Source: Lachnoanaerobaculum orale (GTDB lineage Bacteria > Bacillota > Clostridia > Lachnospirales > Lachnospiraceae). Taken from it: DNA of 41,908 nucleotides. The notes under the pieces were generated by a model. That model saw nothing but the letters and a program-made list of their open reading frames with translations, was not told where the DNA came from and did no database searches. Below are positions 1 to 41,908 of the stretch, one piece after another. The position numbers were made by a program, and so were the translations under genes. Positions within the stretch are counted from its first letter, which is position 1. Every line of letters starts with the position of its first letter. The stretch is taken from the NCBI RefSeq assembly GCF_003862485.1, contig NZ_RRCM01000004.1, forward strand, positions 1-41,908, read 5' to 3'.

Positions 1-34
1 GCGTTCATCCTGAGCCAGGATCAAACTCTCATAT
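1..34 (-). rRNA. 16S rRNA, 5' end only (runs off the window)
   Basis: The reverse complement begins GAGAGTTTGATCCTGGCTCA, the universal start of bacterial 16S rRNA (primer 27F region). Only about the first 34 bases are present; the rest lies left of the window. Its promoters and leader lie at 35-523. Confidence 0.95.
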
Positions 35-391
35 AAAAGTTTAATCTAGCCTGTCGCTAGCTTGCATCTGTTTTCACAGATCTACTGTTTTTTAAAGGTT
101 TTAAATTCTGTTCGAATCTAAACGTTGTTTTTTCTGAAACTTCATCATATTTTTAAAGGTAGCACCATCGTCTCGCCTTGCTCGACGAGGTGTACTATTT
201 TTCTAAACTCGAGCTTCGCTTACGCTTGCTCTCGTTAACAAAAATATGCAAATTTTTCAGGGTTGTGTGTACTGTTTAATCTTAAATTATCATGGTTCAT
301 TGTTGCAAAGAATAAACTCATTTCACTTAAGTGCTGTCCTTGACATCAACTCAAGCCGTTCAAGTTTTTGCTTTTCATAAGCAACTTTTAT

Positions 392-420
392 ATGTTACCA
401 AACTCTTAAAACTTTGTCAA
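392..420 (-). promoter_or_regulatory. rrn promoter P2
   Basis: On the minus strand the -35 box is TTGACA (415-420) and the -10 box is TAACAT (392-397), with an ideal 17-bp spacer. It points into the 16S gene. The leader from here to 16S would be about 350 nt. Confidence 0.75.
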
Positions 421-494
421 TAACTTTTTAATTATATATTTCAAAAGTTTTGTTTTTGTTTTAAAAATTTGTCTGCCTCAGAGGCAGTGGGTAT

Positions 495-523
495 AATATA
501 CACTTAATTCCACTCTATGTCAA
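495..523 (-). promoter_or_regulatory. rrn promoter P1
   Basis: On the minus strand TTGACA (518-523) is followed after 17 bp by TATATT (495-500). With P2 it forms the tandem promoter pair commonly found upstream of rRNA operons. Confidence 0.65.
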
Positions 524-611
524 CAACTTTTTTATATTTTTTTTGACAGATTCCAAACTATATTTTTTCCTGAAATACTCCCTATTTATACTGGAGGCTT
601 TCATCCTTTCA

Positions 612-620
612 TGTTATAAT
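612..620 (+). promoter_or_regulatory. Extended -10 promoter for holA
   Basis: TGTTATAAT is an extended -10 box (TG-N-TATAAT), with no good -35. Transcription would begin about 7 nt after the last T, near 627, practically at the holA ATG (628), so the mRNA may be almost leaderless. Confidence 0.5.
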
Positions 621-627
621 CTTGCAC

Positions 628-1596
628 ATGAAAGTATTAAATAATGATTTGAAAACTTCCACATTCAAAGGCATTTATGTACTATCAGGTGATGATGAAT
701 TTTTAAAGAACAGCTACAAAAAAAGACTTAAAGCAGCTATCGTAGGTGAAGACCAAATGAACTTTGCTTATTTTGAAGGAAAAGGAACAGATGCAGATGC
801 CGTTATCGAATTTGCAAATACACTTCCATTTTTTTCACAATACAGATGTATTCTTATAGAAGGAAGTCAGTGGTTCAAATCCGGCAACGATAAGTTTTTA
901 AACTACATATCAGATAAGCCCGATAGCACGAAAATCATTTTTGTGGAGAATGACTTAGATAAACGTTCTAAGCTGTACAAAAAAATAAAAGAGCTTGGAT
1001 ACATTGCAGAACTGAATCATCCTACCAATGATGAACTGATAAACTGGGCCGGAAATATCATAAATAAATCCGGCAAGAAAATCACCGTTTCAAATATGAA
1101 CCTGTTCATTGCCAGAGTGGGAAATGATATGGAAAGACTGAAAAGCGAGTTGGGCAAGCTTATCTCCTTTACTCTTGACAAAGATATTATAGAAGAGGAA
1201 GATATAAAAGCTATAACAAGCATAAGTCTGACAAACAAAATCTTTGAATTGGTAAAATCCATTACCAATAATAAGATACAGGATGCATTGGATATATATG
1301 AAGATTTGGTAGCTTTAAAGGAACCTCCGCTGAAAATAATGATTCTCATCACAAGACAGTTTAACCAACTGTTGCAAATCAAGGAATTGATAGCATCTGG
1401 TTTTAACGAAAAGGATATAATCTCAAATATGAAATTAAATCCATATGTGGTCAAAAATCTGATGCGTCAAGCAAGAGGTTTCGATATGGCTATGCTTTTG
1501 TCCTATGTAAAAAATGCAATCGAGTTGGAAGAAGCTATAAAACAAGGTAATATTAATGATAAGCTGGCACTTGAGATGCTGATGCTTACACGATAA
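628..1596 (+). CDS. holA: DNA polymerase III subunit delta
   Basis: HolA is the clamp-loader subunit that opens the beta sliding clamp during replication. The 322-residue protein has the family's length and its N-terminal signature (GIYVLSGDDEFL, like the YGEDxF motif), a degenerate AAA+ fold without a working Walker A, and a helical C-terminal collar domain. I chose ATG 628, although TTG 622 is in frame, because no Shine-Dalgarno sequence supports either and the extended -10 at 612-620 would start transcripts at about 627. It is the first gene of a compact plus-strand run; xpt follows after 34 nt. It is divergent from the rRNA operon to its left. Confidence 0.92.
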   Translation: MKVLNNDLKTSTFKGIYVLSGDDEFLKNSYKKRLKAAIVGEDQMNFAYFEGKGTDADAVIEFANTLPFFSQYRCILIEGSQWFKSGNDKFLNYISDKPDSTKIIFVENDLDKRSKLYKKIKELGYIAELNHPTNDELINWAGNIINKSGKKITVSNMNLFIARVGNDMERLKSELGKLISFTLDKDIIEEEDIKAITSISLTNKIFELVKSITNNKIQDALDIYEDLVALKEPPLKIMILITRQFNQLLQIKELIASGFNEKDIISNMKLNPYVVKNLMRQARGFDMAMLLSYVKNAIELEEAIKQGNINDKLALEMLMLTR

Positions 1597-1630
1597 ACAC
1601 TTATGTGTTTTCAAAAGGAGAGGATTTTTC

Positions 1631-2218
1631 ATGAAACTGTTAGAAGAGCGTATCAAAAAAGATGGTGTTATCAAGGAAGGTAATGTTGTAAAAGTGGATT
1701 CTTTTTTAAACCATCAGATGGATGTACAACTCTTTTTAGAGATGGCAAAGGAATTCAAGTCAAAGTTTGCGTCACACAATATAAACAAGATTTTGACAAT
1801 AGAGTCCTCAGGTATAGGCATCGCAGCCATAGTCGCGCTTGAATTCGGCGTACCGGTAGTATTTGCCAAAAAGTCAAAGTCCATAAATATTGACGGAGAT
1901 ATGTATACGGCAGAGGTAGAAAGCTTCACACATAAGTGCAAGAATCAGGTTATCGTTTCAAAGAAGTTTTTAGGTCCGGAAGACAGGGTACTTATCATTG
2001 ACGATTTCCTTGCAAACGGCTGTGCACTGCAGGGACTTATTTCAATTGTCAATGAATCAGGTGCAAGTGTGGAAGGCATCGGTATTGCCATTGAAAAAGG
2101 TTTCCAAAGCGGCGGTCGTGCCATCAGAAACTTAGGTTTCCATTTGGAATCACTTGCAATAATAGATTCAATGGATGCCGCTACACAAAGTATAGAGTTC
2201 AGAGCACAGGAATCCTAA
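1631..2218 (+). CDS. xpt: Xanthine phosphoribosyltransferase
   Basis: Converts xanthine and PRPP to XMP in purine salvage, in the cytoplasm. The 195-residue length and the N-terminus (MKLLEERIKKDGV...) are typical of Xpt. The PRPP-binding loop is VLIIDDFLANG near residues 123-133, and the conserved ESSGI segment lies near 57-61. A strong Shine-Dalgarno (AAAAGGAGAGG) precedes ATG 1631. In many firmicutes xpt is controlled by a guanine riboswitch, but the 34-nt gap to holA is too short for one here, so this copy appears to be transcribed with holA. The stop is 1 nt from the next start. Confidence 0.94.
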   Translation: MKLLEERIKKDGVIKEGNVVKVDSFLNHQMDVQLFLEMAKEFKSKFASHNINKILTIESSGIGIAAIVALEFGVPVVFAKKSKSINIDGDMYTAEVESFTHKCKNQVIVSKKFLGPEDRVLIIDDFLANGCALQGLISIVNESGASVEGIGIAIEKGFQSGGRAIRNLGFHLESLAIIDSMDAATQSIEFRAQES

Positions 2219-2219
2219 T

Positions 2220-2774
2220 ATGAAATATTTTTTTGCATCAGATATTCACGGCTCATCATTCTACACAAAGAAAATTATTGAGAAATATAAAGAAAGCAAC
2301 GCCTCAAAACTGGTACTGCTTGGAGACTTATTGTACCACGGCCCGAGAAATGACTTGCCTAAAGATTACTGTCCTAAGGAAGTCTTTGCAATGCTGAATG
2401 AATATAAAGATAATATCATCGCAGTCAGAGGAAACTGTGATTCGGAAGTTGACCAGATGGTCTTGGATTTTCCAATGCAATCCGACTACTGTATAGGTGT
2501 ATTTAATGATATCTATTTCTTCATAACACACGGACATATATACGGTGAGGATCATCTGCCACAGCTTGCCAAAGGAAGCGCATTCATATACGGACATGTA
2601 CATCTTCCGATAGCAAAAAAATCCGGAGATATTTATATATTAAATCCCGGATCCGCATCACTGCCTAAGGAACAAAATCCCAACTCCTATGCAATACTTG
2701 ATGATGATATTTTTACCATATATGACTTTGACGGCAATGTATTAAAGGAGATAAAGCTTGAGAAAAATATTTGA
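2220..2774 (+). CDS. yfcE: YfcE-type metallophosphodiesterase
   Basis: A calcineurin-like metal-dependent phosphodiesterase of 184 residues, the YfcE length. The metal-ligand motifs are in order: DIHG (8-11), GDL (about 36-38), GNCD (in RGNCDSE), THGH and GHVH, followed by NPGS. YfcE proteins hydrolyse artificial phosphodiesters in vitro; the physiological substrate is not settled. Its start is 1 nt after the xpt stop and its 3' end overlaps the next gene by 17 nt, so translation is probably coupled. A second, shorter relative lies at 4507-5001 in the same operon. Confidence 0.88.
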   Translation: MKYFFASDIHGSSFYTKKIIEKYKESNASKLVLLGDLLYHGPRNDLPKDYCPKEVFAMLNEYKDNIIAVRGNCDSEVDQMVLDFPMQSDYCIGVFNDIYFFITHGHIYGEDHLPQLAKGSAFIYGHVHLPIAKKSGDIYILNPGSASLPKEQNPNSYAILDDDIFTIYDFDGNVLKEIKLEKNI

Positions 2775-3909
2775 GTTGTACGCGCCCTGCCACTTCGGAC
2801 TTGAAGCCGTACTGAAAAAAGAAATCATAGATATAGGCTATGACATAACAAAGGTCGAGGACGGAAGGGTGTACTTTGAAGGAGATGACGAAGCTGTTTC
2901 AAGAGCCAATATGTGGCTTAGAACTACCGAAAGAGTAATGATAAATGTTGCACAGTTCAAAGCAACCTCTTTTAGCGAGCTGTTCGACTCTGTCGCAGAT
3001 ATCCCTTGGGAAGAATATATTCCTGTCGACGGGAAGTTCTGGGTCAGCAAAGCCACCTCAGTCAAAAGCAAACTCTTCTCACCTTCAGATATCCAGTCCA
3101 TCGTAAAGAAAGCTATAGTCGAAAGGCTGAAGCGTATCTACAAAAAAGATTGGTTTGAAGAGACAGGAGCCGAATATCCGCTTCGCGTTTCTATAAACAA
3201 AGATATTGTTACTGTCGGACTTGATACCACAGGAGTGTCACTTCACAAAAGAGGCTACAGAACGATGACTGCAAAAGCACCTATCACAGAGACTCTTGCA
3301 GCCGCACTCATTCTGCTGACACCGTGGAAAAAAGACAGAATACTAATAGACCCGTTCTGCGGAAGCGGTACATTTGTTATAGAGGCCGCCATGATGGCTG
3401 CAAATATCGCACCGGGGCTGAAAAGAGGATTTTTAAGTTGTAAGTGGTCAAACCTTATTTCAAAGGAAGTTTGGGATAATACTTATGAGGAAGCACGTGA
3501 AATGGTTGATATCGACACCGATGTTGATATTCAAGGCTATGACATTGATAAAAACATTGTAGAGGCTGCAAGAAGCAATGCCACAAGAGCCGGAGTCATA
3601 GATATGCTCCACCTTCAGTGCAGAGACGTTGCAAGTCTCTCCCACCCGAAAAAATACGGTTTTATCATTACAAATCCGCCTTACGGTGAAAGACTTGAAG
3701 AAAAGGAAAATCTGCCTGCTATATACAAGGCACTTGGAGAGAGGTATGCAAACCTTGACTCCTGGTCACTTTACCTTATAACCTCATATGACGATGCTTG
3801 TAAGTATATAGGCAGAGAGCCTGATAAAAATCGCAAGATTTACAACGGCATGTTGCAAACCAGATTTTATCAATATATGGGACCAAGACCGCCTAAGAAG
3901 ACAAAATAA
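2758..3909 (+). CDS. THUMP-domain class I SAM-dependent rRNA methyltransferase (RlmL/YpsC-like)
   Basis: Predicted to methylate guanosine N2 in 23S rRNA, as the N-terminal half of E. coli RlmL does. The 383-residue protein has a ferredoxin-like/THUMP RNA-binding region (about 1-160), then a Rossmann methyltransferase: motif I PFCGSGT (about 198-204) and catalytic NPPYGERL (about 306-313). The start is TTG 2758, supported by AAAGGAG ending 7 nt upstream and by the family-typical N-terminus. It lies inside the 3' end of yfcE. It lacks the C-terminal RlmK half found in the E. coli fusion, as is usual in firmicutes. Confidence 0.88.
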   Translation: MRKIFELYAPCHFGLEAVLKKEIIDIGYDITKVEDGRVYFEGDDEAVSRANMWLRTTERVMINVAQFKATSFSELFDSVADIPWEEYIPVDGKFWVSKATSVKSKLFSPSDIQSIVKKAIVERLKRIYKKDWFEETGAEYPLRVSINKDIVTVGLDTTGVSLHKRGYRTMTAKAPITETLAAALILLTPWKKDRILIDPFCGSGTFVIEAAMMAANIAPGLKRGFLSCKWSNLISKEVWDNTYEEAREMVDIDTDVDIQGYDIDKNIVEAARSNATRAGVIDMLHLQCRDVASLSHPKKYGFIITNPPYGERLEEKENLPAIYKALGERYANLDSWSLYLITSYDDACKYIGREPDKNRKIYNGMLQTRFYQYMGPRPPKKTK

Positions 3910-3917
3910 AGGTTTTA

Positions 3918-4526
3918 ATGCATATGAAAAAGATTATTTTTGCAACCGGAAATCAGCATAAACTTGAAGAAATCAGAGCTATTTTACCCGGCTTTGATAT
4001 AATCTCCGCCAAAGAAGCCGGAGTATCACTCGATATTGAAGAGACCGGAACGACATTTAAGGAAAACGCTTATATAAAGGCAAAAGCCATTTGGGACATT
4101 ACAGGCGGTATAGTAATGTCCGACGACTCCGGACTTGAAGTGGATTATATCGGCGGTGAACCCGGAGTATACTCGTCCAGATATATGGGTGAGGACACCT
4201 CATACACTATAAAAAATCAAAATATAATAGACAGATTAAAAAATGCCTCGGGAAATGAAAGAAGTGCAAGGTTTAAAGCCTGTATTTGTGCTATACTTGA
4301 AGACGGTACCACATTATTTTGCGAAGGCAGTATGGAAGGTCTGATTGCCACACAAACTTCCGGATCTAACGGCTTCGGCTATGACCCTATACTTTACCTA
4401 CCTGAATATCAAAAAACAAGTGCCGAGATAAGCCCTGAGGAAAAGAACAAGATAAGCCACAGAGGTAAGGCACTTACAGCAATGAAACAAAAGCTGGGGG
4501 AAATTTATGAAAATATTGATTGTTAG
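3918..4526 (+). CDS. rdgB: XTP/dITP diphosphatase (RdgB/HAM1 family)
   Basis: Hydrolyses non-canonical purine triphosphates (XTP, dITP/ITP) to monophosphates, keeping them out of DNA and RNA. Family motifs are clear: FATGNQHKLEEI near the N-terminus, SDDSGLEV, the GEPGVYSSRY segment, GFGYDPI and SHRGKAL. About 200 residues is the usual length. Two starts are possible, ATG 3918 (5 nt after AAAGG) and ATG 3924 (MKKIIFATGN, the usual family start); I keep 3918 on Shine-Dalgarno spacing. The 3' end overlaps the next gene by 20 nt. Confidence 0.92.
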   Translation: MHMKKIIFATGNQHKLEEIRAILPGFDIISAKEAGVSLDIEETGTTFKENAYIKAKAIWDITGGIVMSDDSGLEVDYIGGEPGVYSSRYMGEDTSYTIKNQNIIDRLKNASGNERSARFKACICAILEDGTTLFCEGSMEGLIATQTSGSNGFGYDPILYLPEYQKTSAEISPEEKNKISHRGKALTAMKQKLGEIYENIDC

Positions 4527-5001
4527 TGACACACACAGAGTTGACGACATTTTAAAAAAAGTAATATCAATAGAAAAACCTTTCGACATGTTCATCCATC
4601 TTGGTGACGGCGAAGGCAGCGAGACCAAGATAAGCCTTATGCTTGACCCTACATGCGCATGCCTTATGGTACAGGGAAACAATGATTTCTTTTCACAGCT
4701 TCCTGTCGAAAAAGAAATCAATATAAAAAATCACAAGGCACTCCTTGTACACGGACACCAGTACGGTGTAAGCATGGACATCTCAATACTCAAAGACGAG
4801 GCCATCGCCAGAGGTTGTGACTTTGCAATGTACGGACACACACACAGACCTTACCTAAAGACTATAGACGGAGTGACCGTACTAAACCCGGGTTCACTCG
4901 GCTATCCGAGACAGGCAGGCCACATACCTACATATATGGTGATGAATGTAGACGATGACGGCAACTTTGAAATAGAGACCAAAGAAATAATGGGAGCATA
5001 A
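4507..5001 (+). CDS. MJ0936/YsnB-type metallophosphoesterase
   Basis: A small (164-residue) calcineurin-like phosphoesterase with the ordered metal ligands SDTHR (7-11), LGDGEG, QGNND, HGHQYG and GHTHRP, then NPGS. It is paired with RdgB in an overlapping arrangement (20 nt) that is common in clostridia. The Shine-Dalgarno is the GGGGG at 4496-4500, inside rdgB. The substrate is unknown; related enzymes show broad phosphodiesterase activity. Last gene of the plus-strand operon before the terminator at 5008-5040. Confidence 0.88.
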   Translation: MKILIVSDTHRVDDILKKVISIEKPFDMFIHLGDGEGSETKISLMLDPTCACLMVQGNNDFFSQLPVEKEINIKNHKALLVHGHQYGVSMDISILKDEAIARGCDFAMYGHTHRPYLKTIDGVTVLNPGSLGYPRQAGHIPTYMVMNVDDDGNFEIETKEIMGA

Positions 5002-5007
5002 TAAAAA

Positions 5008-5040
5008 AGGGCTACACGCTTTGTGTAAGCCCCCTTTTTA
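5008..5040 (+). terminator. Intrinsic terminator of the holA operon
   Basis: GGGCT-ACAC / GTGT-A-AGCCC stem with a short loop, followed by CCTTTTTA. It lies 6 nt after the last stop of the holA-to-phosphoesterase run. Confidence 0.85.
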
Positions 5041-5078
5041 TTTTAAGATTTCAAAAATGATTCACTTTATAATTTTCT

Positions 5079-6722
5079 CTATTCAAGTGTAACAGTTGTA
5101 ACCACCTTGTTGTTTACTCTGATCTTGTAGTCCTCGCCGTCTCTCTTTGTTCCGCTCTTTAGAACGACTCCGGCATTACTTAACAACTTCACCTGATAGT
5201 TTGAATTCGGTGTTGTGATATGCCATGTAGTCTTCTTCTCAGTCTCTTCTACAGAAGATACATATCCGGGCATATTAAGCAGCTCTCCTACAGTTCCCTT
5301 AAATACAAGCTGATTGTCATTACTCTTGTCAACTACAACTACTTCATACTTGTCATACTGATCGGCCTTTATATTAAGACCTCCGATATAGAGTTTATCA
5401 TCTCTTATTCCGTTAAATCCGGCACCTCTGTTGGATCCGGCATCTCTGAAATAGAATGTTCTGTTCTCATCGTCAAGCTTAATACTCTGTTTGCCGTACT
5501 TTTGAGAACCGTCCTTACCGTCTCCGAAGTACATCATACGATACTTGCCTGACAAGAATTCACTGTAATGGATCTTACCGATAGACTCTTCTATATTCTC
5601 CTGAGTCTCATACGGAATCTTTTTACTGCTCTTTCCGAGGTTATCTACAAACTCTGTAGTAGAATACTTACCGCTTGGCAGCTGCTTCATCTCAAGTAAT
5701 ACAAGACCGGACATCATTCCGCCCTTATCATCAAAAGCATACTTCTTTCCGTTGATTGTCTTTATCTCATTTGCAACCAAATGACCTTTGCCGTCTGCAT
5801 AGTACCATGCACTGCCGTCCTCTTCCCATTTACCCTTGTTAAGGAAATATCCCGGAATAACCTTGAACCATCCCCTGGTAGACTTTGCACCGTCTTCAGG
5901 TGTAGAGAAGTACATAAAACTCTCACTGTACTCCGCTCTCTGTGATTTCGGAACTGCTGTAGAAGGAGTAGCCTCCGTATACCAGCTTGCAATCATTCTA
6001 CCGTCTTCGTCAAATCCATACTTCTTTCCGTTGATTGTTTTTCCGAGACTCTTTACCTCTTTCTTACCTGAAGCATTGAAATAGAACCATCTTACCTGAT
6101 CGGTATCCCAGTAATCAATATTCGGTTGTTCTTCCATGGTTCTTGCATTGTCATCATGAACCATAATCTCTCTCCAACCTGTGGTCATTGCACCGTCATT
6201 TGCATCACCGAAGTAATACTTTGCATTCCTCCATGCATCCTGGTCTGTAAGTCTCTCGCCCTGTGATACCCATCCGAAAAGCATCTTTCCGTCAACATCA
6301 AAAGCATACTTCTTTCCGTTGATGGTCTTTAGAGAAACATCACTTGAAGATGATTCATTTCTCTTATATGCTTTTCCGTTGTCACCGAAATAGTACCACC
6401 ACTGATCAGGCTCATCCTTGTCGTAATCGTTTGTATTCGGCACCGCAACCCACTGATTTCTTACCATCACGCCGTTTGCATCCACATAGTATGTAGCGTT
6501 CCCGTCATCGATAAGAGAATCTTTTGCCATATCTCCCAAGTCATCCAAATAATACCAATAGTCCCCTGATTTTTGCCACTTCTGTGATACTTTCTCCTCG
6601 TTTTTGTCATAGTATACCCAAGTACCGTTCTCCTGTTGCCAACCTGTTGCGGCAAAAGATGTCATCGCACCTGCAACACTCATAACACCTACGAGTAATG
6701 CCAGCTTTGTCTGCTTCTTCAT
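5079..6722 (-). CDS. Secreted cell-wall-binding-repeat protein (547 aa)
   Basis: Sec-exported surface protein. Signal peptide about 1-24, with hydrophobic core LALLVGVMSVAGAM and cleavage after SFA. Most of the chain is CW_binding_1-like repeats (W...WYY..G, with recurring KTINGKKYAF/GFDEDGRM blocks), which in choline- or glucan-binding proteins attach the protein to wall teichoic acid or polysaccharide. The last ~110 residues (DKYEVVVVDKS... onward) are a beta-rich, repeat-free domain of unknown role. GGGAG lies 5 nt before the ATG, and a weak promoter (TTGTGT-17-TATATC) is visible upstream. It is convergent with the holA operon and stands alone. No catalytic domain was recognised, so the role is probably adhesion or wall structure. 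Confidence 0.8.
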   Translation of the reverse strand: MKKQTKLALLVGVMSVAGAMTSFAATGWQQENGTWVYYDKNEEKVSQKWQKSGDYWYYLDDLGDMAKDSLIDDGNATYYVDANGVMVRNQWVAVPNTNDYDKDEPDQWWYYFGDNGKAYKRNESSSSDVSLKTINGKKYAFDVDGKMLFGWVSQGERLTDQDAWRNAKYYFGDANDGAMTTGWREIMVHDDNARTMEEQPNIDYWDTDQVRWFYFNASGKKEVKSLGKTINGKKYGFDEDGRMIASWYTEATPSTAVPKSQRAEYSESFMYFSTPEDGAKSTRGWFKVIPGYFLNKGKWEEDGSAWYYADGKGHLVANEIKTINGKKYAFDDKGGMMSGLVLLEMKQLPSGKYSTTEFVDNLGKSSKKIPYETQENIEESIGKIHYSEFLSGKYRMMYFGDGKDGSQKYGKQSIKLDDENRTFYFRDAGSNRGAGFNGIRDDKLYIGGLNIKADQYDKYEVVVVDKSNDNQLVFKGTVGELLNMPGYVSSVEETEKKTTWHITTPNSNYQVKLLSNAGVVLKSGTKRDGEDYKIRVNNKVVTTVTLE

Positions 6723-7084
6723 TATATTCTCCCTGCTAATCTATTTGATATAAGACAGTATGCTAATATACACAACCGCTTTATCTGTACATATTTTATC
6801 AGAATAAATCCAAAATATAAAGTATTTATTTGTGTTTTTTATATATATTCATAATCTTTATAAATTTTATACAAGCAAAATTACATAAAATATTTGTATT
6901 AAATCTTATCAGAGTCTAATTTTATAGTTTATTTAAAAATTCAATTATAAAACATATGCAATATATCATGGTTAAATTGTGCAAAATAGATTTTAGTTAG
7001 CAAATGCTAACTCTCTAATTATACAAACGACTTTCTATAGCTTTTCTTTGTGAATATTAATGCTTATAAACTCTTTTATACACA
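6723..7084. other. AT-rich gene-free stretch
   Basis: Nothing coding is supported. It contains the inverted repeat GTTAGC-AAAT-GCTAAC analogue at 6996-7011, which could be a small operator or weak hairpin, and the promoter region of the wall-binding protein near 6740-6770. Confidence 0.4.
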
Positions 7085-7584
7085 TTAAGAAGAGAGCACC
7101 GACCTTTCACATCAATGCTCTCTTCAACATATTCCTGGCTCCAACGGATTAATCCTCTCTTTCTAAATAAACCGGGATTTCTATATCTGATGCCTTTTAA
7201 AAATTATAGACATCCTGTATAGTTATTGCTATTCAGTTTTTAATTTATCCTCCTATAAGCTTCCTTTCACTTCTAATACATGGTTGTTATCAATCTATCT
7301 ACACGGTCTATCTCTCGTACGAATCCCACTTTCTCGTCATAAGACTTATACGAATACTATCCTAACCGATTCTTCAGATAGTAACTTTTAAAGTTTTCAA
7401 TAATATATTATCTAATTAATCTTCTTATAGGTTCCGGATTAGATCAAAGTCTAATCATTACTTATGTTTTCTTTGGACCGTACCTCCTTTTATATTTTAA
7501 TTTCCACTTAGCAAATCTGCTGTTTGCTTTCTCCTCGTGGATGCGTTCATCAAACTTTTTAAGAATATATTCTCTTTTGTTTAT
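7085..7584 (-). ncRNA. Candidate large structured non-coding RNA (ROOL-like?)
   Basis: About 500 nt with no start-codon-led reading frame of useful size, but a near-consensus promoter at its 5' end and many stable stems. Visible stems: CCAC/GTGG closing an inner AGCAAA/TTTGCT hairpin (7504-7540); GATTAGA/TCTAATC (7438-7457), nested inside GGTacGG/CCGgaACC; TACTATC/GATAGTA (7355-7383); a TCGTATAAG/TTATGACGA-type hairpin (about 7330-7353); and a perfect 10-bp stem GAAGAGAGCA/TGCTCTCTTC at the 3' end (7089-7125), without a U-run. Size, ornateness and host family fit the ROOL class of Lachnospiraceae and other firmicutes, but I cannot align it to a model. Alternative: a badly decayed gene, since short open stretches in different frames read as charged peptides without start codons. 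Confidence 0.45.
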
Positions 7585-7590
7585 GTCTAC

Positions 7591-7618
7591 AGTATATCAG
7601 ATTTTTTCTTCTTGTCAA
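7591..7618 (-). promoter_or_regulatory. Promoter of the candidate large RNA
   Basis: On the minus strand: TTGACA (7613-7618), 16-bp spacer, TATACT (7591-7596). Predicted transcription start about 7584. No gene start follows within 500 nt, which is the main reason to suspect an RNA gene. Confidence 0.7.
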
Positions 7619-7789
7619 TAGTATTTTTAAAATTTTTATATTAAAATAGTATTTTATTTTATCTATTTTCTCAATTTTATATTTATATCTGTCTCAATTG
7701 TATATATTATTTTAATTATCTGAATATTATATGCAATTCAAAAAATACTTTATATAAATCTTCTAACCTGTATATTCAAAAGTGGAATT

Positions 7790-7818
7790 AAAAAAGGGCC
7801 GTTGCATACAACAGCCCA
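7790..7818 (-). terminator. Terminator of the polysaccharide operon
   Basis: On the minus strand GGGCTGTTG-TATG-CAACGGCCC is followed by TTTTTTAATT, 13 nt after the glycosyltransferase stop. Confidence 0.85.
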
Positions 7819-7830
7819 AATCTTGTTTCC

Positions 7831-10800
7831 CTAAAAATCCTCTTTAATTATCTTCCACACCGCATCTATGCTGTGTCTGTTCTTTACATACTCTGTCGCT
7901 TCCATGTGCATATTCTTTAAAGCTTCCTTATCGGTATAGAGTGTGACACATTTTGTTATAAACTCATCAGGCTCATCCGCTATAAGCATCTGATTATATG
8001 AATTGTCTATGCCCTCCGCGCCTACACTTGTTGTGACCACCGGGTCGCCGTAGTAGAGAGCCTCTATTACCTTACCCTTGACTCCCGCTCCATACCTTAG
8101 AGGTACCACCACAAGTCTTACCTTGGTGTACAGCTCCTTTAACTCCTCTTCACTGACAAAGCCTTTGAAGATGATGCCCTTTGCCTCATTGTGCATTGCT
8201 TTGATCTCATCTGTAGCATTGGATCCGACTATATAAAACGGCGCTTTTATCTGTGCGTATATTTCATCCCACATACTCTCAAGGAAGTACTTCAAGGCAT
8301 CGGCATTCGGCGGATGTGAAAATCCTCCGACAAACAGTACACCCTCTCTGACATCCGGATTGTAATCTATATCCATAAACTTATCAAAGACGTAAGCTGT
8401 GATTGCCTTGGCGTTTATCTTCTTGTCAAAGGTATGTATGTAGTCCACCTCAACATTTGACGGATAGTAGCTTATGCTTGCCTTTCTCATAAGGTCAAGT
8501 TCCATACTCTTCCAGTATGCACTTGCATTCTTCTTCTCCACATCCCCGGTAAGCTCATACTCACGCCTCTCACGAAGGAAATGCAAATCATGTCCGTAGT
8601 ATATAACTTTGATATTTGTCTTTTCCCTTATAAAGTCGATATACTTTGTAGCGATATGAGGTCTGTTGAGGTAAGCAATATCAATATTTGACTGATTGTT
8701 TTCAATCCACTCAAAGATATTTGTTCTCATCTCATTGCCGTAGAGTACCTCGACTCCCATCTGCTCCAATATGGTGGTGTACGGCTCGGACTTTGCGAAA
8801 TTGTCAGGTAAGAACTTCACTACATATCCTCTTTCGATGAACATCTTTATATACTGGAATGTAGTCTTTGAGCCTGCATCCTTATCAAATGTAGGCACAT
8901 AGTGATCCACAAACAGAATAACCTTTTTGCCCCTGCTTCTTTCTCTGGCTCTGAAGGCATTCGGCACACCCACATTGTCATACTGATTTTTGAACTCCTC
9001 ACTCCACTTTTCCTGAAGCTTTTTGTTGTTCTCCACCTGATATCTCTTAAGTCCAGTACCGTTGACATCGGTACCGTTTGATACACCCTCAAAGTGAATT
9101 ACTACACTGAGCGGCTGATATACCACTCGTAAGTTTCTCTTTCTTACCTCAAAGGCAAGGTCCGAATCCTCACAGTAAGCAGGCGCGTATCTTGTATCAA
9201 ATCCGCCTATCTCTTCCCAAAGTTTTCTGCTAAGCATTATCGCGGCACCTGAGATATAGTCCACATCTCTTACATAGTTGTACTCAGGCTTGTTCGGGTC
9301 GTCACATCTGCCGTAGTTCCATCCGCTGCCGTCACTCCATATGATGCCTCCCGCCTCCTGAAGTCTGCCGTCAGGATATACAAGCTTGGATCCTACCATA
9401 CCTATGCTCTTATCTGACTCAAGCAGCTTTATAAGCGGAGGAAGCCAGTTCTTTTCCACTGTAGTATCATTGTTTAAGAAAAAGATGTACTCTCCCCTTG
9501 CCTTTTTCGCGGCATTGTTACAATTTTTCAAAAAGCCCTGATTGGTTTCATTTCTTGCAATCACGAGTCCCGATACAAACTTATCTATTTCACTTGTCGC
9601 ATCGGTTGAAACATCATCCGCAATTATCACTTCATAGCTGTATTCATCAGTATTTTCAAGCAGTGATACCAGACAGGCATAGGTATAATGTATCTGATTG
9701 TATACAGGTATGATAATACTTACCTTAGGGTTTTCCACATATGGGAAATTAAGCTTGCCCTTTTCTCTGTATATATCGCCTATCTTAAATTCGCCCTCAA
9801 TAAGATTCTTGCCTTCAGCGGAATGTGTAAGCTTGAAATATTTTATAGGGTGAGTAATACTCATTATCCTGTAGTTTAACTTCTTTCTCTCGACACTTCC
9901 CTTAGGATACTTTTTGTTGTAGATGGTACTAAGCTTTCTTCTGATTCTAAACGGTATAGAGAGGTTGCCGTTATATACATTCAGAGTCTTTGCAAGTTCT
10001 TCATTCTCATGCCTTAAATTGTCTATGATTATACCCAGATTATTGACATGATTGTCTGTCAGAGTTCTAAGCCTTGTCATCTCTTTTATAGCCAGTTCTC
10101 TGTCCTGATTTATCGCATCAAGCTCTCTTATCTTATTCTTTGCATACGGCAACTCCTTTAGAGCTTCAAGTCCCTCATTCAAGGTATCACGACTTACAGT
10201 CTCTACAAAGTAGTTATCAAGGTAAACTTCCTGATAATCTCCGTGCATATACTCTTGGAACTGCCTTTCGATAAAGTCAAGCCCGTCCATATCATCTATC
10301 TCAAACTTTAAGAGAAATTCTTCTTCACTTAAGCCAAACTTATCCTTAATCTTCTCTGCATTATTCTGATAGAAGTTATGCAATGCACGATACTTTATAA
10401 AGGTCTTTCTGTCATTTATAAAATCCATTGAGCTGTCATATACCCACTCACAGTCAATAGCTGTCAGTTTGTCACCTTCAAAAATAAAGTTGTCAAATAT
10501 CGCATCAAGGTTCAGCGCATCCTTATCTATTATCTTATCAATATACTCACAAAGCTTCTCAATGAATTTATCAAGGCTATACTCAATACACTCTTCACAT
10601 ACAGCACTTAAAGACTTTCCCTCAATAAACTCAAAGCTTATCTCTCCGGCATTTTTAAATACTCCCTTAAGTACATTTACATTGTCATTTTTGATGAGCT
10701 TTGACTTATCATACATACCTAAGATATGCGGAATACCGTCCTTTTTCAGCGCGGATTTTACAACATACTTCTTGTTATCTTTGCGCCTTATTTCAGTCTT

Positions 10801-11544
10801 TATCTGATATTTTAAAAGTCTTGTTCTGTTGTATTTTATATAGATGCTCTCTTCATCTCCACCTGATACTATGACATATGAGTTTGCAAAGCTGTCAAAA
10901 TCATTTGACTTTGCCGCTTCACAAAATCTGTCTCCGATATCCTTAAGTGCAAACTTAGGATAATCATATGCCTTTATCTGTGAGAGTTCACCGCCACTAG
11001 GCATCTCCTTATCTGAAAAGAGCTTATATACATATCTGTAATTAGGATAAGGATAATATGTATCGCTTTTGCCTATCCAATTTCTTACAGCTTTTACACT
11101 TAGTGCATTCTTATCACCAAACTCATCTTCAAAGTAATTAAGTCCATACCTGTTATCAAATACCAGCACAATCTTTTTATCAGGTTTTTTCACGCTCATA
11201 AGCTTAGATACCATATCACTGCCGTAGGCAATTACAGTATCAAACTCATTAAAATCTATGTTTTCAAAAGCTTTTATATACTCTATATTGCTTTCAAAAA
11301 CAGCCTTTATGCTTTCAAGTTTTTCAGGCTCTTCTTCATATACGTATACTTTTGATTTTTTTATCAAATCATCCAGTACGGCTACCTGACTTCCCAGAAA
11401 CAATGTTCTTCCCTTTATACTAATCCACTCGGTATTTCCAAGTGCCAAAGATGAGAAAAACGACAAGTTACAAAGACCCGGATTTTCCTTCAAAAGCCTG
11501 TATTCATCTTTTCCATACTTTTTTGCAAGTTCTAAAAGACCCAT
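7831..11544 (-). CDS. Multi-domain glycosyltransferase (kinase-like + GT2 + GT4), 1237 aa
   Basis: Predicted to build a rhamnose-containing surface polysaccharide. Modules in order: an N-terminal Rossmann/methyltransferase-like domain (about 1-190; degenerate, with DNRYGLNYFED resembling the NkyGLkYf motif of such proteins); a protein-kinase/APH-like domain (about 200-420) whose catalytic-loop equivalent reads LDAIFDNFIF and whose DFD-equivalent reads AIDCEW; a coiled coil (about 470-525); a GT2 glycosyltransferase (about 605-850) with PKVSIIIPVYN, the DD of IIADD, the NND metal motif (about 691) and the acceptor-site ED in YCEDSD; and a GT4 domain (about 875-1237) with the GKVIEALYYGDPVVTT nucleotide-sugar signature. 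The start MGLLELAKKYG follows AACGGGAGA. It is last in the operon, 11 nt after the ATPase gene. Confidence 0.8.
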   Translation of the reverse strand: MGLLELAKKYGKDEYRLLKENPGLCNLSFFSSLALGNTEWISIKGRTLFLGSQVAVLDDLIKKSKVYVYEEEPEKLESIKAVFESNIEYIKAFENIDFNEFDTVIAYGSDMVSKLMSVKKPDKKIVLVFDNRYGLNYFEDEFGDKNALSVKAVRNWIGKSDTYYPYPNYRYVYKLFSDKEMPSGGELSQIKAYDYPKFALKDIGDRFCEAAKSNDFDSFANSYVIVSGGDEESIYIKYNRTRLLKYQIKTEIRRKDNKKYVVKSALKKDGIPHILGMYDKSKLIKNDNVNVLKGVFKNAGEISFEFIEGKSLSAVCEECIEYSLDKFIEKLCEYIDKIIDKDALNLDAIFDNFIFEGDKLTAIDCEWVYDSSMDFINDRKTFIKYRALHNFYQNNAEKIKDKFGLSEEEFLLKFEIDDMDGLDFIERQFQEYMHGDYQEVYLDNYFVETVSRDTLNEGLEALKELPYAKNKIRELDAINQDRELAIKEMTRLRTLTDNHVNNLGIIIDNLRHENEELAKTLNVYNGNLSIPFRIRRKLSTIYNKKYPKGSVERKKLNYRIMSITHPIKYFKLTHSAEGKNLIEGEFKIGDIYREKGKLNFPYVENPKVSIIIPVYNQIHYTYACLVSLLENTDEYSYEVIIADDVSTDATSEIDKFVSGLVIARNETNQGFLKNCNNAAKKARGEYIFFLNNDTTVEKNWLPPLIKLLESDKSIGMVGSKLVYPDGRLQEAGGIIWSDGSGWNYGRCDDPNKPEYNYVRDVDYISGAAIMLSRKLWEEIGGFDTRYAPAYCEDSDLAFEVRKRNLRVVYQPLSVVIHFEGVSNGTDVNGTGLKRYQVENNKKLQEKWSEEFKNQYDNVGVPNAFRARERSRGKKVILFVDHYVPTFDKDAGSKTTFQYIKMFIERGYVVKFLPDNFAKSEPYTTILEQMGVEVLYGNEMRTNIFEWIENNQSNIDIAYLNRPHIATKYIDFIREKTNIKVIYYGHDLHFLRERREYELTGDVEKKNASAYWKSMELDLMRKASISYYPSNVEVDYIHTFDKKINAKAITAYVFDKFMDIDYNPDVREGVLFVGGFSHPPNADALKYFLESMWDEIYAQIKAPFYIVGSNATDEIKAMHNEAKGIIFKGFVSEEELKELYTKVRLVVVPLRYGAGVKGKVIEALYYGDPVVTTSVGAEGIDNSYNQMLIADEPDEFITKCVTLYTDKEALKNMHMEATEYVKNRHSIDAVWKIIKEDF

Positions 11545-11555
11545 TTTCTCTCCCG

Positions 11556-12884
11556 TTATTTGCTATTTTGAGTAAGCTTTACTTTCGACTCCATATCATA
11601 TACACCTACAGTGTTCTTGTTTGAGATAACTGTAATGAATGTCACATCGTATAATCTGTGATAAACCACATGTGTACCGTTCTCAAATCCGGTACAGCTC
11701 ATACTTAGAAGATACTCACCGCCCTGTAAGGTCATCTTCTGCTTAAACTCCACCACCGCATCATCGCCGGGCTTTACAGGTTTTACCTCCACTCCTTCAA
11801 ACATTGTATTGGTTCCTGTAAGTTCGGTACCCTTTTTATCCTTGATGGTAAATGTGAATATAGGTGACTCGATATTTGCATTAAACTTTATCTTCTCTCT
11901 GATTGTAAACTCCTCACCTTTTAGTAAAAGGTTGGTCAGCTCACCCTTTGAGTCCAATATTCCAAGGTCATAAATTTCCGCCCTGCCGTCACCGTACTCT
12001 GTCTTATTCGGATTGATTGACATCTTTTCCTTCATAAGTCCGTCATGTTCTTTTACATGTGTCTTGTTGATGTCATTGTTTAATTCCATCATATCCGCAA
12101 AATTACTGTCAAGCCTCTTTGCAAGGTCCGCTTCAAGGTCATCCATTCTTCCTGCCAGTATCTTCTTGTACAAATCCACCATCTCTCCGGCAGGTCCTTC
12201 CGCCAAGAATTTTCCCTTATTAAGAAGTATTACCTTGTCACAATATTTTATTACACTTCCCATATCATGGGTTACCATAAGTATGGTTGTACCTGTCTTT
12301 CTTATCTCTTCCATTCTCCTGTAACACTTGGCCTGGAAGAAAACGTCTCCTACGGAAAGCGCCTCATCCACTATCAATATTTCAGGTTCCACATTGATTG
12401 CAAGTGCAAAGGCAAGTCGCACAAACATACCTGATGAATAGGTCTTTACAGGCTGATATACAAAATCGCCTATATCCGCAAACTCAAGTATCTCATCAAG
12501 CTTTTCATCCATTTGCGCCTTTGAAAATCCCATCATTGTGCCGTTCATGTAGATATTTTCAATACCTGTGTAGTCCATGTTAAAACCTGCACCAAGCTCA
12601 AGAAGTGCTGATATATTGCCGTCCACTTCCACGCTTCCTGTGGTGGGATTTAATACACCTGTTATTATCTTAAGTATGGTGGACTTTCCCGAACCGTTTG
12701 TTCCGATAATGCCCACCGTAGAACCCTTCTCTACAGAAAAGGATATTTTATCCAGGGCAAAAAATTCCTTATGATATTTTTTATGTGTAAGGGAAATACT
12801 TTCCTTTAACCTGTCTATAGGCTTATCATACAGTCTGTAAATCTTTGTTACATCACAGACATTTATTGCTAAATTGCTCTGCAT
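11556..12884 (-). CDS. Polysaccharide ABC transporter ATP-binding protein (Wzt/TagH-like)
   Basis: Energises export of a lipid-linked polysaccharide together with the permease at 12893. Walker A is GTNGSGKST (61-69), the signature is YSSGMFVRLA (149-158), Walker B with catalytic Glu is ILIVDEAL (169-176), and the switch His is in VTHD (about 206). The 442-residue length exceeds a bare ATPase. The extra ~190 C-terminal residues are beta-rich and resemble the Wzt carbohydrate-binding domain, which recognises the chain terminus and gates export. It starts 8 nt after the permease stop with AAGGAGAAGTATGC spacing, so it is co-transcribed. Confidence 0.88.
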   Translation of the reverse strand: MQSNLAINVCDVTKIYRLYDKPIDRLKESISLTHKKYHKEFFALDKISFSVEKGSTVGIIGTNGSGKSTILKIITGVLNPTTGSVEVDGNISALLELGAGFNMDYTGIENIYMNGTMMGFSKAQMDEKLDEILEFADIGDFVYQPVKTYSSGMFVRLAFALAINVEPEILIVDEALSVGDVFFQAKCYRRMEEIRKTGTTILMVTHDMGSVIKYCDKVILLNKGKFLAEGPAGEMVDLYKKILAGRMDDLEADLAKRLDSNFADMMELNNDINKTHVKEHDGLMKEKMSINPNKTEYGDGRAEIYDLGILDSKGELTNLLLKGEEFTIREKIKFNANIESPIFTFTIKDKKGTELTGTNTMFEGVEVKPVKPGDDAVVEFKQKMTLQGGEYLLSMSCTGFENGTHVVYHRLYDVTFITVISNKNTVGVYDMESKVKLTQNSK

Positions 12885-12892
12885 ACTTCTCC

Positions 12893-13714
12893 TTATAATA
12901 CATCTGAAAAATGCGGTCTTAACTTATTGAAAAGTCTAAGTCCGATAAATAAAAGTACTATGGTGACCAACCAAAAATATAGTGTAAGTCCCGGTCTTTC
13001 AAAAAAGTAGTTGCCTCTTAGGATACTGTCTCTGTAACCCACCACCACATAGTACACAGGATTCAGCTTCATTATCGTCTCCACTTTTGAAGGAAAATAA
13101 CTGAACATTGTAGGGTCCCACATAATCGGTGTCATCCACATGCCAAACTGCAGTGCGATACCCACTATCTGAGCCATATCCTTAAAGAATACATTGATTG
13201 CACAGGTTATATATATAATTGAAAGTGCAAATACCGAAAGGCAGAAGCTGTAGTATATTATTCCTATCCAGCTTGCCATAGGCAGTCTGCCAAATGCCAA
13301 TGTCATTACAAGCATTATAACCACGAAGATTCCATGTACTATCAGGCATGAAATCACCTTGATTACAGGAAGTATCGACACATTAAATACTACCTTTTTT
13401 ACCAGATAATTGTATTCCGAAAGTACCGAAGTACCCAAGTTAAGTGACTCCGCAAAGAAAAACCAAGGTACGATTCCCGGTACAAGCCATACTACATAAG
13501 GCACTCCCGGCACAGGCGGCACACTTTTAAATCCCATTTGGAAAATCAAAAAGTATATAAGTACCGTTACCACCGGCTGCACAAACATCCATGCCACGCC
13601 AAAATAGGACCCGACAAAGCGCTTCCTAAAATCGGCCTTTGCCAAATCCCATATGATATTTCTTGATTTTAATATTTCTCGTATAAGCGATATTATATTC
13701 ATATCCGTTTCCAT
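12893..13714 (-). CDS. Polysaccharide ABC-2 type permease (Wzm-like)
   Basis: Six-helix membrane partner of the Wzt-like ATPase, exporting the O-antigen- or rhamnan-like polymer. The N-terminal amphipathic helix (IREILKSRNIIWDLAKADFRKRF) and the gate segment GVAWMFVQPVVTVLIYFLIFQ are typical of the family. It has 273 residues; ATG 13714 or the internal ATG giving MNIISLIRE (13702) are both possible. It lies 11 nt after rfbC. Confidence 0.88.
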   Translation of the reverse strand: METDMNIISLIREILKSRNIIWDLAKADFRKRFVGSYFGVAWMFVQPVVTVLIYFLIFQMGFKSVPPVPGVPYVVWLVPGIVPWFFFAESLNLGTSVLSEYNYLVKKVVFNVSILPVIKVISCLIVHGIFVVIMLVMTLAFGRLPMASWIGIIYYSFCLSVFALSIIYITCAINVFFKDMAQIVGIALQFGMWMTPIMWDPTMFSYFPSKVETIMKLNPVYYVVVGYRDSILRGNYFFERPGLTLYFWLVTIVLLFIGLRLFNKLRPHFSDVL

Positions 13715-13725
13715 TCGTTATTTTA

Positions 13726-14277
13726 TTAGAACTTGAATGTCTCCTTCAGTCCTTTCCACTTTGTATCCTTCTCAGACATGATTAGGTTGAGCCCTTCTAT
13801 CGGCCAATCTATACCTATATCAGGGTCGTCATACTTAAGTCCGCCCTCATCATTAGGATGGTAGAAGTCGGTACACTTATATGCAAATACCGCCTCATCT
13901 GAAAGTACTACAAATCCGTGTGCAAATCCCTTCGGTATATAAAACTGCTTCTTGTTCTCGTCTGAAAGTACTACACCGAAATACTTGCCGTACGTCTTTG
14001 AGTCTTTTCTTAAGTCCACAGCCACATCGTATACCTCACCGCTTAGAACTCTTACAAGTTTACCCTGCGGATGTTCCTTTTGAAAATGTAAGCCTCTCAG
14101 TACTCCCTTTGAAGACTTTGACTGATTGTCCTGTACAAACTCCATGTCAAGACCGGCCTCTGTAAAATCATTTTTATTATATGTCTCTACAAAGTAACCT
14201 CTGTCATCCTTAAACACTGTAGGAGTTATCACACAGAGTCCTTCTATATCACATCTTTCAACTTTGATCTTTCCCAT
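13726..14277 (-). CDS. rfbC: dTDP-4-dehydrorhamnose 3,5-epimerase
   Basis: Third step of dTDP-L-rhamnose synthesis: epimerises dTDP-4-keto-6-deoxyglucose at C3 and C5. The 183-residue cupin protein shows the family signature DDRGYFVETY, QDNQSKSSKGVLRGLHFQ (with the catalytic His in GLHFQ), the catalytic Tyr/Asp region and IPKGFAHGFVVLS. First gene of the polysaccharide operon, preceded by GAGGTG and a strong promoter. No rfbA, rfbB or rfbD is present here, so the rest of the pathway must lie elsewhere. Its presence indicates that the exported polymer contains rhamnose. Confidence 0.93.
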   Translation of the reverse strand: MGKIKVERCDIEGLCVITPTVFKDDRGYFVETYNKNDFTEAGLDMEFVQDNQSKSSKGVLRGLHFQKEHPQGKLVRVLSGEVYDVAVDLRKDSKTYGKYFGVVLSDENKKQFYIPKGFAHGFVVLSDEAVFAYKCTDFYHPNDEGGLKYDDPDIGIDWPIEGLNLIMSEKDTKWKGLKETFKF

Positions 14278-14312
14278 AAATACACCTCGTTATTAGCTTT
14301 ATTCTGACCTTG

Positions 14313-14341
14313 ATTATACTTCACAGCTGTATATACGTCAA
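14313..14341 (-). promoter_or_regulatory. Promoter of the polysaccharide operon
   Basis: On the minus strand TTGACG (14336-14341), 17-bp spacer, TATAAT (14313-14318): near consensus. It reads into rfbC with a leader of about 30 nt. Confidence 0.85.
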
Positions 14342-14349
14342 ATACGAAC

Positions 14350-14385
14350 GTAAAAGAAGCCACGAGTTATAATCCCGTGACTTCC
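14350..14385 (-). terminator. Terminator of the heat-shock operon
   Basis: GAAG-TCACG / CGTGG-CTTC stem on the minus strand followed by TTTTA, downstream of dnaJ and just upstream of the rfbC promoter. Confidence 0.7.
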
Positions 14386-14409
14386 AAACAATAAATGTTT
14401 TATAAAATA

Positions 14410-15519
14410 TTATTTATTCATTGTAGCATCAAAAGCCTCAAGTGCGGCCTTCTGCTCTTTTGTAAGCTTTGTAGGTACAGACACCACCAATGTAATATAG
14501 TGGTCACCTCGTACATTCTTATTTCTGAGAGAAGGAACACCCTTGCCCTTTAATCTGACTCTGCTGTCTGTCTGTGTACCTGCTTTAATAGATACGTCCA
14601 CATCACCGTCCACAGTCTTTACTCTGATACTGCCTCCAAGTGCGGCCTTTGCAAAGCTTATCGGCACTGTGGAATATATATTTGTATCCTGACGCTTGAA
14701 TATAGGATGAGGGCTTACAATCACCTCTACAAGCAAATCTCCTCTAGGTCCGCCGTTTACTCCCGGCTCACCTCCGCCTGCAACTCTTACAGACATACCG
14801 TTGTCAACACCTGCCGGTATATTCACCTCAAATTTCTTCTTGGTCTGAATATAACCGTTTCCGTGACAGTCAGGACATTTATCCTTTATAATCTTTCCGG
14901 TGCCGCCGCAGTCAGGACAGGTCTTTACATTCTGCATAGTTCCAAATATTGTCTGCTGCGAATATCTTATCTGTCCCTTACCGTTACACTTCGGACATGT
15001 AGTAGGTGAAGTACCCGCCTTGGCACCGCTTCCGTGACAGGTAGCACATTCGTCCTTGTAGTTGACGGTAACATCTCTCTTACATCCGAAAACAGCCTCT
15101 TCAAATGTAAGCCTTACCGCAACTTTGACATTGGCACCCTTCATAGGTCCATTTCTTGTGGCCCTGCCTGCGCCGCCGCCACCGAACATTCCTCCAAACA
15201 AGTCTCCGAAGATATCGTCACCGCTAAAGTCAAAGCCTGAGAAGCCTCCGAATCCGCCAAAGCCGCCGGCTCCCGCACCTGCTCCACCGTCAAAGGCAGC
15301 ATGACCGAATTGGTCATACTGTCTTCTCTTTTCAGGATCGCTTAGTACAGCATACGCTTCACCGGCTTCCTTGAACTTTTTCTCAGCTTCGGGATTGTCC
15401 GGGTTTGCATCCGGATGATACTTCTTTGCCAGCGCTCTATATGCTTTTTTTATTGCAGAGTCATCAGCGTTTTTGTCAACGCCAAGTACTTCATAGTAAT
15501 CTCTTTTGCTCTCTGCCAT
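14410..15519 (-). CDS. dnaJ: Chaperone protein DnaJ
   Basis: Hsp40 co-chaperone that delivers clients to DnaK and stimulates its ATPase. The J domain (about 1-70) has the HPD motif at 35-37. A Gly/Phe-rich linker (about 75-120) follows, then four zinc-binding CXXCXGXG repeats ([32 protein letters not shown]) and two C-terminal beta domains. The 369-residue length is standard for a type I DnaJ. It lies 15 nt after dnaK with a GGAG-containing gap and is the last gene of the class I heat-shock operon. Confidence 0.96.
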
Positions 15520-15534
15520 CCTTTGCTCTCCTTA

Positions 15535-17457
<1,923 letters not shown>

Positions 17458-17482
17458 TTACAGTGTAAAATATATTGTCAAC

Positions 17483-18100
17483 TTAGTTGGCAACCTTTAC
17501 CATACTATGTCTAAGAACAGAGTCCTTATACATATATCCCTTTAAAAGTTCCTCTGCAACCACATTCTCACCAAGACTTTCATCTTCAATATGCATCACT
17601 GCATTGTGAAAGTTCGGGTCAAATGCCTGCCCTACACAATCAATAGGTTTTACTCCCAAATCCTCAAGAGTCTTTTTTAACTGATTGTATATCATTGTAA
17701 TTCCGTCTGCGAATGCCTTACCGTCTCCTTCCTTAGGTGCCGCAACCATCGCTCGTTCGAAATTGTCAACTATCGGCAAAATCTTTTCCGCAATACTTCT
17801 TGCACCCATATCAAACATGGTCGCTTTTTCCTTCTCGCTTCGCTTTCTGAAATTATCAAACTCCGCCATGCTTCTTTTGAGTCTGTCCGTCAAATCCGCA
17901 ATGGCAATATCTTTTTTATCCTGCTTTTCTTCAAGATTTTCGTCACTGAAAGCCTCATCCACTTCAGCTTCCATAGCTGCCGCCTTTGCCGCCGCTTCCT
18001 CAGGAGTTTCGTCGGCTTCTGTATCAACTTTACTTGCTTCTTCGCCCTCTAAAACTTCCTTGTTTTCTTCCTGTTCTCTTTTAAAATCTTTTTCTTCCAC
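17483..18100 (-). CDS. grpE: Nucleotide exchange factor GrpE
   Basis: Releases ADP from DnaK. It has an acidic, low-complexity N-terminal region (about 1-65, rich in Glu/Ala), a long coiled coil (DLTDRLKRSMAEFDNFRKRSEKEK), the dimer region and a beta-wing with FDPNFHNAVM and GYMYKDSVLRHSMV. I choose the GTG start at 18100: AAGGAG (18107-18112) sits exactly 6 nt upstream, so the gene starts 10 nt after the hrcA stop. A longer in-frame start at 18136 would overlap hrcA and lacks a Shine-Dalgarno. The result is 205 residues. Confidence 0.93.
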   Translation of the reverse strand: MEEKDFKREQEENKEVLEGEEASKVDTEADETPEEAAAKAAAMEAEVDEAFSDENLEEKQDKKDIAIADLTDRLKRSMAEFDNFRKRSEKEKATMFDMGARSIAEKILPIVDNFERAMVAAPKEGDGKAFADGITMIYNQLKKTLEDLGVKPIDCVGQAFDPNFHNAVMHIEDESLGENVVAEELLKGYMYKDSVLRHSMVKVAN

Positions 18101-18110
18101 AGCCCTCTCC

Positions 18111-19142
18111 TTATTCATCATTTTTAAACTGCTCATCCAAAGATGCCATTACAGTCTTTACAGTCTTCAGTACCTTTTCATAGTCCATCCTCTTCGGTCC
18201 TACTATACCGATAGTACCTCTAAGTCCTTCGCCTATTTCATAATTGGCTGTAACTACTGAAAGATCTCTCATATCTGAAACCGGTACCTCGTTTCCTATG
18301 TAAACTTTGATACCGTCCTTGTCATCGTCACAAACCTTTGCAAGCATCTCCTTCAGCTTATCCTTTTCCTCAAAAGCATCCACAAGCTGACTTGCCTTTT
18401 CTCTGTCGGATATTTCAGGATACTTGAAAATATTTGTCGTACCGCTTATATATATCTCCAGATTGTCGGTAGCACTTTCAAACACCGCCGCAACCTCTCT
18501 CAAAACCTTATCAACTATATCTCCGTAAACTCCGGCATCCGTTCGTAACTTGTTCATAATGCTTAAGCTTATCTCTTCTACAGTGAGTCCGTTTAGAGAA
18601 GTATTTATAAGAAGATTCAAATTTAAAATCTCACTGTCGGATATTTCACTGTCGATATCTATTATCTTATTGTTGATAATATTTCCTTCAGCTACCGTAA
18701 CAAGCAGAAGCTTAAATCTGTCCATCTTTGAGAGCTGCAAAAACTTTACTTTATTTGAGTGAATAGTAGGTCCTGATATCATTGCGGCATAATTGGTATC
18801 TCTTGCAATTATCTTTGCCAACTGCTTTAAGACATTTTCCAATCTGTCCACCTTTTTGAACATCAGATCCTTGAACTCCTCAGTCTCTATCTCCTTTTCT
18901 CTCAAGATCTCATCTACATAAAATCTGTATCCCTTATCTGAAGGAATTCGTCCTGCCGAAGTATGCGGCTGTAAAATATAGCCCATCTCTTCAAGGTCGC
19001 TCATCTCATTTCTTATAGTAGCGGAACTTAAGTTTAATTCAGGGAGCTTTGAAATAGTTCTTGAACCGACCGGCTCCCCGGTTTCCATATAGTTCTTTAT
19101 GATAGCTTTTAAAATAATCGCTTTCCTGTCATCTGAATCCAT
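18111..19142 (-). CDS. hrcA: Heat-inducible transcription repressor HrcA
   Basis: Represses class I heat-shock genes by binding CIRCE; its folding depends on GroEL. It has an N-terminal winged helix (RKAIILKAIIKNYMETGEPVGSRTI, then SSATIRNEMSDLEEMGY), the conserved HTSAGRIPSDKGYR loop, and a GAF-like C-terminal domain. I start at ATG 19142 because AGGGAGGAG lies directly upstream; the in-frame extension upstream runs through CIRCE and is unlikely to be translated. The length is 343 residues. First gene of hrcA-grpE-dnaK-dnaJ and autoregulated through CIRCE at 19165-19191. Confidence 0.95.
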   Translation of the reverse strand: MDSDDRKAIILKAIIKNYMETGEPVGSRTISKLPELNLSSATIRNEMSDLEEMGYILQPHTSAGRIPSDKGYRFYVDEILREKEIETEEFKDLMFKKVDRLENVLKQLAKIIARDTNYAAMISGPTIHSNKVKFLQLSKMDRFKLLLVTVAEGNIINNKIIDIDSEISDSEILNLNLLINTSLNGLTVEEISLSIMNKLRTDAGVYGDIVDKVLREVAAVFESATDNLEIYISGTTNIFKYPEISDREKASQLVDAFEEKDKLKEMLAKVCDDDKDGIKVYIGNEVPVSDMRDLSVVTANYEIGEGLRGTIGIVGPKRMDYEKVLKTVKTVMASLDEQFKNDE

Positions 19143-19164
19143 TCGCTCCTCCCTTCTTTGTTTG

Positions 19165-19191
19165 TTAGCACTCACTTATGTAGAGTGCTAA
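19165..19191 (-). promoter_or_regulatory. CIRCE operator
   Basis: TTAGCACTC-N9-GAGTGCTAA, a perfect 27-bp CIRCE inverted repeat between the promoter and the hrcA ATG. HrcA binding here represses the whole operon at normal temperature. Confidence 0.97.
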
Positions 19192-19203
19192 TCTCTATTA
19201 GCT

Positions 19204-19232
19204 ACTATATTCTATATATAAGGATTTGTCAA
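19204..19232 (-). promoter_or_regulatory. Promoter of the hrcA operon
   Basis: On the minus strand TTGACA (19227-19232), 17-bp spacer, TATAGT (19204-19209). The transcription start would fall a few bases before CIRCE, so CIRCE is part of the mRNA leader. Confidence 0.85.
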
Positions 19233-19256
19233 CAACTTTTTTCAAAAAAATTTGCA

Positions 19257-19292
19257 TAAAAAAACTCCCAACTTTTTTGAGTTGAGAGTTTT
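19257..19292 (-). terminator. Terminator after the NSS transporter
   Basis: On the minus strand AACTCTCAACT-loop-AGTTGGGAGTT followed by a TTTTTT run. It ends the tnaA-transporter transcript. Confidence 0.8.
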
Positions 19293-19310
19293 ATAAAATA
19301 TGTAATAAAA

Positions 19311-20657
19311 TCAACCGATTCCGCCGTAGAATGCGCCGGCTATAAGTGCCAGTAATGCAAGTCCTGTATATACATACTTTCCAAGGAAGAACCATATCTC
19401 TCCCTTCGGCTTCTTTGCACCGGTATTTACAGCTTCCATTGTATACTTCTTTCCGAATATGAAGAACAACATAACTGAAGCAAGTACCGCACCTATCGGA
19501 CAGATATATATTGATACCGCATCCATCCAGTTTGAAACAATTCCCTGTATAAGTATTGCAACAACCACTCCGATTACTCCTATAATACCTACAGACTGCA
19601 ATCTGCCAAGCTTAAACTGCTGCTGCAAGGTAGCTACAGGCGCCTCATATAAGTTGACCAAAGAACTGAGTCCTGCAAATGTAACACATACAAAGAATAC
19701 TATTCCAACTATCATTCCGCCCGGCATCTGATTCATTATATTTACAAGGTAGATAAACATAAGTCCCGGACCGCCTTCGCTAAGCTCCGCACCTGATGTA
19801 GCCATAGCCGGTATAATAACAAGTGCTGCCAAAAGAGCCGCACAGGTATCAAATATAGCTATATTCATTGCTGAGAACGGTACATCCTCTTTCTTACTTA
19901 AGTAAGAACCGTAAATAACGGTACCGTTGCCGGCTATAGACAGTGAGAAGAATGCCTGTCCGAATGCAAATATCCAAAGTCTGATATCCTTTAATCCTTC
20001 AGGATTTACAGTAAAGATATACTTATATCCGTCAACCGCTCCCGGCTGTATACCTATATAAACGGCCAGACCTATCATCATTACAAAAAGTAGAGGCATC
20101 ATAAACTTGTTTGCTTTCTCAATACCGTCAGCAACTCCGAATGCCATGATCGCAAAATTGACAATGAGCGCAATTACTATCCAAATATTATTGCCGAAGG
20201 CACTTGCTGTTGTACCGAAGGTAGTGCCTATAAGGTCCATATTTGTACCCATTGCAAATACCTTACCTGTAAATGCCATTACAACATATTTGAATATCCA
20301 TCCGACTACACATGAATATCCGATAGCAAGTGCCAAAGAACCTATAGTAGGTATGATACCGATGCCCTCACCTACTTTTCTACTTTTACCTGCATGTGCC
20401 ATAGCTGCACCGAAGGCTCCTATAGGACCTTTACCTGTGCTCCTTCCTAGTGCGATTTCCTCAACAACACCTGTACTTCCTATAAGTATAACAAATATGA
20501 AGTAAGGAATCAGAAAAGTCATCCCCCCCCAGGCTGACACCAGCACCGGAAATCTCCACAGATTTCCCATACCTACGGCCGAGCCTACACATGCTATAAT
20601 AAACCCTATTTGTGAGTTAAAACCATCCTGCTTTGCAGGTGTATTATCCAAACCCAT
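19311..20657 (-). CDS. NSS-family sodium-dependent amino acid transporter, probably for tryptophan
   Basis: Neurotransmitter:sodium symporter (LeuT/MhsT/TnaT type), 448 codons and about 11-12 membrane helices. TM1 carries the family's unwound sodium/substrate motif in CVGSAVGMGNLWRFP. ATG 20657 follows GGAGG closely; the longer in-frame extension is unsupported. It lies 80 nt downstream of tryptophanase and before a terminator, so it is the second gene of that unit. The Symbiobacterium NSS protein TnaT transports tryptophan next to a tryptophanase, which makes tryptophan the likely substrate here (inference). The TM1-proximal WGGM codons form a run of eight G. Confidence 0.85.
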   Translation of the reverse strand: MGLDNTPAKQDGFNSQIGFIIACVGSAVGMGNLWRFPVLVSAWGGMTFLIPYFIFVILIGSTGVVEEIALGRSTGKGPIGAFGAAMAHAGKSRKVGEGIGIIPTIGSLALAIGYSCVVGWIFKYVVMAFTGKVFAMGTNMDLIGTTFGTTASAFGNNIWIVIALIVNFAIMAFGVADGIEKANKFMMPLLFVMMIGLAVYIGIQPGAVDGYKYIFTVNPEGLKDIRLWIFAFGQAFFSLSIAGNGTVIYGSYLSKKEDVPFSAMNIAIFDTCAALLAALVIIPAMATSGAELSEGGPGLMFIYLVNIMNQMPGGMIVGIVFFVCVTFAGLSSLVNLYEAPVATLQQQFKLGRLQSVGIIGVIGVVVAILIQGIVSNWMDAVSIYICPIGAVLASVMLFFIFGKKYTMEAVNTGAKKPKGEIWFFLGKYVYTGLALLALIAGAFYGGIG

Positions 20658-20707
20658 AAACTTCCTCCATCTTGTTAAAAAACAAGTCCCCCTTATTGGA
20701 TAGCAGC

Positions 20708-20724
20708 CCGACCGCATCGGCCGG
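20708..20724 (-). other. GC-rich intercistronic hairpin between tnaA and the transporter
   Basis: CCGGCCG-ATG-CGGTCGG, a 7-bp stem with a 3-nt loop, in the 80-nt gap and conspicuous in AT-rich surroundings. It has no U-run, so it is more likely an mRNA processing or stability element than a terminator. Confidence 0.45.
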
Positions 20725-20737
20725 ACCGCTTTATATC

Positions 20738-22423
20738 TTATTTATTTTCCCAATATTTGTAGTTTTCCTCATCACACATCTCTTCCTTGGTCGGAGCATA
20801 AGGTTCTGCCCAAGCGTGGAAATGTCTCATCGGCAATGTGTGACCGAATGTAATCTTAAGATTCGGGATAGTATCTCTATCCTTGTAAAGCTGTGTCAAT
20901 GCTGCAATTATATAGTCCATATGCTGTTTGCTGAACTGGCTTCTGTTGATAGCCAAACGAACAACATTACATACCTCTTTTTGCTGCTCAGGAGACTTTA
21001 AATCATACTCCATTGAAAAATCTCCAAGCTCTGAACAACGTATACCGTAACGATGAATCATCTCAAGTGAGAGCGCCTGACCTGCAAAGCTTTCATGTCC
21101 TCTCTTATAGCCAAAGAACTTGTCAACATCAATATAGACTCCATGTCCGCCGGCCGGCTGTACTACAGGTACACCGTTAGCTGTAAGTCCGTCTGCCAGA
21201 TACTGGCACTGTCTTACTCTCTCATCCTGATAATCAAATCTTGCCTCTTCATACATTCCCTGGCAAAGCGCCATGATGTCATGTCCTGACATACCGCCGT
21301 AAGAATCATTACCGTAAGCCGATATCTGACGAACCTTCAAAAGATGTCCGATATCCGTCTTTACGCTGCCGTCCTCGTTAAACTCGGAGAACTTCTGCCA
21401 GAACAGACCCTTGTCACGGAAAGCCAAAACTCCGCCCATATTTGCATGTCCGTTTTTCTTAAGTGAAGCCGAAACAACATCAAAGTAAGAGAACATCTCT
21501 TTTGCTATCTCACAGATTGACTTATCTCTATAGCCCTCTTCATTCATCTTGATAAAGTAGCAGTTTTCAGCCCATCTTGCGCCGTCCATAACAAAAGGTA
21601 TATTGTACTTATGAGCGATCTTTGAAACCTCTCTGATATTGCCCATAGATACGGCCTGTCCGCATACCGAGTTATTGGTTACTGTTGAATATATAAGCGG
21701 AACGTTCTCAACACCTACAGCCTCTATAAGCTGATTCAGTTTATCAATATCCATATCTCCCTTGAAAGGATTCTTCTCATACTTTCCGCTCTCAGGTACT
21801 TCAAACAAAACTTCCTTATGGAAAAGATTTCTTGGAATATTTCCCATCTGCTTGATATTGCCCTCTGTTGTATCAAAGTGTGCGTTTGACGGAATGGTAA
21901 ATACCTTACCCGGCCATCTTCTTGCAAACAACGGCTTTAATACGTCAAATAAAAGCGCCTCCGCACAACGTCCCTGCGGAACGATAAATGTATTCGGTCT
22001 GGAAAGCTGGTACTTACCGCCGTTGATAAATCCGCCCTCATAGTCAACCAGATACACCTCATTCATCATCTTCTCCACATCATCTTTGTCAACGCCCTCC
22101 TTGATGTAGTTGATGAGTCTCTTCTGGTCGTCGCCTCTCTCCCAAACGTCTCTGAATGCATCCAGTAAAACATAGTATCCCTTGTTTCTACCATATGATT
22201 CATCGGCAAGGAACATAGCTGACCACTGTGTATCCGTCATTGATGTAGTACCTGAGTCTGAAAGGCAGTCAATATATAAAAGACCTGCCGGGAATGCAAA
22301 CTCATTGTAATGAGTCATCTCAAGTGCCTTTTTTCTTTGCTCCTGTGTAACTGTAGGAACCTCTCTTACTACATGTGTCCATGACTTCGGTGCCTCCACA
22401 CCTAACATTTTCTCATACTCCAT
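20738..22423 (-). CDS. tnaA: Tryptophanase (long form)
   Basis: PLP-dependent beta-eliminating lyase: L-tryptophan to indole, pyruvate and ammonia. Landmarks: LTDSGT-like CLSDSGTTSM, the PLP phosphate/Arg region DGARWAENCYF (about 276-286), the PLP lysine in SASLKKNGHANMGG (about 318-331), and GGHGVYIDVDKF. The C-terminus contains MRHF, which places a His where E. coli tryptophanase has the LRHF His463; tyrosine phenol-lyase has Phe there, so tryptophanase is favoured. At 561 residues it is ~90 longer than E. coli TnaA, mainly through an insertion after DESYGRNKGYY (about residues 75-150) and a longer C-terminus. GGAGG lies 7 nt before the ATG. It is first in a unit with the NSS transporter and divergent from a YheO-like regulator. 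Confidence 0.85.
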   Translation of the reverse strand: MEYEKMLGVEAPKSWTHVVREVPTVTQEQRKKALEMTHYNEFAFPAGLLYIDCLSDSGTTSMTDTQWSAMFLADESYGRNKGYYVLLDAFRDVWERGDDQKRLINYIKEGVDKDDVEKMMNEVYLVDYEGGFINGGKYQLSRPNTFIVPQGRCAEALLFDVLKPLFARRWPGKVFTIPSNAHFDTTEGNIKQMGNIPRNLFHKEVLFEVPESGKYEKNPFKGDMDIDKLNQLIEAVGVENVPLIYSTVTNNSVCGQAVSMGNIREVSKIAHKYNIPFVMDGARWAENCYFIKMNEEGYRDKSICEIAKEMFSYFDVVSASLKKNGHANMGGVLAFRDKGLFWQKFSEFNEDGSVKTDIGHLLKVRQISAYGNDSYGGMSGHDIMALCQGMYEEARFDYQDERVRQCQYLADGLTANGVPVVQPAGGHGVYIDVDKFFGYKRGHESFAGQALSLEMIHRYGIRCSELGDFSMEYDLKSPEQQKEVCNVVRLAINRSQFSKQHMDYIIAALTQLYKDRDTIPNLKITFGHTLPMRHFHAWAEPYAPTKEEMCDEENYKYWENK

Positions 22424-23015
22424 TTTAATACCTCCAAATATAATTATTTGATACCCCGGTCATCGTAACAAACGACTGGCGGACGGTATTACAGTTTATA
22501 TAATATAGTAGATAACACTTATTCCTTCTTATTGTATTTTTCATATTGTGTACACATTTTATACAATTTATTTATATTTTTAAGGTTTATTATCTAAATA
22601 TCCTTATGAGAATAATTTATCACTAATTTTAATTATTGTCAATATTGTTTAATAAAAAGTCTTTGTGAAAGTGTTTTTCGTATATTTCTGTGCAATATGC
22701 ATTAAAATATGATTTTCTAAATTTTCTCAACAAAAGCAAAAACTTCCTGCTGATAATTTTTTTGAAATATTATTATCTGCATCTTTACAGTAAAACCGAT
22801 ATATTTTTACTTTCAAGCTTTCCTTGAGAATTTTTATGAGAATTTTTAAGCCACTGATTTTTGGCCTTAATTTCTCTTTTCTTTTCTTATTTTAGCTATT
22901 TTGTATAATTTTTATTTTTCCTATTATATTCTTTCAAGTTTTGATATAATAAATATAGAGCGTTTCAGTTTGCAATTTATATTTTGCTGACTAAACAAAT
23001 ATATTGGGGGTAAAT
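22424..23015. other. Divergent regulatory region between tnaA and the YheO-like regulator
   Basis: About 590 nt, very AT-rich, no convincing gene. On the tnaA side an imperfect inverted repeat (TTGTGTACACATTTTATACAA, about 22545-22567) and a leader hairpin (ATACC..CCG..TCGT / ACGA..CGG..GGTAT, about 22448-22490) precede the Shine-Dalgarno. In the middle, TGAGAATTTTTA is repeated in tandem (22825-22848), a possible operator. On the regulator side there is an extended -10. A short frame running into tnaA is discussed as a finding. Confidence 0.45.
22942..22950 (+). promoter_or_regulatory. Extended -10 promoter of the YheO-like regulator gene
   Basis: TGATATAAT (TG-N-TATAAT), about 65 nt before the start codon. 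No clear -35 is seen. Confidence 0.5.
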
Positions 23016-23675
23016 ATGAATGAATTTAATATAGGCAGGTACATTGATATTTCAAACTTTTTAAGTACACTGCTCGGTCCCGACTATGAGATTATAGTAT
23101 ATGATATGAAGCATATATTACACATAGTAAACGGAGAAATAAGCGGGAGAAAATCAGGTGATACTATAAGTCCGGCTATGAAAACCATACTTAATAAAAG
23201 TACTTCATCTACTGAAAAGTGGCTTTCAAACTACCGTGCACTGTCAGGTAACGGTAAGATTTTAAGATGTTCCACTTTTTATATAAAGGATACCGATAAT
23301 AATCTTATAGGTGCATTGAATATAAGTTTTGACGACAACAGGTACAAGGAGCTTTCAAACCTTGTGTTCTCACTCTGTCATCCCGACAACTATGTGAGCA
23401 AAAATATATCTATTGAGATAAAGGGAAACTGTGAACAGGAAATCTTCTCAGACAGTATTTCAAATGCTATTGATGAGATACTGCTTCGTATCGACGCTAA
23501 ACTCCCCTTTAATAAACTTAGCCATATAGAAAAGCTTGATATAATAAAGCAACTTTATCAAAAAGGGATTTTTTCCATGAAGGGGGCTATAAAGACTGTA
23601 GGGCACAGACTCTCCTGTTCTCCGGCAAGTATGTACAGATATCTTTGTATAGTAAAGAATCAGAATAAAGTTTAA
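23016..23675 (+). CDS. YheO/DauR-like PAS-HTH transcriptional regulator
   Basis: 219-residue cytoplasmic DNA-binding protein. The N-terminal half is a YheO-type PAS sensor (LLGPDYEIIVYDMKH..., then HIVNGEISGRKSGD, matching the family's NGHISGR segment, and GALNISFD). The C-terminus (about 165-219) is the family's helix-turn-helix (LDIIKQLYQKGIFSMKGAI..VGHRLSCSPASMYRYL). ATG 23016 is preceded by a G-rich sequence (GGGGG). Divergent transcription from tnaA suggests it controls tryptophanase and the transporter in response to an amino acid or indole; this is inference. Related DauR controls D-amino-acid catabolism. Confidence 0.8.
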   Translation: MNEFNIGRYIDISNFLSTLLGPDYEIIVYDMKHILHIVNGEISGRKSGDTISPAMKTILNKSTSSTEKWLSNYRALSGNGKILRCSTFYIKDTDNNLIGALNISFDDNRYKELSNLVFSLCHPDNYVSKNISIEIKGNCEQEIFSDSISNAIDEILLRIDAKLPFNKLSHIEKLDIIKQLYQKGIFSMKGAIKTVGHRLSCSPASMYRYLCIVKNQNKV

Positions 23676-23790
23676 GAAAGAGTAAACTATATTTAATTAA
23701 ATTTAATATAAAGTATTGCCTTTATATGCTAGAATAGAATTATGAGTGTGTCTTTTAAGACAAATAGAACTTATAAAAGAAAGGATATTT

Positions 23791-24585
23791 ATGAAGAAAC
23801 TGATTTTAATGTTATCCATGGTTTTTTCACTCTTTATGAGTATGTCTGTTTTTGCGGCAGGCGACTATTCTATAGGTGGTGCATCATGGGACACCGGAAG
23901 CAAGGCACTTGCAACATGGGACGAAGCTGAGGACAAGACCAAGTACAAGGTACAGCTTTTTAAAGGCAATAAAAAGATCGGATCCAACAACAGCACAAGT
24001 TCTCCAAAGTATGATTTCACAAAACTTATTATCGACAACGGCGCAGGAAGCTATTCATTCAAGGTATATCCACTAAAGGGCGGCCCTGATATGAGTATTC
24101 AGTCTGAAGCTGAGACTTTTGATTCGGACACAATTGCCGAATTTAAGAAGAGCAGAAGCAATACCACATCACTTAACCCGTCAACAAATACATCAAATAC
24201 TGCCAACACTTCAACAAACAACGGCGGTTGGTATCAATCAAACAACTCATGGTACTACAGAAAACCTGACGGTACACATGCTACAAACTGGTTCATGGTA
24301 AACGGTCATTGGTATTATTTTGATGCAAACGGTGTTATGCAGACAGGATGGATTACAGATTCAAAGGGATTCAGATATTACTTAAATCAGCCAAACGGAG
24401 ATATGCCTGTAGGCTGGGCACTTATCAATAACAAGTGGTACTACTTTGAGGAATCCGGACTTTACAAGAAGGGATGGATAGAGTACAAGGGACTTTGGTA
24501 CTATCTCGATGCAAACGGAGAAATGGTTACAAATACAACTGTTGACGGATACAATATAAACGCAGACGGCGTTTGGGTTCAGTAA
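23791..24585 (+). CDS. Secreted cell-wall-binding-repeat protein (264 aa)
   Basis: Signal peptide 1-22 (LILMLSMVFSLFMSMSVFA|A). A compact N-terminal domain (about 23-115, beta-rich, containing WDEAEDKTKYKVQLFKG, like a fibronectin-type fold) and a Ser/Thr/Asn-rich linker (about 125-150) follow. Then come five CW_binding repeats with W......WYY signatures and a terminal cap NTTVDGY...ADGVWV. The cap is shared with the protein at 33650. AAAGAAAGG precedes ATG 23791; an upstream in-frame ATG has no signal sequence and is rejected. TG-C-TAGAAT at 23727-23735 is a plausible extended -10. Probably anchored non-covalently to the wall. A 38-residue peptide gene follows after 9 nt. Confidence 0.82.
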   Translation: MKKLILMLSMVFSLFMSMSVFAAGDYSIGGASWDTGSKALATWDEAEDKTKYKVQLFKGNKKIGSNNSTSSPKYDFTKLIIDNGAGSYSFKVYPLKGGPDMSIQSEAETFDSDTIAEFKKSRSNTTSLNPSTNTSNTANTSTNNGGWYQSNNSWYYRKPDGTHATNWFMVNGHWYYFDANGVMQTGWITDSKGFRYYLNQPNGDMPVGWALINNKWYYFEESGLYKKGWIEYKGLWYYLDANGEMVTNTTVDGYNINADGVWVQ

Positions 24586-24594
24586 GGAGTAAAT

Positions 24595-24711
24595 ATGTTA
24601 AAGAAGCATTTATTTTGGGCAGCTGTAGCTGTAGTAGGACTTGTTATGTGTTTTATTACAGGTCATGCTATGGTGGCAGGACATAAGGCGGCAGCAATCG
24701 TTGAAGAATAA
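24595..24711 (+). CDS. Small hydrophobic protein, 38 aa
   Basis: Reads MLKKHLFWAAVAVVGLVMCF and on to AAIVEE, with AAGGAG 8 nt before the ATG. It has two basic residues followed by an 18-residue hydrophobic helix and a short polar tail, so a single-span membrane peptide or an uncleaved export signal is likely. It lies 9 nt after the wall-binding-repeat gene and before a terminator, so the two are co-transcribed. I do not recognise the family. Confidence 0.6.
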   Translation: MLKKHLFWAAVAVVGLVMCFITGHAMVAGHKAAAIVEE

Positions 24712-24723
24712 TTTTAAAAAAAG

Positions 24724-24755
24724 AGCAGTCACTATGCGGTGACTGCCTTTTTTAT
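24724..24755 (+). terminator. Intrinsic terminator after the 38-aa gene
   Basis: GCAGTCAC-TATGC-GGTGACTGC followed by CTTTTTTATT: perfect stem plus U-run. Confidence 0.9.
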
Positions 24756-24778
24756 TTCAAACATAATATTAAACTACA

Positions 24779-25150
24779 TCATTTCATTAACAGGCTCTTT
24801 GCGATAAATGCCATACCTCCAAAGATAAGTACAAGCATCACTACCCAATCAAACAGTGACAAGTACTGAATATAAAATCTCGTTGACTGAATAAGACTTG
24901 CTATTATGAAGATAACGCTTAGTACCATTGCTATCTTGGATCCCAAGTTCGGCTTGATAAACAGCCATATCAAAGAAAATATAAGTGGCACTATAACAAG
25001 CCCTGAGTTAACATTCATGCCCATCATACGAAAGCCGCTGCCCCAAAAGGTACTTGTTACAGTCACCTTCTGCGATAAGAAGAACAAACCTACTACCATC
25101 ATGATAAGGCCACCCCAGAAGAATAAATAAAAATCGTTTTTTCTACTCAT
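24779..25150 (-). CDS. Four-helix membrane protein, unknown function
   Basis: 123 residues with four hydrophobic segments (about 8-26, 47-64, 70-88, 98-118) and a short basic N-terminus (MSRKNDFYLFFWGG). GAGGAGATATAACA precedes the ATG, a good Shine-Dalgarno. No catalytic motif is seen. It stands alone, between the terminator of the wall-binding unit and the end of the TasA-like gene. The family is not recognised. Confidence 0.7.
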   Translation of the reverse strand: MSRKNDFYLFFWGGLIMMVVGLFFLSQKVTVTSTFWGSGFRMMGMNVNSGLVIVPLIFSLIWLFIKPNLGSKIAMVLSVIFIIASLIQSTRFYIQYLSLFDWVVMLVLIFGGMAFIAKSLLMK

Positions 25151-25303
25151 TGTTATATCTCCTCTCTATTATGTTCGCTTTCACGATTACTTTAGTATTA
25201 TTTTATCACCTTATATGAAATCTTCAATTTAATTTTTATTTAATTTTTATATGAATGTATTATAATACATAATATTTTAATTTCCAATAAATAAAAGATG
25301 AAT

Positions 25304-25335
25304 AAAAAAGAGGCGAGTCAGATGACCCGCCTCTA
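25304..25335 (-). terminator. Terminator after the TasA-like gene
   Basis: On the minus strand AGAGGCGGGTC-ATCT-GACTCGCCTCT then TTTTTTATTC: an 11-bp stem and strong U-run, as expected for a highly transcribed gene. Confidence 0.92.
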
Positions 25336-25356
25336 CTTGTTTTACTGTCTGTATTA

Positions 25357-26379
25357 TTAGTTTGCAGCCTTGTTCTGCTTTGTCAAAATATTTGTTGTTC
25401 CTGCGTCCTTACCTGCGTTGAACTGATCCCATAGAAGATCCATTGAAAGCTGAACGCCCTTGCCCTGGCTTAACTTATCATCGTTGTTTGTTCTCTTCTC
25501 TGCTGTACCTGTTGTGAATCTACCCTCTGCGTCAGGGTCCATAGCCAAACCTACAAAGATATCAAGTCTCTGATCTGTAGAAGGAGCACATTTGATAACA
25601 TTGTTCTCAAGTGCAGCCTTAATATCCTGATCCTCAAGTCCTGACAATCTTACAAAGTCAACCCCTCCGACTGTAAAGAATCTGTCATCGTTAGGTACAT
25701 TTGCTGCAACGGCCTTTGCAAGTTTGAATACATCCTCATTACCTGACTTTGTAGGCTGATACTGCTCTCTCTGAATATATACCGCAACACCGATCATATC
25801 CTTAAGATTGCCGAGGTCCTTCTCCTTCATATCAAGGCCCTTAGCTTCAAACTTAATATTGCTGAGCTTAGCTGCTATATCACCTACATTAACGATATCT
25901 GAACGGAATACCTGTGCATATCCCGGATACATATTGTCAACTGTTATCTGAATCTTGCCGCTTGCATCTGTAACGATCTTTCCGTAAGCTTTACCGATAT
26001 CCTTAGAAAGCTGCTCCTTATCCTTTAACTCTGCATTGAAATCAACATTGTTGTAGCCCTTTGCTCTTTCCTTATACTGCTCAACACTGCCCTTTCTTGC
26101 TATAGCGTTGTGATCCTGGTCCGCTCTGATGAAGAACTGGTCGCCTACATATCCTAAATCGCCTACACCGTCTACTATAGACCAGCCTGCACCCTTCATA
26201 GTCTCATCTGCATACTGTCCATATAATCCTAAATCTACGAATTTAACTCCGAAATCACCCGTTGTTGCCTTAGTTGTTACATTAAGTGAATCGGTCCAAT
26301 AAGCATATCCTGTACCTGCCAACACCAATCCTAATGCCATTATACCACCAACTAAAGTATTTCTTCTTGAACGCTTCAT
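25357..26379 (-). CDS. TasA-like surface protein with SipW-type signal peptide
   Basis: Predicted secreted matrix protein, 340 residues. The N-terminus MKRSRRNTLVGG.. LVLAGTGYAYWTD.LNV is a textbook SipW-dependent signal (hydrophobic core, then A-Y-W near cleavage, then a TTKATTGDFGV mature start), as in Bacillus TasA/CotN proteins. The mature part is a soluble beta-rich domain with no sortase motif and no membrane anchor. GAGGAAGATATG gives a strong Shine-Dalgarno. It is last of the seven-gene locus, separated from DUF5305 by 157 nt with a hairpin and palindromes, and ends at a strong terminator. I infer it is the main product processed by the signal peptidase at 27619 and possibly polymerises on the cell surface. 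Confidence 0.78.
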   Translation of the reverse strand: MKRSRRNTLVGGIMALGLVLAGTGYAYWTDSLNVTTKATTGDFGVKFVDLGLYGQYADETMKGAGWSIVDGVGDLGYVGDQFFIRADQDHNAIARKGSVEQYKERAKGYNNVDFNAELKDKEQLSKDIGKAYGKIVTDASGKIQITVDNMYPGYAQVFRSDIVNVGDIAAKLSNIKFEAKGLDMKEKDLGNLKDMIGVAVYIQREQYQPTKSGNEDVFKLAKAVAANVPNDDRFFTVGGVDFVRLSGLEDQDIKAALENNVIKCAPSTDQRLDIFVGLAMDPDAEGRFTTGTAEKRTNNDDKLSQGKGVQLSMDLLWDQFNAGKDAGTTNILTKQNKAAN

Positions 26380-26502
26380 ATCTTCCTCCTGAATTATAAA
26401 ATTATGTTGTTAATCATGATATTCAACTTTAAAACTAATCTTAGTTTTCCTCATGAGATTATTCTATCTTATTTAATAAATAATTAAAACATACCCGGGT
26501 CA

Positions 26503-26536
26503 TAATCCGACTACCACTAAAGTAGTAGGAGGATTA
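26503..26536 (-). other. Intercistronic hairpin between DUF5305 and the TasA-like gene
   Basis: TAATCC-tc-CTACTAC-TTTA-GTGGTAG-tc-GGATTA on the minus strand, directly after the DUF5305 stop and without a U-run. It is likely a 3' stability or processing element that separates expression of the last gene. Confidence 0.5.
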
Positions 26537-27619
26537 CTACTCGTTGACCTTAATTTCAAAAATATATACATATCTCTTTGCAAATATATATATTTTGCCG
26601 TCCTCAGGCAGATTATTCTCTCCATCAACATAAAATATAGGTTCTTTTATCTCATCTGAAAGCTCCAATATATCTGCCATACTCTTTATTTTTATAAACG
26701 GTCTTTCTTCAAATGCCGGTAAGGTATCAATACATATCATCCTGCTGCCGTATTTTCTCATAAACTGCATAAGTTTTTTAAGCTTTAATTCTTCTCCCAC
26801 AGCCTCGACACTGAAGAACCTCACAAATACCAATATCAAAACCGATATGATAAGCAAGAACAGATATAGTGCATACTCTTTAAATCCTGCCTTTGAACTT
26901 ACTGTAGTCGTTTGCGTTATATCTCCCTTATCAGTACTTACATCATCCTTTTTTATCTGATAGAACTTATCATTTGAAATAGGAATATCCACCTTATAGG
27001 AAAATTCCTTTTCCTCACCGTCTATACTGTACTTACCGCTAAAGAGTATATAAAAGTCCTTGTCGGTTTCACCTCCAAGTTTACCCTCTATCTCCTGTGC
27101 ATAATTTTTGTAAGTCATTCTGTCTATATCAAGGCTCTTGTCTATCTTCACATCGTCGGTCACACTCTCATCTATCTTACCGTCTGCAAGCGGATATACC
27201 TTTTCATATATTATGCTCTTTTCATCGCCCTCACCTGCCTGATAGCCCTGTAATACCGCACTTATAGTGTAGTCTCCGGATAAATTGACGGCATTTGTCA
27301 AGATAATTTCAGAATTAAAATCAATACTTACAGTATCTGTAATCGCACTCGGATAAACTCTGCCCTCTTCCAAAAAATCTCCGTCAAAGATATCATTCTT
27401 TTGCAGATGCACCTTGTAGGATGCCTGAGTGGTAATGTTATAACTGTTTACACTCGTCTCTTTTGTCTGTGTATGCGGTCTGAGCTTTATAAACAGTGCC
27501 GCTATGCTTGCTGCCAAAAGTATCAAACCTGTTGCATATAAAAATATCCTTGCCTCTTTTGTCAGTTTAATAAAGTATTTATTTTCAGTGTCGGCTTCTT
27601 TGCCTTTTACAACCTTCAT
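26537..27619 (-). CDS. DUF5305 membrane protein
   Basis: 360 residues: short cytoplasmic N-terminus, TM helix (about 26-47), an extracytoplasmic beta-rich domain (about 50-245, with LDIDRMTYKNYAQEIEGKL), a second TM helix (about 252-270), and a cytoplasmic C-terminus (about 271-360). DUF5305 proteins recur beside SipW-type signal peptidases and TasA-like proteins in firmicutes and archaea; their function is unknown, possibly secretion or assembly. Its ATG overlaps the stop of the signal peptidase gene (TAATG), so translation is coupled. Confidence 0.75.
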   Translation of the reverse strand: MKVVKGKEADTENKYFIKLTKEARIFLYATGLILLAASIAALFIKLRPHTQTKETSVNSYNITTQASYKVHLQKNDIFDGDFLEEGRVYPSAITDTVSIDFNSEIILTNAVNLSGDYTISAVLQGYQAGEGDEKSIIYEKVYPLADGKIDESVTDDVKIDKSLDIDRMTYKNYAQEIEGKLGGETDKDFYILFSGKYSIDGEEKEFSYKVDIPISNDKFYQIKKDDVSTDKGDITQTTTVSSKAGFKEYALYLFLLIISVLILVFVRFFSVEAVGEELKLKKLMQFMRKYGSRMICIDTLPAFEERPFIKIKSMADILELSDEIKEPIFYVDGENNLPEDGKIYIFAKRYVYIFEIKVNE

Positions 27620-28806
27620 TATTTGTCCACAACTCCTTCAGGAATTTTATTCTGTACTCTTAAAAGCAGCCCCGGTAAACCTACCTTCGGAATCACCTTT
27701 ATAACGACACCTCTTACATCGTTAGGCTCCACCTTTCTCTCATCAACTGCATTATTATTGTCTCCTTTAGTCTGAAAGCTTATATTACCCGCCTTATCCT
27801 GTAAAACTTTTTCTATCCTGTGAACTATAGTTATATCATCTCTTTTAAAGCAGATTATCTCACCTTCTCTAAGCGCATTTATCTCTTCTTCTTTGTCTAT
27901 CTTTTTTATCAGTACCATATCTCCCGGCATTATAAGCGGCTCCATACTTCCTGTAAGTATAGCTTTGGGATAGACAGGGAATACACCCACACAAAACCAT
28001 ACAAATAATGTGGCAAACAAAAGTGATACCAATCCTTTTATATCCGCTTTCCTGTCCTTACTCTCATACCTGTCTCCGGAAAATACATGGTCCACCGCAA
28101 ACATTGAATATATTATCGGAAATGCAATACCGATAGACCCTTCCAAAAGCCAAGGAAGTTCAGGCAACACCGGAAAACACCTCTGAAAAATCTGTATTAT
28201 GCTCAAATATATTAAACCCGGTAATACTCCTCCGTAAAATACAAGTAAAGATACCAAGACATTCTTTGTTATTATCGGAAATATCGTCTGTACACTGTAT
28301 ATAAAAATATCTTTTGTACTCTTTGCAGCCGTTAAACCGCCAAAGTTTATTTCTGTAAGACAAAATATAACCGTTATAATAACAATTACCGCTCTTTTAT
28401 ATTTGCAGGTCTTATACGCCGCGGCAAATGAATATTGCCTTATCATCTCTCTTGCCGCAATCTGCGGTAATACTGTAATCATATTAAAAAGTATTCCAAG
28501 TACCGATATATCATACGGACTTGAGGCAAGTTTTTTCATAAATACCGCAGGCACAAATTGTATGGCTATAAATATTATACCGCCTGAAATTCCGTACCCT
28601 GTCAGGTCCTTATCTCCTTTATGTATAATATAAAGACGCGGCAATATAAAAAATATGATACCTGTAAGTACACACCAATACAGTGACAAGGCTAAAGGCA
28701 TAGAGCCGAGTCTTCCTTTAATATATGGCAAAGCCGGTATTATAACACATATTAAAAGCAGACTTGCATATATTGCATATCTGTTTTCAGCGCTTAATTT
28801 CCTCAT
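27619..28806 (-). CDS. SipW-type signal peptidase I with N-terminal membrane extension
   Basis: Removes SipW-type signal peptides. The catalytic domain occupies about 275-395: nucleophile Ser287 in LTGSMEP, MPGDMVLI, and His329 in IVHRI where bacterial SPase I has Lys. The Ser/His arrangement marks the SipW/ER-type family. A conserved GDNN (Asp349) follows. The first ~270 residues are an unusual polytopic region (about eight hydrophobic segments). SipW itself is about 190 residues, so this protein is twice as long. ATG 28806 lies inside the 3' end of the preceding SipW-signal gene (20-nt overlap). Its likely substrates are the three SipW-signal proteins of the locus. Confidence 0.82.
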   Translation of the reverse strand: MRKLSAENRYAIYASLLLICVIIPALPYIKGRLGSMPLALSLYWCVLTGIIFFILPRLYIIHKGDKDLTGYGISGGIIFIAIQFVPAVFMKKLASSPYDISVLGILFNMITVLPQIAAREMIRQYSFAAAYKTCKYKRAVIVIITVIFCLTEINFGGLTAAKSTKDIFIYSVQTIFPIITKNVLVSLLVFYGGVLPGLIYLSIIQIFQRCFPVLPELPWLLEGSIGIAFPIIYSMFAVDHVFSGDRYESKDRKADIKGLVSLLFATLFVWFCVGVFPVYPKAILTGSMEPLIMPGDMVLIKKIDKEEEINALREGEIICFKRDDITIVHRIEKVLQDKAGNISFQTKGDNNNAVDERKVEPNDVRGVVIKVIPKVGLPGLLLRVQNKIPEGVVDK

Positions 28807-29179
28807 TGTTTGTGTCCGCTTCCGCCTTGCTTTCAGTATTATTCTCTGACTTTATTATACTTTCTTTTGTTTCTTCAATACTTGGCTTATTTTGTATGCT
28901 TTCTTTGATAGTCTGCTCCTCAGTATTTGCAGTCGATTCTTCCTGTACACTTTCTGAAGATGATTTTTTGCCCTGATCCGGTCTTATAGTGATATCTCCT
29001 TTGTCAGCCGGATCAACCTTTTCCTGACCCTTAACATCACCGCTCATCTCTATATCCACATCGTATACAACCGGAATATTTGCCTTTACCTTAAGCTCCG
29101 ATTTCCAGTATGCAAACGCTGTTATTCCTGATGACATTGCCATAACCGCTACCAAGACGGCTAATACCGTTTTTTTCAT
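28787..29179 (-). CDS. Small SipW-type signal peptide protein with charged tail
   Basis: 130 residues. The signal peptide about 1-23 (VLAVLVAVMAMSSGITAFAYWKSELKVKANI) has the SipW hallmark A-Y-W and then LKVKA. After ~45 mature residues it turns into a Ser/Glu/Lys/Asn-rich, probably disordered tail (about 70-130). It could be a minor subunit or assembly factor of a matrix fibre, as TapA is for TasA; that is an analogy, not sequence homology that I can show. TAGGAGGCAAT gives a good Shine-Dalgarno. It overlaps the signal peptidase gene by 20 nt. Confidence 0.72.
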   Translation of the reverse strand: MKKTVLAVLVAVMAMSSGITAFAYWKSELKVKANIPVVYDVDIEMSGDVKGQEKVDPADKGDITIRPDQGKKSSSESVQEESTANTEEQTIKESIQNKPSIEETKESIIKSENNTESKAEADTNNEEIKR

Positions 29180-29187
29180 ATTGCCTC

Positions 29188-29925
29188 CTATTTTACACTC
29201 TTATTTACTTTGGAACCTGCCTGAAATACATCATAAGGAATTTCAAGTGAGTACTTAACCACCACACCGTTTTGTACACCTAAGGTATCATCCCCAAGCT
29301 CTTCAAGATTAGCAGCATCTATATCAAGCTTTGTCGGCAAATCCTTGATCATATTTGCACTTTCATCACTAAGCTTTAAATAAATCTGACCTATACTCTC
29401 ATCCTTATCTTCCTTACTCAAAGTCTCATAAACCTCAAACTGAAGCGGCTGTGTATATAAAGATTCATTTTCTCCAAGCGCATAGCTGACTCCGTTGTAT
29501 ACAAGAACGGCACTGTCCGCCTGTAACTCCACATTCTCTCCCGTCTTTGATAAATCAAGCTTTGTATAATTTAATTTATTTACACTGCTTCCACCCGTAG
29601 GCGTTATTTGAAAATCCAATCTCAAAAGCTTGCCATCAAGTAATGCATTGACAGGCAGTCCTTCATCAAAAGATATTTCAAGTTCCTTATCTGTGGGACT
29701 AAACTGCGCCGAAACAGGTGTTTCCACATTGCCGTTTGTATCTGTAACACTTGCAGAATACTTCTCACCGCTCTTACCGAATTCCACATCCATAGTACCG
29801 CTTGTAAGATTAGCCTGCGCACTGATACTTGAATTCCAGCTTGCATATCCTGTACCTATTGCAACCAATCCGATAAATAAAGCCCCGAAAATACAGGACT
29901 TTACTCCAAAAAATTTCTTATGCAT
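29188..29925 (-). CDS. SipW-type signal peptide surface protein
   Basis: About 245 residues. The signal reads CIFGALFIGLVAIGTGYASWNSSISAQANLTSGT: hydrophobic core then G-Y-A-S-W, and a mature start with the usual ..LTSGTMDVEFG. The rest is a beta-rich secreted domain without membrane anchor or sortase motif. I start at ATG 29925 (AGGAG 9 nt upstream); GTG 29931 is also possible. It is 8 nt upstream of the next SipW-signal gene and follows the response regulator by about 45 nt. Confidence 0.75.
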   Translation of the reverse strand: MHKKFFGVKSCIFGALFIGLVAIGTGYASWNSSISAQANLTSGTMDVEFGKSGEKYSASVTDTNGNVETPVSAQFSPTDKELEISFDEGLPVNALLDGKLLRLDFQITPTGGSSVNKLNYTKLDLSKTGENVELQADSAVLVYNGVSYALGENESLYTQPLQFEVYETLSKEDKDESIGQIYLKLSDESANMIKDLPTKLDIDAANLEELGDDTLGVQNGVVVKYSLEIPYDVFQAGSKVNKSVK

Positions 29926-29971
29926 ATCCACTCTTCTCCTAAAATATATTTTAAAATCTCAAGTTTATCAC

Positions 29972-30607
29972 TTAAGAATTTAATATCGTTTGAAATCTTT
30001 CCATATGTTTTTCAACAAATACCAAAACTTCAGTTCTGTTATATATCTCCAACTTGCTGAATATATTTGAAATATGCTTCTTTACCGTACCTTCCGATAT
30101 CGACAAATTATTTGCAATCTTTGCATTGGAATATCCCTCTCGCAAAAGCAATGCCACTTCAAGTTCTCTTCTTGTCAATGTATCAATCCTTTTATCATCT
30201 TCAGAAGTGTTTCCGACATTTGCCATCAAATCTGATGAATAGAACTTTCCTCCTCTGTCCACCACTCTTAAGCTGTACATAATATCATCTATAAAAGCGT
30301 CCTTAAGTATATATGCATCTATGCCCATATTCTTGGCTTTTACAAAGTCGCTCTCACTTGACGATGATGTTATAACAAAGGTTTTTATATTTTTGTTCTG
30401 ACTCTGTATCCACTCCAAAAAGTCAAATCCGCTTTCATTGTGTAAATTCAAATCCACAAACACACTGTCTATTGATTTTTTCTTAGTCAAATCAATAGCC
30501 TCTTTTACCGTGCCTGCTTGCACAGTCTCTTCATCCGGTCTGTGCAGTTTTATCACAGATTCCAATCCCTGTCTTGCAATGGGATGGTCATCCAAAACAA
30601 GTACCAT
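29972..30607 (-). CDS. NarL/FixJ-type response regulator
   Basis: 211 residues. The receiver domain (about 1-118) has the acidic pair DD (6-7), the phospho-acceptor Asp in VFVDLNL (about 56), a Ser/Thr at the switch (ITSSSSE) and Lys in YILKDAF. The C-terminal LuxR helix-turn-helix (about 145-205) shows LTRRELEVALLLREGYSNAKIANNLSISEGTVKKHISNI. AAGGAGG is well placed 5 nt before the ATG. The kinase stop is 10 nt upstream, so they form a cognate pair. Its likely targets are the SipW/TasA-like genes downstream (inference from position). Confidence 0.9.
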   Translation of the reverse strand: MVLVLDDHPIARQGLESVIKLHRPDEETVQAGTVKEAIDLTKKKSIDSVFVDLNLHNESGFDFLEWIQSQNKNIKTFVITSSSSESDFVKAKNMGIDAYILKDAFIDDIMYSLRVVDRGGKFYSSDLMANVGNTSEDDKRIDTLTRRELEVALLLREGYSNAKIANNLSISEGTVKKHISNIFSKLEIYNRTEVLVFVEKHMERFQTILNS

Positions 30608-30617
30608 ATATGCCTCC

Positions 30618-32225
30618 TTATCTCGGTAAACTAAGTCTTACTCTAACCCCGCTTTTGTCACGCTGTGCTATGCTCAAAAATCCTTTAAGCAAAACAGCTA
30701 TACTTCTCATATTTCTCAATCCGTTGCCTTCATGGAAATCTTTGTCATCCTTGGAAAAGCCCGATCCGTCGTCTTCAACCGTCAGTTCTATGGAATTGTC
30801 GGTTAACTTTAATCTGACATCTATATTCCTTGCCTGCCCATGTTTTATAGCATTATTGACCGCCTCACATATCACTCTGTAAAGTGCTATCTTCTGCGCA
30901 ATAGCTATGTAATCGGCCTGCTCATCCAAGTCAATATCTATACTTACTTCATTTAATCTCTCCACTTCCTCCATATATGCATATGTGGTGTGAATGAAAG
31001 TATTCAGATTGTCTTTGAACCTTTTGCCGTAGATACTTTCACGCAACTCAGTCATAGTACTCTCTATGGAAGTCCTGAGTATGTTAATTTCTTCTACATA
31101 ATTTTCTCTGTTTTTTATCTTACCTTCCAATAAAAGCATTCTACAGGCAATTCCGAAGAGTTTCTGTATTACAGTATCATGAATCTCATTTGCAATACGA
31201 TTCTGTTCCTCTACCGAAACGAACCGCTCTATCTGAGAATACATATCCAAGTTGTTGAAAACGGTCTTTATAAGATGTAAATAAAAGTCTTTTACTTCCC
31301 CTGAAGTGTCCGCCACTCTTCTCACCAGCACACCGCTTATATATGCACTCTCGCCGAAGACAGTCACCTCATAGCTGTCTCCTCCCGAATCCATATAGAA
31401 TATATCTTTGTTGTCTTCACTTACCGGCTTGCTTACTTTTTCATTCCAATCTCTTATCTTAACTAAAATGTCATCATATGTCCTTTCATCCATACCGTTG
31501 CTTTCTATAATTTCAGGCACATCGTCACGCTCAAACTTTATGAGCATAAACTCCGAATACATCTTATTCTTTTTTAATGTCAGAGAAAGCTTTTCCATAA
31601 TCTTTTTAGGATCCGTCATTGCAAAAAGTCCGAAGCTCTCACTTAACTCAGACAGCATGGTAAATGCATAGTTACTTAGTTCTTTTTCTTTTTGCAGCTC
31701 TATATTGAGCCTTTCCGACTTTTCCTTCTGCTCGTCAATACATTTTATATAAATTCGCACAATATAAAACTCACACATCAGCATCATCACTCCCACAACA
31801 ATGTTGATCTCCTGATATGCAGAATTTTCTATGCTCTTTCCTCCAAAAGCACAAATCCAACACCATATACAGGCTATAAATGTTATAACCAAGTTTTTGT
31901 CAAAGGCTACAAGCAAAAGTATGCAGTTCACCTCATACCACAGATACGGGCTGTTGAACCCGCCGCTTAAGAATATGAAGATACCGTATGCGAATACCTC
32001 CAAGCCGAACATCACTCTGAAATGTACTATATTTTCACAGACTCTTTTGTACAGCCAGCAGCTAAGCGCACAGGATATGGACATACCTAAAAAGATATAT
32101 CTGTTTATATCCTCTCCGTTGTAGATTGATACTAAAATGTAAAATACCGTAGATACTACAAATGAGACCACTCTTAACAGTACATTTATATTTATATAGG
32201 TGGAACTCTCTCTGTCATCAGTCAT
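30618..32225 (-). CDS. NarL-family sensor histidine kinase
   Basis: 535 residues. The N-terminal membrane sensor has about five or six TM helices (about 14-160) and very short loops, so it probably senses within the membrane. A coiled coil (CIDEQKEKSERLNIELQKEKEL), a GAF-like linker (about 195-340), a HisKA_3 dimerisation domain with phospho-accepting His in RIANEIHDTVIQKLFG, and a HATPase domain (NNAIKHG N-box, DDGSGF, GNGLRNM) follow. I choose ATG 32225 (AAGGATT upstream) over 32246, which has no Shine-Dalgarno. First gene of the seven-gene locus. Confidence 0.88.
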   Translation of the reverse strand: MTDDRESSTYININVLLRVVSFVVSTVFYILVSIYNGEDINRYIFLGMSISCALSCWLYKRVCENIVHFRVMFGLEVFAYGIFIFLSGGFNSPYLWYEVNCILLLVAFDKNLVITFIACIWCWICAFGGKSIENSAYQEINIVVGVMMLMCEFYIVRIYIKCIDEQKEKSERLNIELQKEKELSNYAFTMLSELSESFGLFAMTDPKKIMEKLSLTLKKNKMYSEFMLIKFERDDVPEIIESNGMDERTYDDILVKIRDWNEKVSKPVSEDNKDIFYMDSGGDSYEVTVFGESAYISGVLVRRVADTSGEVKDFYLHLIKTVFNNLDMYSQIERFVSVEEQNRIANEIHDTVIQKLFGIACRMLLLEGKIKNRENYVEEINILRTSIESTMTELRESIYGKRFKDNLNTFIHTTYAYMEEVERLNEVSIDIDLDEQADYIAIAQKIALYRVICEAVNNAIKHGQARNIDVRLKLTDNSIELTVEDDGSGFSKDDKDFHEGNGLRNMRSIAVLLKGFLSIAQRDKSGVRVRLSLPR

Positions 32226-32277
32226 ATAATCCTTATTTCCAAGCATAAAAGTTTTCAGATAGTTAAATAGTATTTCT

Positions 32278-32283
32278 ATTATA
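32278..32283 (-). promoter_or_regulatory. Possible -10 of the kinase operon
   Basis: TATAAT on the minus strand about 55 nt before the kinase start; the upstream -35 (TTAAGT, 18-bp spacer) is weak, so an activator may be needed. Confidence 0.4.
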
Positions 32284-32564
32284 CTCTAAAAATTATTTAT
32301 AACTTAACCATAATCTCAGGTTATAATATTCTAACTTTATTATTATTTATCTATACAATAACTTTTAACTTAATTTTTTATTTTGGATATATAATAGCTT
32401 TTACCCAAATATGTAATCAATGTGTCCATAAAACCAGTATACCAAAATTTTATGAAAATGGTTATCTTTCTTTAACACTTATACTATATGTGTTTACAAT
32501 CATTTATTTTTATATTATTGTATTCTTATATGATTTCCATTGCATAACGACACAGGAGGTTATA

Positions 32565-33527
32565 ATGGCAAATATAATTGACTATATTAAATGGCGTGGG
32601 GATTTGTCTTTTGATATCTCTCCTTTTAATGAACTTGATAACGCGGTTTTTTCTTTATTCTCCTATCTTGACTTAAAAGACTTGCAGAGTGAGATAAATT
32701 CAACAGGTATTACTATTTCAGATGCCTGCAAATATTTGATTTCTCACGGCTATCATTGCGGTTATATGAGTGACCTGACTACCGACTTTTTAAACTCGCT
32801 TGTCGTTTCACAAAGATTTAGTAATGTTATGATCCTTGATTATATAGATCTCTACCATGAGAAAAAATATCAATTTTCTTCAACCGGATTTATGTATAAC
32901 GACGGCCTGATGTATATTGCATTCAGAGGCACCGATGACAGTGTTGTAGCCTGGAAAGAGGACTTTATGATGAGTTTCTCAGTTATTCCGGCTCAGAAAT
33001 TTGCACTTGATTTTTTAAAGAAGGTTATTTCACACCACCCGAATACTGACTTCATAGTGGGAGGGCACAGTAAGGGCGGCAATCTTGCAATATACTCCTG
33101 TGCAATGTGTGATGAAATATTCAAAGACAGAATCACTGCAATCTATAATAACGACGGCCCCGACCTCTGTGATGAAGTGATAAATACCGATATAATGAAT
33201 GCTATAAAAGATAAAATAATCAAGATAGTTCCCGAATTTTGTGTGGTAGGTATGATTTTTAACAATACAAAGAATATAAAGGTTGTAAAAGCGGACAATA
33301 TTGCTTTCTTACAGCATGATATACTCAACTGGAACTGTATAGGAACAAGTTTTGAATATGCCAATGATGTAAATAAGAATGCGGATAAATTCAACAGTTT
33401 TGTAGACAGGATTCTGGAAAACACCGACTTGGGAAAACGCAAGGAATATGTGAACAGCTTCTTTGACAAGATAATAGATGCAGGCACGACAAGACTGCCT
33501 TGGGGGAAGAATAATCGTAATACTTAA
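32565..33527 (+). CDS. DUF2974 (Mbeg1-like) alpha/beta-hydrolase
   Basis: 320 residues, lipase-like fold. The MANIIDYIKWRGDLSFDISPFNELDN opening is diagnostic for DUF2974. The nucleophile elbow GGHSKGG is near residues 171-177, and FRGTDD lies upstream. No signal peptide, so cytoplasmic. Substrates of this family are unknown. AGGAGG precedes ATG 32565 and rejects the longer in-frame start. The carboxyl end (GTTRLPWGKNNRNT) and its terminator are echoed at 35001-35108, a remnant of a second copy. Confidence 0.82.
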   Translation: MANIIDYIKWRGDLSFDISPFNELDNAVFSLFSYLDLKDLQSEINSTGITISDACKYLISHGYHCGYMSDLTTDFLNSLVVSQRFSNVMILDYIDLYHEKKYQFSSTGFMYNDGLMYIAFRGTDDSVVAWKEDFMMSFSVIPAQKFALDFLKKVISHHPNTDFIVGGHSKGGNLAIYSCAMCDEIFKDRITAIYNNDGPDLCDEVINTDIMNAIKDKIIKIVPEFCVVGMIFNNTKNIKVVKADNIAFLQHDILNWNCIGTSFEYANDVNKNADKFNSFVDRILENTDLGKRKEYVNSFFDKIIDAGTTRLPWGKNNRNT

Positions 33528-33532
33528 ATTAA

Positions 33533-33572
33533 AAGGGATTTGAATCAATAGACGGTTCAAATCCCTTTTTTT
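33533..33572 (+). terminator. Terminator of the DUF2974 gene
   Basis: GGGATTTGAA-loop-TTCAAATCCC followed by TTTTTTT. A diverged copy is at 35070-35108. Confidence 0.9.
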
Positions 33573-33575
33573 ATC

Positions 33576-33608
33576 AAAAGAGCAGAGGAAACTTTCATTC
33601 CTCTGCTC
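33576..33608 (-). terminator. Terminator of the wall-binding-repeat gene
   Basis: On the minus strand GAGCAGAGG-AATGAAAGTTT-CCTCTGCTC then TTTTG. Back to back with the DUF2974 terminator, separating the convergent genes. Confidence 0.8.
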
Positions 33609-33649
33609 CAAATAAATTTATATTATAGCTCAATATATGCAATATCGAA

Positions 33650-34567
33650 TTATTTTACCCATCTTCCTGAAGCGTCAAGTCTGTAGCCGTCTGCAGTAGT
33701 TGTATTGCTTAACATTGCTCCTGACGGACTCATGTAGTACCAATCATTTCCTGATTGTACCCAACCTGTAGCCATAGCACCTGACGGATTCATGTAATAC
33801 CAGTCGTTTCCTGACTGTACCCAGCCTGTAACCATTGCTCCGCTTGCATTAAAGAAGTACCATACTCCGTTTATCTGTCTCCAGCTCGTAGCAATATATC
33901 CCTCTCCGTCAAAGAAATACCATATGCCGTCAACCTGCTTCCATGTATTGGTTACATAACTTCCGTTAGACTCTTTATACTTCCATCCTCTATCGGTATT
34001 CTCCCAACCCTGAGATGATGTATTTGCAGATGAACCCATATCTACATAAAAGTAACCTACTCTATTTGCATTTTTTTCATTGAAGTAGCTTCCCTCAAAA
34101 TCATATGGGAGTGCAGCATTCCTACCTGTATTCTTAGAAAAAGATATTATAACATCCTGTCCGGTATATGCTTTAAATCTGCTTCTTAGTAATATCGGGT
34201 CACCAACACTATAATTACTTATTGTAAGCGGTGTATACTCCGTTGACCTTTCCAAATTCAATGTAGGAGCTGAAAAAGCCGAATCTTTGTAGTTAAACAT
34301 AGCAACATTGTTTTGCTTATTGATTGCTCCCGAAGGATCATAAAAATATGTGTCCACATATTTCGAATCACCTTCATTTATACTTAGAACAGCATCTTTT
34401 TTGATAACAGGCATAGTTATCTCTGTTCCAAGCGGTGAAACCCAAGTGTAAGTCCTTCCCGTATCTCCGCTTTTTATTGTGACATCAGGATTGCTTGATG
34501 TAAAAGCAAATGCATTAAAGCACATAAGAGCAGAAAAAGCTGCTGTCAATAAAAATAGTTTCTTCAT
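33650..34567 (-). CDS. Secreted cell-wall-binding-repeat protein (305 aa)
   Basis: Signal peptide about 1-21 (LFLLTAAFSALMCFNAFA). A unique beta-rich N-terminal domain (about 22-180) follows, then five CW_binding repeats; the last two (TGWVQSGNDWYYMNPSGAMA and a copy) are near-identical, pointing to recent repeat expansion. It ends in a cap NTTTADGYRLDASGRWV shared with the protein at 23791. GAAAGGAG lies 7 nt before the ATG. Its long leader (at least 80 nt) contains a hairpin at 34610-34650. Likely a non-covalently bound surface protein; the N-terminal domain is not recognised. Confidence 0.8.
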   Translation of the reverse strand: MKKLFLLTAAFSALMCFNAFAFTSSNPDVTIKSGDTGRTYTWVSPLGTEITMPVIKKDAVLSINEGDSKYVDTYFYDPSGAINKQNNVAMFNYKDSAFSAPTLNLERSTEYTPLTISNYSVGDPILLRSRFKAYTGQDVIISFSKNTGRNAALPYDFEGSYFNEKNANRVGYFYVDMGSSANTSSQGWENTDRGWKYKESNGSYVTNTWKQVDGIWYFFDGEGYIATSWRQINGVWYFFNASGAMVTGWVQSGNDWYYMNPSGAMATGWVQSGNDWYYMSPSGAMLSNTTTADGYRLDASGRWVK

Positions 34568-35000
34568 AAATACTCCTTTCAGCCCTACCCGTCTTACTTA
34601 ACCATACTTATATCTCACTTGGTAACACTAATGAACCGCTAACGAGATATCTACGAAAAAGAAAGGGATATAACTAAAAAATATATTTTCTAGTAGTTTA
34701 TAAAACTATAGAATACAATTATATACTTTGAACTTTTATTTTGTCCTTACTTACACAATACCAACTTTTCACATATAAAGGACTCCGTTACAATATCTCT
34801 CTTCTCAAAACTTTATGCAACAATTATATATATATATATATTGTCAATATTGCATTATCTATCTTAATATAAAATTAAAAATTTTTATATTCTTTGCCTG
34901 TATTTTATCCAACATATCTGCAGGTCTTACGCTCCATATTGCCATTCTGCAGCCTTAATTATCATCTGTATGATATGAACTTATTAAGCTCATTTAATAA
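34568..35000. other. Gene-free region: leader of the wall-binding gene and AT-rich DNA
   Basis: Contains a leader hairpin (ATATCTC...GGT...ACC...GAGATAT, 34610-34650), a (TA)n tract at about 34825-34841 next to TTGACA on the minus strand (34842-34847), and otherwise low-complexity AT-rich sequence. The right end may be remains of the duplicated DUF2974 region. No gene is supported. Confidence 0.4.
34610..34650 (-). other. mRNA leader hairpin upstream of the wall-binding-repeat gene
   Basis: ATATCTC pairs perfectly with GAGATAT, enclosing a GGT/ACC inner stem, about 40 nt before the start codon. It could be a protein- or ligand-responsive leader, or only an mRNA stabiliser. Confidence 0.35.
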
Positions 35001-35063
35001 AATCTCCTTTTAGCACACGAAACAACCGGACTGCCTTGGGGTAAGAATAATCGAAATACTTAA
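35001..35063 (+). pseudogene. 3' remnant of a second DUF2974 gene
   Basis: The frame ending at 35063 reads ..ETTGLPWGKNNRNT-stop, matching the carboxyl end of the intact gene at 32565-33527 (..GTTRLPWGKNNRNT). DNA identity is strong from about 35028 and continues through the terminator, whose stem sequence differs by matching changes. Upstream of 35001 the frame is closed by a stop, so only about 20 codons survive. Confidence 0.75.
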
Positions 35064-35069
35064 ATATAA

Positions 35070-35108
35070 ATGGATTTAAACCAATACACGGTTCAAATCC
35101 ATTTTTTA
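35070..35108 (+). terminator. Orphan terminator copy behind the DUF2974 remnant
   Basis: ATGGATTTaAA-loop-TTcAAATCCAT followed by TTTTT. It is homologous to 33533-33572, with a G-to-T and C-to-A pair change keeping the stem paired. Confidence 0.75.
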
Positions 35109-35124
35109 TACTAACTTTATTTTC

Positions 35125-35343
35125 CTAAAATATTTTAACTCTCTTACCGGTTATTTCATCTATTTTGTAGAAATAATCCTTTACTATACCTTTCTCATAT
35201 CCACTGATATCTGCTGTTGGATACAGCTCATTCAGGTGCTTTCTTACTTCCATATCACCTGCGTCAAGCCCTTTAAATTCATGCCTTCTTTTGTCCCACT
35301 CTTCATATGTGGTTATTTTCATAAATTCTTCTTTCAAACTCAT
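35125..35343 (-). CDS. Small hypothetical protein, 72 aa (paralogue of 36159)
   Basis: Reads MSLKEEFMKITTYEEWDKRR then HEFKGLDAGDMEVRKHLNELYP and a GYEKGI motif. It is clearly related to the 74-residue protein at 36159 (MSL-x-x-EFMK-x-x-TYEEW-x-x-RR/RG-x-EFK, HL-x-x-LYP, GYEKGI). Small, charged and soluble, with no signal peptide. GAGGT lies 7 nt before the ATG. Function unknown; tandem arrays of such proteins are often immunity or antitoxin-like, but no toxin is visible here. Confidence 0.65.
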   Translation of the reverse strand: MSLKEEFMKITTYEEWDKRRHEFKGLDAGDMEVRKHLNELYPTADISGYEKGIVKDYFYKIDEITGKRVKIF

Positions 35344-35390
35344 AATACTTACCTCTATAAATTTTTATATGATATTTTTAATCAATACCA

Positions 35391-35621
35391 TTATAGTAAT
35401 TCTTTCTCTAAATCAAAGTCCAACCCAATTTCTTCTAAACTTATTTCTCTGACACTAAGTTCCGTCCTTAAAATATCTAATACTTCGTAGTATGCCAATG
35501 CTCTTCCATCCCTAAAAACGTCTTCTCTATTGTCCTTTGATTCTTCGACTGCTTCTCTCGCTCTTTCTACTATTCTTCCCACAATATAGGCTATTCCTTC
35601 AATGCTGACCTTATCTGCCAT
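35391..35621 (-). CDS. Small hypothetical protein, 76 aa
   Basis: Mostly helical, acidic, reading MADKVSIEGIAYIVGRIVER and then REAVEESKDNREDVFRDGRA. I start at ATG 35621, 5 nt after GAGG; an in-frame GTG at 35627 overlaps that Shine-Dalgarno. No family recognised. It lies 25 nt downstream of the 84-residue gene, in the same orientation. Confidence 0.6.
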   Translation of the reverse strand: MADKVSIEGIAYIVGRIVERAREAVEESKDNREDVFRDGRALAYYEVLDILRTELSVREISLEEIGLDFDLEKELL

Positions 35622-35646
35622 ATTCACCTCTTTTATTCAAATATCT

Positions 35647-35901
35647 TTAACAGCTTCTTAATAGTGTACGTACATTCTGCATAGAGAAAAGTTCCTCTTC
35701 AGTTCTTACAATAGTAAAAGGATTTCCATCTATTTCGCAATCATATAAATCATCCAATGGTGTTTCGTGCTTTTTACCGATACTGATATTTTCCTTTTTT
35801 AAAATGCTTTGTAATTTTATCAGCTCTTCTTCCACCGAAATTCTCTCGTAATTCTGAAAATAAATCCTGTTTTTATCGTTTTTAAGTAAAAATGCTTTCA
35901 T
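35647..35901 (-). CDS. Small hypothetical protein, 84 aa
   Basis: Alpha/beta composition: MKAFLLKNDKNRIYFQNYER, a helix with SVEEELIKLQSILKKENI, and a strand-rich end (GNPFTIVRTEEELF). GGAGG is present but 13 nt upstream of the ATG, so translation may be weak. No family recognised; a small cytoplasmic immunity-like fold is possible but unproven. Confidence 0.55.
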   Translation of the reverse strand: MKAFLLKNDKNRIYFQNYERISVEEELIKLQSILKKENISIGKKHETPLDDLYDCEIDGNPFTIVRTEEELFSMQNVRTLLRSC

Positions 35902-35926
35902 TATGATATACCACCCTCCGTAAGAA

Positions 35927-36118
35927 TTACTTTACCACCATATTGTCATCCCACTCGACGATTTCAAACATATCAGGAGGATACAAATAATCGTCACCTG
36001 AATCATCTATAATTCTATACCAACCACGTTCTATAGATAGAACATCATAAATCTTATTATTTGTTAATACCAAATAATCTGTTTTACCAATCCATTTAAC
36101 CTTCATTTCTTTATTCAA
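35927..36118 (-). CDS. Small SH3-like hypothetical protein, 63 aa
   Basis: Reads MKVKWIGKTDYLVLTNNKIY..VLSIERGWYRIIDDSGDDYLYPP..FEIVE, a pattern seen in many firmicute hypothetical proteins of this length (beta-barrel, all strands). I keep the TTG start at 36118 because AAAGG lies 5 nt before it; the internal ATG (MKVKW) is the family's usual start and remains possible. Function unknown. Confidence 0.6.
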   Translation of the reverse strand: MNKEMKVKWIGKTDYLVLTNNKIYDVLSIERGWYRIIDDSGDDYLYPPDMFEIVEWDDNMVVK

Positions 36119-36158
36119 ATCACCCTTTATTTACAAAGCTCACGATCAGGTATATAAC

Positions 36159-36383
36159 CTACCTCCATCTCATTTTTTTCGGATATTCTCCATCTTTTGG
36201 TTTAGGGTATAGCTCTGTAAATATTCCTTTTTCGTATCCAATACTATGTGGTAGCTTTGGATATAAACTATCTAAATGATCTATAATCTCTCTGTCTCTA
36301 AAATTTAAACTTTTAAATTCCCCTCTCCTTGCATTCCACTCTTCATAGGTTTTCAACTTCATAAACTCATCTCTTAAACTCAA
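36159..36383 (-). CDS. Small hypothetical protein, 74 aa (paralogue of 35125)
   Basis: Starts MSLRDEFMKLKTYEEWNARR, matching the paralogue at 35125 over most of its length. The TTG start at 36383 is supported by AAGGAG 7 nt upstream and by alignment with the paralogue's ATG. About 250 nt downstream of the orphan small RNA terminator on the same strand, so it would be the first gene read if that terminator were overridden. Confidence 0.62.
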   Translation of the reverse strand: MSLRDEFMKLKTYEEWNARRGEFKSLNFRDREIIDHLDSLYPKLPHSIGYEKGIFTELYPKPKDGEYPKKMRWR

Positions 36384-36633
36384 AACACAACTCCTTCAAT
36401 CAATTTCTTGCTTTGACGGACATATACCTAAAATTTATCATCAACTTAAATTCATTCTGACATTTACATCCATTATATCATCTATTCATAGACTTTCAAA
36501 CAATGCTTTCTTAACCTTCAACTCGTTCTTTGCTTTGATTACATTTAATAAAAATATATTACTACAGTAATAAGGCTATACAGCTCTACCATATTGATTG
36601 TTCATTATTCTAAATAATTAAAACTTTACATAA
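36384..36633. other. Gene-free region between the small RNA and the 74-aa gene
   Basis: About 250 nt of AT-rich sequence with no Shine-Dalgarno-supported frame. Either a leader of the 74-aa gene or decayed DNA. Confidence 0.35.
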
Positions 36634-36661
36634 CAAAAAAGACACCTATATCAAGTGTCTC
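36634..36661 (-). terminator. Intrinsic terminator of the orphan small RNA
   Basis: On the minus strand AGACAC-TTGATATAG-GTGTCT followed by TTTTTTGTT. Confidence 0.88.
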
Positions 36662-36748
36662 TAAACTTCCATTTTTATAGGAAAGTAAGTCGGAGTTGCA
36701 CCGGCCTTTTCCCCGTAGGGCTGTATACCTCCTATACGATTACCTTCC
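36634..36748 (-). ncRNA. Orphan aptamer-like small RNA (possible riboswitch with terminator)
   Basis: About 115 nt, bounded by a promoter (36755-36783) and an intrinsic terminator. The first ~69 nt (36680-36748) fold into a junction closed by GGAAgGTAAtCG / CGacTTACtTTCC, with three inner hairpins: GTATA-GGAGG-TATAC, CCC-TAC-GGG and CGG-TGCAACT-CCG. An aptamer-like domain followed at once by a terminator is the riboswitch layout. The segment GGGGAA..CCGGTGCAACTCCG recalls the cobalamin-riboswitch core, but the rest of that fold is missing. No known class assigned. The GGAGG held in a loop could also mimic a Shine-Dalgarno or titrate a regulator. Confidence 0.6.
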
Positions 36749-36754
36749 GATTGT

Positions 36755-36783
36755 ATTGTCACATATCTTCGGGAATTTGTCAA
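36755..36783 (-). promoter_or_regulatory. Promoter of the orphan small RNA
   Basis: On the minus strand TTGACA (36778-36783), 17-bp spacer, GACAAT (36755-36760) preceded by TGT, an extended -10. The predicted start, about 36748, is exactly the first base of the closing stem. Confidence 0.75.
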
Positions 36784-36866
36784 TTAGCCTACACTTGAAT
36801 CAATTTAGCATGATACCGGATAATTCATTTAAAAGTTGTATTCTCATCAGTTTATGTGATTAAATT

Positions 36867-37061
36867 TCAATCTTCATATATGCCTCTAGCTGCCAATTCT
36901 GCATACCTCCTATCGCTTTCATCCGTATACTCTACAAATCTCTTAGTTCCATGTTCCTTAATAAAATCTCTCCAGTCCGGAAGCACATCTAAAGGTAAAT
37001 TTATGTATTCTGAATACAGTATTGCCTCTTCCTCTCTATACCATTTTGGCTCTTCTCTCAC
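36867..37061 (-). CDS. Small hypothetical protein, 64 aa
   Basis: Acidic, Trp/Tyr-rich: starts MREEPKWYREEEAILYSEYI and ends TDESDRRYAELAARGIYED. GTG start at 37061 with AAAGGAGG 10 nt upstream. The carboxyl SDRRYAELAARGIYED is helical. No family recognised. It lies between the Lsm-like gene and the orphan small RNA, same strand. Confidence 0.58.
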   Translation of the reverse strand: MREEPKWYREEEAILYSEYINLPLDVLPDWRDFIKEHGTKRFVEYTDESDRRYAELAARGIYED

Positions 37062-37139
37062 TTATGCTCATCCTCCTTTAGTAATAAATTAAAAACGGAT
37101 CTAAACTGTACCGACAGAGGACTTTATTGCTATAAATAA

Positions 37140-37343
37140 TTATATTTCCTCTATTGATTTTATTTCAGATTCGTCTAACTCTATTCCTGCTCGTGCAGCC
37201 CTGCTTGGAATTATTCCAATGCTGTCAAAATATGGTTCTCCATTTTCTTCTGCTGTACAAAACATGTCAACATAACCGACTATGATCTCACCGTAGTTGG
37301 TCTCAACCCTTACATATTTAAACAAATACTTTTCTAAATCCAT
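37140..37343 (-). CDS. Small Sm/Lsm-like barrel protein, 67 aa
   Basis: Reads MDLEKYLFKYVRVETNYGEI..GYVDMF and ends LDESEIKSIEEI, the strand pattern of a small Sm-like barrel (K-Y-V-R-V, then G-x-I-x-x-G-Y-V, then I..I-E-E-I). Such proteins are common in Lachnospiraceae as single hypothetical genes; RNA binding is possible, not shown. ATG 37343 is preceded by GGGAGGAACG. An in-frame extension upstream has no Shine-Dalgarno. First of the small minus-strand gene array, 165 nt after the rrn/tRNA terminator. Confidence 0.62.
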   Translation of the reverse strand: MDLEKYLFKYVRVETNYGEIIVGYVDMFCTAEENGEPYFDSIGIIPSRAARAGIELDESEIKSIEEI

Positions 37344-37507
37344 TCGTTCCTCCCGGCCGGAACTGCATGAGTTCTCTTCTTTGAATAATGAATAACAAAT
37401 CCACGGTTGCAAAAAAGTTGCATTATGATTTTTAAAGACCTAATTTTGCCCTAAAGTTGCATTTATTTTTCGCTTACTCTGCTCACTTTTATATACCTTG
37501 AAATACA
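37344..37507. other. Gene-free gap with a short direct repeat
   Basis: Holds two copies of AAAGTTGCATT (37414-37424 and 37453-37463), and the upstream region of the Lsm-like gene. No clear promoter. Confidence 0.35.
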
Positions 37508-37552
37508 CAAAAAAAGGCTCAAAGCCTTGTAAATCAAAGCTTTGAGCCTTTT
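37508..37552 (-). terminator. Terminator of the rRNA/tRNA operon
   Basis: On the minus strand AAGGCTCAAAGC-loop-GCTTTGAGCCTT then TTTTTGTG: a 12-bp stem and U-run, about 10 nt after tRNA-Lys. Confidence 0.92.
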
Positions 37553-37560
37553 CACACTGA

Positions 37561-37633
37561 TGAGACACCCGGGACTCGAACCCGGGACAACTTGATTAAA
37601 AGTCAAGTGCTCTACCACCTGAGCTAGTATCCC
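37561..37633 (-). tRNA. tRNA-Lys (TTT)
   Basis: 73 nt, cloverleaf complete. The anticodon loop CTTTTAA lies in the stem ACTTGA/TCAAGT, with GGTTCGAGTCC in the T arm. Last tRNA of the operon. Confidence 0.95.
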
Positions 37634-37646
37634 ATAAAAGAATAAA

Positions 37647-37719
<73 letters not shown>

Positions 37720-37723
37720 ATAA

Positions 37724-37797
37724 TTGCGGGGACAGGATTTGAACCTGCGACCTCCGGGTTATGAGCCCGACGAGCTTCCAGACTGCTCTACCCCGCG
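37724..37797 (-). tRNA. Initiator tRNA-fMet (CAT)
   Basis: The 5' CGCGGGG pairs with CCCCGC leaving C1 opposite A72, the initiator hallmark. The anticodon stem has GGG/CCC around CTCATAA. 74 nt without CCA. Confidence 0.95.
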
Positions 37798-37846
37798 ACA
37801 ACAATATTCAGAATAAAACTCACTCTTAAAAAGAGTGACTGAATAA

Positions 37847-37928
37847 TGGGGGAAGGTGGATTCGAACCACCGAAAGCAGTGCTAGCAGATTTACAGTCTG
37901 TCCCCTTTGGCCTCTCGGGAATTCCCCC
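37847..37928 (-). tRNA. tRNA-Tyr (GTA)
   Basis: 82 nt with a long variable arm (class II). Acceptor GGGGGAA/TTCCCCC, anticodon loop CTGTAAA, discriminator A. Confidence 0.95.
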
Positions 37929-37969
37929 ATAACTTTATTAAGTTCTTTACCTTTACTCCTAAGAGTAAA

Positions 37970-38042
37970 AGCCGATAATCGGACTCGAACCGATAACCTG
38001 CTGATTACAAATCAGCTGCTCTGCCAATTGAGCCATATCGGC
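37970..38042 (-). tRNA. tRNA-Thr (TGT)
   Basis: Acceptor GCCGATA/TATCGGC, anticodon loop TTTGTAA, T arm GGTTCGAGTCC. Confidence 0.95.
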
Positions 38043-38104
38043 ATGTGCAATATATTATCATAAAAGAAATATATTGTCAATACCATCTTTCAAAGAAAGA
38101 TAAA

Positions 38105-38177
38105 TGGGACCTACAGGGCTCGAACCTGTGACCCTCTGCTTGTAAGGCAGATGCTCTCCCAGCTGAGCTAAGATCCC
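38105..38177 (-). tRNA. tRNA-Val (TAC)
   Basis: Acceptor GGGATCT/AGGTCCC, anticodon loop CTTACAA in CTGC/GCAG, T arm GGTTCGAGCCC, discriminator A. Confidence 0.95.
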
Positions 38178-38213
38178 ATATTTAAAACTTAAAGGCTGGA
38201 ATTCTTTAAGTAA

Positions 38214-38287
38214 CGACCCGAATCGGACTCGAACCGACGACCTCCGCCGTGACAGGGCGGCGCTCTAACCAACTGAGCCATCGGGCC
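38214..38287 (-). tRNA. tRNA-Asp (GTC)
   Basis: Acceptor GGCCCGA/TCGGGTC, discriminator G (usual for Asp), anticodon loop CTGTCAC in CGCC/GGCG. First tRNA after the 23S gene. Confidence 0.95.
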
Positions 38288-38363
38288 ATATTTAAATTAA
38301 GAAGAAAATGTATCTTCAAAACTGCCTACCAAGTTCCGAGCTATTATAAATTTTTCCTATCTT

Positions 38364-41250
<2,887 letters not shown>

Positions 41251-41455
41251 TCTTAAATCTTTTAGATTTAGTGTTTTGTATGACACTAGCGTGTATCATA
41301 CACTATGTTTAAAAATTTATTTTTTGTTATTAAATATCAATCACTTTAAAGTAATTGATACCTCGGATGTCTAATTATAAAATATTTATATAATTTCTCG
41401 TTTGGTATGCAGTTTTCAAGGTACATTTATAGTTAAAGCTTTCAAGCTTTAACTA

Positions 41456-41528
41456 TGGAGATGGAGAGATTCGAACTCTTGACCCCCTGCTTGCAAGGCA
41501 GGTGCTCTCCCAACTGAGCTACACCCCC
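41456..41528 (-). tRNA. tRNA-Ala (TGC)
   Basis: In the spacer between 5S and 23S. Anticodon loop CTTGCAA in CTGC/GCAG, acceptor GGGGGTG paired to CATCTCC, D arm TAGCTCAGTTGGGAGAGC. The only tRNA inside the rRNA gene block. Confidence 0.95.
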
Positions 41529-41534
41529 ATAAAT

Positions 41535-41647
41535 TGGCATCCACCTACTCTCCCATACCGTCTCCAGTATAGTACCATCGGCCGACCAGGTCTTAACCAT
41601 CGTGTTCGGAATGGGAACGGGTGTATCCCCTAGACGCATCGACACCA
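41535..41647 (-). rRNA. 5S rRNA
   Basis: About 113 nt. The reverse complement contains CCCGTTCCCATTCCGAACAC and the ends pair (TGGTGTC.. with ..GGATGCCA-type helix). It lies upstream of 23S, immediately before tRNA-Ala. Confidence 0.93.

Positions 41648-41908
<261 letters not shown>

What the first reader, a model, noticed from the sequence alone, without database searches (positions are those of the whole stretch)
36634..36748. Orphan riboswitch-like small RNA inside a small-gene array
Near-ideal promoter whose predicted start is the first base of a three-hairpin junction, followed about 20 nt later by a canonical terminator: the architecture of a riboswitch expression platform or a stand-alone sRNA. 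One hairpin displays GGAGG in its loop, closed by a perfect GTATA/TATAC stem. The GGGGAA..GGTGCAACTCC segment resembles the cobalamin core, yet the P1/P2/P5 parts are absent. The gene that readthrough would reach is a 74-aa protein of unknown function 250 nt away.
Basis: partly seen in the sequence, partly recalled or inferred. Interest (0 to 1): 0.78.

Follow-up and report, generated by a model that had tools for sequence, protein, structure and literature searches.

The report
Small RNA shaped like a tRNA
The spot holds a real small-RNA gene that appears to fold like a transfer RNA without being one, a diverged cousin of RNAs carried by bacterial viruses and their satellites, and it is probably not a riboswitch.

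Summary
In detail: on the minus strand of a Lachnoanaerobaculum-type genome there is a promoter, a 69-nt folded domain (36748-36680) and a terminator. In five genomes of the genus the domain is 97% identical while DNA on both sides is 43-60% identical, so it is an RNA gene. The "cobalamin core" is a tRNA T-loop. The RNA aligns gap-free with a family whose named member is Rfam SpF41, an unexplained pneumococcal sRNA. I find that this family has a tRNA-like fold: acceptor, D and T arms and a short hairpin in the anticodon place, with covariation in stems and at both elbow contacts (18-55, 19-56). In phages it follows phrog_9479, a gene weakly similar to the predicted RNase toxin Ntox24 (28 of 30 records, three of these by eye), and precedes terminase genes; in Streptococcus satellites it precedes cargo genes. 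In some satellites the flanks are identical while the inner RNA is 70% identical, as if alleles were swapped. The window RNA stays below SpF41's Rfam cut-off, so I call it a diverged relative. Best guess: a free-standing tRNA mimic acting as a decoy; its target is unknown and an antidote role is untested.

The parts
36755..36783 (-). sigma-70-type promoter, TTGACA - 17 - GACAAT, TG before the -10
   Evidence: 10 of 12; 32 of 38 family copies scored (some nearly identical to each other) have a promoter-like site of at least 9 of 12 ending within 25 nt upstream, against 49 of 760 letter-shuffled upstreams; below 9: L057, L055, L003, L009 and the second tandem copies in L052 and L246
36680..36748 (-). 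69-nt tRNA-like domain (predicted RNA 5' end about 36748)
   Evidence: gap-free full-length match (36748-36681) to family models that contain no sequence of this genus
36740..36748 (-). acceptor-like stem P1, 5' strand GGAAGGUAA
   Evidence: sequence; pairs with 36680-36688 (9 bp, one G.U)
36680..36688 (-). acceptor-like stem P1, 3' strand UUACUUUCC (no CCA end)
   Evidence: sequence; register shifted by one base against the family model
36723..36737 (-). D-like arm GUA-UAGGAGGUA-UAC; A36730 and G36729 are positions 18/19
   Evidence: alignment A7
36711..36720 (-). short hairpin CCC-UACG-GGG in the place of the anticodon arm; no anticodon loop
   Evidence: sequence
36689..36705 (-). T-like arm, 7-nt loop UGCAACU (36694-36700), stem with one C.A mismatch; G36699 and C36698 are positions 55/56
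36638..36662 (-). intrinsic terminator, 11 bp, followed by T run
   Evidence: conserved in 5 genomes
36159..36383 (-). 74-aa ORF downstream; 52% identical over 61 aa to the 72-aa ORF 35125-35343; present whole or in part in 3 of the 5 genomes
35391..36118 (-). small ORFs p63 (phrog_34144), p84, p78, found downstream of the RNA in all five genomes (p63 and p84 in two frames in G150)
37559..38288 (-). seven tRNA genes upstream, behind an rRNA operon; same tRNA order upstream of the RNA in 3 of the 5 genomes, none within the 1.5 kb read in the other two

Best explanation
A gene for a free-standing small RNA of about 110 nt whose 69-nt body folds into an L-shaped tRNA mimic: acceptor-like stem, D-like arm, stub hairpin where the anticodon arm would be, T-like arm, D-loop/T-loop elbow, no CCA and no anticodon. 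It is a diverged, apparently domesticated relative of the SpF41-like RNAs of phages of Firmicutes (and of Atopobium) and of Streptococcus satellite phages. Shown here: promoter, terminator, bounded conservation, stem and elbow covariation in the family, phage and satellite contexts, different inner RNAs between the same flanks. Inferred: transcription of the window copy, its three-dimensional shape, and function. Most likely function: a decoy that occupies a tRNA-binding or tRNA-cutting protein of a rival element, a phage or a defence system (the Ntox24-like protein next to the phage copies is one candidate).
For: Model R2, built from 30 relatives without any sequence of this genus, finds the window copy at 40.0 bits, E 5.6e-11, in the whole genome; the next best place there is 20.2 bits. 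Of 4227 Rfam families the best match, full length, is SpF41, 26.8 bits. Of 20 relatives' loci scanned, 14 hold 16 places that reach SpF41's cut-off, and one of them (L054) also passes the tRNA family (32.6, cut-off 29). ARAGORN calls no tRNA at the window site. Covariation: MAFFT alignment A4 of 9 relatives, 10 of 19 pairs with changes on both sides, no shuffle of 500 as high on four of five measures (160 of 500 on the fifth, further pair types); A7, 39 distinct rows, 16 of 19 pairs, 0 of 500 on all five. Elbow: pair 19-56 standard (G-C, U-G, U-A, G-U) in 37 of 39 rows; 23 of 25 distinct loop combinations against 14.9 expected, reached in 5 of 20000 shuffles; 18-55 and 19-56 have the two highest mutual informations of 70 D-loop by T-loop column pairs. 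Bounded conservation. phrog_9479 directly upstream in phages (5 of 5 proteins scanned; records), Ntox24-like at best E 4.7e-4. L071 and L078 against L134: upstream 50 of 50 identical, downstream 29 of 30, inner RNA 38 of 54. Tandem copies in L052, L079, L081, L246.
Against: The window copy is under SpF41's Rfam cut-off (26.8 against 52), its middle hairpin differs, three model pairs are non-standard in it, and its acceptor stem pairs in a register one base off the model. Score alone does not separate it from the best-fitting tRNA-like places in viral contigs chosen by a tRNA-like pattern, which reach 46 bits with R2 and look like ordinary tRNAs by eye (not run through ARAGORN). A7 was fitted to the model, and the shuffles do not correct for relatedness. 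6 of the 20 relatives' loci have no SpF41 match at the cut-off (L121, L246, L257, L259, L261, L262). No transcript data for this genus. No binding partner shown. The window genome has no phrog_9479 at E 1e-5 and no Ntox24 hit (whose control rang nowhere, so not informative). Ntox24 similarity is below Pfam's cut-off in every protein; 3 of 15 members match at E 0.1 or better, and one member matches an unrelated family, APH-like_N, at E 3.7e-4, as good as the best Ntox24 value. The predicted structure of phrog_9479 (pLDDT 74.9) matches no solved structure (best E 0.5). phrog_9479 also occurs without the RNA (L255, L263), and the RNA without it.
Confidence: 0.5

Rival explanations
1. Leader of a regulated operon: a short terminated leader RNA made from a strong promoter, read through when a regulator (antiterminator) or ligand acts, like the lambda pR' leader in front of the late genes (recalled), with the tRNA-like fold as the control element.
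For: In phages the RNA and its terminator lie between a promoter inside the 3' end of phrog_9479 and the terminase genes; in the Clostridia MAG L121 it lies in front of a cysK-like gene with no terminator found.
Against: Downstream genes differ widely; in the five satellites read no terminase gene is annotated behind it; tandem copies and different inner RNAs between the same flanks are not expected of a leader; in the genus the next gene differs between genomes.
Confidence: 0.15
2. A base-pairing regulatory sRNA (mRNA targets in trans), the tRNA-like fold serving stability.
For: For the relative SpF41 in S. pneumoniae, deletion raised expression of SP1688-1690 and lowered fitness in mice (PMC3395615, passages read).
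Against: No exposed conserved single-stranded seed is evident: the conserved loops are the elbow loops and a 4-nt hairpin loop; the middle hairpin differs between window lineage and phages. No target search was run.
Confidence: 0.12
3. A decayed tRNA or dead phage remnant without function, left beside the tRNA operon.
For: Next to seven tRNA genes in 3 of 5 genomes; small ORFs of families known from phages near it (phrog_1865, phrog_34144); no promoter of 9 of 12 within 25 nt in two genomes.
Against: 97% identity over the RNA core and 95% over the terminator against 43-60% around them in five genomes; its middle hairpin has no anticodon loop.
Confidence: 0.08
4. A riboswitch (cobalamin-like or new).
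For: Promoter, junction, terminator in riboswitch order.
Against: No Rfam riboswitch hit at gathering or at E 10; the core motif is a T-loop that covaries with a D-loop; no conserved regulated gene (and the contexts).
Confidence: 0.05

Closest known systems
SpF41 sRNA (Rfam RF02435; srn277/F41 of S. pneumoniae TIGR4)
   Same: Same order of parts and lengths, gap-free alignment of the core to the family model, promoter and terminator, one free-standing RNA of about 100-110 nt.
   Different: 26.8 bits against a cut-off of 52; D-loop/T-loop type AG/GC and middle hairpin CCC-UACG-GGG instead of the CCUU-GAUR-GAGG of most phage copies; chromosomal in one genus.
tRNA (RF00005)
   Same: Acceptor, D and T arms, 7-nt T-loop, 19-56 and 18-55 elbow contacts (by covariation).
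   Different: No anticodon arm, no CCA, not called by ARAGORN; terminator 18 nt after the acceptor stem.
Bacterial Y RNA (YrlA), a known tRNA mimic (recalled)
   Same: Small RNA with a tRNA-like module.
   Different: No Rfam hit to a Y RNA and no Ro60/TROVE protein found in the genome (1 of 14 control genomes rang).
Type III toxin-antitoxin RNAs (recalled)
   Same: An RNA beside a possible RNase gene, carried by mobile elements.
   Different: Toxin only weakly Ntox24-like; neutralisation untested; window copy has no such gene found beside it.

Membership tests
SpF41_sRNA (RF02435) | bit score at or above the curated cut-off of 52 | tested here: not met
   26.8 bits, E 0.065 in 741 bases, full model 1-105
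SpF41_sRNA (RF02435) | homologous by a model widened with relatives, window lineage left out | tested here: met
   R2: 40.0 bits, E 5.6e-11 in the whole genome; next best 20.2 bits. But some tRNA-like places in viral contigs reach 46 bits
SpF41_sRNA (RF02435) | same arm order and lengths, own promoter and terminator | tested here: met
tRNA | anticodon arm with 7-nt loop, CCA-ready 3' end, call by a tRNA finder | tested here: not met
   RF00005 not listed at E 10 for this stretch
tRNA-like fold | D-loop/T-loop tertiary contacts 18-55 and 19-56 | tested here: met
   family covariation; window has A18/G55 and G19/C56. Not seen in a 3D structure
Cobalamin riboswitch | Rfam match | tested here: not met
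Bacterial Y RNA | Rfam match and a Ro60 (TROVE) protein in the genome | tested here: not met
RNA antitoxin (type III-like) | neutralises an adjacent toxin | not testable with these tools
   needs a toxicity assay in a laboratory strain
RNA antitoxin (type III-like) | toxin gene adjacent | tested here: inconclusive
   phage relatives: phrog_9479 directly upstream, weakly Ntox24-like; window genome: no phrog_9479, Ntox24 search uninformative

The most novel reading that the evidence does not exclude
A family of phage-borne tRNA mimics that serve as RNA antidotes or decoys with exchangeable specificity: each element carries a promoter-terminator cassette into which different tRNA-like bodies (different elbow and arm types) are swapped, satellites and some chromosomes keep antidote-only copies against the toxin of their phages or rivals, and the Lachnoanaerobaculum copy is a chromosomal, domesticated antidote.
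Probability: 0.2. Interest if true: 0.85.

Novelty: new variant of a known kind. Interest (0 to 1): 0.6.

Why it matters
SpF41 has been listed since 2012 as a Northern-verified sRNA whose deletion attenuates S. pneumoniae in mice (PMC3395615, passages); in what I read, no fold class or mechanism is given. Seeing the family as tRNA mimics spread among phages, satellites and a few chromosomes turns it into a testable question: which tRNA-binding protein does it catch? A small RNA with swappable bodies beside a possible RNase gene would be a new kind of weapon or shield between mobile elements. For the window it removes a false riboswitch lead.

Tried and rejected
Cobalamin or other riboswitch: no Rfam hit. 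Y RNA: no TROVE protein. Nucleotide search in phages with the window copy: no match; it worked only with the relative L010; in plasmids that query matched one record, at its terminator end only. The SpF41 model at order level: 33 of 196 genomes with hits, one over the cut-off; of the 30 loci fetched (L010-L039) 26 are tRNAs by ARAGORN, L010 is the relative, and L029-L031 were not called (they look like tmRNA ends by eye). Model R1 at family level: 127 of 200 genomes 'hit'; of the 30 loci fetched 25 have a tRNA there by ARAGORN, the others being L080 (the relative), L081, the two of this genus, and L109, whose match lay outside the stretch I scanned. So R1 at weak E-values is useless for counting. 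At E 1e-10: 2 of 391 genomes of the class, 1 of 398 of the phylum, the latter (L248) by eye an ordinary tRNA; the window genome itself does not pass that threshold. The pattern mostly caught tRNA-like places; it fetched 120 stretches, of which I searched the 78 new ones listed and later L206, L225 and L234. The pattern found nothing. A packaging-site (cos/pac DNA) reading was rejected because the DNA around the RNA is not shared between phages and satellites (by eye) while stems covary. Structure and sequence search for phrog_9479 in the PDB gave nothing. Papers: searches showed, in listings and passages, no paper that calls this family tRNA-like or links it to terminase or satellites; the library lacks most subscription papers. 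Read as passages only: PMC3395615, PMC12323649, PMC6064168, PMC9569102, PMC5928044 (an unrelated strain name), PMC3482391; all others seen as search listings.

Full report
What is there. The window lies in a genome whose nearest named relatives are Lachnoanaerobaculum species (record titles; the window genome itself is unnamed). On the minus strand, downstream of an rRNA operon and seven tRNA genes, a promoter TTGACA-17-GACAAT with TG before the -10 (36783-36755) is followed at 36748 by a 69-nt domain, a linker of about 18 nt and an 11-bp terminator (36662-36638). Folding energy alone is weak (z -1.58). Comparison is strong: the RNA is in 5 of 6 genomes of the genus, and in those five the core has a mean pairwise identity of 0.974 (lowest 0.957), linker 0.911, terminator 0.946, but promoter region 0.449, further upstream 0.430, downstream 0.463 and 0.597, gaps counted as differences. 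The conserved block begins at the acceptor-like stem and ends with the terminator.

What it is related to. Rfam at gathering level gives nothing at the site. At E 10 the best of 4227 families is SpF41_sRNA, full length, 26.8 bits, cut-off 52, E 0.065. Blastn with that relative finds 35 phage records, 27 of them named Streptococcus phages or satellite phages; five (Acinetobacter 2, Salmonella 2, bajarodmic 1) match only the terminator end, so 30 hold the core. Pattern scans of viral and genome collections gave more. Of 20 loci scanned with Rfam, 14 hold 16 places at or above SpF41's cut-off, including a contig that matches Atopobium deltae (L041, L111), a GC-rich metagenomic phage contig (L057) and a Veillonellaceae chromosome (L112); L121, L246, L257, L259, L261 and L262 have none; one relative (L054) also passes the tRNA family.

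Fold. I aligned nine relatives by MAFFT (A4) and counted a structure that I set by hand from the sequences: 97.1% of cells paired, 10 of 19 pairs with changes on both sides, no shuffle of 500 as high on four of five measures (160 of 500 on the fifth), slid versions 37-51% paired. A model from these (R1) finds the window copy end to end without gaps, 31.5 bits, though three model pairs are non-standard in it and its own acceptor stem pairs one base off the model's register. On the enlarged alignment A7 (43 matches, 39 distinct; fitted to the model, so biased towards it) 94.3% of cells pair and 16 of 19 pairs change on both sides. The parts are those of a tRNA: acceptor-like stem, D-like arm of 3 bp with a loop of 9 or more, T-like arm of 5 bp with a 7-nt loop, and a short hairpin where the anticodon arm would be. 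An independent check is the elbow, which the model does not contain as a pair: D-loop position 19 and T-loop position 56 form a standard pair in 37 of 39 distinct rows as G-C 23, U-G 10, G-U 2, U-A 2. Collapsed to 25 distinct loop combinations it is 23 of 25 against 14.9 expected, reached in 5 of 20000 shuffles; among 70 D-loop by T-loop column pairs 18-55 and 19-56 rank first and second in mutual information. The exceptions are L055, where an insertion makes the D-loop register uncertain, and L079:7827, with an 8-nt T-loop. These shuffles do not correct for relatedness. The window has A18/G55 and G19/C56, the same type as L041, L057 and several satellites; L009 of the same genus has G19/U56.

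Is the window copy a member? A second model (R2) was built from 30 relatives with no sequence of this genus. In the own genome it gives the window RNA 40.0 bits, E 5.6e-11; the next place has 20.2 bits. Against this, places in viral contigs picked by a tRNA-like pattern, by eye ordinary tRNAs, reach up to 46 bits, so the score alone does not prove kinship; the gap-free register, the short middle hairpin, the promoter-terminator unit and the elbow type do the rest. The curated cut-off is not met, so I do not file it as an SpF41 RNA but as a diverged relative.

Contexts. Phages: the order is phrog_9479, RNA, terS, terL in A25 and, with a tRNA-Met in between, in Dorea phage DO134P1; in Javan23 the gene between the RNA and terL is annotated hypothetical, and in Roseburia phage Jekyll the next annotated gene is terL. 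The 3' end of phrog_9479, coding WYN in 14 of 15 aligned proteins, contains the promoter, mostly TTGAnn-17-TAYAAT; L057, which lacks WYN, has no such site there. Of the 30 phage records with phrog_9479 (A25 and phiNJ2 are each in twice), 24 have a short RNA directly downstream by blastn position or model, one more (L262) has a 39.3-bit copy with its own promoter, three (Javan91, Javan254, Javan174) have what I read by eye as versions with a long insert (the model gives Javan91 only 19.4 bits and the other two nothing at E 0.001), one (Javan88) was not read, one (MT837061, L263) has none. In 299 genomes of the phylum phrog_9479 was found in two: L255 lacks the RNA, L256 was not resolved. Satellites: after a gene like that of Javan160 (phrog_3511; for that one, tblastn for the others), sometimes with one more gene between, and before small genes, some annotated as transcription regulators and, behind the second copy in Javan421, RelB/RelE. 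Chromosomes: twice in L112, beside accessory genes; once before a cysK-like gene in the Clostridia MAG L121; the window genus, where p63, p84 and p78 lie downstream in all five genomes and p74 or part of it in three. Several copies in one place: L246 (two, 2 nt apart), L052 (two by model, a third with a long insert between them by eye), L079 (three by model), L081 (two by model R1, 36.7 and 32.1 bits, not tRNAs by ARAGORN).

Cassette pattern. L071 against L134 and L078 against L134 (satellites; L071 and L078 carry the same RNA, so these are not independent): upstream 50 of 50 identical, downstream 29 of 30, inner RNA 38 of 54. L112's two copies: upstream 45 of 50, downstream 38 of 41, inner 39 of 55. 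L124 and L065 against L126: upstream 43 and 42 of 50, downstream 26 of 30, inner 38 and 37 of 54. The two phage pairs and L056 against L126 show it weakly or not (upstream 0.62-0.74). These eight pairs were chosen by me, not sampled. The pattern suggests exchange of the RNA body within constant flanks.

The neighbour gene. phrog_9479 has no solved relative by sequence. Pfam's Ntox24 is the most frequent weak hit: L042 E 4.7e-4, 20.8 bits, cut-off 24; 3 of 15 members at E 0.1 or better; but one member matches APH-like_N at E 3.7e-4, so a single weak value means little. L010, L055 and L054 give Ntox24 at E 6.4e-4, 0.018 and 0.041; the A25 and Javan23 proteins do not. The 2012 survey describes Ntox24 as all-beta, a predicted metal-independent RNase, also found in toxin-antitoxin systems and MuF proteins (PMC3482391, passages). 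The predicted fold (pLDDT 74.9) is mostly beta with a C-terminal helix and matches nothing solved. So 'toxin' is a lead, not a result. The window genome holds no phrog_9479 at E 1e-5.

Mechanism. Shown: an RNA gene under selection, tRNA-like covariation in the family, life on mobile elements. Inferred: the RNA acts in trans and catches a tRNA-binding or tRNA-cutting protein. For: tRNA shape without aminoacylation or decoding parts, free-standing units, no conserved downstream gene, several and exchanged bodies, neighbourhood of a possible RNase. Against: nothing is known to bind it; SpF41's reported effects in S. pneumoniae (Northern signal, attenuated deletion, raised SP1688-1690; PMC3395615, passages) would also fit an ordinary regulatory sRNA. 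In a 2025 survey SpF41 is listed with 4 genomes where conserved candidates have 385 (PMC12323649, passages), and a study of 27 S. agalactiae genomes found it in two strains, in strain-exclusive regions (PMC6064168, passages), as a mobile gene would be.

Verdict. A real and rather interesting RNA gene, wrongly read as riboswitch-like; a new, chromosomal variant of a known but unexplained sRNA family, for which I saw the tRNA-like fold and the phage-satellite setting in no listing or passage of the ten searches of the open library.

Noticed in passing
L112:3101-3169 and 4410-4477: Veillonellaceae Marseille-P2974 chromosome: two tRNA-like RNAs about 1.2 kb apart with nearly identical promoter and terminator regions but different bodies, beside accessory genes; a Vsr-like endonuclease ORF lies nearby (name recalled from the sequence).
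   Followed up: partly
L121:3676-3743: A relative without a terminator found by the scan sits between a promoter and a cysteine-synthase-like gene in a sheep-gut Clostridia MAG; possible cis use.
   Followed up: partly
L259, L260, L261 after phrog_9479; L052 about 5895-6050: Apparent versions with similar D- and T-like arms but a long insert in the place of the anticodon arm, reminiscent of a tmRNA layout (by eye).
   Followed up: no
L246:1430-1568: Two tRNA-like RNAs 2 nt apart behind the remaining 3' part of a phrog_9479 gene in a genome of the same class.
   Followed up: partly
L041 upstream of 1080 (also L111): Only the 3' end of a phrog_9479-like gene seems to remain, the part that holds the RNA's promoter, behind an unrelated small ORF.
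   Followed up: partly
L054:3604-3675: In Dorea phage DO134P1 an annotated real tRNA-Met stands directly between the tRNA-like RNA and terS.
   Followed up: no
window 35125-35343 and 36159-36383: Two paralogous small ORFs (52% over 61 aa) in the small-gene array; p63 and p84 are split over two frames in G150.
   Followed up: no
window 33650-34567: Protein with choline-binding repeats; a similar gene (42% over 93 aa) lies on the other side of the RNA in G150.
   Followed up: no
Rfam RF02435: SpF41's model gives sub-cut-off hits to genuine tRNAs in many genomes of the order, yet the Rfam output lists no clan for it.
   Followed up: partly
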